A stretch of 64,000 bases of DNA from Ectothiorhodospira sp. BSL-9. GTDB taxonomy: Bacteria > Pseudomonadota > Gammaproteobacteria > Ectothiorhodospirales > Ectothiorhodospiraceae. Below, piece by piece: positions 1 to 64,000 of the stretch. The number at the start of each line of letters is the position of its first letter. The stretch's first letter is position 1. Both the position numbers and the translations under genes were made by a program. The notes beneath the pieces are model-generated. The model was not told the DNA's origin. It did not search any database and saw only the letters and a list, made by a program, of their open reading frames with translations. The stretch covers positions 682,001-746,000 of the forward strand of contig NZ_CP011994.1 in the NCBI RefSeq assembly GCF_001632845.1, in the 5' to 3' direction.

Positions 1-1
1 C

Positions 2-145
2 TTCATTGCCGCCGCCGACCGCCGCTACCGTGTGTTCTCCCGGCGTCGGGCCACCGAGCCGGCCTCGCAACGCATCGACAACGCTGGCGGGATGGCTGAT
101 CAGGAAGCCGCCCCCCGTCCCGCCCAACGGAGCCCCTCGGCATGA
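2..145 (+). CDS. ccmF: CcmF, C-terminal end (partial)
   Basis: Last 47 codons of an open frame running in from outside the window. It begins FIAAADRRYRV, which matches the final transmembrane segment and the charged tail (AASDRRYRV-type) of CcmF, the haem lyase subunit that joins haem to apocytochrome c in the periplasm. The stop TGA at 143 overlaps the ATG of the next gene (ATGA), as expected in a ccm operon. Identification rests on the short tail plus the operon order ccmF-G-H-I. Confidence 0.8.
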   Translation, partial: FIAAADRRYRVFSRRRATEPASQRIDNAGGMADQEAAPRPAQRSPSA

Positions 146-681
146 AAAGACTGATGTATCTGCTGCCCATGGGACTGCTGCTCCTGCTGGGCCTGTTCCT
201 GCTGATTGGTCTGGGTCTCAACCCGCGTCTGGTTCCCTCGCCCCTGGTGGACAAACCGGCGCCAACGTTCGAACTGCCGGCCCTGGAAGACGCCGAACGC
301 ATGGTGGGCTCGGCGGACTTCGAGGGCCAGGTGGTACTGCTCAATATCTGGGCCAGCTGGTGCGTGTCCTGTCGTCAGGAGCACCAATTGCTGGTGCGCA
401 TGGCCGATCGGTATGGCGTGCCCATTTACGGGCTCAATTACAAGGACGAACGCCGGGACGGCCTGGAGTATCTGCGAGCCTTTGGCAACCCCTACGTGTG
501 GAACGCCCATGACCTGGAGGGTCGCGTCGGTATCGACTGGGGCGTGTACGGCACGCCGGAAACCTTTGTCATCGACGGCGAGGGCCGCATCCGCTACAAG
601 CATGTGGGCCCTCTCACCTGGGACAAGGTTCAGAATGACATCCTGCCCCTGGTGGAGCGCCTGCGGAGTGAAACCCTATGA
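142..681 (+). CDS. ccmG: CcmG/DsbE thiol:disulfide oxidoreductase
   Basis: 179 residues, the usual size of CcmG. It has an N-terminal membrane anchor (residues 5-27, very Leu-rich) followed by a periplasmic thioredoxin fold with the active site WCVSC around residue 73 and the cis-Pro segment YGTPETF near residue 145. The family reduces the CXXCH cysteines of apocytochrome c before haem attachment. It overlaps ccmF by 4 nt and ccmH by 4 nt, so translation is probably coupled. Confidence 0.95.
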   Translation: MKRLMYLLPMGLLLLLGLFLLIGLGLNPRLVPSPLVDKPAPTFELPALEDAERMVGSADFEGQVVLLNIWASWCVSCRQEHQLLVRMADRYGVPIYGLNYKDERRDGLEYLRAFGNPYVWNAHDLEGRVGIDWGVYGTPETFVIDGEGRIRYKHVGPLTWDKVQNDILPLVERLRSETL

Positions 682-1154
682 AGGCGTGGTTGCCCCTGAT
701 CCCGCTGCTGGCGCTGCTGGCCTTCTCCCCCATGGCCTCGGCCGGCGGGGTCGACCCGACCGATTTTGATGAACCGGGACTGGAGGAACGCTACCGCGCC
801 CTGCTTCATGAACTGCGCTGCACCGTCTGCCAGAACCAGTCCCTGGCGGACTCGGATGCCGGCCTGGCCCGGGATCTGCGTCGGGAGTTGCGCACCCAGC
901 TCAATGCCGGCTCCAGCGACGATGAGATCATCGATTACATGGTGTCGCGATACGGCAATTTCGTGCTCTACCGCCCCCCGTTCTCGCCCGCCACCTACCT
1001 GTTGTGGATAGGCCCCTTCGTGCTCCTGGGGCTGGGCTTCGTGGTGCTGTATCTCACCTCACGCGGTAGCCGTCAGGGCACCAAGACCACCGGCGTGGAT
1101 AGCGCCGCACGCGAGCGGGCCCGGCGCCTGCTGGGTGAAGGAAAAGACGTATGA
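678..1154 (+). CDS. ccmH: CcmH (CcmL-type) apocytochrome thiol reductase subunit
   Basis: 158 residues: signal peptide (about 1-23), a short three-helix domain with the redox motif LRCTVCQNQSLADS (residues 48-61), and one transmembrane helix (about 105-127) with a basic cytoplasmic tail. This is the short form of CcmH; the TPR half is encoded separately by the next gene. CcmH works with CcmF and CcmG to keep apocytochrome cysteines reduced. It overlaps both neighbours by 4 nt. Confidence 0.94.
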   Translation: MKAWLPLIPLLALLAFSPMASAGGVDPTDFDEPGLEERYRALLHELRCTVCQNQSLADSDAGLARDLRRELRTQLNAGSSDDEIIDYMVSRYGNFVLYRPPFSPATYLLWIGPFVLLGLGFVVLYLTSRGSRQGTKTTGVDSAARERARRLLGEGKDV

Positions 1155-2440
1155 CAATCGGTTTCTGGATCGCGGCCGTGCTGCTCCTGCTCACGGCCAT
1201 GATAATGGTCATCTGGCCGTTCCTGAGGCATCGCACCGGGCCGCAGGTGGAGTCCCGGGGCCTCAACCTCACCATCTATCGGCAACGCATGGCCGAACTG
1301 GATCAGGAACTGGCCTCGGGACTCATGAACCGGGAGCAGTATGAGGCTGCGCGCCTGGAGCTGGAAGACAACCTGATCACGGACGTGGAGGACGACCCTG
1401 AGACGTCCGCGCCTGCGAGGACGGCCTCCCCTCACCGTCAGGGGGGGGTGGTGCTGCTGGCCACTGCCGCCCTGGTACCCATCCTGGCGCTGCTGATCCA
1501 CTTCCAGCTGGATCATGGCGGGCCGGATCCACGCCAGACCATCGCCATGGGGCAGGCCCCCTCGGCCGGCGGGGGATCAGAGCAGGGTGCGACCCAGCAT
1601 GATCTTGAGGAAGTGGAACGCATGATCGGCCAGCTCAGAGCCCGTCTGGAGCAGGAGCCGGATGATGCCGAGGGCTGGGTGGTGCTGGCCCGCACCTACC
1701 GCTTTCTGGAACGTTTCGGCGATGCCGCCCAGGCCTACGAGCGGGCCCATGACCTCATCGGCGATGACCCCATCCTGAACGTGGACTATGCCGAAACCCT
1801 GGTGGTGGCGCAGGATGGCCGTGTTTCCAGCCGGGCCGCCCGACTGCTGAACACGGCCCTGGAACAACAGCCGGACAACCAGAACGCCCTCTGGCTGGCG
1901 GCCATCGGCGCCTTCCAGGACGGTGACCTGAGCCGCTCTCAGGAGCATCTGGAACATCTTCAGACCCTGGTGGACTCTGACACCGGCTCGGCCCGTGCGG
2001 TGGAGGATGCACTTCGGGAGGTGAACGCGGCCATGGAGCAGGAACAGGCCGACAGCGCCCGGGCCCCGACTGACCCGCAAGGCGATGCCAAGGTTCTCGA
2101 GGTCACCATCGAGCTGGATGAGGCCCTGGCCGAGCGGCTCTCTGGGGATGAACACGTGATGGTATTCGCCCGCCCGGTGGACGGTCCGCGCATGCCCCTG
2201 GCGGTGGTCCGCACCGAGGCCCGCTTCCCGCTTCAGGTCACCCTGGAAGACGGCGGTGGCATGGGAATGGCCGCACAGAACTCCATGAGTCAGTACCAGT
2301 GGATCGAAGTGGTGGCCCGCATCAGCGAGGGCGGCATGGCCGAGGCAAGCAGCGGTGATCTGGAGGGGATCAGTGATCCCGTGGATCCGTCGGATCCGGA
2401 GGGCCGGGTAAATCTGCGCATCGACAGGGTGCTGCCGTAA
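1151..2440 (+). CDS. ccmI: CcmI, TPR cytochrome c biogenesis protein
   Basis: 429 residues. Residues 4-24 and about 95-115 are hydrophobic helices flanking a basic cytoplasmic loop, the CcmI-1 arrangement. Residues 150-290 hold TPR-like repeats (GWVVLARTYRFLERFGDAAQAYERA), which bind apocytochrome C-termini. The last 120 residues form a beta-rich domain (ITIELDEALAERL...VFARPVDGPRMPLAVVR), as in long CcmI/NrfG-fusion proteins. It is the fourth gene of the ccm unit. Confidence 0.92.
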   Translation: MTIGFWIAAVLLLLTAMIMVIWPFLRHRTGPQVESRGLNLTIYRQRMAELDQELASGLMNREQYEAARLELEDNLITDVEDDPETSAPARTASPHRQGGVVLLATAALVPILALLIHFQLDHGGPDPRQTIAMGQAPSAGGGSEQGATQHDLEEVERMIGQLRARLEQEPDDAEGWVVLARTYRFLERFGDAAQAYERAHDLIGDDPILNVDYAETLVVAQDGRVSSRAARLLNTALEQQPDNQNALWLAAIGAFQDGDLSRSQEHLEHLQTLVDSDTGSARAVEDALREVNAAMEQEQADSARAPTDPQGDAKVLEVTIELDEALAERLSGDEHVMVFARPVDGPRMPLAVVRTEARFPLQVTLEDGGGMGMAAQNSMSQYQWIEVVARISEGGMAEASSGDLEGISDPVDPSDPEGRVNLRIDRVLP

Positions 2441-2533
2441 GCATCCCGGCATCGTGGCTGGGATAAGCCCCTTGAAATGCAGTAAGCTCACGCCCTCACC
2501 GTTACCGCCCGGCACCGATCAGGAGCCTGCTCC

Positions 2534-3748
2534 ATGCCCACCCAGCAGAACACGCCCACCGGCGAGGCACTCCCCCACCGGGACCTGTGCACCGATTGCG
2601 GCATCACCCGCACCCACGACCCACGCCGCTGCGGCCACGCTTGTCAGTTCATTCATCCCCGGTACCCAGAGATGGAGGCCCGGGTCCACGGGCGTGCCCG
2701 GGACCCGGAGCGGGACGATGAGCTCTTTTTCGGTCCCTATCAGTCAATGCATCAGGCCGCGCTGCAACCGCCCCGGGAGGGCGCCCAATGGACGGGGATC
2801 ACCACTCGCCTGGCCGAGCGCCTGCTGGAAACCCACCAGGTGGACGCTGTACTCACCATGCAGGCGGCCGCCGATGATTTCTGGCGCCCGGAACCCGTGC
2901 TCGTCACCCGGGCCGAAGACATGGCCCGCTGCCGGGGCATGCGCATGGGCTATGCCCCACTGCTGGCACACCTGGAACCGGCGCTGGCTCAGGGCTACAA
3001 GCGACTGGCGGTGATCGGCCTGCCCTGCCAGGTGTATCCCCTGCGTGTGCTGCAGCAGGAACTGGAGATTGAATCACTCTACGTGATCGGCACACCCTGC
3101 TCCGACAACACCACCACTGAGCGCTTCCACGAATTCCTGGCATTGCTGGCGGATCAACCCGACACCGTCACCTACCTGGAGTTTCGCGCCGATTACCACG
3201 TGGAGCTGCGCTTCACCGACGGGCACGTCAAGACCATCCCCTTCCTCAAGCTGCCCATCTCCAGGCTGCCCAAGGATTTCTTCCCCCTGACCTGTCAGAC
3301 CTGCGTGGATTACACCAACGTGCTGGCGGACATCACCGTGGGCTACATGGCCGGGCGTGGGGAGCAATGGCTGGTGGTACGCAATGACCGCGGGCGCGAG
3401 ATGCTGGAGCTGCTCGGGGACGAGGTGACCCTCCAGGCACCCACCAGTGCCGGCAAGCGTCAGGGGCCGGTGACCGGTTTCATGAAGAACACCGAGCGGG
3501 CCGCCGGTGGCCTGCCGCTGCGCAGCATGCCCGACTGGGCCAGGCCCATCGCGGCCTTTTTCATGCCCCGCATCGGCCCCCGCGGCCTGGAATTCGCCCG
3601 CGCCCGTGTGGAGATGAAGGCGGTGGAGACGGTCCTGCACCTGCGTCGTGCCTTGCCCAAGCGCATGCACAACATGATTCCGGATCATGTGTGGCGCCTG
3701 GTGGAGCCTTATGGACTGGAGCCGAAAGAGGGGGAGCGGGGACGGTAG
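2534..3748 (+). CDS. bciB: BciB-like ferredoxin-dependent 8-vinyl reductase (FrhB/HCAR family)
   Basis: 404 residues of the F420-hydrogenase beta subunit/HCAR family. N-terminal iron-sulfur cysteines appear as CTDCG (residues 17-21) and CGHAC (residues 33-37). Family signatures follow: IGLPCQVYPLR, GTPCSDNTTTE, and LTCQTCVDYTNVLADITVGYMAG. The last is close to the block found in divinyl (proto)chlorophyllide 8-vinyl reductase BciB and plant HCAR. In BciB the reaction reduces the 8-vinyl group of (bacterio)chlorophyll intermediates with ferredoxin. No other pigment gene is visible nearby, so the function is by family resemblance; a general FrhB-type oxidoreductase is the alternative. It starts 93 nt after ccmI and ends 3 bp from the convergent patatin gene. 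Confidence 0.78.
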   Translation: MPTQQNTPTGEALPHRDLCTDCGITRTHDPRRCGHACQFIHPRYPEMEARVHGRARDPERDDELFFGPYQSMHQAALQPPREGAQWTGITTRLAERLLETHQVDAVLTMQAAADDFWRPEPVLVTRAEDMARCRGMRMGYAPLLAHLEPALAQGYKRLAVIGLPCQVYPLRVLQQELEIESLYVIGTPCSDNTTTERFHEFLALLADQPDTVTYLEFRADYHVELRFTDGHVKTIPFLKLPISRLPKDFFPLTCQTCVDYTNVLADITVGYMAGRGEQWLVVRNDRGREMLELLGDEVTLQAPTSAGKRQGPVTGFMKNTERAAGGLPLRSMPDWARPIAAFFMPRIGPRGLEFARARVEMKAVETVLHLRRALPKRMHNMIPDHVWRLVEPYGLEPKEGERGR

Positions 3749-3751
3749 GCC

Positions 3752-4666
3752 TTATGCGCCAGGGCGGGCACTGGGCAGCGCTTCCCGGGCCAGTTTGCGC
3801 CCCAGGGCGATCACCGGCCCCGCCCGGTGAAACTCGTGGATCATGCACACGTTCTTGGGCACGCTGATCACCAGATCCGGTCGGAAGACCGCCAGGTGCT
3901 GCCGGGTGATGGCGGCCTGCATGGTATCCAGGGAGCGCATCAACACCTCGGACAAGGCCAGCCCTTCGGCGGCCGAGGGACTGGTGTCGTTGCCGAAGGA
4001 CTCCACGTAGCCACGCATCCGCTGCAGCAGCCCATTCTTGTTGTGGTTCGCCCCCCGACCATCGGACTCCGGTTCGGACTCGGGGGCCGGGCCATTCACG
4101 TCCACCACAATGGTCAGGTCCGTCAGCGTGCGCAGCGTGGGCGCCACCGGCACCGGATTGAGCAGGCCACCATCCACCAGCGTGCGTCCCCGGTAGCGAT
4201 GCGGCGTGAAGACCGCCGGGATGGCAATGGAGGCGCGGATGGCATCGAACAGCGAACCATCGCTCATCCATATCTCCCGGCCCCGATCGATGTCCACGGC
4301 CACGGCCGTGTAGCTGATGGGCAGATGCTCGATATCACTCTCCCCCACCAGTTCCTTGAGCTTCTTCATCAGCTTGTCGCCACGAATGATCCCTCCCCCG
4401 GAAAAACTCCAGTCCAGCAGACCCAGTACATCCGACTGGTCCAGACCCGTGACCCATTCCGCATAGGTATCCAGCTCCCCCAGGGCATAGATCCCCCCCA
4501 CCAGCGCCCCCATGGAACTGCCGGCGATGGCACGGATCTCATAGCCCTGAGCCTCCAGCTCCTGGATCACCCCGATATGCGCCAGCCCGCGCGCCCCGCC
4601 AGACCCCAGCACCAGGGAAACCGTGCGAGCGGTGGAAGAAGCGGGCAGGGAGTCTGTTGCATTCAT
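3752..4666 (-). CDS. Patatin-like phospholipase (RssA type)
   Basis: About 304 residues. It carries the patatin signatures: oxyanion motif GSGGARGLAHIG near the N-terminus, nucleophile elbow GSSMG, and catalytic Asp in DGGLLNPVP. Family members are serine acyl hydrolases; the physiological substrate of RssA-type proteins is not established. I use the ATG at 4666; an in-frame ATG at 4678 is also possible. It is convergent with bciB (3-bp gap) and divergent from the mechanosensitive channel, with a shared AT-rich promoter region at 4680-4769. Confidence 0.88.
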   Translation of the reverse strand: MNATDSLPASSTARTVSLVLGSGGARGLAHIGVIQELEAQGYEIRAIAGSSMGALVGGIYALGELDTYAEWVTGLDQSDVLGLLDWSFSGGGIIRGDKLMKKLKELVGESDIEHLPISYTAVAVDIDRGREIWMSDGSLFDAIRASIAIPAVFTPHRYRGRTLVDGGLLNPVPVAPTLRTLTDLTIVVDVNGPAPESEPESDGRGANHNKNGLLQRMRGYVESFGNDTSPSAAEGLALSEVLMRSLDTMQAAITRQHLAVFRPDLVISVPKNVCMIHEFHRAGPVIALGRKLAREALPSARPGA

Positions 4667-4769
4667 GCTGGATGGCACCGTCGAATTGTATAATCACAAG
4701 ATAATTTAAATGGTGGCATTGCGGATACCCTTATAGCGCGATGCCCTCTTGCCCTCCTCCCGGAATACC

Positions 4770-7700
4770 ATGTCCCGCATCCTCCTCAGCCTGCTGATCC
4801 TGTGTCTGACCCTATCATTGACATTCCCGCTGCAAGCCCAGGAGCACGGCCCTGCACCCATGGCGCAGATCTCCCAGGCGGAGGTGGAGGCACTGCTGGG
4901 CGAGATGGAGGCGGGCCAGGACCGCCTGGTCCCCCTGATCGATGCCATTGACACCGGCCCCGCCGAAGACTGGCTGGAGCAAAGCCCCGAACAACACCTG
5001 AGTCAGCGGGCTGGGGACGCGAGCCTTGCGAGCACGGAACAGGCGCTCTGGCAAAGTGCATTGGAGCGGGAGCAGTCCGCGGCGGATCGTGTGCGTGGCG
5101 CCCTGGATCGGGCCACCACGGCCCGTGCCACGCCAGAGCGGCTGAGTGAGTTCATGGACCGGATCAGGCAGGCGGTAGCCCCCCTGCGACCCGTTGAAGA
5201 CGAGCGGACCATCAACGAAATCGATCAGGAACTGACCACCCTTGAGCGGCGTCGCCAGCAGGCCGCCCTGGAACTTGACCAGAAGCGGCTCACCCTGAGT
5301 CGTCTGGAGGAGCAGTCCCGCAACCAGGCCGAAACCCTGGAGCGCCTGAGTCGCGAGCGACAGGACACCATCGATCAGGCCCAGCCCCCTAATGATGTGG
5401 ACATGCCCCAGGCACAGGAAGCCGCCTCCGAGGCACTGATCCGCCAGGCGGATGCCCGCATCATCGCCGCCCAGCTGGACGCCCAAACGTTATCTCCGCG
5501 CATGGAAACCCTGGCCCTGGAGGTCCGGGCCCTGGAACTGGAGTCCCGCTGGCTGGCCCTGCGGGCCACCCAGATGCAACGGGCACTGAATGAGCGCTCC
5601 ACGGAAGAACTGCGCAGCCTGCGCGGCGACCTGCAGCGGCTGTTGAACCAGGAACCGGATGCCCGCACGCGCTTTGCCGATGAGATCCAGGCGCTGAATG
5701 CCCGTTTCGAGCACATCGCCCGCATCCAGAGCCGTATCCGGGAATTGCAGGCCGACCGAGAACGCTACACCCGCCTGGAGCAGGACCTGACTCAGACGCT
5801 GATCAATATCCGCGAACGCCTGGAGGTCAGCGGCCTCAACGAGGCCCTGGGTGGACTGTTTCTGGAGGAACAGCGACGGCTGCGAGACCTGGACGAGGTG
5901 CGCTTCACCCTGGCCACCATCGAACGGGAACTGTCTCAGGCACGCCTGCGCAGCATCAACCTGCGGGAACAGGCCTCGCGCCTGCCCTCCCGCCCGATCA
6001 TCAGCACCGTCGACGATCCTGCCCAGGCGGAGATGGCCCGCATCCAGCAACAGGCCCTGACAGCGCACCTGCAGGCAGAGGAGGTGCTCACGGATCAATT
6101 GCGCCACGCGGACCTGCGGGCCCGGTCGGTAGTGGCACTGGTGGACGAACTGCAACAGATCCTCAGGGAAACCCTGCTGTGGTGGCCCAGCCACCTGCCG
6201 GTGAGCCTGGACTGGGCCATGGGGGCCCCCAGCGCCGTCACCAGCCTGGCGGACCCTGCCTCGTGGCGGGAGATCCGCTGGGCGCTCAGGGAAGTAACCA
6301 TCGGCAGCCCACTGGCCATGTCGCTCACGCTGATGGTGGTGGGTCTGCTCTTCGCCTGGGGCCGGGGCACGCCGGCCCACCTCAAGGCACTGGCGGAAAA
6401 GACCCGCCACCGATTCACTGATCACATCAAGCTCACCGTGCAAGCCCTGTGGTGGAGCCTGGTCCGGGTGCTCCCCATCCCGCTGCTGCTCATGATCACC
6501 TCGCTGCGCCTGGAATGGATGCCGGAGATGGAATTCGGCGTGGAGGTACTGGCCACCATGCTCTTCAGTGCCTCCATCTGGTGGCTGGCGGGGCACCTGG
6601 TCCTGCTGTTCACCTCGGCCCATGGCGTCGCCCGTGCCCATTTTGGCTGGAACGAGCTGACCCTTCAGCGCCTGCGACGCCATCTCACCTGGTTCCTCCC
6701 GGTCCAGCTGGCCCTGATCCTGTTCCTGGCCCTCACCTTCGCGCACCCCAGTGAACTGGTGTTCGATATCTTCGGGCGTCTGGGCCTGCTGGCCGCCGTC
6801 ATCATCACCGGCCTGCTGGGCTGGAACCTGCTGGCACCGCCTCCCGAGGACACACCCTTCCCACTGAAGGAACGGCGCCGACGCCTGCTGCGCATGACCC
6901 TGATGGCCGTTACCCTGACCCTGATGGTCCTGACCCTGGCCGGTTACCTGCTCACCGTGGGGGAACTGATGGCGCGCATCATCGACACCGCCATGGTGCT
7001 GGGTCTCGTATGGCTGGTCTACAGCCTCGCCGCCCGGGCGCTGATCCTCAGCGAAACCCGCCTGCTCCTGCGTCGCATGCGTGAGCAGCGGGCCAAGGCG
7101 GCGGCCGTGGAGAGCAGCAGTACCGTGGGTGCCGAGGGCGGCATGGATATCCCCGAGCGCCACCTGAGCCTGGAAGACGTGAACCAGCAGACCCGGACCC
7201 TGCTGCGCACCACCACCGGAGCGGGCATGATCCTGGCCCTGTTCTGGGCCTGGTCGGATGTGCTCCCGGCGCTGACCTGGCTGGATGGCATCACCCTCTG
7301 GTCACGCACCATCGCCGTGGGCGATACCGAGATACTGAGCAGGGTGAGCCTGCAGGACTTCCTGCTGGCGGGTTTTCTGGGGATTGTCTTCACCCTGGCG
7401 GCGCGCAACCTGCCGGGCCTGGTGGAGATCCTGCTGGCCCGCAGCACCACGCTGGACGCTGCCGGTCGCTATACCATCACCATGCTGCTGCGCTACGTGC
7501 TGGCCGTGGTCGCGGTGATCATCGTCTTTTCCCTGCTGGGCCTGCGCTGGAGCGAACTGCAGTGGATGGTGGCCGCCCTCACCCTGGGCCTGGGCTTTGG
7601 TCTGCAGGAGGTGGTGGCCAATTTCGTCTCGGGTCTGATCGTGCTGCTGGAACGCCCCATCCGCGTCGGCGACACCATTACCATCGGCGAATACAGCGGC

Positions 7701-8162
7701 ACCGTGGCCCGCATCCGCACCCGTGCCACCACCATCGTGGACTGGGACAACCGGGAGATCGTCGTCCCCAACAAGAACTTCATCACCGAGCGCCTGATCA
7801 ACTGGACCCTGTCCGACACCACCACCCGCCTGGTAATCCCGGTGGGCGTCAGCTACGACTCGGATGTGGACAAGGTACGGGAGATCCTGCTGGAAGTGGC
7901 CCGCGAAAACCCCCAGGTGCTGGACGACCCGGAACCCACCGTATTCTTCCTCAAGTTCGGCGACAGTGCCCTCACCTTCGAACTACGGGTATATGTCTGT
8001 CAGTTACGAGAGCGGCTGCTCACCATCAGTGAACTGCACACCACCATCATCAAGCGCTTCCGGCAGGAAGGCATTGAAATTGCTTATCCTCAGATGGACC
8101 TGCATATTCGGGATATGGCACCCCTGGCCCCCACCGGAGCCAACCTTCAAAGGGGTCAATAA
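4770..8162 (+). CDS. Large mechanosensitive channel, MscK/KefA family
   Basis: 1130 residues from the ATG at 4770 (an upstream in-frame TTG at 4749 is less likely). A signal peptide (MSRILLSLLILCL...LQAQ) is followed by about 480 residues of predicted periplasmic coiled coil rich in Arg, Glu, Leu and Gln. Next come multiple transmembrane helices (about residues 510-900), then the MscS core with the Gly/Ala-rich pore helix FGLQEVVANFVSGLIVLLERP, the beta domain (RVGDTITIGEYSGTVARI) and the C-terminal alpha/beta domain. Length and layout fit MscK/MscM-type channels that release osmolytes on osmotic downshock. Confidence 0.93.
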   Translation: MSRILLSLLILCLTLSLTFPLQAQEHGPAPMAQISQAEVEALLGEMEAGQDRLVPLIDAIDTGPAEDWLEQSPEQHLSQRAGDASLASTEQALWQSALEREQSAADRVRGALDRATTARATPERLSEFMDRIRQAVAPLRPVEDERTINEIDQELTTLERRRQQAALELDQKRLTLSRLEEQSRNQAETLERLSRERQDTIDQAQPPNDVDMPQAQEAASEALIRQADARIIAAQLDAQTLSPRMETLALEVRALELESRWLALRATQMQRALNERSTEELRSLRGDLQRLLNQEPDARTRFADEIQALNARFEHIARIQSRIRELQADRERYTRLEQDLTQTLINIRERLEVSGLNEALGGLFLEEQRRLRDLDEVRFTLATIERELSQARLRSINLREQASRLPSRPIISTVDDPAQAEMARIQQQALTAHLQAEEVLTDQLRHADLRARSVVALVDELQQILRETLLWWPSHLPVSLDWAMGAPSAVTSLADPASWREIRWALREVTIGSPLAMSLTLMVVGLLFAWGRGTPAHLKALAEKTRHRFTDHIKLTVQALWWSLVRVLPIPLLLMITSLRLEWMPEMEFGVEVLATMLFSASIWWLAGHLVLLFTSAHGVARAHFGWNELTLQRLRRHLTWFLPVQLALILFLALTFAHPSELVFDIFGRLGLLAAVIITGLLGWNLLAPPPEDTPFPLKERRRRLLRMTLMAVTLTLMVLTLAGYLLTVGELMARIIDTAMVLGLVWLVYSLAARALILSETRLLLRRMREQRAKAAAVESSSTVGAEGGMDIPERHLSLEDVNQQTRTLLRTTTGAGMILALFWAWSDVLPALTWLDGITLWSRTIAVGDTEILSRVSLQDFLLAGFLGIVFTLAARNLPGLVEILLARSTTLDAAGRYTITMLLRYVLAVVAVIIVFSLLGLRWSELQWMVAALTLGLGFGLQEVVANFVSGLIVLLERPIRVGDTITIGEYSGTVARIRTRATTIVDWDNREIVVPNKNFITERLINWTLSDTTTRLVIPVGVSYDSDVDKVREILLEVARENPQVLDDPEPTVFFLKFGDSALTFELRVYVCQLRERLLTISELHTTIIKRFRQEGIEIAYPQMDLHIRDMAPLAPTGANLQRGQ

Positions 8163-8397
8163 TGCCCCATAATGGCGCAGATGCGCACTTAAACAGTGCA
8201 TATTGCTCAATTCCTTGCCCTTTTGGCGACAAACACTGGAACAATGAAAAGTTAAGCTTTACTCTCCCAAGCCCGCCGGTTGATGGCCTTCCGCGCGGGC
8301 CTGTAAGAGTGGGCCCTCCCCAGCCCTTGCAACGCCAGCCCCCTGCGTCAGATTGCCGCGGATGCCGACCAGCGACCAGATATCAGCGAGGTCAACG
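8163..8397. promoter_or_regulatory. gltBD upstream region with NtrC-like palindrome
   Basis: A 235-nt gap between the mechanosensitive channel gene and gltB. It holds GCAC-TTAAACA-GTGC at 8185-8199, which has the GCAC-N7-GTGC form of NtrC binding sites. I did not find a convincing sigma-54 -24/-12 pair, so nitrogen control is only suggested. An AGCGAGG ribosome binding site lies about 6 nt before the gltB ATG. Confidence 0.35.
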
Positions 8398-13063
<4,666 letters not shown>

Positions 13064-13071
<8 letters not shown>

Positions 13072-14530
13072 GCCAACCGGATTCATGGAATACGACCGTC
13101 GCGACCGGCACTACGAGCCGGCCGCCGACCGCATCGTGCACTACCGGGAATTCGTCATTCCCCTGAAGCCCGACCAGGTACGTGAACAGGGGGCTCGCTG
13201 CATGGACTGCGGCATCCCCTTCTGCCACCAGGGCTGTCCGGTGAACAACCTGATCCCCGACTGGAACGACCTGGTCTACCGGAACGACTGGGAACAGGCC
13301 ATCAAGGTGCTGCATTCCACCAACAACTTCCCGGAGTTCACCGGGCGCATCTGTCCGGCGCCCTGCGAGACCTCCTGCACGCTCAACATCGACGACACGC
13401 CGGTGACCATCAAGACCATCGAGTGCGCCATTGTCGACCGGGCCTGGGAAGAGGGCTGGATCAAACCCCAGGTGGCCCATCGGCGCACCGGCAAGACCGT
13501 GGCCGTGGTGGGTTCCGGCCCGGCCGGTCTGGCCTGTGCCCAGCAACTGGCCCGGGCCGGTCATAACGTGGACGTGTTCGAAAAGGCCGACCGTATTGGT
13601 GGTCTGCTGCGCTATGGCATCCCGGACTTCAAGATGGACAAGCACCACATCGACCGGCGTATTGCCCAGATGCGTACCGAGGGCGTACGTTTCCATACCC
13701 TGTCCCATATCGGCGTGGACATCCCCGTGTCCCGGCTGCAGGACGATTACGATGCCCTGGTGCTGGCCGGTGGTTCCGAGAAGCCCCGTGACCTGCCGGT
13801 TCCCGGCCGGGAGCTCAACGGTGTGCACTTCGCCATGGACTTCCTCACCCGCAACAGCAAGCGGGTGCAGGGCGTGTTCGTGCCCGACGACGACTTCATC
13901 AGCGCCCAGGGCAAGCACGTGCTGGTCATCGGTGGCGGCGATACCGGCTCCGACTGCATCGGCACCTCCAACCGTCATGGCGCGGCCCACGTCACCCAGG
14001 TGGAGATCCTGGACAAGCCGCCGCAGAAGGAAGACAAGGGCCTCACCTGGCCCGACTGGCCCAACCGCATGCGCACCTCCAGCTCTCAGGAGGAAGGCTG
14101 TGACCGCATGTGGAATATCGCCACCAAGGGCTTCATCGACGACGGTCATGGCAATGTGAAGGCCGCCAAGGTGGTCACCGTGAAGTGGGAGAAGGACGCC
14201 GAGGGTCGTTTCCAGATGAGCGAGGTGCCCGGCACCGAGCAGGAGATCCGCTGCGATCTCGTGCTGCTGGCCATGGGCTTCGTGCATCCCGTGCAGGAAG
14301 GCATGCTGGCTGAGTTGAAGGACAAGGCCAATCTGGAACTGGATGCCCGCGGCAACGTGAAGGGCAGCACCGAGGGCGAGCAGGCCTACCACACCAGCGC
14401 CGAGGGCGTGTTCGCCGCCGGCGACATGCGTCGCGGCCAGTCCCTGGTGGTCTGGGCCATCCGCGAGGGACGCCAGTGCGCCCGCTCGGTGGATCAGTGG
14501 CTGATGGGCCGCACCGACCTGCCGCGGTAA
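13064..14530 (+). CDS. gltD: Glutamate synthase small subunit
   Basis: 488 residues from the ATG at 13064, with GGGAGCG upstream. The N-terminal region carries two Cys clusters for 4Fe-4S centres ([14 protein letters not shown] and CPAPCETSC). An FAD-binding [17 protein letters not shown] motif and an NADPH-binding [11 protein letters not shown] motif follow. It delivers electrons from NADPH to GltB. A strong hairpin at 14541-14577 follows the stop. Confidence 0.97.
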
Positions 14531-14540
14531 GCCCACCACC

Positions 14541-14580
14541 CTCACCCCACCCCCTCTCCCGCTGGCGGGAGAGGGGCTTG
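14541..14580 (+). terminator. C-rich hairpin after gltD
   Basis: CCCCTCTCCCGC and GCGGGAGAGGGG pair perfectly around a 2-nt loop (14551-14576), followed by CTTGTTA. It fits a transcription terminator, though the T-tract is weak. Similar hairpins occur at 17401, 53464 and 61937. Confidence 0.55.
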
Positions 14581-14676
14581 TTACGGCTTTACCCCCACCC
14601 CCACATCGGGCACTCTCAAGGCATCACGACCCATCCCCTCGGGATGGCACGTACCACCGCCCAGGGAGCACAGCCC

Positions 14677-15168
14677 ATGCCAGAGACCACCCCCTCCGTG
14701 TATGACTTCGAGGCCACCGACATCCAGGGCAACCCCCGCCCGCTGTCGGAATTTGCCGGAAGGGTCCTGCTGATCACCAACGTGGCCAGTCAATGCGGTT
14801 TCACGCGCCAGTACAGTGGCCTGCAGGCCCTGCAGGATCGTTTCCATGAGCGCGGTTTCGACGTCCTGGGCTTTCCCTGCAACCAGTTCGGCAATCAGGA
14901 ACCCGGGGATGAATCCCAGATCGCCGAGTTCTGCAGTACACGGTTTCAGGCGAACTTTCCCATGTTTGCCAAGGTGGAGGTAAACGGCAACAACGCCCAC
15001 CCCCTCTACCAGCACCTCAAGGCCCAGGCGCCGGGCCTGATGGGCTCACAGGCCGTCAAATGGAACTTCACCAAGTTCCTGGTGGACCGTGAGGGCTGGG
15101 TGACCCGGCGATATGCCCCCAACACGGACCCCAAGGACATCGCCAAGGACATCGAGCGGCTGCTGTGA
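14677..15168 (+). CDS. Glutathione peroxidase (thioredoxin-type, Cys)
   Basis: 163 residues. The peroxidatic residue is Cys in NVASQCGFT (no selenocysteine codon). Other family motifs are FPCNQFGNQEPG with the conserved Gln, and WNFTKFLVD with the conserved Trp/Asn. It reduces hydroperoxides with glutathione or, more often for bacterial Cys forms, thioredoxin. No signal peptide is seen, so it is probably cytoplasmic. The ATG at 14677 fits the family start (short lead-in to YDFEATDI); the open frame extends upstream without similarity. Confidence 0.93.
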   Translation: MPETTPSVYDFEATDIQGNPRPLSEFAGRVLLITNVASQCGFTRQYSGLQALQDRFHERGFDVLGFPCNQFGNQEPGDESQIAEFCSTRFQANFPMFAKVEVNGNNAHPLYQHLKAQAPGLMGSQAVKWNFTKFLVDREGWVTRRYAPNTDPKDIAKDIERLL

Positions 15169-15173
15169 CACCC

Positions 15174-16040
15174 ATGAATACCGCCTCCTCCGACCCCACT
15201 CAACAAACTGCCCTGATCACCGGCGCCAACTCCGGCCTGGGCAAGGCCATCGCCATGGACCTGGCGCGTCGGGGCATGACCCTGGTGATGGTCTGCCGCT
15301 CCCTGCCCCGCGGCGAACAGGCCCGCTGGGAGATCCGTGCCGAAACCGGCAATGAAGACATCTATCTGATCGCCGGCGATCTCACGGAACAGGCGGATGT
15401 GCGTCGTGTGGCCGCGCATTTCAAGCGCGACTTCAAGGCCCTGCACCTGCTCATCAACAATGCCGGCAGCGCCTTCCCGGAGCGACGCCTCACCCAGGAT
15501 GGCATCGAAAAAGCCCTGGCCATCAACCATGTGGCCCCCCTGCTGCTCACCCGGTTGCTGCTACCCCGCCTCAAGGCCAGCGCTCCGGCACGGATCATCA
15601 ACGTAGGCACCCGGTTCAACACAGCCATGGACCTGGACGACCTCAACTGGGAGAAGCGGCGCTACCGCATGATGCAGGCCTACGGACAATCCAAGCTGGG
15701 GATGCTGCACACCACCTTCGCACTGGCGCGCCAGCTGGAGGGCACCGGAGTCACCGTGAACTGCGTCTTCCCGGGGGTGTTCATGTCCAATCTGGGTGGC
15801 ACCGATGGCGCCCAGAACGCCTTCTGGCGTGCCGTGGCTCGCTGGCTGGGATGGGCCATCCCTCCGGCAGAGCGCGCCGCACAGGGTGTGATCCACTACG
15901 CCACTGCGCCGGAGTGCGCCCAGCTGACCGGGCAGTATCTCTCCCGCAAGGGCCCCTTGAAGGCCCCGGCGCAGGCCAGGGATCCGGCGATGAACCAGCG
16001 GATTCTGGAGGCCACCGACGGCCTCATCACCCCGCCGTAA
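15174..16040 (+). CDS. Short-chain dehydrogenase/reductase
   Basis: 288 residues. Classical SDR features: NAD(P)-binding TGANSGLG at residues 15-22, NNAG, and the catalytic Tyr/Lys pair in YGQSKLG. The pattern resembles retinol-dehydrogenase-like SDRs; the substrate is unknown. It begins 5 nt after the peroxidase stop, so the two are probably cotranscribed. A GTG at 15165 overlapping the peroxidase stop is an alternative start. Confidence 0.88.
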   Translation: MNTASSDPTQQTALITGANSGLGKAIAMDLARRGMTLVMVCRSLPRGEQARWEIRAETGNEDIYLIAGDLTEQADVRRVAAHFKRDFKALHLLINNAGSAFPERRLTQDGIEKALAINHVAPLLLTRLLLPRLKASAPARIINVGTRFNTAMDLDDLNWEKRRYRMMQAYGQSKLGMLHTTFALARQLEGTGVTVNCVFPGVFMSNLGGTDGAQNAFWRAVARWLGWAIPPAERAAQGVIHYATAPECAQLTGQYLSRKGPLKAPAQARDPAMNQRILEATDGLITPP

Positions 16041-16265
16041 CGCCCACTCCGCCCCGCAGACGGGCCCCTGCACGCGGGCACAGCCCAGAACATTCAAGGA
16101 TCAGGGGCGCGACCCAATGCGCCCCCCCCCATCCCACCCTTCTCCTCCAGCACGCTGGCAAATCACGCCGTCTGGCATCTGCGACCCGGATGCGTCATAT
16201 TTTCCCTGGCCCAAGAGCCGGTAAAACCGATGACAAGAATACAGACCACCGAGGAGACCACCCCC
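16041..16265. other. Intergenic region before the TRAP operon
   Basis: 225 nt with no supported gene. It should hold the promoter of the TRAP operon; GAGGAGACC at 16251-16259 is a good ribosome binding site for dctP. Confidence 0.5.
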
Positions 16266-17384
16266 ATGTCCATCAAACGTCGCGACTTTCTCAAGGCAGG
16301 CACGGCAGTCGCCACGGGCGCCGCCGTGCTGGGCGCGCCCGCCATCGTCAAGGCCCGCGATCGCTTCAACTGGCGCATGACCACCACATGGCCCAGTGGG
16401 CTGCCCTTCTTCCAGACCGGCCCGGGCAGTGCCACGGATTTCGCCCGGCGGGTGGAGGAAATGTCGGACGGGCGTATCCGCATCCGCGTCTATTCGGCCA
16501 ACGAACTGGTACCCGCCTTCGAAGGCTTTGACGCCGCCTCCTCCGGCCGTCAGGTGCAGCTCAACCACGGCTGCGCCTATTACTGGGCCGGCAAGTCCTT
16601 CGCCGCCCAGTATTTCACCACCGTTCCCTTCGGCATGACCTTCCAGGGCCACAATGCCTGGCTGAACGAGGGCGGCGGTTACGAACTCTACCGGGAGGTG
16701 TACGAACCCTTTGACCTGATCCCCCTGGTGGTGGGCTGCACCGGGGTACAGCCCATGGGCTGGTTCCGTGAACCGGTGGAGAGCGTACGGGATTTCCGGG
16801 GACTGAACATCCGCATGCCGGGCCTGGCCGGGGACATCTACAACGCCATCGGCGCCAATGCGCGACTGCTGCCCGGTGGCGAATTGTTCGCTGCCCTGGA
16901 ACGCGGCGCCATCGATGCCGCCGAGTGGGTGGGCCCCTATTCCGATCGGGAACTGGGCCTGCATCGGGCCGCCAAGTACTACTATTCCTCCGGCTGGCAT
17001 GAGCCGGCCACCAGCACCGAGGTGGTGGTGAACCGTCGCGCCTGGGATTCCCTGCCCAAGGACCTGCAGGCGGTGATGCGCAACGCCGCCGCAGCCTGCA
17101 ACATCACCTCCCATGCCTGGCTGGAGGCCCGCAACGCCGATGCCCTGGACGACCTGGTGAACAACCATGGGGTGCAGTTCGGCCCGGTGCCCGACGATGT
17201 AATCGAGGCCCTGCTGGAGGCCACCCGGGATATCCTCAGCGACCGCGCCGCGGACGATGAGCTCACCCGCAAGGTCCACGAGAGCTATTTCAGGTTCAAG
17301 GCCCGCCACGACCGCTGGCAGGCCAACTCGGAGACCATGTTCCAGACCCAGATCCGGGATCTGGGGCAAAAGATCCTGGGATAA
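16266..17384 (+). CDS. TRAP transporter periplasmic binding protein (DctP/TakP type)
   Basis: 372 residues. It starts with a twin-arginine signal (IKRRDFLKAGTAVATGAAVLG), so it is probably exported folded. The mature part begins RFNWRMTTTWPSG. EWVGPYSDRELGL and the following AAKYYYSSGWHEP are typical of the TakP-like branch, whose characterised members bind 2-oxo acids or lactate; the ligand here is inferred from that branch. It is the first gene of a TRAP operon, separated from the permease genes by a hairpin that may reduce downstream expression. Confidence 0.92.
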   Translation: MSIKRRDFLKAGTAVATGAAVLGAPAIVKARDRFNWRMTTTWPSGLPFFQTGPGSATDFARRVEEMSDGRIRIRVYSANELVPAFEGFDAASSGRQVQLNHGCAYYWAGKSFAAQYFTTVPFGMTFQGHNAWLNEGGGYELYREVYEPFDLIPLVVGCTGVQPMGWFREPVESVRDFRGLNIRMPGLAGDIYNAIGANARLLPGGELFAALERGAIDAAEWVGPYSDRELGLHRAAKYYYSSGWHEPATSTEVVVNRRAWDSLPKDLQAVMRNAAAACNITSHAWLEARNADALDDLVNNHGVQFGPVPDDVIEALLEATRDILSDRAADDELTRKVHESYFRFKARHDRWQANSETMFQTQIRDLGQKILG

Positions 17385-17390
17385 CCCGCT

Positions 17391-17430
17391 CTCACCCCAG
17401 CCCCTCTCCCCTTTGCGGGAGAGGGGCTTC
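17391..17430 (+). terminator. C-rich hairpin between TRAP binding protein and permeases
   Basis: CCCCTCTCCC and GGGAGAGGGG pair around a 6-nt loop (17401-17426), followed by CTTCA. It lies between dctP and dctQ and may act as an attenuator or RNA stabiliser that keeps the binding protein in excess over the membrane subunits. Confidence 0.5.
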
Positions 17431-17450
17431 ATGCTGCCTGGGAGGCATTC

Positions 17451-18008
17451 ATGTCCCGACTCCTGCTGCGCATCGAACGCGCCCTGAACCAGGTGACCCG
17501 CCTGGCTGGCTGGATAGCAGCCATCAGCATGGCGGCTCTGGTGCTGCTGGTCTTCGCCAACATGGCGGCCCGCTATGCCCTGGGCATGGGCAGTGTCTGG
17601 TCCCAGGAACTGGAATGGTATGTGCTGTCCCTCACGGTGATGACGGGCATCGCCTATGCCATGCGCTCCGATGAGCACGTGCGGGTGGATGTGTTCTCCC
17701 ATCACCTCAGCCGCGTGGGCAAGCTCTGGCTGGATGGCATCACCATGCTGCTGGTGGCCATCCCCGTCTCCCTGCTGGTTCTTTACTACACCTGGCCTTT
17801 CGTGCAGATCTCCTACGTGCGCGGTGAAGGCTCACCCAATGCCGGCGGCATGCCCTGGCTGTTCCTGCCCAAGGCCATGATCCTGGTGGGCTTTGCGCTG
17901 ATTCTCATCGAGTCATTGCGACAATTGCTGCGCATTGGTCGGCGCCTGGTCTTCCATTACCGCCATGCACGTCGTCACCACGCAGGGAGCGCCGATCATG
18001 CCGCTTGA
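17451..18008 (+). CDS. dctQ: TRAP transporter small permease (DctQ)
   Basis: 185 residues with four predicted transmembrane helices. It has the DctQ-type second segment NMAARYALGMGSVWSQELEWY and the conserved HVRVD motif after helix 2. It associates with the large permease. GGGAGG lies about 6 nt before the ATG. It overlaps the large permease gene by 11 nt. Confidence 0.92.
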   Translation: MSRLLLRIERALNQVTRLAGWIAAISMAALVLLVFANMAARYALGMGSVWSQELEWYVLSLTVMTGIAYAMRSDEHVRVDVFSHHLSRVGKLWLDGITMLLVAIPVSLLVLYYTWPFVQISYVRGEGSPNAGGMPWLFLPKAMILVGFALILIESLRQLLRIGRRLVFHYRHARRHHAGSADHAA

Positions 18009-19323
18009 GTACATCGCCCTGATGATGGTGGTCGCCTTCTTCGTCCTGGTGCTGACCGGGATACCGGTGGCTTTTGCCGTGGCGGCAGTGGGCTTCATCT
18101 TCGGCTTCATCGGCTTTGAAGGCTGGTTGTTCGAACTGCTGCCCGCCCGCATCTTCGGCACCATCACCAATTACACCCTGCTGGCCATCCCCTTATTCGT
18201 CTTCATGGGCGTGATGCTGGACAAGACCCGGGTGGCCGAGCGCATGCTGGAGGTGATCGGCCATGCCAGCGGTGCCCTGCCCGGTGGCATGGCCCTGGCG
18301 GTGATCATGGTGGGTGTACTCATGGGAGCGGCCACCGGCATCGTGGGGGCGGCCATTGTCACCCTCACCCTGATGGCCCTGCCCACGCTACTCAGGCGCG
18401 GCTACAAACCCACCGTGGCCTGCGGCACCATATGCGCCTCGGGCACCCTGGGTCAGATCATTCCTCCAAGCCTGGTGCTGCTGGTGCTGGCAGACACCAT
18501 GAACCTCTCGGTGGGCAGCCTGTTTGCCGCGGCCCTGATCCCGGGGCTGCTGCTGGCCACCCTGTACGTGCTGTACCTGTTCGTGCTGGCCTGGTTCTAT
18601 TCCGCCGACGTGCCGGCCCTGGATGCGGCCGAGCGGGCAGCCATGAGCACCCGTCAATTGATCCGGGACCTGTTCACCTCGGTACTGCCCCCGCTGGCCT
18701 TGGTGCTGGCGGTGCTGGGGGCCATCATCGGTGGCATCGCGGCCCCCACCGAGGCAGCTGCCGTGGGCGCGGTGGGTGCCGTGGTGGTGGCGGCGGTGAT
18801 GGGGCGGTTGAGCCGACCGGTGATGTCCGAGACCCTGAAGGTCACGGTGCGCATCACCGCCATGGTGTTTTTCGTGCTGATCGCCTCGCAGGTGTTCGCC
18901 CTGGCCTTCCGGGGGCTGGATGGAGAGTTCCTGGTGGAGGCCATGTTTGACTGGGTGCCCGGCGGACCCTACGGCACGCTGCTGTTCATGCTGCTGCTGA
19001 TCTTCCTGCTAGGGTTTTTCCTGGAGTGGATTCAGATCACCTACATCGTGGTGCCGCTGTTCATGCCCTTCCTGGCGGGCTACCCGGAGTTCTCCATGGT
19101 GTGGATCGCCATCCTGATCGCCATGAACCTGCAGACCTCGTTCCTCACGCCGCCGTTCGGATGGTCGCTGATCTTCATGAAGGGGGTGGCGCCCCGAGGC
19201 ATCAAGACCACGGACATCTACAAGGGCGCCATCCCCTTCGTGATCATCCAGCTGGCCGCCCTGGGGCTGCTGGTGGCCTTCCCGCAGATCGCCCTGTGGC
19301 TGCCCGAGGCGATCGGGTGGTGA
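17998..19323 (+). CDS. dctM: TRAP transporter large permease (DctM)
   Basis: 441 residues, about 12 hydrophobic helices. Family signatures include IPLFVFMGVMLDKTRVAERM, GAATGIVGAAIVTL, CASGTLGQIIPPSLVL, APTEAAAVGA and the C-terminal TSFLTPPFGWSLIFMKG. It catalyses sodium- or proton-coupled uptake of the substrate delivered by the binding protein. The ATG at 17998 lies inside the end of dctQ, preceded by CAGGGAGCG. Confidence 0.95.
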   Translation: MPLEYIALMMVVAFFVLVLTGIPVAFAVAAVGFIFGFIGFEGWLFELLPARIFGTITNYTLLAIPLFVFMGVMLDKTRVAERMLEVIGHASGALPGGMALAVIMVGVLMGAATGIVGAAIVTLTLMALPTLLRRGYKPTVACGTICASGTLGQIIPPSLVLLVLADTMNLSVGSLFAAALIPGLLLATLYVLYLFVLAWFYSADVPALDAAERAAMSTRQLIRDLFTSVLPPLALVLAVLGAIIGGIAAPTEAAAVGAVGAVVVAAVMGRLSRPVMSETLKVTVRITAMVFFVLIASQVFALAFRGLDGEFLVEAMFDWVPGGPYGTLLFMLLLIFLLGFFLEWIQITYIVVPLFMPFLAGYPEFSMVWIAILIAMNLQTSFLTPPFGWSLIFMKGVAPRGIKTTDIYKGAIPFVIIQLAALGLLVAFPQIALWLPEAIGW

Positions 19324-19370
19324 TGGCTGGAGGCCGTTGGGCCTGCCAGCCAGAGCCACCCCCTGCGTGA

Positions 19371-19580
19371 TCAGGCGACTTCGACGTACTCAACGTGGCT
19401 GCTCGGCGGTGGAATGGGCTCCCCGTCTTCTCGCATACCGTCAAGGTGAAACTCGATCGCCTCCCGAATCTGCTGCTCGACCTCTTCGATGCTTGCCCCG
19501 GTGGCAATACAGCCCGGCAAATCGGGCACATAGGCTGAGTAGTTTTTTTCTGCCTTTTCAATGACGATTGCGTACTTCAT
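19371..19580 (-). CDS. hicB: HicB family antitoxin
   Basis: 69 residues. MKYAIVIEKAEKNYSAYVPDLPGCIATG is the partial-RNase-H-like HicB fold that binds and blocks HicA. The C-terminal part is short and has no obvious DNA-binding domain. It is encoded 8 nt downstream of hicA on the same strand. The ATG at 19580 fits the family start. Confidence 0.9.
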   Translation of the reverse strand: MKYAIVIEKAEKNYSAYVPDLPGCIATGASIEEVEQQIREAIEFHLDGMREDGEPIPPPSSHVEYVEVA

Positions 19581-19588
19581 AGCAGCAC

Positions 19589-19774
19589 CTATTTCCAGCC
19601 AGCCTGTTTGCAAATGCTGTCCACCGTTCCGACAGCCAAATCATCTCCGGGTTTTCCTGGCACTGTCACCCTGCCGGGTTTAGAGGGATGCTTGAATTGC
19701 CGGTGACTACCCCGTGTTGAGTGTTGGTACCACCCGTCTTCCTTCAATTTCCGGAGAATATCGCGTACTTTCAT
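19589..19774 (-). CDS. hicA: HicA family mRNA interferase toxin
   Basis: 61 residues with the double-stranded-RNA-binding-like HicA fold: KVRDILRKLKEDGWYQHSTRGSHRQFKHP, including the catalytic His in GSHRQF, then GRVTVPGKPGDDLAVGTVDSICKQAG. HicA cleaves mRNA when not bound by HicB. The order toxin then antitoxin is usual. It sits between the TRAP operon (convergent) and a TauE-type gene. Confidence 0.92.
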   Translation of the reverse strand: MKVRDILRKLKEDGWYQHSTRGSHRQFKHPSKPGRVTVPGKPGDDLAVGTVDSICKQAGWK

Positions 19775-19817
19775 CCGTTCTAGATTATCCCATCCGTATG
19801 TCCTGGAGTAGCCTGAA

Positions 19818-20594
19818 TTACGTAGGCCCGGACCGGTATACATCGACAAAAAAGATCACCGTGGTGATCGCCCCCACGAGAACAATGCCGTTGCGCAAGA
19901 CATTCGGCGGCAGGCGCCGGCCGATGCGGGCGCCAGCGAAGCCGCCCAGGACGGCGGCCAGGGCCATGGGGGGCAGTTCCGGCCAGGAGATGGCGCCGCC
20001 AGCCACGAAGATGGCCACGGCAATCACGGTGAGCACGGCGGAGAGCAGGTTTTTCAGGCCGTTGGCCACGTTCAGGTCATGCACACCCAGCAGGCGGAAC
20101 ATGGCCAGCATGACGATGCCCATGCCACCGTTGAAATACCCGCCATAGCCGCACACGGCCAGCACCCCCACCCGACCCCAGAGGCCATGGCCACGCCCCG
20201 CACGCCGGGACAGAAACCCATGCAGACGCGGCCCGAAGGCGAACAACACCGTGGCAAACAGCAGCAGCCAGGGCACGATCACCCGGAAGGCCTGATCCGA
20301 GGTGGCCAGCAGCAGCAAGGCACCCGCAGCGCCCCCCACGGCACCGATGACCACCACCGCCAGCACCGACAACCCCGCCGGGGCCTTGATGAGATCCCGA
20401 TAGGCCCAGGCACTGGCCAGATAGCCCGGCAGCAGAGCCGCCGTGCCAGTGGCATTGGCCGCCACCGGGGGCACACCGGTAAACACCAGAGCCGGCAGGG
20501 TAAGGAAACTGCCGCCACCGGCCAGGGCATTGATGATGCCAGCGAAGAAGGCCGCCGTGGCGATGATCAGGATGCTAAGCGGTTCCAGAGCCAC
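19818..20594 (-). CDS. TauE/SafE (TSUP) family permease
   Basis: 258 residues, about eight transmembrane helices. The N-terminal GIINALAGGGSFLTLPALVF and later GYFNGGMGIVMLAMF segments are typical of the TSUP family, whose members export sulfite, sulfoacetate or related organic sulfur anions. The substrate is not determinable here. The start lies about 20 bp from the left edge of the accessory island. Confidence 0.88.
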   Translation of the reverse strand: MALEPLSILIIATAAFFAGIINALAGGGSFLTLPALVFTGVPPVAANATGTAALLPGYLASAWAYRDLIKAPAGLSVLAVVVIGAVGGAAGALLLLATSDQAFRVIVPWLLLFATVLFAFGPRLHGFLSRRAGRGHGLWGRVGVLAVCGYGGYFNGGMGIVMLAMFRLLGVHDLNVANGLKNLLSAVLTVIAVAIFVAGGAISWPELPPMALAAVLGGFAGARIGRRLPPNVLRNGIVLVGAITTVIFFVDVYRSGPT

Positions 20595-20615
20595 GCGCGT
20601 GCTCCTCTGGGGGGG

Positions 20616-20666
20616 ACGATCCTGAACATCGCTCCAGATGAAATCTGGCCATCTTCCTTTCTCCTT
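20616..20666 (-). pseudogene. 5' fragment of a cassette gene (second copy of the 32085 gene start)
   Basis: On the minus strand a ribosome binding site and the first ~45 nt of an open frame closely match the start of the gene at 31639-32085. The shared stretch includes GGAGCGATGTTCAGGATCGT (reverse-complement reading). A 1-nt insertion after the second codon shifts the frame, and similarity stops at about 20616, where the tauE upstream region begins. It marks a recombination edge of the island. Confidence 0.75.
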
Positions 20667-20682
20667 TTAAGTTTTTTCGCCT

Positions 20683-20760
20683 AACGTCCCGCTCACGCGC
20701 CGGTTTTGAGCGGTGAAGAGGCGGAAAATCGGTCGCTGTAAAGCCGCCAGAGCCAACCTA
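20683..20760 (-). repeat. Partial attC-like site at the left edge of the island
   Basis: GCCTAAC at 20689-20695 (the reverse complement of a GTTAGGC core) lies just upstream of the truncated cassette gene, exactly where the right half of an attC would be. The complementary half is not found; the IS3-type element starts at 20789 and may have removed it. Confidence 0.35.
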
Positions 20761-20850
20761 GCAAAAACTATGGAACAGGTCCCCCCCGTGCCAATATGAC
20801 CTGCGACACCTACCCCCGAGAGATCAGTGAGCAAAGAGGTAGGTATGATG

Positions 20851-22233
20851 GAGTTAAGCTCAGATCTGGTGTATGGGGGAAGGAAGTGAAGGTGGCGTAT
20901 CCTGTTGATTGATCACGACCAAGATCTCAATCAACAAAAGCGGATACGCCATGACCAAGTCTACCCTTCAAGCTGTTTCACAACCAGAACCGCAGGCCAC
21001 GGATCCGCTGCACGAGCTGCTGCGCCAGGGTGCCCGCGACCTGATTGCCCAGGCGGTCGAGGCCGAACTGGCCACTTTCCTGGCGCAGCATGCCGAGCAG
21101 CGCCTCGACGATGGGCGCCAGGCGGTGGTTCGCAATGGCTACCTGCCCGAGCGCACGGTGCAGACCGGGATCGGTGATGTCAGCGTCCAGGTGCCCAAGG
21201 TGCGTGACCGCAGTGGCGGTGGCGCCTGCTTCAACAGCAGTCTGCTGCCGCCCTACCTGAAGCGGGCTCGCAGCGTTGAGGAGTTGATCCCCTGGCTCTA
21301 CCTGAAGGGGGTCTCCACCGGGGACTACCAGGAGGCCCTGAGGGCATTGCTGGGTGAGAAGGCCAAGGGGCTCTCGGCCAACACGGTTTCACGGCTCAAG
21401 AAGCAGTGGGAGGATGAGCACACAGCGTGGCGGCAGCAGGACCTGTCAGACCGCCGCTACGTCTACTGGTGGGCTGACGGCATCTACAGCAAGGTGCGCA
21501 TGGATGACCGCTTGTGCCTGCTGGTGATCATCGGGGTCACGGAGCATGGCCGCAAGGAGCTGGTGGCTGTCGAGGATGGCTTCCGTGAGTCGGCGGATAG
21601 CTGGGAGGCGCTGCTGACCCACTTGCGGGAGCGCGGCCTCACCACCGGCCCCAAGTTGGCTGTGGGCGACGGTGCCATGGGGTTCTGGGCAGCGCTGAGC
21701 AAGATCTATCCACAGACGGACCATCAGCGCTGCTGGGTCCACAAGACAGCGAATGTGCTCAACAAGCTGCCCAAGTCGGTGCAGCCCAAGGTCAAGTCCG
21801 ATCTCCAGGAAATCTGGATGGCGCAGACCCGAGAAATGGCTCACCAGGCCTTTGATCGCACCCTGAAACGCTTCGAGGCCAAGTACCCCAAGGCGATGGC
21901 CTGCCTGGCAAAGGATCGGGATGAGCTGCTGGCATTTTACGATTACCCTGCGGAGCATTGGGTGCACATCCGAACCACCAACCCGGTGGAATCGACGTTC
22001 TCCACGGTTCGCCTGCGGACCAAGCGCAGCCGGAGCTGCGGATCCCGGGCGACGACATTGGCGATGGTATTCAAGCTGCTCCAGAGTGCCCAGAAGCGCT
22101 GGAGACGCATCAAGCATTTCCAGAAACTGGAACTGGTCGTCAACAACGTCAAGTTCCAGGACGGAGAGCAAGTAATCGATCAGTCAGACAGGAAGGCCGC
22201 CTGACCGCCGTACACCAGATTTGACAATAACTC
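20851..22233 (+). mobile_element. IS256-family element with 9-bp target duplication
   Basis: 1383 bp. The terminal inverted repeats begin GAGTTA...ATCTGGTGTA at both ends. GGTATGATG is present at 20842-20850 and again at 22234-22242, a perfect 9-bp duplication as expected for IS256. It landed in the orfA start region of the IS3-type element. Confidence 0.93.
20951..22204 (+). CDS. IS256-family (Mutator-type) transposase
   Basis: 417 residues, intact. The DDE triad is visible: Asp in [11 protein letters not shown], Asp in [11 protein letters not shown], and Glu in [11 protein letters not shown]. The C/H region [18 protein letters not shown] is a family hallmark. The ATG at 20951 is chosen because the conserved N-terminal domain follows directly. 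Confidence 0.95.
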
Positions 22234-22236
22234 GGT

Positions 22237-22755
22237 ATGATGAAGATCAACCCGCAGTCGAAGGTACCCATGCACGCAGAGAACGTTCCTTCCGATCCGG
22301 GCGCATTGCAAGGAGCCCGTAGGGCGACTGAAGATGCGCCCGGATCGACACCGGCGCCGATCCCGCCCGGCAGCGATTCCGAGGTGGTGCCGCGTGCGCG
22401 CCGCCGCACCTTCACCAACGCCGACAAGCGCCGCATTCTACAGGCTGCTGACCGATGCACCCGGCCCGGAGAAATCGGTGCGCTGATGCGCCGCGAGGGC
22501 GTGTACTCATCGTCCCTGAGCACTTGGCGGCGCCAGCGTGAGGCCGCAGACCTGGCGGCACTGGCGCCCCAAAAACGCGGCCCCAAGGTGGACGCTGGCG
22601 CGCGCATTGATGCACAGCAGATTGCCCGGCTGACCCGTGAGCGCGACACGCTGCGCGTCGAACTCGACAAAGCGCGCCTGGTGATCGAGGTCCAAAAAAA
22701 AGTTACTGCGCTGCTGGATCTGCTGGCCACCACCGACAAGCACGGGAACACCTGA
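22237..22755 (+). CDS. IS3-type transposase OrfA
   Basis: 172 residues (160 if the ATG at 22270 is used). It contains a helix-turn-helix (FTNADKRRILQAADRCTRPGEIGALMRREGVYSSSLSTWRR) and a leucine-zipper-like C-terminal helix (IARLTRERDTLRVELDKARLVIEVQKK). The original upstream region has been displaced by the IS256 insertion. The stop overlaps the orfB ATG. Confidence 0.85.
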   Translation: MMKINPQSKVPMHAENVPSDPGALQGARRATEDAPGSTPAPIPPGSDSEVVPRARRRTFTNADKRRILQAADRCTRPGEIGALMRREGVYSSSLSTWRRQREAADLAALAPQKRGPKVDAGARIDAQQIARLTRERDTLRVELDKARLVIEVQKKVTALLDLLATTDKHGNT

Positions 22756-23801
22756 TGGCCGCTGCGTTGGAACTCACCCCCTCGCTCGGCGTCGGCGCGG
22801 CATGTCGCGCCATGGGCCTTGGGCGTGGCGAACCTGCACGCCACAAAGTCCGCGTGCACCGGCGCACGGTCATGGGGCCGCCCCGGCCGCGGGCACCTCG
22901 GCCTCCGCCGCCTATGGCCCTGGATGCCAACGAACGGCAGACGGTCCTGGACACCCTGAACAGCGAACGCTTCGCCGATACCGCGCCGGCGGCCGTGCAC
23001 GCCACGCTGCTCGACGAGGGCGTCTACGTTGGCTCAGTGCGCACCATGTACCGGCTACTGGCGGCCAACGGCGCCAGCGGCGAGCGGCGCAACCAGCTCA
23101 CGCACCCGGTCTATGCCAAGCCCGAACTGCTGGCCACAGCGCCCAATCGCGTTTGGTCGTGGGATATCACGAAACTCAAGGGGCCCGCGAAGTGGACCTG
23201 CTTCCATCTCTACGTGATCCTGGACATCTACAGCCGCTTCGTCGTGGGCTGGCTCATCGCCCCCCGGGAGTCCTCTGAGCTCGCCCAGCAGCTCATCGCC
23301 GACACGGTGGCGCGGCACAACGTTGAGCCCGGCATGCTGACCCTGCACGCCGACCGGGGTGCGGCCATGCGCTCCAAGCCGGTCGCCAGCCTGCTGGTCG
23401 ACCTCGATGTCGTCAAGAGCCACAGCCGACCTCACGTCTCGGACGACAACCCGTTCTCCGAGTCGCAGTTCAAAACCATGAAGTATCGGCCCGGATTCCC
23501 TCAGCGCTTCGGCTGCATCGAGGACGCACGAGCCCACTGCCAAACCTTCTTTGCCTGGTACAACGCCGAGCACCGCCATAGCGGCATCGGCTACATGACC
23601 CCGCACAGCGTCCACTACGGCTTGGCCGCCGACCTTCGGGTCATCCGCCAGGTCACGCTTGACGCCGCCTTCCTGGCCAACCCCAACCGGTTCAAGAGCA
23701 TGCGGCCCCGACTGCCGCCGATGCCGACCGCTGTCTGGATCAACCCGCCACCTGAGGAGAAAACACCCCCCAGCGAACCCGTAGCCTGCACACTAAATTA
23801 A
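22755..23801 (+). CDS. IS3-type transposase OrfB (DDE integrase core)
   Basis: 348 residues. The rve core carries the DD(35)E residues: Asp in VWSWDITKLKG, Asp in LTLHADRGAAM, and Glu in FSESQFKTMKYRP. The ending YNAEHRHSGIGYMTPHSVHYG is standard for IS3 OrfB. It starts at the orfA stop (TGATGG), so expression may need reinitiation or frameshifting. Confidence 0.93.
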   Translation: MAAALELTPSLGVGAACRAMGLGRGEPARHKVRVHRRTVMGPPRPRAPRPPPPMALDANERQTVLDTLNSERFADTAPAAVHATLLDEGVYVGSVRTMYRLLAANGASGERRNQLTHPVYAKPELLATAPNRVWSWDITKLKGPAKWTCFHLYVILDIYSRFVVGWLIAPRESSELAQQLIADTVARHNVEPGMLTLHADRGAAMRSKPVASLLVDLDVVKSHSRPHVSDDNPFSESQFKTMKYRPGFPQRFGCIEDARAHCQTFFAWYNAEHRHSGIGYMTPHSVHYGLAADLRVIRQVTLDAAFLANPNRFKSMRPRLPPMPTAVWINPPPEEKTPPSEPVACTLN

Positions 23802-23830
23802 CGTCCCCGGGTGTCGCAAAACCATTGACA

Positions 23831-24031
23831 CGTTCCGGTCTGCGAAGACCATTCTCCGGTGATCATCACCCGGAGCAAGCCGGATCCGTGGTTATGATCT
23901 CTCTTGACGACTATGAGGCGTTGCAAGAGACCGCATATCTCCTGCGCGCCCCTAAGAACGCCCGTCGTTTGTTAGAGTCCGTTGTCGAGCTAGAGCAAGG
24001 CGGCGGCCAGGAAAAGGAACTTCTTGAATGA
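23831..24031 (+). pseudogene. yefM-like antitoxin remnant
   Basis: GSVVMISLDDYEALQETAYL and LLRAPKNARRLLESVVELEQ match the C-terminal half of YefM/Phd antitoxins. The preceding residues VCEDHSPVIITRSK (23838-23879) belong to the same protein but in another frame: about 1 nt is missing near 23880. The N-terminal third was removed by the IS3-type element. The remaining frame runs into the yoeB remnant (ATGA overlap). Confidence 0.88.
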
Positions 24032-24282
24032 AACTCATCTTCTCCGAAAACGCCTGGGAAGATTATCTGTACTGGCAGTAAACGGACAAAAAGCTCCTGA
24101 TCCGAATCAACAAGTTAATCAATGCGACGAAACGAGAGCCATTCGAGGGCGTGGGAAAGCCAGAACCACTCAAACACATTTTCGCTGGTTATTGGTCTCG
24201 CCGAATTAACGACGAGCACCGCATGGTCTACAAAGTCACTGATGACGCTTTGCTCCTCGCCCAGTTCCAGTACCACTACTGA
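24028..24282 (+). pseudogene. yoeB-like toxin with in-frame stop
   Basis: The frame from the ATG at 24028 reads MKLIFSENAWEDYLYWQ, then TAA, then TDKKLLIRINKLINATKR and HIFAGYWSRRINDEHRMVYK to a stop at 24280. This is full-length YoeB (84 residues) except codon 18, where TAA replaces a sense codon (AAA would be one change away). Catalytic Glu, Arg, His and Tyr positions survive downstream. With the antitoxin broken too, the pair is dead or nearly so. Confidence 0.9.
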
Positions 24283-24353
24283 TTTAACGCACTGATTTAA
24301 CGCCGCAAACAGCAGCCGAGCACCGCGAGGACCGACTGCTGTGCCTTGTTATG
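24278..24353 (-). repeat. attC site of the ParE-type cassette, with duplicated core
   Basis: Read on the minus strand, ATAACAAGG...GCGTTAAAT (24353 to about 24294) with inner pairing CAGCAGTCGG / CCGAGCAC-type arms: the R/L box layout of integron attC sites. ACTGATTTAACGC is repeated directly at 24278-24290 and 24291-24303, so the core end is present twice next to the yoeB stop. The site follows the stop of the gene at 24349-24648. Confidence 0.72.
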
Positions 24354-24648
24354 TGCGTGCCAATTCTCGCCACTTCCCTGGCGCTTGCTTTGGATGAAAC
24401 ACTGCAAGCACAAGAATGAATTCATCTTCATTGCGGTAGAGCACCCCATGAGGAAATGTTTCGAGAGGCCAACGCCGCACTTCATGCGCAAGAATTTGCA
24501 TTGCTAACGGTTGGCTTGCGGCAGCTTCAACAGCGCTCTCTACCGCGTTTTGAAACTTTTGAGCTAACTCAGGGCTGATTTTGCGATAATAGCTTTTTTC
24601 CCGCTGAACATCTTCACGGGCGGATTCAACGAAACGAACGGGTTTCAA
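24349..24648 (-). CDS. ParE/RelE-type toxin (cassette gene)
   Basis: 99 residues with the ParE fold: KPVRFVESAREDVQREKSYYRKISPELAQKF, then RRWPLETFPHGVLYRNEDEFILVLAVFHPKQAPGKW. It probably starts at the TTG at 24648 inside the antitoxin stop (TTGA overlap). With 24645-24884 it forms a toxin-antitoxin operon within one cassette. The target (gyrase or ribosome) cannot be told from the sequence. Confidence 0.87.
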   Translation of the reverse strand: MKPVRFVESAREDVQREKSYYRKISPELAQKFQNAVESAVEAAASQPLAMQILAHEVRRWPLETFPHGVLYRNEDEFILVLAVFHPKQAPGKWRELART

Positions 24649-24884
24649 CGATCATCTGCCTGTAGATCAGTAAATACGTCTTCAGCAGGGATAGCTTGCT
24701 CTTCACCGCGAAGATAGGCTTGATACCTCCGACTAGCCTCAGCCAGCCAAGCTTGCTCCACTTGTCGGGGGTCAGAACCGGGGCGCCCCTCAATGCTCTC
24801 TAACAGGTGTACTACCAAGCGAGTTCTATCCTCTCTGGGAAGAGAAAGTGCTTCTGCTTCAACAATTTCTGCGGAAATAGCCAT
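24645..24884 (-). CDS. Putative addiction-module antitoxin (cassette gene)
   Basis: 79 residues. MAISAEIVEAEALSLPREDRTRLVVHLLESIEG followed by a Trp-containing helix (EQAWLAEASRRYQAYLRGE) is the 'putative addiction module component' family, which pairs with ParE-like toxins. It lies first in the operon with a 4-nt overlap to the toxin. Confidence 0.88.
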   Translation of the reverse strand: MAISAEIVEAEALSLPREDRTRLVVHLLESIEGRPGSDPRQVEQAWLAEASRRYQAYLRGEEQAIPAEDVFTDLQADDR

Positions 24885-24963
24885 AACTACCTCACTTAAT
24901 ATTTATTCGTTTACACTCTACTACGCTACGCTGTAGAAATGAAGCTAGAACATCTCTCAAAGC

Positions 24964-25016
24964 ACATAACGCTTCAAACACCGGCGCAGCTATGCTGCGT
25001 CCGCGTGCTTTGATTT
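24964..25016 (-). repeat. attC site interrupted by a group IIC intron
   Basis: CATAACGC at the left, a central palindrome (GGCGCAGCTATGCTGCGTCC) and GCTTTGATTT at 25007-25016. The other end, TAAC, resumes at 25662 after the intron. Without the intron it reads on the minus strand as ...TTAAAATCAAAGCACGCGGAC...GCGTTATG, a normal attC, placed at the stop codon of the endonuclease gene. Confidence 0.75.
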
Positions 25017-25661
25017 GTGTACGCCCGACATGGGCATGAACTGATGGGGTGAAAGTCCCCTGTAGGAGTACCTGAGATGTCCACACTTTGGACTCGAGCC
25101 AACACAAGGTGACGAAGCCCATCAGGTGCAGGGGATAGGGTAAATGCGGCGGTTGTGCACTGAAAGTTCATGTTCTTATTCGGGGAGATCTGTCTCACTT
25201 GCGGCCCGTGTCCCCTATGGGAGTCGAACTGAGGGCCGGCTCGAAAGGGCCGGAATGACCATCGAACCCTACCGGGACTGTGGTCGCCATGGGAGCCGGA
25301 CTGTGGGCCAGCCCGAAAGGGCAGGAATCACCACCGGACCCTACCGCGACCCGGCCAGCGCGCCAACCGGTAACGCTTGGCGTGATGAGGCAGAAGTCAG
25401 CAAACGGCATAGTAGCCAAACGCTCACCGTAATGGGTGAGACACGGTGAAGGCCCGAACCCCCCGCAACGAGAGAGGCCAGCTAGTCTCAACGGCCGTAA
25501 TGCGCCCGACCGGGTGAAACGGCCTTGGCGATTCGTTGGGTAACCAACGTTGAAGGTCTCCATGTTCGCATGGTCCTTTGAATTCCGGTGGAAACGCCCC
25601 GTGCGGACCCGCATGCGGGGTATTGTGGAGGCCGGGGGAGAAAAGACCCCGGCTATCCGAT
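25017..25661 (+). mobile_element. ORF-less group IIC (attC-type) intron
   Basis: The 5' end GTGTACGCCCGACATGGG and the following GAACTGATGGGGTGAAAGTC are typical of group IIC-attC introns. Domain V is AACGCCCCGTGCGGACCCGC plus its pairing strand (about 25590-25625). A domain VI stem GCCGGGG...CCCCGGC follows, ending CTATCCGAT. The 645 nt equals the ribozyme of such introns without the ~1.3-kb reverse transcriptase; the open frames inside are not protein-like. It sits exactly in an attC, the known target of this class. Confidence 0.82.
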
Positions 25662-26413
25662 TAACTGTTGATGCTCAACGTCAATGGCACGTGGTCACTT
25701 ATTGAAATCCACTCATCGTGCTGACCGACCTGCAAAGTACATTCTTCCGTAAAATCAGACGAAGTAAAAACGTAATCAATGTGGTACGCCTTCTCGCGGT
25801 TCCGCTGTAAGAAAAATGTTGGGCTGGTCTCGTTTCCCTGCTCTTCCTCGAAGACTCGGTGATACTGGCTCTTGAAACCCATCTCGTTAAGCTCAGCAAC
25901 TACGTCCGAGTGATTCCACCAACGGTCAGGCTTATCCCAGCGCACATTGCTATTAAAATCGCCGAGAATGACTGTCTTTGGCCCGCTAAGGTCTTCACGG
26001 TGGATCTGAAGATACTTCCAGAATTGCCCCATGTAGCCAAATGCTTCGTCATTGCGCCCCTTCGTCCAGACGGCCAGCACAGTGAAATCTCCGTCGATGG
26101 TGAAAGGAAGAAAAAGCCTGAGATCTTCCGTGTTCCAATTCAGTTTTTCACTCTTGCTTAGCAGCCCAGGTACAGAAAAACTGCCGCTCCAATCTAACCT
26201 TTCAACTCGATGACCGTTTCGAGGAAAAATGCCGATACCACGATTTTTTGACTCGCCCAACCAGAGGTATGAGCCTGCCCAATCCCTATAGGCGGGAGTT
26301 GATAGCGCAGGGTCTTCGCATTCCTGAACCACCAAGACATCAGCTTGCAAGATCTCTGCTTCCGCGAGCTTTCGTCTCAGTGCCCCATTACAGTTCCAGG
26401 TTACTACTTTCAT
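25661..26413 (-). CDS. Endonuclease/exonuclease/phosphatase family protein (cassette gene)
   Basis: 250 residues. It opens [15 protein letters not shown], with [21 protein letters not shown] and the C-terminal [10 protein letters not shown]: the Asn, Glu, Asp-x-Asn and Asp-His residues of the EEP metal-dependent phosphoesterase fold. Substrate may be DNA, RNA or a phospholipid head group; unknown. Its TAA stop lies exactly at the attC/intron junction, so the intron insertion left the protein intact. Cassette attC sites lie on both sides (25016/25662 and 26425). Confidence 0.85.
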
Positions 26414-26424
26414 AGATAGAGAGA

Positions 26425-26472
26425 GTTAACGCCCGCATTCAGCGGCTTGTCCGCTGACATGCTTTGTTAGCA
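26425..26472 (-). repeat. attC site of the brnTA cassette
   Basis: On the minus strand: GCTAACAAAGCATGTCAGCGGAC, loop, then GCCGCTGAATGCGGGCGTTAAC. CAGCGGAC/GCCGCTG pair and the cores RYYYAAC and GTTA sit at the ends. This is a textbook short attC. The core runs just past the brnA stop. Confidence 0.85.
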
Positions 26473-26696
26473 GCCGCTTCTTCTAAACGCTCGGCGAGCC
26501 ATACCTTTATGATTGACTGCCTAGTAACACCTAAGCGACTCGCTTCACGGTCGAGCGACTCGATCATCCAAATGGGAAAGTCTACGTTAACCCGCTTCTG
26601 CACCTGATTCGGACGCTTTGCGGTTTTTAGATCAAGGTGTTCTAGTAGATCTTCTTCGTTATCGTCGAACCTTTTATCTAACTCTTCAGCTTTCAT
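26439..26696 (-). CDS. brnA: BrnA/CopG-type antitoxin
   Basis: 85 residues. The C-terminal half, KRVNVDFPIWMIESLDREASRLGVTRQSIIKVWLAERLEEA, is a ribbon-helix-helix domain of the kind that follows BrnT toxins. The ATG at 26696 overlaps the end of the brnT reading frame by 11 nt. The C-terminal codons run into the attC. Its partner toxin is disrupted (26686-26817 and 30380-30515), leaving an orphan antitoxin. Confidence 0.88.
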   Translation of the reverse strand: MKAEELDKRFDDNEEDLLEHLDLKTAKRPNQVQKRVNVDFPIWMIESLDREASRLGVTRQSIIKVWLAERLEEAAANKACQRTSR

Positions 26697-26817
26697 ACAG
26701 TGCCACCTCTGATTTCCGCGCCCTTCTGACCGAGATGATGCGGATGGTGCCCTTCCGGTAGGTAATTATTGCCGACCACACCTTCGTTCCAATGGTGCCA
26801 ATAACCAACGTCCGGGG
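26686..26817 (-). pseudogene. brnT: brnT toxin, 3' half (split by insertion)
   Basis: The minus strand reads RTLVIGTIGTKVWSAIITYR then KGTIRIISVRRARKSEVALY-ES-stop, the second half of BrnT including the conserved RIISVRRA. It opens directly at the low-coordinate end of the IS3-type element. Joined to the 5' half at 30380-30515 it gives ...AKTIDEP-RTLVIG..., a complete BrnT of about 90 residues. Confidence 0.88.
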
Positions 26818-26857
26818 CCGGCGGCTGTCAATGATGTTGTCGCCTGAGAGTGCATCG

Positions 26858-27922
26858 TTATGCAGCCATTCTCAGTGGCTGATCTTGAGCAACGCGCTCA
26901 GGATTCATGGTGACGGTATCGACATGCGACCAGTTGCGAGTCTTTCCAGTCCAGCGCTCCGGGCGAAGCTGTCGGGCTCTTTGGAACTGCTGATGACGGC
27001 GTACCAGGATCGCCTTATCCTCACCCCGGTGACGCTCAGCGGGCGTGACAAAGCGGATGGCGCTGTGACGGTGTTCGTGGTTGTACCAGCGGACGAAGCC
27101 ATGCACCCACTCACGGGCCTTGTCGAGCGATTCCAGACCTTTGGCCGGATAGCCAGGGACGTACTTGCAGGTACGGAACAAGGCTTCAGCGTAGGCATTG
27201 TCGTTGCTCACCCGTGGCCGACTGAAGGAGGGGTCGATATTCATGTCCCGCAGCTTCTCCAGCAGCGTGGCGGCCTTGAAGGGGCTACCATTATCCGCGT
27301 GCAATACCAGAGGCTTTCGCACGATGTTCTCGGCCAACACGGCCCGCTGAATGACTTGCGTGGCGTTGTCCGCCGATTCCGACGAAAAGACCTCCCAGCC
27401 CACGACCTTGCGGCTGAAGACATCCAGGATCATGATCAGGTAGTAGAACGTCCCCCGGGCCGGGCCTGGCAGCCAGGTGCAGTCCCAGACCCAAAGCCGA
27501 TTAGGTGCATGGGCCTGATGCGTGGTCGGTGGCTTGCTGCGGCGGGGGGCCTTGGCACGCCCCCGGTGAGCCACCTGGCCGTGACGGCGCAGCACCCGGT
27601 AGAACGTGGACACCGAGGCCAGATAGCGATCTTCCTCGTCCAGCAAGCGCACCAGGATCTGATCCGGTGGCAGGGACGCGTACTCGGGCCGATTGCATAC
27701 GTCCAGGATCGCTTGCTCTTCCTCAGGACTCAGGGCATTGGCCGGCCTTGGCCGATCCGCGAAAGGGCGGCGATCCTCCCCCAGGTTGTCCTGCGCGGTC
27801 CAGCGTTGGTAGGTGCGGGCACAGATACCGGCCACCTCGCAGGCGGGTGTCAGCCTTGCCCCCTTGGCCCGGGCCTGATCGATCAGCTCAACGGTTTTGC
27901 GGCGATCTGCGGTGCTGATCAT
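26858..27922 (-). CDS. IS3-type transposase OrfB
   Basis: 354 residues, intact. It has an HTH_21-like N-terminus (MISTADRRKTVELIDQARAK) and an rve core with Asp in LWVWDCTWLPG, Asp in VLHADNGSPFK, and Glu in AYAEALFRTCKY. The ending VRWYNHEHRHSAIRFVTPAERH is usual. The start overlaps the orfA stop (ATGA). Confidence 0.94.
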   Translation of the reverse strand: MISTADRRKTVELIDQARAKGARLTPACEVAGICARTYQRWTAQDNLGEDRRPFADRPRPANALSPEEEQAILDVCNRPEYASLPPDQILVRLLDEEDRYLASVSTFYRVLRRHGQVAHRGRAKAPRRSKPPTTHQAHAPNRLWVWDCTWLPGPARGTFYYLIMILDVFSRKVVGWEVFSSESADNATQVIQRAVLAENIVRKPLVLHADNGSPFKAATLLEKLRDMNIDPSFSRPRVSNDNAYAEALFRTCKYVPGYPAKGLESLDKAREWVHGFVRWYNHEHRHSAIRFVTPAERHRGEDKAILVRRHQQFQRARQLRPERWTGKTRNWSHVDTVTMNPERVAQDQPLRMAA

Positions 27923-28416
27923 TTTTCCTCGTCCCCCCAGATCGCGGCGGCCTTTTTTGACAGTGTCAGCAGTGCCGCTGTCTCCGCCAACGCGGCCTCC
28001 TTGCGTCTGAGCTCCCGTTCAAGCTCACGAACGCGGGCCTTGTGGTCCTTGAGTTCCTGGGCTTCACGGCGGCGGTCCTGGCTCGCCAAGCCGGCTGCCT
28101 GTTCACAGTCGTGGCGCCACACCTGTAATTGCTCCGGATACAAACCCCGGGAACGGCAATACTCCGCCACCTCCTGGGCGTTCATCCCGGCTGTCTCCAC
28201 CACTGCGGAGAACTTGTCCTTGGATGACCAGGCTTCAGTGCCGGCCCCCGTGGCCTGGGGAAGACAGCGGCCTTGTTCTCGGGCCTCCTTGCGCCACTTG
28301 TACACCGTGGCAATGGAAACCCCTTCCTGCTCCGCCACCTCCCGGGGCGAGAGGTTGTACGGGGTCAATAGCTTGGCTACTGCGGCTTCTCTGCGTTCGT
28401 CAGGATATCGCGGCAT
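27919..28416 (-). CDS. IS3-type transposase OrfA
   Basis: 165 residues from the ATG at 28416, with GAGAGAGGAGCG just upstream. An HTH (SPREVAEQEGVSIATVYKWRKEAR) is followed by a second recognition segment and a coiled coil (LKDHKARVRELERELRRKEAALAET). It overlaps orfB by 4 nt. The intron inserted only ~55 nt upstream of the start. Confidence 0.88.
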   Translation of the reverse strand: MPRYPDERREAAVAKLLTPYNLSPREVAEQEGVSIATVYKWRKEAREQGRCLPQATGAGTEAWSSKDKFSAVVETAGMNAQEVAEYCRSRGLYPEQLQVWRHDCEQAAGLASQDRRREAQELKDHKARVRELERELRRKEAALAETAALLTLSKKAAAIWGDEEK

Positions 28417-28472
28417 CTTGGGCGCTCCTCTCTCGCCCCCAGGGTGTTTTAAATACTCTATCAAACCGGACG

Positions 28473-30360
28473 GTCGAGTCGGCCGAGGGAACTGCCCCCT
28501 CGGCCGCTCACAGAACCCGGCGTGAGCCTCTCGACTCACCGGGCTCTTGTTGCTCCAACCACAAACTCGCCGCGGCCGCTCCAGTGAGCAAACAGCGATG
28601 GGGAGCGACGCTTCTGTCGATCCAGCCATGCGTAAGCGCGAGTTTTATGCCCTCGCAGGCGCTTGTATTTCCGCATTGCCCAGCGAACGATCAGGAAGTC
28701 AACGTAGTCGGCCAGGGTCTGGAACTCCGAACCCCGATAGCGGCAGTAGTACCGCATCCATCCACGCAGGCGAGGTGCCGTCCAGTCAGCCAGTGCTTGA
28801 AGATCATGGTGGCTGTACCGGAACACCCCACTGTCACGCAATCGTTGGCGCATCGCTTTCAGGGCCGTCCGGCTCACCGCCGGAGTAAAGCCCGTCTTCA
28901 ACGTGCCATCGCGTAACCTGATCCGCCGCGGCCTGAACGTGTAGCCAAGGAAGTCAAACTGAATAACCGGATACGTTCCCGGTCGCTTGCTGTCCTTGCA
29001 GTAGACCACCCGGGTCTTGTCCGGGTGAAGTTCAAGCCCGCAGCTTTGCAGCCGAGACGACAGATGCTCGCGCATCTGAAGTGCCTCGGCCTCGCTGTGA
29101 CAGTGCAAGATGCCATCATCGGCGTAGCGACAAAACTCGATCTCCGGATGATGCGCGGCCAACCAGTGATCCAGCGCATAGTGCAGGAACAGGTTGGCGA
29201 GCAACGGTGATAGCGGCCCACCCTGCGGTGTGCCGACCGTTCTCTCGATCACTGTTCCATCGGCACGCTGCATCGGCGCGGTCAGCCAACGCTCCACATG
29301 GAGGAGAATCCATCGCTCCTGACAATGATGACGAAGGGCCCGCAGTAGCAGTGCATGATCGATGTTGTCAAACAATCCGCGGATGTCGTACTCCAGCACC
29401 CAGTCACGGCGCCAGCAGCGCTGGCGAGTCACTGCGAGTGCATCATGGGCCGAGCGACTCGGCCGGTACCCATAGGAGTCCGGGTGAAACACCCGCTCCA
29501 GATCGGGTTCCAGGGCCAGGACGACGGCGGTCTGGGCGATCCGATCGCTGACGGTCGGCACACCCAGCATCCGCTCCCCACCGGACTTCTTGGGGATGGG
29601 GACCGCTTTGACCGCAGGCGGGAAATAACTGCCTGAGGACAACCGGTTCCAGATCCGGTAGAGATTGCCATTTCGGTTTTCATCAAACTGCTCGATGGAA
29701 ACCGCATCGACCCCCGCTGCGCCGCGGTTGGCCTTCACGCGGTGATAGGCTTCCCATATCAGCCGCTTTGGAATCACAAACGGTTTTGTCGACATCAAGG
29801 GCTCATCCTCCAGAATCGGAGTTGACCATCGGGTCGACCAGAACAACCCGGCCCCTTCGCTCCGCAGCCATTACAGCCGCTTCATCGCTCATACGGGCCG
29901 GTCCGTCCTCAAGTCGTGCATCGGTACTCAGTGCCTTGCTTTGTGTCACTTGGCAGTCTCCCTTGGCATCACGACTTGAGTTCCCGCAGTTCCGCCGAAG
30001 CGCCCAGATCGAGATCACGCCACTTCTATGCCGGACACCACCCACCCAGTCAGCAGGCTTCCGGTGGATTTGTCCCGAGGGTAAAAGTCGCCCTCGGTTT
30101 TGATGTCGCCTAATCATTTTCGACACGTCAACAGTGATTCGTTTGCACTCGTCTTCTCGATCCATACCTGACACACCACGTGGATGTGCCTTCTCCCCCG
30201 ACGCTCACGACAACGGTCTCCAACCAATGCCGCTCGAGGGTGGTTTGGAGCCGGTCCCTGCAGACAGACTCCGGCGGGTCGGTTCCGCCATCACTTCGGC
30301 AGCTTCTCATGCTGCCCGGTCAGCTCTCACCAACCGAAACCGCATTGCTGCGGCACACAC
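28473..30360 (-). mobile_element. Complete group II intron inside the IS3-type element
   Basis: On the minus strand it starts GTGTGCCGC near 30358-30362 and ends near 28473 (...CGACTCGAC). Domain V lies at 28512-28546 (GAGCCCGGTGAG / CTCACGCCGGGTTCT around a 4-nt loop region). A domain VI stem GGCCGAGGG/CCCTCGGCC follows. The reverse transcriptase is intact, so this intron may be active. The exact ends need RNA evidence. Confidence 0.82.
28536..29795 (-). CDS. ltrA: Group II intron reverse transcriptase/maturase
   Basis: 419 residues. RT motifs: ANRGAAGVDAVSIEQF (RT0/1), PIPKKSGGERMLGVPTVSDRIAQ (RT2), DSYGYRPSRSAHDAL (RT2a), EYDIRGLFDNIDH (RT3), GTPQGGPLSPLLANLFLH (RT4) and the catalytic FCRYADDGI (RT5). 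The maturase X domain ends GWMRYYCRYRGSEF...LRGHKTRAYAWL. No HNH endonuclease domain is seen. The stop codon falls inside domain V. It may also serve the ORF-less intron at 25017, but the two introns look like different classes. Confidence 0.95.
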   Translation of the reverse strand: MSTKPFVIPKRLIWEAYHRVKANRGAAGVDAVSIEQFDENRNGNLYRIWNRLSSGSYFPPAVKAVPIPKKSGGERMLGVPTVSDRIAQTAVVLALEPDLERVFHPDSYGYRPSRSAHDALAVTRQRCWRRDWVLEYDIRGLFDNIDHALLLRALRHHCQERWILLHVERWLTAPMQRADGTVIERTVGTPQGGPLSPLLANLFLHYALDHWLAAHHPEIEFCRYADDGILHCHSEAEALQMREHLSSRLQSCGLELHPDKTRVVYCKDSKRPGTYPVIQFDFLGYTFRPRRIRLRDGTLKTGFTPAVSRTALKAMRQRLRDSGVFRYSHHDLQALADWTAPRLRGWMRYYCRYRGSEFQTLADYVDFLIVRWAMRKYKRLRGHKTRAYAWLDRQKRRSPSLFAHWSGRGEFVVGATRAR

Positions 30361-30379
30361 ACTTATCCTGACAGGGGGG

Positions 30380-30515
30380 GGGGCTCATCGATCGTTTTAG
30401 CGTCAATTTCTACAACATCCGGATCCTGCCAGAGCTCCTGAGCATCCTCAAAGTCGATGCCGTGCTTCTCCAGGTTAAGCTGACTCTTAAAAGGGTCATA
30501 TTCGAATCGATTCAT
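30380..30515 (-). pseudogene. brnT: brnT toxin, 5' half (split by insertion)
   Basis: From the ATG at 30515 the minus strand reads MNRFEYDPFKSQLNLEKHGI and DFEDAQELWQDPDVVEIDAKTIDEP, the first half of BrnT (E/F-DP-KS-N--KHGI-FE signature). It then runs into the poly-C edge of the IS3-type element. The second half is at 26686-26817. Confidence 0.88.
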
Positions 30516-30580
30516 GGTATATAAATTATGCCTTTTCGGGAGGCTTTGCAATCAGTCAGGAATTGCCGATTGGAAGTGCT

Positions 30581-30637
30581 GCTAACGCCACCCATCAACC
30601 GCGCCGCTTTTTGGCGTCGGCTCAATGGGCTGGTTAT
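30581..30637 (-). repeat. attC site upstream of brnT
   Basis: On the minus strand: ATAACCAGCCCATTGAGCCGACGCC, a short loop, GGCGCGGTTGATGGGTGGCGTTAGC. The arms GCCCATTGAGCCGACGCC/GGCGCGGTTGATGGGT pair with the characteristic offset bases. This is the Pseudomonas-like attC type. Confidence 0.85.
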
Positions 30638-30678
30638 TTTTCATCTGTACCCGTCCGGCAGACCCCGTATAGCATTCC

Positions 30679-30760
30679 ATTCGGCATTTCCTGAAGATCT
30701 ATAACGAGGATCCTAAGCCCTTCATCTGGCACAAAGATGCCGAAACCGTACTCCTGTATA
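30679..30760 (+). pseudogene. IS630-family transposase C-terminal scrap
   Basis: The plus strand reads HSIRHFLKIYNEDPKPFIW then HKDAETVL, the conserved end of IS630-family transposases. The frame is open only downstream of a stop near 30676, and nothing upstream belongs to the element. Only ~80 nt remain between two attC sites. Confidence 0.7.
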
Positions 30761-30803
30761 GTTGCCGGACGGCGGAGTCGCTGGTGGGGCCCGGTTTATT
30801 CAG

Positions 30804-30899
30804 TTCGAACGTCTATGATAAGCGGCGCGGCCACGGTCCTAGCCCCGCTTTACCGGCCACCAATTTAGCCCGCGTCCGCTTGAGCATTTTGTTGGGCCA
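30804..30899 (-). repeat. attC site of the putative AbiC-like cassette
   Basis: GCCCAACAAAATGCTCAAGCGGAC on the minus strand starts inside the last codons of the gene at 30865. The matching end is CGCCGCTTATCATAGACGTTCGAAC, with a ~40-nt variable centre. Core spacing and the CAAGCGG/CCGCTTA pairing fit an attC of about 95 bp. Confidence 0.72.
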
Positions 30900-31551
30900 T
30901 TGGCTTCCACTCTTGAACGCCGTAGCCCTGATCAGATAGTCTCTCAATACCTACTCTATACTTGCGAAGGAAATACAGCGTGGTCATGTTGGTTCCGGAG
31001 AGCTTATCGTGCTCCTGGCAATACTGACGTAGCGAATTTAGATAGATAGTGATTGTGCTGAAAGCTTCATAGCATATGACCAATGACTCGTTGCGACTTA
31101 CCTGCCCGTTTGATGCGTGTAATCTATCTTTAACCTGTTTTTCGGAGGGGATTACGGCTCGCCACTCGAGAAAGGTTATATTCAGAAAGGCATCAGTTCC
31201 TGTAGCATTAACTTGCTCTTGTTTATAGGTGACGTTGATTGTCAGCTTATCAAGTTCAGCCTGAATATCTTTTTCTATTTTTTGGACGAAGCGCATCAGA
31301 TCCAGCCTGTTGCTTTGCGACTGTAAACTTTTCATCTCAGCTTGATGCGCTCGTTCTCTCTGCAACAATGCGAATGCAGCGACCATTATGGTGATTGAAG
31401 TAAGCACTCCGCCAATAAAAGTCCCGTACGCCGCAAGCTGATTAGGCTCTATTGATGTAGGTAGGACCGAGTTATCAAATACCACTAGAGCAACAGAACC
31501 CAGAAAAATAACGAGTAGGAACCCAAGCAAAACGATTGTGAATGGTCTCAT
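30865..31551 (-). CDS. Two-helix membrane protein, possible AbiC-like defence protein (cassette gene)
   Basis: 228 residues from the ATG at 31551. Two N-terminal transmembrane helices (FTIVLLGFLLVIFLGSVALV and GTFIGGVLTSITIMVAAFAL) are followed by a coiled coil (LLQRERAHQAEMKSLQSQSN) and a soluble helical domain. The GTFIGG segment before the second helix and the overall plan resemble the 'putative phage abortive infection protein' (putAbiC) group. That resemblance is by eye and weak; otherwise the protein is unknown. Confidence 0.6.
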   Translation of the reverse strand: MRPFTIVLLGFLLVIFLGSVALVVFDNSVLPTSIEPNQLAAYGTFIGGVLTSITIMVAAFALLQRERAHQAEMKSLQSQSNRLDLMRFVQKIEKDIQAELDKLTINVTYKQEQVNATGTDAFLNITFLEWRAVIPSEKQVKDRLHASNGQVSRNESLVICYEAFSTITIYLNSLRQYCQEHDKLSGTNMTTLYFLRKYRVGIERLSDQGYGVQEWKPMAQQNAQADAG

Positions 31552-31560
31552 TTGCCCTCT

Positions 31561-31644
31561 GCCCAACGTTGCCAACACGCGAAGCTTTACAGTGAAGGCG
31601 AAGCCGCAACGAAAAAGCTGTCGCCGTGATTGGCCTTGTTAGGC
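31561..31644 (-). repeat. attC site after the cassette gene at 31639
   Basis: Cores GCCCAAC (31561-31567) and GTTAGGC (31638-31644) on the plus strand; on the minus strand GCCTAACAAGGCCAATCACGGC...GTGTTGGCAACGTTGGGC. GGCCAATCACGGCG pairs with the CGCGTGTTGGC side. The stop TAA of the upstream gene is part of the core. Confidence 0.85.
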
Positions 31645-32085
31645 GCCGCATATTCGTTGGTACAGACCGTCATCAAACCTCTCCACTAGTGCTGTATTAG
31701 TATTCTCGAGCACCTCACGCAGCAAATTAGTTACGGCATCATTGCGCGTTTTACATTCCTCGATACAATCAACGGTTGCCCTTGGCACAATTACGGCCTT
31801 CGTTGCATCACACAGGATTGCCCATTCGCTATCACTGAACCAAACCGCCGCAAAGATGGCCTCACCTCGTTCCGCATGCTGCTTCGCATTCACGTTACCC
31901 CCGACTTCTTGGAGCAATTGCTGTAGAGAATGCTTACTGCCATGCAAAGCGGATCGCAGACCCAAGAACTTAAACTTATCGGCCAATCTTCGATGCGGTC
32001 GCCACCCGCAACGCACATGATTGGCGCCAAACTCCATTCTTTCGTCGGGACGATCCTGAACATCGCTCCAGTTTAAATCGGCCAT
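31639..32085 (-). CDS. Hypothetical protein (cassette gene)
   Basis: 148 residues from the ATG at 32085, with AGGAGAAAG about 6 nt upstream. I do not recognise the family. The protein is mixed alpha/beta without signal peptide or membrane segment, and has Cys and His residues but no metal-site pattern. Its stop lies in the attC core. A broken copy of its first 45 nt occurs at 20616-20666, so related cassettes exist in the same array. A group II intron ends at about 32120, only 35 nt upstream of the start. Confidence 0.75.
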   Translation of the reverse strand: MADLNWSDVQDRPDERMEFGANHVRCGWRPHRRLADKFKFLGLRSALHGSKHSLQQLLQEVGGNVNAKQHAERGEAIFAAVWFSDSEWAILCDATKAVIVPRATVDCIEECKTRNDAVTNLLREVLENTNTALVERFDDGLYQRICGA

Positions 32086-32221
32086 TTTGCTTTCTCCTAT
32101 CAAGTTTTTCGCCGTCGCAGTAGGAACGCCGGTTACCCGACGCCCCCTGCACAGATCCCGGCGTGCGGTTTTCCCGCACCGGGCTCTTCAGTCATACTCA
32201 CTCGCGCAGAAGGGCGTTCCC

Positions 32222-32507
32222 TCACGCAAGCCCCCGATTCCGTATCCCCTGCATCGCCTCAACTGGTGTCGGAAACGCGTAGGCCTCCAGCACCCGCCTG
32301 AGACCTTCCCAGGTCAAACTTCGCCTTTCACTGCGACGGTTCAGCCACTTGTAGAGCAATCGGATTGCCGCAGTGTGAAAACACCACAGTGAACTGATGT
32401 TACCGATGGCACGGAAGTAATTGTAGTGCCCCCGTACCTTGCGTTTCATCGTTGCCAACAGTACCGGCAGACGAAGATACCGGTGTGTTTTCAACCAGTC
32501 CTAGCAG
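32222..32507 (-). pseudogene. Group II intron RT, C-terminal maturase piece
   Basis: The minus strand reads DWLKTHRYLRLPVLLATMKR, then RGHYNYFRAIGN and IRLLYKWLNRRSERRSLTW, the typical maturase X/D end of group II RTs. When joined across the transposon (target GCCCGG) to the piece at 35966, the frame is kept as SGIRAC-stop-DWLKTHRYL; a TAG interrupts it. Confidence 0.85.
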
Positions 32508-32636
32508 GCCCGGTGAGTGTGATCACCCGAATTGATGTCCTCCTGATCACGTTCGTTAAGGGGCCTGATCAGCAAGACGCCGCCGGCGCCCGGGAGGGAG
32601 TTCGGCGGCGTCTTGGGCGTAGGTCTTGGGAGGACG

Positions 32637-32864
32637 TCAGAACGGAGGGTTGTCTGGGTCCTCGGTCGGGAGGGGGACGTCGGACAGTAAGCTGAGCTGG
32701 GTCATATTTTCCTGCGAGCGTTCGTCGTGGTAGCGGTGGATCTGCCCCAGGTAGTGGGATTCGAACAAGATCAGGAAGTCGTGGAGCAGGGCCTGCAACT
32801 CGACGACAGCGTCGTCGCTGAGTTCGGGCCAGGGCAGGGATTGCGGATGGAGGGTTGCGGGCAT
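32637..32864 (-). CDS. 75-residue transposon protein (copy 1)
   Basis: Starts ATG at 32864 with GGAG 8 nt upstream. Acidic-hydrophobic helices (LSDDAVVELQALLHDFLILF, ESHYLGQIHRYHDE) and a Pro/Asp-rich tail. No family recognised; its position after the ATPase suggests an accessory role in transposition. The copy at 40163-40390 has the same amino acid sequence. Confidence 0.75.
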   Translation of the reverse strand: MPATLHPQSLPWPELSDDAVVELQALLHDFLILFESHYLGQIHRYHDERSQENMTQLSLLSDVPLPTEDPDNPPF

Positions 32865-32880
32865 GAGGGTCTCCAGGGGT

Positions 32881-33726
32881 TCAACGGCTTGCGGCGGCAC
32901 GGCGCGGAGTGGGTTTTTCTGCGGGGGCGAACACGTCGAGGTAGAGTTTCTCGTCGAGCTGCGGCAGATCGCGCTGGGCGGCCACGGCGAGCAGTTCGGC
33001 GGCCAGGGTGGTGAGCAGGCGGTAGTTGCCGATGGCGTGGTCACACAGGGTGTGCTGGAGCGTGGGCGTCATCAGGCTGGCGTTGCCGGCGGTGTTGAGC
33101 AGATGCTGCAGGCAAGCCAGGAGTTCCTCGCGGCTGGCCGCTTCGGTGACCAGACGGGTGCGGATGCGGGAGCCGAGCGGGATCAGTTCCTCGCGGCGCA
33201 GCTTCTCGGGCAGGCGGGCATCGCCGGCAAGGATCACGCACAAGAGCGTCTGTGAGTCGAAGCGGGCGCTGGCCATCAGGCGCAGTTCGGACAGGACCGC
33301 GGGACTCATTTCCTGGGCTTCGTCGATCAGGAGCACTGCGCGCCGGCGGGTGGTGTCCAGATGCGCGAACCAGTTCTCGCGCAAGGCCTTGAAGCCGCCC
33401 CAGCGGTTGTGTGGGCGCAGGGGGACGCCGAAGAGATCGCCCATCTCGCGGTAGAAGTCGGCCAACTGGCTCTGCGGATGATGGATGGCGACGACGGTGA
33501 GATCGGGCAGCCGTGCCAGGCGTTCCGCGATCAGGCGCAGAACCACGCTCTTGCCGGTGCCGGGGTCGCCGTTGATCATGGCGAAGCCGCCTTCGCGGAC
33601 CAGGCCCTGTTCGATGCGCCAGTAGAAGTCCTCGACGCGTGCGGGCACATAGAGCGCCTCGACCGGGATTTCGGTGGCGAATGGGTTCCACTTCAGCCCA
33701 TAGAGGGCCAGTAATTTCGAGTTCAT
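32881..33726 (-). CDS. ExeA/TniB/MuB-type AAA ATPase of transposon (copy 1)
   Basis: 281 residues. Walker A GDPGTGKS at about residues 54-61, Walker B VLLIDEAQEM, sensor region VILAGDARLPEKL and an arginine motif (GSRIRTRLV). Such ATPases choose the target and activate a TnsB/Mu-type transposase. The ATG at 33726 overlaps the transposase stop by 4 nt. Confidence 0.92.
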   Translation of the reverse strand: MNSKLLALYGLKWNPFATEIPVEALYVPARVEDFYWRIEQGLVREGGFAMINGDPGTGKSVVLRLIAERLARLPDLTVVAIHHPQSQLADFYREMGDLFGVPLRPHNRWGGFKALRENWFAHLDTTRRRAVLLIDEAQEMSPAVLSELRLMASARFDSQTLLCVILAGDARLPEKLRREELIPLGSRIRTRLVTEAASREELLACLQHLLNTAGNASLMTPTLQHTLCDHAIGNYRLLTTLAAELLAVAAQRDLPQLDEKLYLDVFAPAEKPTPRRAAASR

Positions 33727-35168
33727 GCGGAGTCCTCTTCGGGGTCTGGGGTGGGCAGGTAGGCGGGCGGCAGGCCGGTGGCGGCATAGTCGGCCAGCAA
33801 CTGGCGCAACAGCGGCGCCATCCCCGAGGGTGGCAGTGGCGTGAGCGCGCGTGCCGCAGGTGGCCGGACGCGTCGTTGTGCGTTGGCGTTGGCGGATTTG
33901 TCGAGCGGCAGCACCGGGCACAGGACGGTGCCGGTGCGGGGATCGACCAAGTCGACGCGGGTGCGATCCCACCGCGCGTAGCGCAGCGACACCCGGTCGA
34001 GGTGCTGGTAGCGGGCGGGGATCTCGAAGCGCTGCCCCTCCAGAGACACCGTGCCATCGGAGCGTCGCTGGCGGCGGGTGACCTCAACACGGAAAGCATC
34101 GGCCAGTGCCGCGACCGGCGGGCAGTCCCGGCTGACGTTCGGCCCGGCCAGATAGCGTTTCAGCGGGGTGGTGTCGAGTTCACTGTGGCGGGTGCGGTGA
34201 TACTCCTGCTCGGCCCAAGCCTGCGTGGTCTGGTTGAGCACATCGAGGGTGAGTGGGGTTTGTCCCTCCAGCATCGGCATCAGGCGACCTTCGATACGCC
34301 CCCAAAGGGACTCTTGCTTCCCGTTCTGGTAGGGAGAATACGGTAGCGTCGTCTGGTGCAGCACACCCAGGCGCTGCAATCCGGCAACGGTTTCCTCGGC
34401 GATCATCGCTGCACCGTTGTCCGTCATCAGGGCACGCGGCAACCCGCGCTTCATGAGTGCCTGGGACAGGCCGTGGACGAGGCTCTGCGCCGTCTCGTCC
34501 AGGTACCACTGCAGGTGGCAGATCAAGCGCGAGCGGTCATCCAGGATGCCGAGCAGGTACGGTTTGACCCAGGCGCCCTCTCGGGTCAGTACCTTGCGCG
34601 AACCGTGGTGGAAGTCCAGGTGCCAGAGCGCACAGACATGGTCCAGCTCGTAGCTGCGCACCTCCAGCGCTGCGAATCGGTCGCGGGCGAGGATCGCGCC
34701 GTCGGTTGCACACTTCGGCCGCGCCTGGCGGAACATCCCGTGCGCCTTCAGATAGCGCCGCACCGTGGGATACGAGGGCATGCAGACCTCGCTGTCGGCC
34801 AGGTCCACGCACAGGTTGTCGAAGTGCAACTGCACCGTCCAGCCCGGATGTTCCCGGTATTGCTGCACCAGGGCGGCGATCACGGCCGGCGTCATGGCGG
34901 TGAAGTGGCCATGCGGGCGGCGCTGGTTGCGCAGTGCCGCCACCGGGTCGGGGGCCGACCGTGCCGCGTAATACCAGCGCTCCAGTGTGGACACCCCGAA
35001 GCGCACCTCGGTGCCGGTGACGGGATGGCGCCAGACGCGCTCGGCCAACGCCGCCAGTGCCGCCCGCAATGCTCCCGGTTCCGGCGGTGCGGCGAACAAG
35101 GGACCAATGATCGAGAAGCGCAAGCGCGCCCATCGATCACGCAACAGAGGATCGTTCGGTGGATGCAC
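33723..35168 (-). CDS. TnsB/Mu-type DDE transposase (copy 1)
   Basis: 481 residues from a GTG at 35168 with GGGAG 6 nt upstream. An N-terminal helical DNA-binding region is followed by an rve core with catalytic residues Asp in LWHLDFHHGSRKV, Asp in ALMTDNGAAM and Glu in QNGKQESLWGRIE. The C-terminal beta-barrel segment (GQRFEIPARYQHLDRVSLRY) is as in Mu/TnsB/TniA and IstA-like proteins. Confidence 0.93.
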   Translation of the reverse strand: MHPPNDPLLRDRWARLRFSIIGPLFAAPPEPGALRAALAALAERVWRHPVTGTEVRFGVSTLERWYYAARSAPDPVAALRNQRRPHGHFTAMTPAVIAALVQQYREHPGWTVQLHFDNLCVDLADSEVCMPSYPTVRRYLKAHGMFRQARPKCATDGAILARDRFAALEVRSYELDHVCALWHLDFHHGSRKVLTREGAWVKPYLLGILDDRSRLICHLQWYLDETAQSLVHGLSQALMKRGLPRALMTDNGAAMIAEETVAGLQRLGVLHQTTLPYSPYQNGKQESLWGRIEGRLMPMLEGQTPLTLDVLNQTTQAWAEQEYHRTRHSELDTTPLKRYLAGPNVSRDCPPVAALADAFRVEVTRRQRRSDGTVSLEGQRFEIPARYQHLDRVSLRYARWDRTRVDLVDPRTGTVLCPVLPLDKSANANAQRRVRPPAARALTPLPPSGMAPLLRQLLADYAATGLPPAYLPTPDPEEDSA

Positions 35169-35266
35169 GTTCGTCTCCCAATATGCGCGGTGCCGGCGGC
35201 ACCACGACCGGGAGAGAAGGCTACGCAGCGGGAATCGGTTCGACCATTGGCATCCTCTGCGGGAAC

Positions 35267-35881
35267 TCAGCGCCCCTCGGGCGCCGTGATCGTGAGTGGG
35301 GTGAGCAAGGCCAGCAGGCACCGCAGCGGTTCGTGTTCCTGGCCGGGCAACTGCTCCAGGAGACCGTTCGGCAACCGTGCCGCAGCCACCGGCAGCAGGA
35401 ACCGCGCACCCAGCACCCGCCACAGCGAGGTCCGCACAAAGTCTTCGCGCCACCACCGCCGCCACCGTGCCAGGGTGCGCCAGGGAATCGATAACGCTTC
35501 ACACAACGCAGCCGCCGCCGTGCCGTGCCCGGCCGGCCGGGTTGACCCCAGCACCACCACCCAGCTCAGCCATACGCGCCGCCCCAGAAAACGCACCGAC
35601 TGGCTGGTCGTCCGACGTCGGCACTGGCTGCAGCAGAAACTCAGCCGCGTCGCGTATTCAGCGCGGAACGCAGGCGGGCAGCCGCGCGGCTTGCGTGGAT
35701 AGTTGGCGCGGTGTAGCACGCCGCCACACGGGCACCCGGCCGCCTGCGCCTCGGCCGCCAATGCCTCATCGATGTGGATTAGAAACCGGAAAAACTGGGG
35801 ATCGGACAACGGAACATGGCACACTGTGAGTGTCTCTTGGCTTGGTAACCAGAGACTCCCCCAAAGGGCGCGTTCGTTCAA
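35267..35881 (-). CDS. Zinc-ribbon protein of transposon (copy 1)
   Basis: 204 residues from a TTG at 35881; a GTG 57 nt further in is also possible. Cys pairs CPCGG (about residues 38-42) and FCCSQCRRRTT look like a zinc ribbon, followed by SVRFLGRRVWLSWVVVL and a helical C-terminus. From memory it resembles proteins labelled DUF6431; this needs a search. It is the first gene of the four-gene transposon unit. The upstream G-run has 5 G here and 6 in copy 2. Confidence 0.78.
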   Translation of the reverse strand: MNERALWGSLWLPSQETLTVCHVPLSDPQFFRFLIHIDEALAAEAQAAGCPCGGVLHRANYPRKPRGCPPAFRAEYATRLSFCCSQCRRRTTSQSVRFLGRRVWLSWVVVLGSTRPAGHGTAAAALCEALSIPWRTLARWRRWWREDFVRTSLWRVLGARFLLPVAAARLPNGLLEQLPGQEHEPLRCLLALLTPLTITAPEGR

Positions 35882-35965
35882 GCTCCCCGAGGGGGATCCC
35901 CCTCAAACCTCACCCTGCGTGATCATTCCACCCGCAAACACCCTCAGTAAGGGTGATCGTACTCA

Positions 35966-37060
35966 GCCCGGATGCCACTGCGCAGCTTCTTGCGGCTGGT
36001 CCGCCGCCATACACGCGGCGTCCCCTTGCTATCCGCTTCCCAGTAAAATTCAAAACCAAGGAAGGTGAATCGCCGGGTCCGCGTCGGGTGAAAACGGCTG
36101 AAGCGGTGAATGCACGTTTTCTCCGAGGCAGCCTGGAGACCAAAGGCCTCCAGTCGCCTCGGCAAGGCTCGGTAGAACCGCCGTGCATCCGCCCGGTACT
36201 GGAAAGCACACACGAAATCATCCGCAAAGCGGATGATGTACGCCTGTCCGGCACAGCTCGGCTTGATCCGCTTCTCAAACCACACATCCAGCACATCGTG
36301 CAGATAGATGTTCGCCAGTATCGGCGAGATCACACCGCCCTGTGGGGTTCCCGTGTGCGGATGGAGTACCGATCCATCTCGCTCCAGGATTCCGGCCTTC
36401 AGCCAGCTGGCAATGAGACCAACGAATGGTTTATCGTCAATCCGTTCCGCCAGCATCCGTAGCAGCCAGTCATGGTCAATATTGTCGAAGAAGCCTTTAA
36501 TGTCGGCTTCGACAACATAACCGTGGCGTCCAAACTGCAGCTCATAGGTGAGATCCTTGGCCGCCTGCTGTGCACCCCGCTTCGGCCGGTAGCCGTAGCT
36601 GGTGGGGAGAAAATCCATTTCGTAGATAGCCCCAGCAGCAGGCGTGCTGCCGCCTGAAGCAGTCGGTCTTCCACCACCGGAATTCCCAGCGGTCGTTCCT
36701 TGCCGTTTCCCTTCGGAATGTACCGGCGCCGGATCAACCGGCTTCGATACTCGTTACGTTTCAGGCGTTCTACCAGTTGTCTGATGTTTTCACTCAGGTT
36801 CCTGCCATATTCGGCCATGGTCACCTTGTCCACGCCCGGGGCTCCCCTTTAATTCAGGGTGCGCCAGGCATGGTGCAGTAGTGATTCATTCAAAAGGCCA
36901 TAAAGGTTCTGGAATCGGTGGGCTTTCGCAGTGCCCGCCTTGATGGATATCGCCCGCAGGAAGGTTGGCTCGTCGTTCTCCGGCCCGACAGTGTCCGGCG
37001 CGAGTGGCCTTTGCGGACTGTGTATGACTGTCACCCCCTTCCCCATGTGATCGGCTCTAC
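35966..37060 (-). pseudogene. Group II intron RT, central and N-terminal pieces
   Basis: The 1095-bp spacer between the two transposons. On the minus strand: KAHRFQNLYGLLNESLLHHA-WRTLN then TAA, RGAPGVDKVTMAEYGRNLSE, IPKGNGKERPLGIPVVEDRL, a 1-nt frameshift near 36630, TSYGYRPKRGAQQAAKDLTY, DIKGFFDNIDHDWL, GTPQGGVISPILANIYLH and RFADDFVCAF. Thus it is a clear RT with one nonsense codon, one frameshift, another nonsense at the 32507 junction and two insertions. Confidence 0.9.
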
Positions 37061-37145
37061 TGAGTACGATCACCCTTACTGAGGGTGTTTGCGGGTGGAA
37101 TGATCACGCAGGGTGAGGTTTGAGGGGGGATCCCCCTCGGGGAGC

Positions 37146-37760
37146 TTGAACGAACGCGCCCTTTGGGGGAGTCTCTGGTTACCAAGCCAAGAGACACTCA
37201 CAGTGTGCCATGTTCCGTTGTCCGATCCCCAGTTTTTCCGGTTTCTAATCCACATCGATGAGGCATTGGCGGCCGAGGCGCAGGCGGCCGGGTGCCCGTG
37301 TGGCGGCGTGCTACACCGCGCCAACTATCCACGCAAGCCGCGCGGCTGCCCGCCTGCGTTCCGCGCTGAATACGCGACGCGGCTGAGTTTCTGCTGCAGC
37401 CAGTGCCGACGTCGGACGACCAGCCAGTCGGTGCGTTTTCTGGGGCGGCGCGTATGGCTGAGCTGGGTGGTGGTGCTGGGGTCAACCCGGCCGGCCGGGC
37501 ACGGCACGGCGGCGGCTGCGTTGTGTGAAGCGTTATCGATTCCCTGGCGCACCCTGGCACGGTGGCGGCGGTGGTGGCGCGAAGACTTTGTGCGGACCTC
37601 GCTGTGGCGGGTGCTGGGTGCGCGGTTCCTGCTGCCGGTGGCTGCGGCACGGTTGCCGAACGGTCTCCTGGAGCAGTTGCCCGGCCAGGAACACGAACCG
37701 CTGCGGTGCCTGCTGGCCTTGCTCACCCCACTCACGATCACGGCGCCCGAGGGGCGCTGA
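37146..37760 (+). CDS. Zinc-ribbon protein of transposon (copy 2)
   Basis: 204 residues, same sequence as the copy-1 protein from the TTG at 37146. Cys pairs CPCGG and FCCSQC suggest a zinc ribbon. In this copy the extra G upstream extends the open frame to 37113, which supports a start at or after 37146. Role unknown; candidates are DNA binding at the ends or target recognition. Confidence 0.78.
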   Translation: MNERALWGSLWLPSQETLTVCHVPLSDPQFFRFLIHIDEALAAEAQAAGCPCGGVLHRANYPRKPRGCPPAFRAEYATRLSFCCSQCRRRTTSQSVRFLGRRVWLSWVVVLGSTRPAGHGTAAAALCEALSIPWRTLARWRRWWREDFVRTSLWRVLGARFLLPVAAARLPNGLLEQLPGQEHEPLRCLLALLTPLTITAPEGR

Positions 37761-37858
37761 GTTCCCGCAGAGGATGCCAATGGTCGAACCGATTCCCGCT
37801 GCGTAGCCTTCTCTCCCGGTCGTGGTGCCGCCGGCACCGCGCATATTGGGAGACGAAC

Positions 37859-39304
37859 GTGCATCCACCGAACGATCCTCTGTTGCGTGATCGATGGGCG
37901 CGCTTGCGCTTCTCGATCATTGGTCCCTTGTTCGCCGCACCGCCGGAACCGGGAGCATTGCGGGCGGCACTGGCGGCGTTGGCCGAGCGCGTCTGGCGCC
38001 ATCCCGTCACCGGCACCGAGGTGCGCTTCGGGGTGTCCACACTGGAGCGCTGGTATTACGCGGCACGGTCGGCCCCCGACCCGGTGGCGGCACTGCGCAA
38101 CCAGCGCCGCCCGCATGGCCACTTCACCGCCATGACGCCGGCCGTGATCGCCGCCCTGGTGCAGCAATACCGGGAACATCCGGGCTGGACGGTGCAGTTG
38201 CACTTCGACAACCTGTGCGTGGACCTGGCCGACAGCGAGGTCTGCATGCCCTCGTATCCCACGGTGCGGCGCTATCTGAAGGCGCACGGGATGTTCCGCC
38301 AGGCGCGGCCGAAGTGTGCAACCGACGGCGCGATCCTCGCCCGCGACCGATTCGCAGCGCTGGAGGTGCGCAGCTACGAGCTGGACCATGTCTGTGCGCT
38401 CTGGCACCTGGACTTCCACCACGGTTCGCGCAAGGTACTGACCCGAGAGGGCGCCTGGGTCAAACCGTACCTGCTCGGCATCCTGGATGACCGCTCGCGC
38501 TTGATCTGCCACCTGCAGTGGTACCTGGACGAGACGGCGCAGAGCCTCGTCCACGGCCTGTCCCAGGCACTCATGAAGCGCGGGTTGCCGCGTGCCCTGA
38601 TGACGGACAACGGTGCAGCGATGATCGCCGAGGAAACCGTTGCCGGATTGCAGCGCCTGGGTGTGCTGCACCAGACGACGCTACCGTATTCTCCCTACCA
38701 GAACGGGAAGCAAGAGTCCCTTTGGGGGCGTATCGAAGGTCGCCTGATGCCGATGCTGGAGGGACAAACCCCACTCACCCTCGATGTGCTCAACCAGACC
38801 ACGCAGGCTTGGGCCGAGCAGGAGTATCACCGCACCCGCCACAGTGAACTCGACACCACCCCGCTGAAACGCTATCTGGCCGGGCCGAACGTCAGCCGGG
38901 ACTGCCCGCCGGTCGCGGCACTGGCCGATGCTTTCCGTGTTGAGGTCACCCGCCGCCAGCGACGCTCCGATGGCACGGTGTCTCTGGAGGGGCAGCGCTT
39001 CGAGATCCCCGCCCGCTACCAGCACCTCGACCGGGTGTCGCTGCGCTACGCGCGGTGGGATCGCACCCGCGTCGACTTGGTCGATCCCCGCACCGGCACC
39101 GTCCTGTGCCCGGTGCTGCCGCTCGACAAATCCGCCAACGCCAACGCACAACGACGCGTCCGGCCACCTGCGGCACGCGCGCTCACGCCACTGCCACCCT
39201 CGGGGATGGCGCCGCTGTTGCGCCAGTTGCTGGCCGACTATGCCGCCACCGGCCTGCCGCCCGCCTACCTGCCCACCCCAGACCCCGAAGAGGACTCCGC
39301 ATGA
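37859..39304 (+). CDS. TnsB/Mu-type DDE transposase (copy 2)
   Basis: 481 residues, GTG start at 37859 after TTGGGAGACGAAC. The catalytic Asp, Asp and Glu described for copy 1 are present. Both copies are intact, so the element may still be mobile. The stop overlaps the ATPase start. Confidence 0.93.
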   Translation: MHPPNDPLLRDRWARLRFSIIGPLFAAPPEPGALRAALAALAERVWRHPVTGTEVRFGVSTLERWYYAARSAPDPVAALRNQRRPHGHFTAMTPAVIAALVQQYREHPGWTVQLHFDNLCVDLADSEVCMPSYPTVRRYLKAHGMFRQARPKCATDGAILARDRFAALEVRSYELDHVCALWHLDFHHGSRKVLTREGAWVKPYLLGILDDRSRLICHLQWYLDETAQSLVHGLSQALMKRGLPRALMTDNGAAMIAEETVAGLQRLGVLHQTTLPYSPYQNGKQESLWGRIEGRLMPMLEGQTPLTLDVLNQTTQAWAEQEYHRTRHSELDTTPLKRYLAGPNVSRDCPPVAALADAFRVEVTRRQRRSDGTVSLEGQRFEIPARYQHLDRVSLRYARWDRTRVDLVDPRTGTVLCPVLPLDKSANANAQRRVRPPAARALTPLPPSGMAPLLRQLLADYAATGLPPAYLPTPDPEEDSA

Positions 39305-40146
39305 ACTCGAAATTACTGGCCCTCTATGGGCTGAAGTGGAACCCATTCGCCACCGAAATCCCGGTCGAGGCGCTCTATGTGCCCGCACGCGTCGAGGACT
39401 TCTACTGGCGCATCGAACAGGGCCTGGTCCGCGAAGGCGGCTTCGCCATGATCAACGGCGACCCCGGCACCGGCAAGAGCGTGGTTCTGCGCCTGATCGC
39501 GGAACGCCTGGCACGGCTGCCCGATCTCACCGTCGTCGCCATCCATCATCCGCAGAGCCAGTTGGCCGACTTCTACCGCGAGATGGGCGATCTCTTCGGC
39601 GTCCCCCTGCGCCCACACAACCGCTGGGGCGGCTTCAAGGCCTTGCGCGAGAACTGGTTCGCGCATCTGGACACCACCCGCCGGCGCGCAGTGCTCCTGA
39701 TCGACGAAGCCCAGGAAATGAGTCCCGCGGTCCTGTCCGAACTGCGCCTGATGGCCAGCGCCCGCTTCGACTCACAGACGCTCTTGTGCGTGATCCTTGC
39801 CGGCGATGCCCGCCTGCCCGAGAAGCTGCGCCGCGAGGAACTGATCCCGCTCGGCTCCCGCATCCGCACCCGTCTGGTCACCGAAGCGGCCAGCCGCGAG
39901 GAACTCCTGGCTTGCCTGCAGCATCTGCTCAACACCGCCGGCAACGCCAGCCTGATGACGCCCACGCTCCAGCACACCCTGTGTGACCACGCCATCGGCA
40001 ACTACCGCCTGCTCACCACCCTGGCCGCCGAACTGCTCGCCGTGGCCGCCCAGCGCGATCTGCCGCAGCTCGACGAGAAACTCTACCTCGACGTGTTCGC
40101 CCCCGCAGAAAAACCCACTCCGCGCCGTGCCGCCGCAAGCCGTTGA
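39301..40146 (+). CDS. ExeA/TniB/MuB-type AAA ATPase of transposon (copy 2)
   Basis: 281 residues, same sequence as copy 1. Opening MNSKLLALYGLKWNPFATEI is the usual ExeA/TniB-like start, with Walker A GDPGTGKS and Walker B LLIDEAQE. It is translationally coupled to the transposase by an ATGA overlap. Confidence 0.92.
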   Translation: MNSKLLALYGLKWNPFATEIPVEALYVPARVEDFYWRIEQGLVREGGFAMINGDPGTGKSVVLRLIAERLARLPDLTVVAIHHPQSQLADFYREMGDLFGVPLRPHNRWGGFKALRENWFAHLDTTRRRAVLLIDEAQEMSPAVLSELRLMASARFDSQTLLCVILAGDARLPEKLRREELIPLGSRIRTRLVTEAASREELLACLQHLLNTAGNASLMTPTLQHTLCDHAIGNYRLLTTLAAELLAVAAQRDLPQLDEKLYLDVFAPAEKPTPRRAAASR

Positions 40147-40162
40147 ACCCCTGGAGACCCTC

Positions 40163-40390
40163 ATGCCCGCAACCCTCCATCCGCAATCCCTGCCCTGGCC
40201 CGAACTCAGCGACGACGCTGTCGTCGAGTTGCAGGCCCTGCTCCACGACTTCCTGATCTTGTTCGAATCCCACTACCTGGGGCAGATCCACCGCTACCAC
40301 GACGAACGCTCGCAGGAAAATATGACCCAGCTCAGCTTACTGTCCGACGTCCCCCTCCCGACCGAGGACCCAGACAACCCTCCGTTCTGA
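40163..40390 (+). CDS. 75-residue transposon protein (copy 2)
   Basis: Same sequence as 32637-32864. ATG at 40163 with CTGGAGACCCTC upstream, 16 nt after the ATPase stop. It is followed by a strong hairpin (GACGCCGCCG / CGGCGGCGTC, about 40418-40453) that probably ends the transposon transcript. Confidence 0.75.
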   Translation: MPATLHPQSLPWPELSDDAVVELQALLHDFLILFESHYLGQIHRYHDERSQENMTQLSLLSDVPLPTEDPDNPPF

Positions 40391-40519
40391 CGTCCTCCCA
40401 AGACCTACGCCCAAGACGCCGCCGAACTCCCTCCCGGGCGCCGGCGGCGTCTTGCTGATCAGGCCCCTTAACGAACGTGATCAGGAGGACATCAATTCGG
40501 GTGATCACACTCACTCTAC

Positions 40520-41045
40520 CGTCTCGGAGTACTATGAGGTGATCCGACTCCCCTGTGGCCGTCAGGTCACGTTCCCTTTCTCGGGGTCCGCTTTCCTTAC
40601 CTGGACCGGGCCTTTCAGGCTCCCCCTGACTCCGGCCTAGCCCTGTATCCAGATTTCTCCTTCGTGCCTCAATAGCCATATGTCATGGTTTCCCAACGGT
40701 GTTCCGGTTCAGGAGCCACAAGGGCCTCCCGCGTTCACGACGCATCTCTCGTCACATACCGTAGCTTGAGAACTCCGCCGGCTCTCTCCAGGCTCACCAA
40801 TGCGCCCGGTTCGTTTAGGCTTCACGCGCGTTACAACGCTGCCAATCCGGAACGGCTTTTCGAAGCGATTCCAGCTCAAAGGGGCTGCGTCCCCATCCGG
40901 TCTATGACGTACCCTGTGTACGCTTCACCTCTCTTGTTCGCGTGTAGCCTCAGTTCTCACCGAAGCCACCGCTCCGCCAGAGGCGCAACACTCGGTAATG
41001 GTGGGTGGTTAACCCTTTCCATGCCAGGACTTACACCCGGCCAGA
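40520..41045 (-). other. 5' ribozyme part of the decayed group II intron
   Basis: About 530 nt without an independent gene. The minus strand carries the structured 5' half of the intron and a leader frame (LIVLRDGR, joined across copy 2 to ADHMGKGVTVIH) that enters the RT. A perfect GCGCCGCGC-AAA-GCGCGGCGC hairpin lies at 41046-41066, next to the attC. Confidence 0.6.
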
Positions 41046-41105
41046 TGCGCCGCGCTTTGCGCGGCGCGCTAACGCCAAGCTCGGCTGCAGCGCCTCGTTA
41101 GCTGG
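41041..41105 (-). repeat. attC site of the HEPN cassette
   Basis: On the minus strand GCTAACGAGGCGCTGCAGCC...GGCGTTAGCGC, beginning 3-4 nt after the HEPN gene stop, plus the GC hairpin at 41046-41066. The distal core is altered or displaced by the group II intron. This orientation fits the rest of the array. Confidence 0.65.
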
Positions 41106-41108
41106 CGT

Positions 41109-41699
41109 TCAGTACGGCGCGACATTTTGAATTTCCTGCCCGAGGTGGCGCAACTCTCCGGAGAGGGTTGTGTAGCGCCCCTGCGTCTTCAGCCATGAAC
41201 CGGCGGAGCCGATGCGCTGCTGACCTGTGGCCTGTAGGACGGCGCGCTTTGACTGCGCGCTTTCGTGAGCCGCATAGTTCCGCAGTGCGGTAAGCCTCTC
41301 AAGTGGTTGGCGGTATCGCGCCTGCCGCACGATCGTGAGAAGGTAATGATTGTCAGGCACGTACTTTTTTAGCTGCTTTATCAGGCCGTCCCTGCCCTTG
41401 AAATCGAAATAGCCGCCCCCAAGAACGAGATACTCGCAGACTTCGTCCGTCAGGTGCTTAGGGAAATCTATTCCCGTGGAGTACGCGATCGTGGCAGTAT
41501 CGTTATTGATCGCCCCAACAATCGCAGAGAGCATCATCTGCTCAAACTCTCTGTACAAGCGAATAATCGCATAATCGTGGCACCAGCTTTGTTCCTTATC
41601 GCTCAGCCCGGCAGCCGATGAGGCCAGGAATGCCTCCAACTCGTCCGCCTTCGCGACGAACTCACTCGCGCACCTCTTGATGCTCTTCTTTCGTGGCAC
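41109..41699 (-). CDS. HEPN-like protein (cassette gene)
   Basis: 196 residues from a GTG at 41699, chosen because AAGGAG lies 6 nt upstream; an ATG at 41735 is the alternative. The protein is all-helical and contains LTALRNYAAHESA, an R-x4-H motif typical of HEPN ribonucleases, near residue 160. Earlier helices (AIIRLYREFEQMMLSAIVGA) resemble RiboL-PSP-HEPN-type proteins. HEPN proteins often act in toxin-antitoxin or phage defence, but no partner antitoxin is seen in the cassette. Function is inferred from the motif. Confidence 0.68.
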   Translation of the reverse strand: MPRKKSIKRCASEFVAKADELEAFLASSAAGLSDKEQSWCHDYAIIRLYREFEQMMLSAIVGAINNDTATIAYSTGIDFPKHLTDEVCEYLVLGGGYFDFKGRDGLIKQLKKYVPDNHYLLTIVRQARYRQPLERLTALRNYAAHESAQSKRAVLQATGQQRIGSAGSWLKTQGRYTTLSGELRHLGQEIQNVAPY

Positions 41700-41746
41700 G
41701 GTTGCTCCTTCTATAGCTATTAACTCGGTGACCATTCATGCTCGTC

Positions 41747-41835
41747 GTAGCTCCGTTAAGTCACTGATTTTGAAGCAAGTAAATGCAAAATAAAGTGATT
41801 TGTTTGATTGCCGGGTTAATAACGCCTAAATAAAA
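41747..41835 (-). repeat. Possible AT-rich attC site
   Basis: On the minus strand AAATCACTTTATTTTG and CAAAATCAGTGACTT form a long stem with a short loop, bordered by TTAAC elements. Position between two cassette genes fits an attC, but the cores are poor matches. Confidence 0.4.
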
Positions 41836-42530
41836 GGCGCTTTTTCAGCGTCCTTTTTGATTTTTTTGTTATGCGATGTTTCTGGGTAATACACATACTC
41901 TGAGCTTTGATTCTTTTTCATTCCAACCATTAAGAAAACGGCCATACAGAACAAGCCTACAAGAAAATTAATTGGCATAGCTATATACCATGGCTGGGCT
42001 TCCCAGAAGTCGAAGAAGTTCATAATTATTGGTTGGTTTCCATTATCTGAAAATAACCAGGCACCAAATGTAAATAAAATCATCCCTTGGGAACACAGTG
42101 ACAATAAGTTTTTTGATTCAATGTCATGCTCATGCCTTTCGCAGAATCTCAGTAAAGCTGTATTTCCATCTTCGGCTGCTTTTCTAATTAATGACTCAAT
42201 CCTTTCATGACCATCCCCAGGATAATCATTTAGTATTTTGTGATTTTTGGTGATGTAGGAAATACCTATGAGAAGAAGAGGCCAGATAATAAACCAAAAT
42301 CCAGGTAACACGGCAGCAAAAATAAACGAGAAAAGACCAACCCCAAGCAGAATATCTTGAATATCAAGAGTGGTTTTAACCCATTCCCACGAGAGTATGG
42401 TCACTCCCTCGCCATACTGGATCATAAGGATGCAATCTAAAAATGTAATACCAGCAAGTAATACAAATAGCCATGACAGCTGCATTGATTTTTGAATCGC
42501 TGAAATTTTAACTTGCTTCCATAATTCCAT
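41826..42530 (-). CDS. Hypothetical membrane protein (cassette gene)
   Basis: 234 residues from the ATG at 42530, with AGGAG 5 nt upstream. About five predicted transmembrane segments (e.g. LSWLFVLLAGITFLDCILMI; FWFIIWPLLLIGISY; AMPINFLVGLFCMAVFLMVG) and a soluble loop of about 55 residues (NYPGDGHERIESLIRKAAED...). No family recognised. The gene is strikingly AT-rich compared with the host, a sign of foreign origin. Confidence 0.75.
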   Translation of the reverse strand: MELWKQVKISAIQKSMQLSWLFVLLAGITFLDCILMIQYGEGVTILSWEWVKTTLDIQDILLGVGLFSFIFAAVLPGFWFIIWPLLLIGISYITKNHKILNDYPGDGHERIESLIRKAAEDGNTALLRFCERHEHDIESKNLLSLCSQGMILFTFGAWLFSDNGNQPIIMNFFDFWEAQPWYIAMPINFLVGLFCMAVFLMVGMKKNQSSEYVYYPETSHNKKIKKDAEKAPFI

Positions 42531-42559
42531 TTTTACTCCTTGATCGCATAACATGGGGT

Positions 42560-42620
42560 AGACCCAACATATAAGCGTTTATCTGCCGTGCGCAGCATGG
42601 CCGATAAACGTCTGTTGGAC
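42560..42620 (-). repeat. attC site upstream of the AT-rich cassette
   Basis: On the minus strand GTCCAACAGACGTTTATCGGCC, loop, GGCAGATAAACGCTTATATGTTGGGTC: both 7-bp cores (GTCCAAC, GTTGGGT) and long paired arms. One of the clearest attC sites in the window. Confidence 0.9.
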
Positions 42621-43026
42621 GAAGCCGTGTGTGCACATACTCTATAATGGGAATTGTATTGGCCGCAGCGGGCCAGGGAGGGCATTTGCAGTCCTGTGAT
42701 CAGCACGACAGGCCTTCATCGGTTCCTTCCAGACAATTTCACCCATTTCGGAGGCATCCCTGACAGTCGGTTCAGACTCAACATAGCCCGATTTCATGCT
42801 CGGTTTCAATGTCCTAGCCGCAGTCGAGCCCGACCTCTGCTAAGGCCATCTCAAAGCGGCTTATCGTCAGCGATGTTTCAGTGACTTAGCATCGTCGCTC
42901 CTGGAAAGGGAAGGGAGATACAGCCTTCGGGATTTCAGCAACCACATGCAACTGGCCGGCGCGGCATTTAGGACAAGGGTAGTGAGGCGGGTCCGCAGCC
43001 GGGGGGACTACCGGCGCTCTCGGGAC
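42621..43026. other. Cassette debris, no gene supported
   Basis: About 400 nt. Short frames on both strands carry stops; phrases such as DFMLGFNVLAAVEPDL with in-frame stops hint at a decayed gene that I cannot identify. Confidence 0.4.
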
Positions 43027-43359
43027 CTAGTCCTTCAATGCCACCCTGATCAGGTCAAGTTTGCGCCGTCGGCAACGATTGGCAAGAAAACCGTAGTGCC
43101 TCACGCGCATGAGACCTTTCGGCAGGATGTGCTGCAGGAAGCGACGCACGAACTCTTGCCCGGTCAAGGTCATGACCTTGCGTTGCTCGCTCCGATAATC
43201 TTTGTAGGTAAACTGAACTCCATCATCATCCACTCCCAGTATCCGCCGGTTGGTGATGGCGATGCGATAGGTATATCCGAGAAACCACGCTGGCACATGG
43301 TGTCCAGCATCTGATGACGAAGGGGTGTCATGGCGATTCTCCTCTCGAACCTCGGCCAA
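43027..43359 (-). pseudogene. IS91-family transposase fragment
   Basis: The frame contains PAWFLGYTYRIAITNRRILGV, FTYKDYRSEQRKVMTLTGQE and FVRRFLQHILPKGLMRVRHY-GFLANRCR, which is the C-terminal part of the IS91 rolling-circle transposase (LGRYTHRVAISNRR... RIRHYGFLANR). The catalytic N-terminal half is missing. Only a relic. Confidence 0.85.
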
Positions 43360-43440
43360 GGAGGCGGCCCTGAAAGGAGTTTCGATGAATAATTGCTCTG
43401 CGGGGGCGAAGACGGGGAAAGCTGCCGCTAATGCGGCTTA

Positions 43441-43535
43441 GTTCAACGTTTGGGTTAGCCGGCCCCGCCACTGAGCCAGACCGGCTTTGCCACCGCCGAG
43501 CTTACCGGGGTCCGGCTGAACCCATTGTTAGGGGC
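43441..43535 (-). repeat. attC site at the right edge of the island
   Basis: On the minus strand GCCCCTAACAATGGGTTCAGCCGGAC, a variable centre, GGCCGGCTAACCCAAACGTTGAAC. Arms GGGTTCAGCCGGA / CCGGCTAACCC pair with the usual offset. It has the same orientation as the other sites and is the last one to the right. Confidence 0.85.
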
Positions 43536-43581
43536 GGCGATGGGCGCTACCATCTCCCTGGTAGCTATTTCTGGAGTTCCT

Positions 43582-43821
43582 ATGACCGCTGAGCCGTTGC
43601 AGCGCCTACGCTCCGAAGCCCTGGCACTTTCCGAGGCTGAACGGGCGGAATTGGCCCATGATCTGATCCAAAGCCTTGATGCGCCCCGTGACAATGGGGT
43701 CGAAGATGCCTGGGAGCGTGAAATTTCCCGTCGAATCGGTGAGATCGATGCGGGACAGGCAGGATTGGTGGAGCGGTCTGAATTTCGTAGGCGTATGCGC
43801 GAAAGAATTGAGCGCGAATAG
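43582..43821 (+). CDS. Putative addiction-module antitoxin
   Basis: 79 residues from the ATG at 43582 with GGAG about 8 nt upstream. LQRLRSEALALSEAERAELAHDLIQSLD and DAWEREISRRIGEIDAGQAG are the putative addiction module component family. It overlaps the following toxin start by 1 nt. It lies next to the outermost attC but on the opposite strand to the cassettes. Confidence 0.88.
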   Translation: MTAEPLQRLRSEALALSEAERAELAHDLIQSLDAPRDNGVEDAWEREISRRIGEIDAGQAGLVERSEFRRRMRERIERE

Positions 43822-44048
43822 TGCCCCGGTTGCGAGTTCTCCGCCAGGCTGCCGACGAAGCGGAAGCGGCGGCGGCTTGGTATGAGCAAGGACGACCGGG
43901 CCTTGGGGCTGAGTTTTTTGAGGCCATTGAAGCTGGCCTTGATGTTATCGATATCGTTGTCGTCGATCGCGGCGATGAACGGCTCGTTGTAGCGTTTGCT
44001 CATCATTCTCGGAATCCTGGCTATTGGCGAGATCGTACTAGCCCCTAA
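43821..44048 (+). pseudogene. ParE/RelE-type toxin with internal deletion
   Basis: 75 residues from a GTG at 43821. The start (PRLRVLRQAADEAEAAAAWY, EQGRPGLGAEFFEAIEAGLD) and the end (DRGDERLVVAFAHHSRNPGY-WRDR) match ParE proteins of about 95-100 residues. The middle beta-strand region carrying the conserved RR-x-LRRFP segment is absent, as if about 25 codons were deleted in frame. Likely inactive, though possibly a natural short variant. Confidence 0.75.
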
Positions 44049-44162
44049 TAGCATTCCTGCAGAAATACCCGCTTCCCACAGACAAGGAACAGGCGCAAAC
44101 GGTGCGCTCATTTCAGTCATGGTAGCCCCCTATGCATTCGATGCGGACGATAGTCCTCGATG

Positions 44163-45071
44163 CTAAGCGGTCCCGGAAACACGTTCCGCTCGCTCTTCGG
44201 GGTCAACACGGACCTGATGCCGCAGGTGGGGTCGCAGCCAGTCCAGGATGGGGTCCACGTGACGGGCGAATCCGTCGGGGTCGTTATGCTGCACATCGGG
44301 CAATTTGAGCAACGTGGCCTGGGGGTTCTCCTGGGCCAGACGGTGGGCGTGCCAGGGAGGCACCACCGTATCCTGGCAACCATGCACCAGCAGCAGCGGC
44401 GCCTTGATCTTCGCCACGGTGGTGCGCGGGGCGATGTCATCGAAGCGATGGCCGATGAGCCATTCCACGCTGCGATTGATGATCAGCCCCAACGGCCGGC
44501 GGGGGATGCCCCGCTCCTGGAGCCAGCCGTTCATCATGGGTTCGGGGTGGGAGAAGGCAGACAGACTGATCACCGCCCGGATCCCCGGGTTGCGCGAGGC
44601 GGTGAGCAGCACTGCCCCGGCCCCCACGGAATGCCCCAGCAGGATGAAATCCCCGTAGCCTCGCGCCCGTAATCCGGCCATGACGGCTTCGGCATCCTCG
44701 GCAAAGCGGGGCAGCGAGGCAAAGGTGTCATCATCGCTCTGGCCATGGCAACGGGCATCGAACACCGCCACGTTGAGCCCCTCACTCAGCAGCCTTGGCA
44801 CCATGAACAGCAGATGCGAGCCATTGGCCCCCCAGCCATGCACCATGACCACCACCGGCGCGCCGGGGTGGCTCAGATACCAGGCGGCGGACAGGGTCCG
44901 CCCCCGGCGCGTGGGCACCCGGACCCGTTCGGCCGGGATGGCCAGGCTTTCAGGGTCATTCACCCAGCGCCGATCCCGGATGCGAAAGGCGCGCTGCAAC
45001 CACAGGCGCAGGGAGAACAGGACCACGGTAATCAGCACCGTTGCCCCGATGAGGGATATCAAGATTGTCAT
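44163..45071 (-). CDS. Membrane-anchored alpha/beta hydrolase
   Basis: 302 residues from the ATG at 45071. An N-terminal transmembrane helix (ILISLIGATVLITVVLFSLRL) is followed by an alpha/beta hydrolase fold with oxyanion HGWG, nucleophile elbow GHSVGAG, an Asp in GCQDTVVP and a His in VQHNDPDG. Substrate unknown. It is divergent from the small membrane protein at 45149. Confidence 0.87.
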   Translation of the reverse strand: MTILISLIGATVLITVVLFSLRLWLQRAFRIRDRRWVNDPESLAIPAERVRVPTRRGRTLSAAWYLSHPGAPVVVMVHGWGANGSHLLFMVPRLLSEGLNVAVFDARCHGQSDDDTFASLPRFAEDAEAVMAGLRARGYGDFILLGHSVGAGAVLLTASRNPGIRAVISLSAFSHPEPMMNGWLQERGIPRRPLGLIINRSVEWLIGHRFDDIAPRTTVAKIKAPLLLVHGCQDTVVPPWHAHRLAQENPQATLLKLPDVQHNDPDGFARHVDPILDWLRPHLRHQVRVDPEERAERVSGTA

Positions 45072-45148
45072 GGCATCCAGGGGGCCGACCGGCCCCGATT
45101 CAAGTGATATTCCAGGGCACTTCCGCCCCGAGGCGTGTTCAAACAGGC

Positions 45149-45292
45149 ATGGACATTCCACTACTGATCATCGGCGCCCTTCTGTTCGCCACCCTGACGG
45201 CCTTCGTGCTGGGTATACTGCCTTACCCGATAGGCTGGATCATTCTGACCATGGCTTTCATCGGGCGCCTGATGTTCATCAAGGCGCGTTGA
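45149..45292 (+). CDS. Small hydrophobic membrane protein
   Basis: 47 residues, nearly all one or two transmembrane segments (IPLLIIGALLFATLTAFVLG, GWIILTMAFIGRLMFIK). No family recognised. A modest upstream AAACAGG precedes the ATG. Small size makes the call uncertain. Confidence 0.5.
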   Translation: MDIPLLIIGALLFATLTAFVLGILPYPIGWIILTMAFIGRLMFIKAR

Positions 45293-45636
45293 TGGCATTT
45301 AGCGGCCTTGGGCCAGTATAATAACCAACCATCGGCTCACCATTGATCACGGAGCCCACCTCCGGGCATGATCAGGGCAAATACCGAACGACGGGATGCG
45401 CAGCCCAAAGCTTTGGCCGCGCCCCTTGGCATGGCGCCAGGCGTGGAGTTGAATTCACGCAGGCCCCGGGGCATTAGGCCCCATTCCGAAAGGCTGTGAT
45501 GACACCACCTTTCACTGGCGGCGGGCTGGTGCCCGTCTATGGCCGAATACCCGACCCTATACCCGATCTTGAAGTCATCCACCCAGGGTGGTCGGCCTGA
45601 AACCGAAGCAAATGATCCTGCCCCTGGAGCAAACTG
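45293..45636. other. 344-nt intergenic region with several hairpins
   Basis: No convincing gene. Short paired segments occur, e.g. GGCCCCGGGGCATTAGGCC near 45452 and AAAGCTTT near 45410. A structured leader or small RNA is possible but unproven. GGAG 9 nt before 45637 serves the dsbA-like gene. Confidence 0.35.
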
Positions 45637-46275
45637 ATGCCGTTGACCCGACGTCGATTCAATCAATTCCTGATAGGAGGGCTGGGCCTGACCCTTGCCC
45701 CCGTCACCCTGGCCGAATTGCAGGAGGGCCGGGACTGGCGCGCCATCTCCCGCCCCCAGAGCGAGGCCCCTGAGGGCAAGATCGAGCTGCTCAAGTTCTT
45801 TTCCTACGGCTGCCCCTTCTGTGGCCAGCTCAATCAGGTGATGAAGCCCTGGCTTGAGGACTTACCGGAGGATGTGGTGTTCCGCCGTGTTCCGGTCTCC
45901 TTCAATCGCTCTGCCTGGGCCAATCTCTCCCGCCTTTACTTCGCCCTGGAGGCCACCGGGGAACTGGAACGACTGGACCAGGAGGTCTTCGATGCCATCG
46001 GCGAGCGCCGTGAACGGCTGTTCACCGAGCAGGCGATCATGGACTGGATGGACGACCGCGACGTGGATACCGAACGGTTTGCCGAAGCCTTCCATGCCTC
46101 CCGTACTCAAACCCTGGTGGCGCGCGGCGACCGGTTGCAGTCCCGATACCGCATCAACAGCGTCCCCACCCTGGTGGTGGATGGCCGCTACGTGGTGGTG
46201 GGCGAAGATGCCCGCACCTATCAGGACCTGCTGGATATCACCGAACAACTCATGGACAAGGCCCGTGCCACCTGA
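45637..46275 (+). CDS. dsbA: DsbA-family thiol:disulfide interchange protein
   Basis: 212 residues. N-terminal TRRRFNQFLIGGLGLTLAP looks like a twin-arginine or Arg-rich export signal. The DsbA domain has the active site YGCPFCGQ (CPFC rather than the common CPHC), the inserted helical domain, and cis-Pro in SVPTLVVDG. It would oxidise cysteine pairs in periplasmic proteins. The changed dipeptide suggests a different redox potential. Confidence 0.9.
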   Translation: MPLTRRRFNQFLIGGLGLTLAPVTLAELQEGRDWRAISRPQSEAPEGKIELLKFFSYGCPFCGQLNQVMKPWLEDLPEDVVFRRVPVSFNRSAWANLSRLYFALEATGELERLDQEVFDAIGERRERLFTEQAIMDWMDDRDVDTERFAEAFHASRTQTLVARGDRLQSRYRINSVPTLVVDGRYVVVGEDARTYQDLLDITEQLMDKARAT

Positions 46276-46390
46276 TCCCTCGCCCACCCGCCTTGCAATC
46301 CCCTCATCCTTTCATGGAGACAAAGACCATGATGTCAGCCATTCACCTGTCATCCCGCCTACCCTGGCTCATCCACGCGACGACCTAGCC

Positions 46391-46693
46391 ATGAACGATT
46401 CCCAACCCACCTCTCCGCGCCGTCGGCTGCAAAGCCTGCTGGCCATTCCCGATAGCCAGCGCACCGAAGAACAATGGGATGAGCTCATCGAGCTGGAAAT
46501 CTCCCTGGCTCCGGTCAACCAGAAAAAACCCGGCGAACAAACCGCCGAACCGGCTGGCCGCGCACCACGCGGCGGCGGGCCCAAGCGCCCCCGTGCCGGC
46601 GGCAACGGCGGTGCACGCAAGAAGACCTTCAGCAACAAGAAGACCGCCTCGCAGGGCGGCCGCAGCGCCCCCCGGGGAGCCGTAAGCGAGTAG
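46391..46693 (+). CDS. Hypothetical basic low-complexity protein
   Basis: 100 residues. A short helical N-terminus (RRRLQSLLAIPDSQRTEEQWDELIELE) is followed by a tail rich in Gly, Ala, Arg, Lys and Pro (PRGGGPKRPRAGGNGG). It may bind nucleic acid, but no family is recognised. It ends 21 nt from the convergent spoT stop. Confidence 0.6.
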   Translation: MNDSQPTSPRRRLQSLLAIPDSQRTEEQWDELIELEISLAPVNQKKPGEQTAEPAGRAPRGGGPKRPRAGGNGGARKKTFSNKKTASQGGRSAPRGAVSE

Positions 46694-46714
46694 GACCGAC
46701 CCGCGCCGGGGGCC

Positions 46715-48904
46715 TTATCCCCGTGCCCGGGAGATGCGCAGCACCTCGGGCACCCGGCGCAGGCGGCGCATCAGGTCCGCCAGGTGCTTGCGGCTGCGCA
46801 CGCTCAGGGTGAATGTGATGGTCGAGGCATGACCATCACGTTCGTCGAACGAGACATTCTCGATATTCGAACCCATATCGGCGATCACCGAGGCCAGATT
46901 CGCCAGCACACCCCTTTTATTGGCGGTCTGTGCGCGGATGGCAGCGGCGTATTCCTGAGTCGAGTCCTCCGACCAGGCCACCGGTATCCACTTGTCCGGC
47001 TTGTTGCGATACTCCGCCACGTTGCGACATTGCTCGCGATGCACCACCAGCCCCCGGCCGGCACTCATCACGCCCACGATGGGGTCGCCGGGTATGGGGT
47101 GACAGCACTTGGCGAATGACAGCACCATGCCTTCGGTGCCCTTGACCGCCAGGGGCTTGCCCAAGGTGGCCGGCGAAGGCGCAGCCTCATCGGCTCCTGC
47201 GTCCGCATCATCGCTGCAAAGACGCCGCGCCACCAGGGTGGCCATGCGGTTGCCCAACCCCACGTCGCCCAGCAAGGCGTCCAGATTGGGGAGTTGCAGA
47301 TCCTCCAGCAGGCCCTGCATCTGCTCCGGGGGGATCTCCTCCAGGCTCTTGCCGACGCCGATCAGGGCCTTGTCCAGCAAGCGACGGCCGAGGCTGACCG
47401 CCTCATCCTGCTGCAGGTTCTTGAGGTAATGTCGAATCGCGGCCCGGGCCTTGCCGGTGACCACAAAATTCAGCCAGGCGGGATTGGGGCGTGCGCCAGG
47501 GGCGGTGATCACCTCCACCGTGCGGCCACTCTCCAGCTTGGTGGACAGCGGCGCCAGGCGCCGGTCGATCTTGGCCGCCACGCAGGTGTTGCCCACATCC
47601 GAGTGCACTGCGTAGGCAAAGTCCACCGCCGTGGCTCCCTTGGGCAACTCCATGATCTCGCCCCGGGGCGTGAAGATGTAGACCTCTTCGGGGAACAGGT
47701 CCACCTTCACGTTTTCCAGGAACTCCATGGAGTTGCCAGCGGCCTGCTGGATCTCCAGCACGCCCTTGAGCCATTCCCGGGCCCGGGCCTGGGCAGAGGC
47801 GGACTGACGATCGCCAGCCTTGTAAAGCCAGTGGGCGGCGATGCCGCTTTCCGCCACCCGGTCCATCTCCTCGGTACGGATCTGTACCTCGATGGGGATG
47901 CCATGGGGGCCAAACAGGACGGTATGCAGGCTCTGGTAGCCGTTGGCCTTGGGGATGGCGATGTAGTCCTTGAAGCGACCAGGCACCGGCTTGTACAGGT
48001 TGTGGACCACGCCCAGGGCCCGATAACAGGCATCCACATCGGTGACCACGATGCGGATGGCAAAGACGTCGAAGACCTCTTCGAAGGACAGGCGTTTTTG
48101 CCGCATCTTGCGGTAGATGCTGTAGAGGTTCTTCTCCCGGCCGATGATGCGCGAGACAATCCCCGCCTCCTCCATGCGCGAGCAGATGGCCGTCTCGATC
48201 TTCTGCATGACCTCCTTGCGATGGCCACGGGATTTTTTCACCGCATCCTGGAGCACCTTGTAGCGCAGCGGGTTGTGGGAGGCGAACCCCAGCACTTCCA
48301 GTTCACGCCGGATGGCGTTCATGCCCAGGCGCTGTGCTATGGGGGCGTAGATCTCCAGGGTTTCCCGGGCGATGCGTCGCCCCTTGTCGGGCCGCATGAC
48401 CCCCAGGGTGCGCATGTTGTGCAGGCGATCCGCCAGCTTGACCATGATCACCCGCAGGTCCCGGGTGATGGCCAGCATCATCTTGCGGAAGTTCTCGGCC
48501 TGCGCCTCGGCCTTGGAGCGGAACTTGAGATGGGTGAGTTTGGAGACGCCATCCACCAGTTCGGCTACATCCTCGCCAAACTCCTCGATGATGCGTTCCT
48601 TGCTGATGTGGGTGTCCTCCATGACGTCATGGAGGATGGCAGCGATGATGCTGCGGTGGTCCATCCGCATCTCGGCCATGGTCTTGGCCACGGCCAGGGG
48701 ATGGACGATATAGGGGTCGCCGCTCAGGCGGGTCTGGCCCTCATGGGCCTCCGCGCCGAACAGATAGGCGCGATACACCTCGCTGACCTGGTCGGGCTCC
48801 AGGTAGCTCTCCAGATAGGCGCACAGATCCTTGGCCATGAACCGGGTGGTGTCCAGGGACGCGGAGGGATTGGTGGCCTGGCTGGGTGTGGCACTCTCGA
48901 CCAT
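46715..48904 (-). CDS. spoT: Bifunctional (p)ppGpp synthetase/hydrolase
   Basis: 729 residues. The HD hydrolase domain contains AILHDVMEDTHIS. The synthetase domain contains GRFKDYIAIPKANGYQSLHT. TGS (VYIFTPRGEIMELPKGATAVDFAYAVH) and C-terminal ACT domains (ANLASVIADMGSNIENVSFD) follow. The intact His-Asp pair supports hydrolase activity, hence SpoT rather than RelA. It controls the stringent response. The order gmk-rpoZ-spoT is the usual gammaproteobacterial operon. Confidence 0.96.
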   Translation of the reverse strand: MVESATPSQATNPSASLDTTRFMAKDLCAYLESYLEPDQVSEVYRAYLFGAEAHEGQTRLSGDPYIVHPLAVAKTMAEMRMDHRSIIAAILHDVMEDTHISKERIIEEFGEDVAELVDGVSKLTHLKFRSKAEAQAENFRKMMLAITRDLRVIMVKLADRLHNMRTLGVMRPDKGRRIARETLEIYAPIAQRLGMNAIRRELEVLGFASHNPLRYKVLQDAVKKSRGHRKEVMQKIETAICSRMEEAGIVSRIIGREKNLYSIYRKMRQKRLSFEEVFDVFAIRIVVTDVDACYRALGVVHNLYKPVPGRFKDYIAIPKANGYQSLHTVLFGPHGIPIEVQIRTEEMDRVAESGIAAHWLYKAGDRQSASAQARAREWLKGVLEIQQAAGNSMEFLENVKVDLFPEEVYIFTPRGEIMELPKGATAVDFAYAVHSDVGNTCVAAKIDRRLAPLSTKLESGRTVEVITAPGARPNPAWLNFVVTGKARAAIRHYLKNLQQDEAVSLGRRLLDKALIGVGKSLEEIPPEQMQGLLEDLQLPNLDALLGDVGLGNRMATLVARRLCSDDADAGADEAAPSPATLGKPLAVKGTEGMVLSFAKCCHPIPGDPIVGVMSAGRGLVVHREQCRNVAEYRNKPDKWIPVAWSEDSTQEYAAAIRAQTANKRGVLANLASVIADMGSNIENVSFDERDGHASTITFTLSVRSRKHLADLMRRLRRVPEVLRISRARG

Positions 48905-48962
48905 GGGGCATGCTTGCGGGCCTGTCTTGCCCGCGGATCCCGATGAGGATCCGCACGGGGGA

Positions 48963-49223
48963 CTAGATCTCCGTTCGCACCTCCTCTTCGCTCACCTGGG
49001 AGGGGCCGGCATGCTCCCGTGCCACCACTTCATCCAGCACTTCGGGGCCCACCAGTCCTTCGGCGATCTCGCGCAGGGCCAGCACGGTGGGCTTGTCGTT
49101 TTCCCAGTCCAGATGGGCATGGGCACCGCCGGCCAGTTGCCGGGCGCGCTTGGCAGCGACCAGCACCAGGTGGAAGCGGTTGTCCATATTGTCCAGGCAA
49201 TCTTCAACGGTAACGCGGGCCAT
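48963..49223 (-). CDS. rpoZ: RNA polymerase omega subunit
   Basis: 86 residues. [20 protein letters not shown] and [11 protein letters not shown] are the omega signature. It helps assemble beta-prime and forms part of a ppGpp site in proteobacteria. It lies between gmk and spoT. Confidence 0.96.
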
Positions 49224-49265
49224 GGTCGGCTCAACTCCTGATTCTTTCGGAAAAAACGGTTAATA

Positions 49266-49937
<672 letters not shown>

Positions 49938-49976
49938 TTAACCCAATGAACGGCCTGAGTGCAGGCGCCAGGCGCC

Positions 49977-51023
49977 TCAGTCCATCAGATCCACCTCGAT
50001 GCCCTGTTCGTACAGGGACTGGGCGCGGCCATCCAGATAGCGCTGCAGTTCCGGTTCCTCCCGATAGGCGCCGGTGGCCACGTAGGCCATCACCGACTGC
50101 ACATGGAAGCTGCGCAGATACCCCTCCGTGCGGATCACCTCGCCATCCTCGGCCGTGTAGAGGGCCATGGTGGGGGTGTAGAGCACGCCGGCCTCACGGG
50201 CCCATTCCCGGGCCGTGGTGCTCACACCATCGGGGGTGACCAGCGGGGTGTCGGACCAGATGTCCACCTGGGCCACCTGGAAGCGCTCCAGCTGGGCCTG
50301 AGTCTCCTCACGCTCCAGGATATCCCCATGCAATTCATCACAGGCAGAGCATTGGGCCTGTTCAAAGAAGACCACCAGGGGCTTGTCACCTTCCTCGAGG
50401 GCCGCCGCCAGATCCATGGGGGGCTGCATCCAGTCCTGGCGCACATGCAGTTCTCCCGAAGCGGGTTCACCGCCGGCCTGCTCGAAATACTCGGGGAAGC
50501 TCATCTCATTCTCGAGGCCCTCGCCGATGTAGGACAGGGCGGCACGGAAACGATGCGGCTCGTAATAGCCATTGAGACGTGCCACGGTCTCGAAGTCTTC
50601 ATTGAACATGAGCAGGGTGGGGGTGAACTGCACGCCCAGATCTCGGGCAAAGTCCCGCTCCGTGGTGTCACGGCCCTCCATGTCGGTGACCTCTCGGGCC
50701 CCCCACATGTTGATGGCGATGACGTGGAAGTATTCCTGGGTCTTTTCGGCGATGTCCCGCTGACCGAAATTATCGCGGATCAGCTTCTCGCAGTAGGGGC
50801 AACCGTCCTGGTAGAAATACAGCATCAGCCGCTTGCCCTCAGCGGCGGCCTCCTCCACATCCTCGCGGATATCCAGGAAGGACTCATGGAACCAGGGGGG
50901 CGGCTCCACCCACCCGGGATTGACCATGCCGGGCGCCAGCCGGGGGCCGTCTTGCGCGACCCCCGCAGCGGGCAGGCACATCAGGGCGATCAAACTCACC
51001 CAGCGATAGAGTTTTATTGTCAT
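49977..51023 (-). CDS. Periplasmic protein with two thioredoxin-like domains
   Basis: 348 residues with a signal peptide (LYRWVSLIALMCLPAAGVAQ). Domain 1 (about 60-180) has YFYQDGCPYCEKLI, a CPYC site. Domain 2 (about 190-320) has VFFEQAQCSACDELH, a CSAC site. Both have the QFTPTLLMF / LYTPTMALY cis-Pro region. The first resembles SoxW/thioredoxin_2-like proteins. It may move electrons to periplasmic thiols, for instance in sulfur oxidation or cytochrome maturation; that role is inference. Confidence 0.8.
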   Translation of the reverse strand: MTIKLYRWVSLIALMCLPAAGVAQDGPRLAPGMVNPGWVEPPPWFHESFLDIREDVEEAAAEGKRLMLYFYQDGCPYCEKLIRDNFGQRDIAEKTQEYFHVIAINMWGAREVTDMEGRDTTERDFARDLGVQFTPTLLMFNEDFETVARLNGYYEPHRFRAALSYIGEGLENEMSFPEYFEQAGGEPASGELHVRQDWMQPPMDLAAALEEGDKPLVVFFEQAQCSACDELHGDILEREETQAQLERFQVAQVDIWSDTPLVTPDGVSTTAREWAREAGVLYTPTMALYTAEDGEVIRTEGYLRSFHVQSVMAYVATGAYREEPELQRYLDGRAQSLYEQGIEVDLMD

Positions 51024-51099
51024 GTTGCCTCCTTTGGCTCAGGCCACCGGCCTTGAATGAACGTAGACCAAGGGCGCGAGGCGGGCAACTTGATAAAAC

Positions 51100-52158
51100 T
51101 CAATCCGAACCGCCGTCACCCTCCGACGCTGCATCACCGCTACGCTCACCCATGCCGGTCTGCAGCGCGTTGTAGCGCGCCCAGGCATGGAACCCGCGGG
51201 CATTGGCGGTAATGGGCTCTTCCACGGTTCGGGCATGGGGGATCCGCTCGCGCAGATAGCGGGACATCACCTGACCACCGCCGCCCGTGATGAGCACAAA
51301 GGGATAGTCATCCACCTGCCACAGGGAGTTGATCTCCACCAGCAACTTGGTGGCCAGATCCTGGAACACCTGATCCCGCAGGCCACTGATATCCACCTTG
51401 CGCCCGGAGACATTCAGCTCGCCGTCGATGATGGCCTCGTCCAGGGTGTAGGTCTCACGCTCCAGGCCGTACCTGGCATTGAGCAGCTCGGCGATTTCGT
51501 CGTATCCGTGGGAGATGCCGATGGGCACCGTGCGGCTGAAGGCCGGGGCGTATTCGCCGTCCACGATGGTGGCGAAATCGCTGGTGCGAAAGCCCACGTC
51601 GATGATGCCCACCCGGCCATCCAGCATGGGGCTGTCCTCGCGCAGGTTGCCCCTTTCATCCAGCACCATGGACCAGAAGGTGCCCACTGGCTGAGGCACC
51701 ACGTCGATGCGGTCCAGGCGCACGCTGTAGGCATGACGCTGACTGCCGATGCGGCGGATGACCTCGTGATCCCCCTGCAGGCGTCGCACCAGGTCGTCGG
51801 CCATGTGCATGCGCCCCGGCGGCAGGCCGGTGACCACGAAAAAGCTGTTGAGGCTCTCCTTGCAGTACAGGGCCAGCGTGCCCAGACAGAGGATGAGGAT
51901 GTCATCCCCCTCGGCGCGGGTGGAGGACAGCCCCCGGTAGGCGATGCGGGAATGGCGGATGGCCAGATCTCCCAGGAAATACTCCCGCCCCCCAACCGAG
52001 ACGCGCAGGTCCTCCGTCGGCGGCGGGCGCCTGAAGCCCAGGGACATGGGGGCGTGGGTCCCTGCCTCGCCCACCACGCTGGGGAAGACGTAACCGTTCT
52101 GCCCATCCTCCGCCTTGATGTAGCCGTAGCCCATGTCCAGCCCGATACAGCGATCCAT
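51100..52158 (-). CDS. ParM/StbA-like actin homologue, chromosomal
   Basis: 352 residues with the actin-type ATPase motifs: phosphate 1 CIGLDMGYGYIKAED, phosphate 2 VGIIDVGFRTSDFATI and adenosine FVLITGGGGQVMSRYL. The layout fits the ParM/Alp/Ta0583-like group rather than MreB or DnaK. Plasmid ParM moves DNA apart with ParR and parC; neither a ParR-like gene nor clear iterons are seen here. The protein may form filaments for another purpose. Its neighbours (thioredoxin protein, fbp) give no clue. Confidence 0.85.
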   Translation of the reverse strand: MDRCIGLDMGYGYIKAEDGQNGYVFPSVVGEAGTHAPMSLGFRRPPPTEDLRVSVGGREYFLGDLAIRHSRIAYRGLSSTRAEGDDILILCLGTLALYCKESLNSFFVVTGLPPGRMHMADDLVRRLQGDHEVIRRIGSQRHAYSVRLDRIDVVPQPVGTFWSMVLDERGNLREDSPMLDGRVGIIDVGFRTSDFATIVDGEYAPAFSRTVPIGISHGYDEIAELLNARYGLERETYTLDEAIIDGELNVSGRKVDISGLRDQVFQDLATKLLVEINSLWQVDDYPFVLITGGGGQVMSRYLRERIPHARTVEEPITANARGFHAWARYNALQTGMGERSGDAASEGDGGSD

Positions 52159-52321
52159 AAATGTCGTCCCCTCTTGGATGGAGGTCAGTGGGTGGGTGGT
52201 TCAGTGATGACGTGGGTGTATTACAGACCCTTCAGCCCCGGTTTGGCAAACACATCATTCGCAAAACGCACAAGACCCGGCAGTGCCGGGCCTTGTGGGA
52301 TGAAGTGACCCGTGGGTCACC

Positions 52322-53332
52322 CTACTCCCGGTGGTAACCGGTGACCCGGTCCACCTCGTTGCGGGACCCCAGGATCACCGGCACGCGCTGATGGATCTCA
52401 TTGGGGCTCAAGGTCATCATGCGCTCCCGACCGGTGGTGCAGGCGCCGCCGGCCTGCTCGATGAGAAAGGCCATGGGGTTGGCCTCATACATCAGGCGCA
52501 GCTTGCCGCCCTGCCCCTTGGCCTGGATCTTGGAATCCAGGGGATACATGAACACCCCGCCACGGGTCAGGATGCGATGCACCTCGGCCACCATGGAGGC
52601 GATCCAGCGCATGTTGAAGTCCTTGTCCCGGGCGCCGTCCCTGCCCTCCAGGCATTCGCCGATGTAACGCTTCACCGGCTGTTCCCAGAAGCGCATATTG
52701 GAAGCATTGATGGCGAATTCCTGGGTATCTTCCGGGATCTGCACATTGGAGTGGGTGAGCAGGAACTCACCGAAATCACGGTCCAGAGTGAACATGTTGG
52801 TGCCGGTGCCGGTGGTCAGCACCATCATGGTGGAGGGCCCGTACACACAGTAGCCGGCGGCTACCTGCTCCGTACCGGGCTTGAGGAAATCTTCCTTGCT
52901 GGGGTTACGCACGCCGGGCGGCGCCTTGAGGATGGAGAAGATGGTGCCCACCGAGACGTTCACATCGATATTGGAGGAGCCGTCCAGGGGGTCGAACAGC
53001 ACCAGATACTTGCCCCGGGGCGCATCTTCCGGCAGATGATAGACGTCGTCCATCTCTTCGGAGGCCAGGGCGGCCACGTGGCCGTTGTGGGCCAGGGCCT
53101 CGATGAAGATCTCGTTGGTGATCACGTCCAGCTTCTTTTGCTCCTCCCCCTGCACGTTCTGGGTGCTGGCGGTGCCCAGCACACCCACCAGATCACCCTT
53201 GTTGACCAGGTCGGAGATCTTCTTGCACGCCACGGAGATGTCGTTGAGCAGGCCGGTGAACTCCCCGGTGGCCCCCTCGAACTTGCGCTGGGTTTCGATG
53301 ATGAAGTTGGTGAGAGTGGTACCGATATGCAT
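52322..53332 (-). CDS. fbp: Fructose-1,6-bisphosphatase class 1
   Basis: 336 residues. Metal and substrate motifs: [33 protein letters not shown] (DPLDGSSN), and the C-terminal GGVFMYP / [18 protein letters not shown]. It makes fructose 6-phosphate for gluconeogenesis and, in autotrophs, the Calvin cycle. The stop lies beside a perfect GTGACCC-GTGGGTCAC-type palindrome (52305-52320). Confidence 0.97.
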
Positions 53333-53463
53333 GTTGCCGTTTTCCTATGGTGGTGTTGAAAGATCCTGACGCAGCCATCGTTGTTGTGGTTTCGGCCGGA
53401 GTACTCCGGGGGCCACGCATCACTGTTGGCTATACTAACAGAACCTTTTATCACCTCCCATGG

Positions 53464-53491
53464 CGGGAGGGGGGCCAAAGCCCCTCTCCCG
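53464..53491 (-). terminator. C-rich hairpin downstream of the DUF4399-like gene
   Basis: CGGGAGGGG...CCCCTCTCCCG around a short loop, 10 nt beyond the stop at 53502 on the minus strand and between it and fbp. It belongs to the same kind as the hairpins at 14541, 17391 and 61937. Confidence 0.45.
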
Positions 53492-53501
53492 GGGAAAGCA
53501 C

Positions 53502-53942
53502 CTACTCCACCGTAATCGTGATCTGCTCGGACACCACCGGCGGATCAAAGCTGGCGTGCCGGTAGTCCATGAACAGCAACTGCAGGGTATGCGTGCCGGA
53601 CTCCAGTTCCAGCTCCGCCTCCGTCTGGCCACCACCGAAGTGCACCGTCTGATCGGTGAAGGGCAGCGGCGCATCCAGGTTCACATCATCCAGATCCTTG
53701 TTCACCAGCAGGTGATGATGACCCGTATCAGGGCGATCCACCCCGGCTGGAGCAACCCCCGCCCCCTTGAGCCCCATGCGCACCGTCACCGGCGAACTCA
53801 CGGTCTCCCCATCCGTTGGTGTGATGAAATAAACCTCTACCCCTTCTGGCGGCGCCGGGCGATTGAGATCCGCCTGGACAACCCCCAGGGGCAACAATGC
53901 GGCGACAGCCAAAGTGACCACTGCGCGGGACATCACGCTCAT
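53502..53942 (-). CDS. DUF4399-like exported protein
   Basis: 146 residues with a signal peptide (VVTLAVAALLPLGVVQA). The mature part contains VYFITPTDGETVSSPVTVRM, GHHHLLVNKDL and GTHTLQLLFMDYRHASFDPP, the pattern of DUF4399 proteins. The His cluster GHHH could bind metal. Function unknown. Confidence 0.8.
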   Translation of the reverse strand: MSVMSRAVVTLAVAALLPLGVVQADLNRPAPPEGVEVYFITPTDGETVSSPVTVRMGLKGAGVAPAGVDRPDTGHHHLLVNKDLDDVNLDAPLPFTDQTVHFGGGQTEAELELESGTHTLQLLFMDYRHASFDPPVVSEQITITVE

Positions 53943-54156
53943 AACACGCCTCCTTCCAGTTATTCTGTTCGTTTGCCTGTTCCTGCTTGTTGACTATAGC
54001 ACTGCGGATTAATTGGCGCAGATGGCCGCTTTGCAAATGCCGCACCGCTTGATCGGCATGGCCAAACTCCAGATACTCACAGGCACATCTTCAGGATTCT
54101 GCCGTTCCCTATGGGAAATGGCAGCCGCACATCCACACGACCGGGAGTCATCCATC

Positions 54157-55185
54157 ATGTCCAGCACAATTTCCCTTGAGCCGCATCCCGCGGCCGCTCT
54201 ACCCACCCATCCAACGATCCAGCTGGCCGAGGCCGCCACCGATGGCGCCGCAGACAAGGCCGAGGCATCCGCACACACCCTGCCCTCAGCCCTCACCGGC
54301 GAGCGTCGCACGCTGCAAAGCAAGGCGGGCAGTCTGTGCTATTACCACGCAGCCCCTAAAAGCGAGGAGCAGCGTACCGACGTCCCCCTGCTGCTGATTC
54401 ACAGCGTGAACGCCGCTGGCTCCGCCTATGAGGTCAAGCCGCTTTACGATCACTACGCCAAATGGCGTCCGGTGTATGCCCTGGAACTGCCCGGCTTTGG
54501 TGGCTCGGATCGCAGTGACCGTGCCTATACGCCCCGCCTGATGACGGACGCCGTTCATGCCATGGTGGAGGAAATCAAACGCCTGCACGGCGAGGGCCAG
54601 GTGGACGCCGTTGCCCTCTCCCTGGGCTCGGAGTTCCTGGCCCGCGCCGCCCATGAGTCTCCCGACGCCTTCCGCAGCATCGGCCTGGTGAGCCCCACCG
54701 GCTTCAAGGGCACCGGTCGCCTGGATGGTCCGGCGGAGAGCACCCGGGGCATGCCCTGGCTGCACACCTTCTTCGTGCGTGCCCCCTGGAGCCAGGGGCT
54801 GTTCAATGCCCTCACCAAGCGCAGCGTGATCCGCTACTTCCTCAACAAGGCCTGGGGCTCCAAGGACATCGACCTGGGCCTGCTGGAATACAGCGTGGCC
54901 ACCACCCGCCAGCCGGGCGCCAAGAATGCTCCCTACCACTTCCTGGCCGGCAACCTCTTCAGCGCCGACATCACCACCATCTACGAGTCCCTGAAGCTGC
55001 CGGTGTTCATGGTGCATGGTGAGCGGGGCGACTTCGTGGACTTCAAGGGTAAGGCAGTGGTGGCCAAGCGCCCCAACTGGCTCATCTACGAGATGCCCAC
55101 CGGTGCCCTGCCCTATTTTGAAATGCCCGAGTCCTTCGTGGCCGAATACGAGGCCTTTTTGCAGAACCAGGTGATGAAGGCGTAA
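54157..55185 (+). CDS. Alpha/beta hydrolase
   Basis: 342 residues from the ATG at 54157 (open frame extends upstream without similarity). The oxyanion region is LLIHSVNAAGSAYEV, the nucleophile Ser lies in VALSLGSEFLAR, an acid in VHGERGDFVDF. The catalytic His is not obvious. The N-terminal 60 residues are a Thr/Ala-rich extension. It is 15 nt from sohB and probably in the same operon, perhaps acting at the membrane. Confidence 0.82.
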   Translation: MSSTISLEPHPAAALPTHPTIQLAEAATDGAADKAEASAHTLPSALTGERRTLQSKAGSLCYYHAAPKSEEQRTDVPLLLIHSVNAAGSAYEVKPLYDHYAKWRPVYALELPGFGGSDRSDRAYTPRLMTDAVHAMVEEIKRLHGEGQVDAVALSLGSEFLARAAHESPDAFRSIGLVSPTGFKGTGRLDGPAESTRGMPWLHTFFVRAPWSQGLFNALTKRSVIRYFLNKAWGSKDIDLGLLEYSVATTRQPGAKNAPYHFLAGNLFSADITTIYESLKLPVFMVHGERGDFVDFKGKAVVAKRPNWLIYEMPTGALPYFEMPESFVAEYEAFLQNQVMKA

Positions 55186-55200
55186 GGCGGATTCCCTCTG

Positions 55201-56211
55201 ATGGAATTCATCTACGATTTCGCCATCTTCCTGGCCAAGGCGCTCACCATCGTGGTGGCCATCCTGGTGGTGCTGGGCAGTCTTGCCAGCACCGCCGCCA
55301 GCGCCCGGGATCGCGGCCAGGACCACCTCAATGTGCGTCGTCTCAACGACCGCTACCGCCACATGGAGAACACCTTGAAAAGCCGTTTCGCCGCACCCAA
55401 GGGGTGGGCGGCGCGGCTCAAACGCCTGCGCGGTGGCAAAAAGGCCGAGACCGGGCTGGATCCGTCCCCGGACCCGGATCGAGCCCGGGTGTTCGTGCTG
55501 AAGTTTCACGGCGACATCCGGGCCTCCCACGTGGAGAGCCTGCGCGAGGAGGTGTCCACGGTGCTCACCCAGGCCCGGGAGGGTCTGGATCACGTGGTGG
55601 TCTGCGTGGAAAGCGGCGGTGGCATGGTGCCCCATTACGGCCTGGCGGCCTCGCAGCTGGTGCGTCTGCGTGATGCGGGCCTCAAGATCACGGTCTGCGT
55701 GGACCGGGTGGCGGCCAGCGGCGGCTACCTGATGGCCGCCGTGGCCCACCGCATCATCGCGGCGCCCTTTGCCATCGTCGGCTCCATCGGTGTGGTGGCG
55801 CAACTGCCCAACTTCCACCGCTGGCTCAAACGCCGCAACGTGGATATCGAGCTGCTCACCGCCGGCGAATACAAGCGCACCCTCACCGTCCTGGGCCGTA
55901 ACACCGCCGAGGGCCGGGCCAAGTTCCAGGAAGACCTGGAAGAAACCCACACCCTGTTCAAGACCTTCCTGTCCCGCTATCGCCCCGCTCTGAACATGGA
56001 TCAGGTGGGCACCGGGGAGCACTGGTACGGCGAACAGGCCCGCCCCCTGGGCCTGGTGGACGAACTGGGCACCAGCGACGATGTGCTGATGAAGCTGGCC
56101 CGGGAGCATGATCTCTACGAGATTACCTACAAGCGCCGCCAGAGCCTGGGCAAGCGCATGGGCACCGCGATGGAGAGCATCACCGACCGTTTACTGGGTG
56201 GGCGGGGATAA
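55201..56211 (+). CDS. sohB: SohB, S49-family periplasmic protease
   Basis: 336 residues. An N-terminal membrane helix (FAIFLAKALTIVVAILVVLG) is followed by the SppA/SohB domain, with catalytic Ser in VDRVAASGGYLMA and catalytic Lys in LLTAGEYKRTLTVLGRN. Full length and dyad support an active membrane-bound protease of the inner-membrane quality-control type. Confidence 0.94.
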   Translation: MEFIYDFAIFLAKALTIVVAILVVLGSLASTAASARDRGQDHLNVRRLNDRYRHMENTLKSRFAAPKGWAARLKRLRGGKKAETGLDPSPDPDRARVFVLKFHGDIRASHVESLREEVSTVLTQAREGLDHVVVCVESGGGMVPHYGLAASQLVRLRDAGLKITVCVDRVAASGGYLMAAVAHRIIAAPFAIVGSIGVVAQLPNFHRWLKRRNVDIELLTAGEYKRTLTVLGRNTAEGRAKFQEDLEETHTLFKTFLSRYRPALNMDQVGTGEHWYGEQARPLGLVDELGTSDDVLMKLAREHDLYEITYKRRQSLGKRMGTAMESITDRLLGGRG

Positions 56212-56237
56212 CAAAAACGAAGCCCGGATATCGACCA

Positions 56238-56350
56238 GTCTCCCTGGTGTCGGGGGCCGGTGCGCGGGTTTCAGCCGCAGGAAGCGGCTGCAAAGCCTAC
56301 ATGGATGTATTCACGGCGTCCCGCGCACCGGCCCCCGACACCAGGGAGAC
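56238..56350. repeat. Hairpin element A: 51-nt core in perfect 31-bp inverted arms
   Basis: Left arm 56238-56268 and right arm 56320-56350 are perfect reverse complements (31/31). The core at 56269-56319 (starts TTTCAGCCGCAGGAAGCGGC, ends GTATTCACGGCGT) matches element B at 60762-60812 in inverse orientation at 49 of 51 positions. The arms of A and B are unrelated in sequence. The core itself contains a smaller GCCGCAGGAAGCGGC hairpin. Confidence 0.9.
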
Positions 56351-56404
56351 GCCCCCGGACTCTGAACCCAGGCACCCTGGCATTTGTGCAACAAGGAAGC
56401 AGGC

Positions 56405-56445
56405 CAAAAAAAACGCCACGAAGGGCAACCCTCATGGCGTTTTTC
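56405..56445 (-). terminator. Terminator of tRNA-Pro
   Basis: AAAAACGCCA...TGGCGTTTTT encloses a small GGG/CCC stem and has A- and T-runs on both sides, so it can end transcription of the tRNA on the minus strand. Confidence 0.75.
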
Positions 56446-56449
56446 CATC

Positions 56450-56526
56450 TGGTCGGAGTGAAAGGATTCGAACCTTCGACCCCCGCCTCCCGAAGGCGGT
56501 GCTCTACCAGGCTGAGCTACACTCCG
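56450..56526 (-). tRNA. proK: tRNA-Pro (CGG)
   Basis: 77 nt with encoded CCA. The minus strand begins CGGAGTGTAGCTCAGCCTGG; the anticodon loop TTCGGGA lies between CCGCC and GGCGG, giving anticodon CGG. The T arm carries GGTTCGAATCC. The acceptor stem CGGAGTG/CACTCCG pairs fully. Confidence 0.97.
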
Positions 56527-56624
56527 ATTGACTGTGGAACTGGCCGTCCCGACAGGGTGCGTATTGTGCTACGAAGCATCGTGAAAGTCCAACACCGCAG
56601 AGCCCCGTCCATCACCCACCGTAC

Positions 56625-57593
56625 TCAATACCCCCGACCCACGGAAAACCGCGCCAGGGACGCCATGGCATCCCGGTAAGGGCTCTCCGGCAGGACGGAC
56701 AGGGCCTCAATGGCATTATCCGCCTCCTGCTCCGCCATGCGACGGGTGTACTCGATGGAATCCGTGGCCTGGATGGCGGCCAGCACCCGCTCGGCATAAT
56801 CACGCCCGCCCTTCTCGATGGCCTCACGCACCAGGGCCGCATCCGCCTCGCTGCCCACACGCATGGCATGGATCAATGGCAGCGTCGGTTTACCCTCGGC
56901 CAGATCATCACCCATGTTCTTGCCCATCGCATCAAGGTCACCGCTGTAATCCAGCACATCATCAATGAGCTGGAAGGCCGTGCCCAGGTGCATCCCATAA
57001 GCCGCCAGCCCCTGGATCACCGCCTCGGGCTGCTCCGCCAGCACCGGGCCGACCCGCCCGGCGGCATCGAAGAGCTTGGCCGTCTTGGACTGGATCACAT
57101 GCATGTACCGCTCTTCGGTGGTATCCGCGTCATGGCAGTTGAGCAGCTGCATCACCTCGCCCTCGGCCACCGTGCTGGTGGTGTGGGAAACGATCTCCAT
57201 GATGCGCATGTCGCCGATCTCCACCATCATCTCGAAAGAGCGGGAGTAGAGGAAATCGCCCACCAGCACACTGGCCTCGTTGCCGAAGCGCGCGTTCGCG
57301 GTCTCCCGGCCTCGGCGCATTTCCGAGGCATCCACCACGTCGTCGTGCAGCAGGGTGGCCGTGTGGATGAACTCGATGACCGCAGCCAGCTCGATGTGCT
57401 GCTTGCCCTGATAGCCGCAGGCCCCGGAGGACAGCAGCACCAGCATGGGGCGCAGGCGCTTGCCGCCACTGCTGATGATGTAGTGGCCCAGCTGGTTGAT
57501 GAGCACCACAGGGGATTGCAGACGCCGACATATGCAGTCGTCGACCGCCTTCATGTCGTCGGCGATCAGGTCGCGAATCTGGTTAAGGTCCAT
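56625..57593 (-). CDS. ispB: Octaprenyl/polyprenyl diphosphate synthase
   Basis: 322 residues from the ATG at 57593, which aligns with the IspB start (MDLNQIRDLIADDMKAVDD). Aspartate-rich motifs: LLHDDVVDASEMRRG and FQLIDDVLDYSGDLD; also GGKRLRPML. It extends FPP with IPP to make the ubiquinone/menaquinone side chain. A TTGACA-17-TAGCAT promoter lies at 57631-57659 on the minus strand; it would initiate downstream of the upstream in-frame starts, supporting the start chosen. Confidence 0.94.
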   Translation of the reverse strand: MDLNQIRDLIADDMKAVDDCICRRLQSPVVLINQLGHYIISSGGKRLRPMLVLLSSGACGYQGKQHIELAAVIEFIHTATLLHDDVVDASEMRRGRETANARFGNEASVLVGDFLYSRSFEMMVEIGDMRIMEIVSHTTSTVAEGEVMQLLNCHDADTTEERYMHVIQSKTAKLFDAAGRVGPVLAEQPEAVIQGLAAYGMHLGTAFQLIDDVLDYSGDLDAMGKNMGDDLAEGKPTLPLIHAMRVGSEADAALVREAIEKGGRDYAERVLAAIQATDSIEYTRRMAEQEADNAIEALSVLPESPYRDAMASLARFSVGRGY

Positions 57594-57630
57594 GGACGGA
57601 ATTTGATCACTAAGGGAGGGAGCCTCGGGC

Positions 57631-57719
57631 ATGCTAGGAACGGAGTGGTTAAGTGTCAAGGCGTATCCCTGAGTTTGCGTGTGTTTCTATTTGACCACCG
57701 CTTGCGGCGCAGGTAAACT
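57631..57719. promoter_or_regulatory. Divergent promoters for ispB and rplU
   Basis: Minus: TTGACA (57654-57659), 17 nt, TAGCAT (57631-57636). Plus: TTGACC (57691-57696), 17 nt, TAAACT (57714-57719). Both fit sigma-70. Confidence 0.6.
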
Positions 57720-57761
57720 TCCGCGTCTTTGGATTGAAGACCTTTTCGGAGAACATCAAAG

Positions 57762-58073
57762 ATGTACGCGGTTATCGCTACCGGTGGCAAGCAGTACCGG
57801 GTTGCCCAGGGTGAAAAGCTCCGGGTCGAGAAGCTCGACGCGGAGGAAGGCACCTCTGTGGAATTCGACAACGTCCTGCTGGTCGGCAGCGGCGAAGACA
57901 TCAAGGTGGGTGCACCCTACGTGGAAGGCGGCAAAGTGACCGCGACCATCAAGTCCCACGGGCGCGGCGAAAAGGTGGAGATCATCAAGTTCCGCCGTCG
58001 CAAGCACTCCCGCAAGCAGATGGGGCACCGCCAGCACTACACCGAGCTGGAAATCACTTCCATCGCCGGCTGA
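57762..58073 (+). CDS. rplU: 50S ribosomal protein L21
   Basis: 103 residues. [20 protein letters not shown] and the [14 protein letters not shown]-type C-terminus ([20 protein letters not shown]) identify L21. First gene of rplU-rpmA-obgE-proB, 42 nt after the plus-strand promoter. Confidence 0.98.
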
Positions 58074-58091
58074 TAGAAGAGGTAACAGCAA

Positions 58092-58349
58092 ATGGCACAT
58101 AAGAAGGCAGGCGGCAGTACTCGTAACGGCCGCGACTCAGAAAGCAAACGTCTTGGTGTGAAGCGCTTCGGCGGCCAGGCCGTGATCGCCGGCAACATCA
58201 TCGTTCGTCAGCGTGGCACCCAGTTCCACCCCGGCCTGAACGTGGGCTGCGGCAAGGATCACACCCTGTTCGCCAAGGCGGACGGCAAGGTGGTATTCGA
58301 GACCAAAGGTCCCAAGGGCCGCAAGTACGTGAGCGTACTCGCCGCCTGA
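58092..58349 (+). CDS. rpmA: 50S ribosomal protein L27
   Basis: 85 residues. [20 protein letters not shown] and [10 protein letters not shown] are characteristic. The N-terminus reaches the peptidyl transferase centre. AGAGGTAAC precedes the start. Confidence 0.98.
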
Positions 58350-58379
58350 TTGCCGGCCACAAGCGGCAGCAAGGACTCC

Positions 58380-58407
58380 AAAGCCCCGGCCTTCCGGGGC
58401 TTTTTTA
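58380..58407 (+). terminator. Terminator after rpmA
   Basis: AAAGCCCCGG-CCTT-CCGGGGCTTTTTT, a classic Rho-independent terminator between rpmA and obgE; it probably lowers expression of the downstream genes. Confidence 0.88.
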
Positions 58408-58474
58408 ATGCCCCTACCTCCCCCGTGGAACCACAGGAGAGGGTGTCGCTTTGCCCCCGGGCGACGTATCCTGA

Positions 58475-60644
<2,170 letters not shown>

Positions 60645-60664
60645 GGTGCGGGGAGCGCAGCCCG

Positions 60665-60746
60665 GCCGGGTGCGGACAGACTGCAGAGGTAGCGGCCCTG
60701 CCGGGTGCGGACAGACTGCAGAGGTAGCGGCCCTGCCGGGTGCCGG
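60665..60746. repeat. 35-bp tandem repeat, two copies plus a part
   Basis: A unit starting GCCGGGTGCGGACAGACTGC occurs at 60665-60699 and 60700-60734 without mismatch; a third start GCCGGGTGC at 60735 runs into the left arm of hairpin element B. No gene spans it. Confidence 0.9.
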
Positions 60747-60837
60747 ATGTCTGTTGGCGGGACGCCGTGAATACATCCATGTAGGCTCTGCAGCCGCTTC
60801 CTGCGGCTGAAGCCCGCCAACAGACATCCGGCACCCG
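60737..60837. repeat. Hairpin element B: 51-nt core in perfect 25-bp inverted arms
   Basis: Left arm 60737-60761 and right arm 60813-60837 are perfect reverse complements (25/25). The core 60762-60812 (starts ACGCCGTGAATACATCCATG) is the inverse of the core of element A with 2 differences in 51. The arm sequence has nothing in common with that of A. It sits between proB and the DsrE-like gene. Confidence 0.9.
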
Positions 60838-60871
60838 ACAGTGCCTTGATGCATTCCAGCCTGGATGCCTG

Positions 60872-61429
60872 TTACTCGATCTTGATGTAGGCGAAACCCT
60901 TGGTGTTCTGCAGCTCGGCCAGGCGCACCACGCCGGATGGCACCATGGAGACCCCGTCGTACAGTTCATCCTCCGGCAGATCCAGGGCCGAGCGGGTGAG
61001 GTCGCACAATTCCACCTTCACGCCGTGCATGGAGATCAGTGAGCTGAGCCGACCGCGCAGGTTGTCACGTTCGGCGGCCAGGGTGTCGTCCTCGGCGAAG
61101 GGGGAGTCTTCCAGGGGGTCGTCGGTCAGGAAGCGGATGCCATGGGAGACGGCGACGATGCGGATGTCGTGATCCATCAGTTCATTCTCGTAGTGCACCG
61201 CCATGTTGTTGATGCTGGTGAGCATGGCGCTGAACCGGCGGGGATCAGAGAAATCGGCGTGGTAGACCACGCGAGCGGCGGGGTCCGCAGCGGCAGCCGT
61301 GGACGGCACCACCAGGAAGGCCAGGCTGATGAGAAGCCAGGCCATGGCCAGGCCCTGCCAGCGTTTCAGTCCCGAAGCCGCGGTTCGGCCTTCGTGAGCG
61401 CTCATCCCGTTCGGACAGGATTGTGTCAT
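60872..61429 (-). CDS. DsrE-like exported protein
   Basis: 185 residues from the ATG at 61429 (GGAGG 7 nt upstream). A long signal or anchor (MAWLLISLAFLVVPSTAAAA) is followed by a domain beginning ARVVYHADFSDPRRFSAMLT, with HDIRIVAVSHGIRFL and a Cys in HGVKVELCDLTRSAL. It resembles periplasmic DsrE/DsrF-like proteins common in sulfur bacteria. The conserved Cys may carry sulfane sulfur. Confidence 0.8.
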   Translation of the reverse strand: MTQSCPNGMSAHEGRTAASGLKRWQGLAMAWLLISLAFLVVPSTAAAADPAARVVYHADFSDPRRFSAMLTSINNMAVHYENELMDHDIRIVAVSHGIRFLTDDPLEDSPFAEDDTLAAERDNLRGRLSSLISMHGVKVELCDLTRSALDLPEDELYDGVSMVPSGVVRLAELQNTKGFAYIKIE

Positions 61430-61556
61430 GACGTATCCTCCATTGGTGTTCCCCATCGCCTCCTCTGGCGGCGGGTGCAGCCAAGAGTGGCAGCCGCACT
61501 GCGGTGGATCAATCTGCAGCGCAGCAAGTTCATGAAAGATGCGGGCATCAGGGGAA

Positions 61557-61585
61557 TTGACATTCCCCCCGCTTCCATGCAAGAT
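61557..61585 (+). promoter_or_regulatory. Predicted rpsT promoter
   Basis: TTGACA, 17 nt, CAAGAT, about 40 nt upstream of rpsT. Confidence 0.55.
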
Positions 61586-61628
61586 TGCCGGCTTTTCCGG
61601 AACTGACCCGAATTTTCAGGAGATTACC

Positions 61629-61889
61629 TTGGCCAACATCGCCTCAGCTCGCAAGCGTGCCCGCCAGAGCGAAAAGAATCGCCAGCACAACATGGCCGCG
61701 CGTTCGCGCTTTCGCACTGCCATCAAGAAGGTGCTGAAGGCTGTGAAAGCAGGTGACAAGGACACCGCCACCAGCGCCTACCAGGCGGCTGTGCCGGTCA
61801 TCGACAAGTCCGTCTCCAAGGGCGTCCTGCACCGCAACAAGGCAGCGCGTCACAAGAGCCGTCTGAACGCACGAGTGCGGGCGCTGTAA
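61629..61889 (+). CDS. rpsT: 30S ribosomal protein S20
   Basis: 86 residues. The start is TTG at 61629, with AGGAG 7 nt upstream: (M)[20 protein letters not shown] is the S20 N-terminus. E. coli rpsT also uses UUG, where it takes part in autogenous control by S20; the same may hold here. Confidence 0.96.
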
Positions 61890-61896
61890 TCGACGT

Positions 61897-62025
61897 GGCT
61901 CCCTTCTCCCCTTGGGGGAGAAGGGCTGGGGATTCCCTCACCCCAACCCCTCTCCCCGGGGGAGAGGGGCTTTCTGGTTCATCTGTGATGATGTGCCTGT
62001 GAACCCGGTCATTCCGGGTTTTTTT
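61897..62025 (+). terminator. Three consecutive hairpins after rpsT
   Basis: Hairpin 1 GCCCTTCTCCCC-type at 61898-61925; hairpin 2 CCCCTCTCCCC/GGGGAGAGGGG at 61947-61969 (same kind as after gltD); hairpin 3 AACCCGG-TCATT-CCGGGTTTTTTT at 62002-62025, a canonical terminator. Confidence 0.8.
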
Positions 62026-62039
62026 GTACCCGGCCACCC

Positions 62040-63611
62040 GTGAGCTCGCGTCAACCGATGAGCCGACTGCTCAAGTCCACTGCCGTCGTCAGCGCCATGA
62101 CCCTGGTGTCGCGGCTGTTTGGCTATCTGCGGGACATGGTGCTGGCAGTGAGTTTCGGGGCCAGCGGGGCCACCGACGCCTTCTTTGTCGCCTTTCGCAT
62201 TCCCAACTTCCTGCGCCGGTTGTTTGCCGAGGGGGCCTTCTCGCAGGCCTTCGTGCCGGTGTTTGCCGAGTTCCGCGAGCAACGCGGTCACCAGGCCCTG
62301 AAGGATCTGGTGGATCATGTCAGCGGCGCCCTCACCCTGGTACTGTTCATCACCACCTTGCTGGGGGTGATTGCGGCGCCCCTTTTGATCAGCGTGTTTG
62401 CCCCCGGATTTCACGGGGAGGATGGCCGTCATGCCCTGGCCACCGACATGCTGCGCATCACCTTCCCCTACCTGCTGTTCATCTCGCTCACCGCCATGGC
62501 CGGGGGCATCCTCAATAGCCTGGGGCGGTTCGCCGTGCCGGCCTTCACGCCTGTGTTCCTGAACCTGTCCATGATCGCCGCCGCCGTCTGGGGGGCGCCG
62601 CATTTCGAGGAGCCCGTGGTGGCCCTGGCCTGGGGCGTGTTTGTGGCCGGCATCGTTCAGCTGGCCTTCCAGGTGCCCTTCCTGATGCGCCATGGCCTGA
62701 TGCCACGCCCCCGGCTGCGCCGGGCCCACGAGGGCGTGAAGCGCATCGCCAAGCTCATGCTCCCGGCCATCTTCGGCACCTCGGTGGTGCAGATCAATCT
62801 GCTGGTGGACACCCTGATCGCCTCGTTCCTGGCCGCCGGCTCCATCACCTGGCTGTATTTCTCCGACCGCTTCGTGGAACTGCCCCTGGCCCTGTTCGGC
62901 ATCGCCATCGGCACGGTGATCCTGCCGCGCCTCTCCGGAGAATATGCCCGCAAGGACCCGCAGGCCTTCAGCAAGACCCTGGACTGGGCCCTGCGTCTGT
63001 CCCTGCTCATCGCCCTGCCCTCGGCCCTGGGCCTGATCCTGCTCGCTGCCCCCATCCTCGCGGCACTCATCCAGTATCAGGAGTTCCTGGAGAGCGACAC
63101 CCGCATGGCCGCCCTGTCGCTGATGGCCTATGCCATGGGTCTGCCCGCCTTTATCCTGATCAAGATCCTGGCGCCGGGGTACTTCTCCCGCCAGGACACC
63201 AAGACCCCGGTGAAGGTGGCGGTGATTGCCATGCTGGCCAATATGGTGCTGAACCTGGCCATTGTCGTGCCCTGGGTGTGGATGGGCTGGCCCGGGCCCC
63301 ATGCCGGCCTGGCCCTGGCCACATCGCTGTCGGCCTACCTGAATGCCGGGCTGCTCTATCGCGGGCTGCGCCGCGATGGCATCCTGGTGATCCTGCCAGG
63401 CTGGCTGGGACTGTGGTGGCGCATGCTGCTGGCGGCCGGCCTGCTCACCCTGCTGTTGCTGCTGCTGACCCCGGAACTGAGCCAGTGGAGTGAATGGCCG
63501 GCGCTGACCCGGGTGAGCGCCCTGCTGGGCCTGATCGCCCTGGGTGGCGGGGCCTATGGGTTGGCACTGCTGGCCACGGGCGTACGACCGCGGGCGTTCC
63601 TGCTGAGGTGA
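62040..63611 (+). CDS. murJ: Lipid II flippase MurJ
   Basis: 523 residues from a GTG at 62040 (517 if the ATG at 62058 is used). About 14 transmembrane helices. FGYLRDMVLAVSFGASGATD, FFVAFRIPNFLRRLFAEGAF and SQAFVPVF are MurJ hallmarks with conserved arginines. It moves lipid-linked peptidoglycan precursor across the inner membrane. It is followed by ribF, as often seen in gammaproteobacteria along with rpsT. Confidence 0.95.
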   Translation: MSSRQPMSRLLKSTAVVSAMTLVSRLFGYLRDMVLAVSFGASGATDAFFVAFRIPNFLRRLFAEGAFSQAFVPVFAEFREQRGHQALKDLVDHVSGALTLVLFITTLLGVIAAPLLISVFAPGFHGEDGRHALATDMLRITFPYLLFISLTAMAGGILNSLGRFAVPAFTPVFLNLSMIAAAVWGAPHFEEPVVALAWGVFVAGIVQLAFQVPFLMRHGLMPRPRLRRAHEGVKRIAKLMLPAIFGTSVVQINLLVDTLIASFLAAGSITWLYFSDRFVELPLALFGIAIGTVILPRLSGEYARKDPQAFSKTLDWALRLSLLIALPSALGLILLAAPILAALIQYQEFLESDTRMAALSLMAYAMGLPAFILIKILAPGYFSRQDTKTPVKVAVIAMLANMVLNLAIVVPWVWMGWPGPHAGLALATSLSAYLNAGLLYRGLRRDGILVILPGWLGLWWRMLLAAGLLTLLLLLLTPELSQWSEWPALTRVSALLGLIALGGGAYGLALLATGVRPRAFLLR

Positions 63612-63684
63612 CCCGCCGGGACGGCTGCGACCCTGTAAACGTTCCACCCCCCCACGTATAATCGAGGCTTTTGCGGCCAATCCC

Positions 63685-64000
63685 ATGGAACTGATTCGCG
63701 GTGCCCACAACCTGAGGCCCCGACACCGGGGCTCGGTGGTCACCATCGGCAACTTCGACGGTGTGCACCTGGGGCATCAGGCGGTGCTCGGGCAACTGGC
63801 CGAAAAGGGGGCCGAACTGGGCCTGCCCACCGTGGCGGTCACCTTCGAGCCCCTGCCACGGGAATACTTCATGGGCGAGCGCTCGCCGGCCCGGCTGCAA
63901 CGCTTCCGGGACAAGCTCCTGGCCATGCGCCGTTTTTCCATTAACCGGCTGCTGTGCCTGAACTTCAACCCGGCCCTGGCCGGGATGAGTGCCCAGGACT
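63685..64000 (+). CDS. ribF: Bifunctional riboflavin kinase/FAD synthetase (partial)
   Basis: First 105 codons; the gene leaves the window. VVTIGNFDGVHLGHQAVLGQ and VAVTFEPLPREYF are the nucleotidyltransferase motifs of RibF. The order rpsT-murJ-ribF is conserved in this class. Confidence 0.96.
   Translation, partial: MELIRGAHNLRPRHRGSVVTIGNFDGVHLGHQAVLGQLAEKGAELGLPTVAVTFEPLPREYFMGERSPARLQRFRDKLLAMRRFSINRLLCLNFNPALAGMSAQD

Follow-up and report, generated by a model that had tools for sequence, protein, structure and literature searches.

Two copies of a four-gene transposon assigned to the Tn6049 group, and the SSB-like tail of its fourth protein

The described system closest to the element considered here is Tn6049, found in Cupriavidus metallidurans CH34 and on pHS87a of P. 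aeruginosa, a transposon of about 3.5 kb with four genes, target duplications of 4-6 bp and terminal repeats of the form TGTGC.T.AGCA (TGTGCATAAGCA/TGTGCGTGAGCA). Its transposition module "could not be categorized" according to a 2018 paper, and Tn6049-related transposons in Acidithiobacillus are mentioned in a 2012 paper (PMC3414803). Other systems that offer themselves for comparison are the A and B proteins of phage Mu, IstA and IstB of IS21, and the Tn7/Tn5053 (TniA) family, which has a TnsB/TniA-type transposase and a 5-bp duplication. The window analysed here is the whole 64,000-nucleotide stretch of the Ectothiorhodospira sp. BSL-9 genome in which a preliminary description, made from the letters alone, had placed two inverted copies of a four-gene element. 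The explanation that we find best, and to which as a whole we would give a probability of about 0.6, is that this element belongs to the Tn6049 group and that its small fourth protein acts as an adaptor.

Two copies in one group II intron

Alignment confirmed both copies, with the ends and the perfect duplications GCCCGG and CTCTAC assigned to them earlier (Table 1). Their sole difference is a one-base indel in a run of Gs at about 37124 (aligned in gene orientation), in the leader, ahead of the likely start of gene 1; the four encoded proteins can accordingly be called identical, as the preliminary description had them, provided that gene 1 starts at the GTG at 37203, a start taken from relatives, all of which begin (M)CH. 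The inverted ends, of about 15 bp, are imperfect and match at 13 of 15 positions, and the TGATCA repeats near the tips are likely, by prediction from their sequence, to be binding sites of the transposase.

Table 1 Features of the two copies and their insertion sites (positions in the window)
Feature	Position	Strand	Remarks
Copy 1 of element	32514..35965	-	3452 bp; genes on minus strand
Copy 2 of element	37061..40513	+	3453 bp; genes on plus strand
Target duplication GCCCGG	32508..32513	.	Left of copy 1
Target duplication GCCCGG	35966..35971	.	Right of copy 1
Target duplication CTCTAC	37055..37060	.	Left of copy 2
Target duplication CTCTAC	40514..40519	.	Right of copy 2
Gene 1, copy 2	37203..37760	+	C2-C2 zinc-ribbon and helix-turn-helix, ~185 aa; copy 1 counterpart 35267-35824 minus
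Gene 2, copy 2	37859..39304	+	481-aa DDE transposase (D185, D250, E286); copy 1 counterpart 33723-35168 minus
Gene 3, copy 2	39301..40146	+	281-aa AAA+ ATPase, MuB/TnsC-like; ATGA overlap with gene 2; copy 1 counterpart 32881-33726 minus
Gene 4, copy 2	40163..40390	+	75 aa, core conserved, SSB-like tail at C-terminus; copy 1 counterpart 32637-32864 minus
Gene 4 QLSLL, resembles beta-clamp-binding motif	40328..40342	+	Codons
Gene 4 tail TEDPDNPPF-COOH, SSB-tip-like	40361..40387	+	Codons
Terminal inverted repeat TGAGTACGATCACCC, gene-upstream end	37061..37075	+	Further TGATCA at 37101
Terminal inverted repeat TGAGTGTGATCACCC, gene-downstream end	40499..40513	-	TGATCA again 7, 31 and 53 bp from tip
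Target, a single group II intron	32114..41033	-	5' domains 40763-41033; domains 5-6 32114-32188

Near-identical copies in opposite orientation and only 1.1 kb apart might be taken for the outcome of one event, either a composite transposon or an intramolecular replicative inversion, but we consider this extremely improbable, since the flanks of both copies fall in one group II intron with its parts in order and each copy is bounded by a matching duplication of its own. Because of these duplications, which would not arise from a single intramolecular inversion, the copies are separate, independent insertions into the same intron, as had been concluded at the outset. The reverse-transcriptase ORF of the intron is split by copy 1 and additionally broken by in-frame stops.

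A search of the whole genome turned up five complete copies, a sixth that an insert has split in two (2,758,619-2,761,900 plus 2,755,873-2,756,052) and one end remnant of 127 bp at 92% identity. The insert in the split copy lies within the first gene and is of IS66 type, a family assigned by eye from its three ORFs. The duplications at the six insertions measure 6 bp in four cases (GCCCGG, CTCTAC, TTCTCC, CCTTAC) and 5 bp in two (GTAGG, GTCCG), and among relatives for which both flanks were found they range from 4 to 7 bp, mostly 5-6, so that a 6-bp duplication no longer serves as the distinguishing mark it was thought to be. The site of the TTCTCC copy is empty in congeneric genomes, which carry an intact GGDEF-type gene there (94% and 87% identity); TTCTCC is present once in the target at 94% identity, and with the target uninterrupted, insertion with duplication is therefore shown.

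Group II introns host or adjoin three of the six insertions in the genome, namely the two in the window and one beside domain 5 at 990,796. Among relatives, the joined flanks read as transposase genes in 8 of 14 targets (IS110, IS4, IS5, Tn3, two IS630 and two IS481-like genes of related elements). This frequent insertion in other mobile elements may reflect the survival of harmless insertions rather than a choice of target.

Relatives of the element and of its proteins

When bacterial genomes were scanned, 222 stretches matched, and the best 80 of them retain, with few exceptions, the succession of zinc-ribbon, transposase, ATPase and small protein, as scored where the contig was long enough and intact. 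This search for the four-gene order, together with the comparison of flanks, had been suggested beforehand, and the picture of a mobile element with four conserved genes in one order, including a D,D(35)E transposase and an AAA+ ATPase of its own, is supported. Relatives with both flanks have homologous ends that begin TGAG and otherwise vary over a range. No close transposase was found in phage records. A plasmid collection yielded a relative in Cupriavidus metallidurans and on P. aeruginosa pHS87a, which is Tn6049, and Tn6049 on pMOL30 and pHS87a has the identical order of a zinc-ribbon gene, a DDE transposase, a gspA-like ATPase and a small ORF. For copies in Cupriavidus necator with a split ATPase, an intron as the cause of the split was rejected, the insert giving no Rfam intron and encoding three tyrosine recombinases.

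In a tree of transposases, the element's enzyme falls in a clade with Tn6049 (support 99/99), and this group stands apart from Mu, D3112, Tn7, Tn402 and the recombinase-linked elements, which together form another clade (99/99). Branches are long, and the position of IS3, a row read across a frameshift and itself on a long branch, was ignored. The element is thus almost certainly a Tn6049-group transposon, a new member of a published type. That the gene set belongs to no standard family, as first noted, needs amending, Tn6049 having been published with the same gene content; it agrees with the 2018 verdict on the transposition module.

The catalytic residues of the transposase are invariant in the family, with a D-E spacing of 35. 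A family profile scores 22.8 bits against IstA, 20.5 against the A protein of phage D3112, 4.2 against MuA, 0.5 against TniA and -0.9 against TnsB. The protein is a D-D-35-E enzyme in which no similarity to either TnsB or TniA can be detected. The corresponding ATPase profile gives 30 bits for MuB, 0.1 for TniB and -0.5 for TnsC, and no match to IstB; when distant ATPases are included and the profile is run against solved structures, MuB is found at E 8e-15 and ShTnsC at 1.9e-11. The ATPase is on these scores MuB-like first and ShTnsC-like second. Of the labels given in the preliminary description, ATPase therefore stands and TniB-type does not, and "TnsB/Mu-type" loses its TnsB half, with MuA itself scoring low; the phylogeny that had been expected to place the transposase puts it outside the clade of Mu, Tn7 and Tn402.

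A Tn7/Tn5053-type element with a TnsB/TniA transposase and a TniB ATPase would share with ours the DDE integrase core and the AAA+ partner, and the ATPase match to ShTnsC could be read in its favor. The TnsB, TniA, TnsC and TniB scores and the tree all speak against it, as does the gene content, with no TnsA, TniQ or TnsD gene found in the 3.45-kb element; the duplications of 4-7 bp do not match the 5 bp of that family either, and we regard this assignment as very improbable. IS481 elements consist of a single gene. The integrase core is common to the IS481 family and to the element's transposase, which at 118 bits remains below the family cut-off of 224 (NCBIfam NF033577).

The first protein falls below a match to the Pfam family DUF6431. 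The predicted structures of this zinc-ribbon protein (mean pLDDT 66.9) and of the transposase (64.6) are of low confidence and support no claim, and a fold search with the zinc-ribbon model returned no significant match. The Tn6049-type elements, formerly uncategorized, are hereby placed: their DDE transposase lies outside the Mu/Tn7/Tn402 clade, their ATPase is MuB-like, and they encode a small protein that is conserved.

The gene 4 protein and its tail

For the gene 4 protein we found no family match and no relative among solved structures. An alignment of 33 rows has D17, Y38 and R44 invariant and P74 and F75 near-invariant, and pN/pS lies between 0.14 and 0.45 in four pairs; judged by these values, the protein is conserved and under purifying selection. 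It is laid out as a core, a linker of variable length and a C-terminus. To describe the latter we collected the ORF that follows the ATPase gene, first from the relatives and then from distant ones as well, which gave 75 distinct proteins in 48 clusters at 70% identity. Of the 48 clusters, 41 have a C-terminal Phe, compared with an expectation of 3.0 based on the composition of the tails; 34 have Pro-Phe there and 40 an acidic residue between -6 and -3, the usual tip being acidic-x-Pro-Phe-COOH. By column, acidic residues make up 67% at -4, 60% at -5 and 10-15% at -8 to -10. The C-terminus of the host SSB reads SDFDDDIPF.

Similar tails are found in distant elements (IDDPF in both Pandoraea and Paraburkholderia, LDLPF in C. 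necator N-1, HPPF in A. caldus), in our own loci L103 (FDDEQDPF) and L104 (GDEPPF) and, as ADNDF, in Tn6049. Some relatives lack the tail (L113, ending RGPDLG; L125, QPDLWD; the second element of L032; Metabacillus), which is thus not universal. A minority of clusters, 9 of 48, also contain a clamp-like motif, Q.[SD]L[FLW], compared with 0.33 in shuffles and with none of 2000 shuffles as high; its variants are QLSLL here and QPDLF, QSDLF and QASLF elsewhere. Both patterns were spotted first and then tested on the same protein set, whose clusters share ancestry, so the counts do not represent independent events. Our search of the open-access literature brought up no transposon for which an SSB-like tail is described, and the gene 4 protein is not remarked on in the papers searched; the tail finding is new here.

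It is well established that proteins of replication and repair are brought in through SSB tips and clamp motifs. Tails of transposition proteins, on the other hand, commonly bind the partner ATPase, as in TnsB/TnsC and MuA/MuB, and the gene 4 tail could accordingly serve within the element's own machinery, docking on its AAA+ ATPase or its transposase much as the C-terminal hook does in TnsB-type proteins, its likeness to SSB being convergence. Gene 4 does travel with the ATPase gene, often overlapping it. We nevertheless think such a hook rather unlikely: the terminal Phe, penultimate Pro, acidic run and variable linker reproduce the pattern of the host SSB tip, the tail remains alike among elements whose ATPases are down to about 22-26% identity, and the transposase has a conserved C-terminal AATGxPPAYLP of its own that makes a better hook candidate.

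A possible link to the replisome, and known systems compared

We tentatively propose, at odds slightly short of even, that the gene 4 protein is a replisome adaptor which mimics the SSB tip and couples the AAA+/DDE transposons of the Tn6049 group, and the related DUF6431 transposons, to the replisome. The sequences show a staggered insertion that produces duplications of 4-7 bp. Going by their families, the transposase would bind the ends at the terminal and subterminal TGATCA repeats and join them to target DNA; in the manner of MuB and TnsC, the MuB-like ATPase would select and activate the target; and the zinc-ribbon protein would aid end or target recognition, or regulation. The core of the gene 4 protein would hold this machinery, and its acidic-x-Pro-Phe tail, joined in some lineages by a second motif that mimics beta-clamp ligands, would dock on readers of the SSB tail (such as PriA, chi/HolC, RecG and RecQ) or on the clamp. 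Such docking could direct insertion to replicating DNA, much like fork targeting by TnsE, or could, once the strands have been transferred, bring in enzymes for restart and gap filling. The element encodes neither a TnsA-like endonuclease nor a resolvase, and strand-transfer products would therefore depend on replication or repair by the host; recruitment of restart proteins is plausible on this account. If the gene 4 protein truly mimics the SSB tail, it would give a transposon a simple means of capturing replication proteins, and the terminal Phe makes the idea testable through one residue.

A precedent for docking on the clamp by a target selector is TnsE of Tn7, whose clamp-binding motif directs insertion to replication forks (PMC5371812), although TnsE shows no sequence similarity and lacks an SSB-like tail. 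Similar in organization are the IS481/DUF6431-type elements (Pandoraea, Paraburkholderia PGU19, C. necator N-1, Geobacillus pGS18 and our loci L103 and L104), which share the order zinc-ribbon, DDE transposase, AAA ATPase and in proteobacteria also have the small tailed protein. Their transposases are about 28-35% identical to that of the element, and their first protein mostly matches DUF6431, whereas the element's does not; for the first gene we infer common descent only from gene order, cysteines and the helix-turn-helix. Tn6049 shares size, gene number and gene order with the element, its transposase is about 62% and its first protein about 50% identical, its small protein has 90 residues and ends in ADNDF where the element's ends in DNPPF, and its ends are comparable in layout to those of the element (TGAGTACGATCA/TGAGTGTGATCA) but differ in their letters.

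Group II introns around the element copies

The group II intron that holds both copies of the element carries a reverse-transcriptase frame. Transposon insertion disrupts this frame, as do stop codons that lie in frame near 36853 and 32501. A second intron of another class lies beside it, and a third copy in this genome (L004, chromosome C1:987331-990783) is found close to domain 5 of yet another group II intron, roughly a dozen bases to its 5' side.

Group II introns in the window
Feature	Coordinates	Strand	Remarks
Second group II intron, domains D1-D4	30166-30289	minus	Other class (RF01999); a short way left of the region
Group II intron	32114-41033		Two transposon copies inside

Insertion sites and variants of the element

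Among the 14 relatives with mapped ends, eight (L032, L035, L042, L060, L062, L063, L068 and L084) lie within transposase genes that belong to other elements, and in two of these the target is the transposase of a related element. The small fourth-gene protein of one subgroup (L035, L042, L045-L047 and L052) carries an extra CPxC..C stretch at its N-terminus, which may be a zinc knuckle. Within the Ectothiorhodospira genome itself, L006/L007 is a single copy whose first gene is split by an IS66-type element, and two additional element types (L103; L104-L107) have the same gene order as the window element. The L104 type is present in four copies, with ends TGTTACGTCCC and duplications of 4-5 bp.

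Tn6049 copies with a split ATPase gene

In Cupriavidus necator UYPR2.512, five copies of the published relative Tn6049 (L080, L081, L083, L086 and L087) carry a 3.5-kb insert inside the ATPase gene, comprising three tyrosine recombinase genes and resembling a RIT element. Since these copies form 7013-bp units at differing sites, flanked by differing 4-bp duplications, they seem to have transposed despite the split gene; an intact copy, for example L084, perhaps helped in trans.
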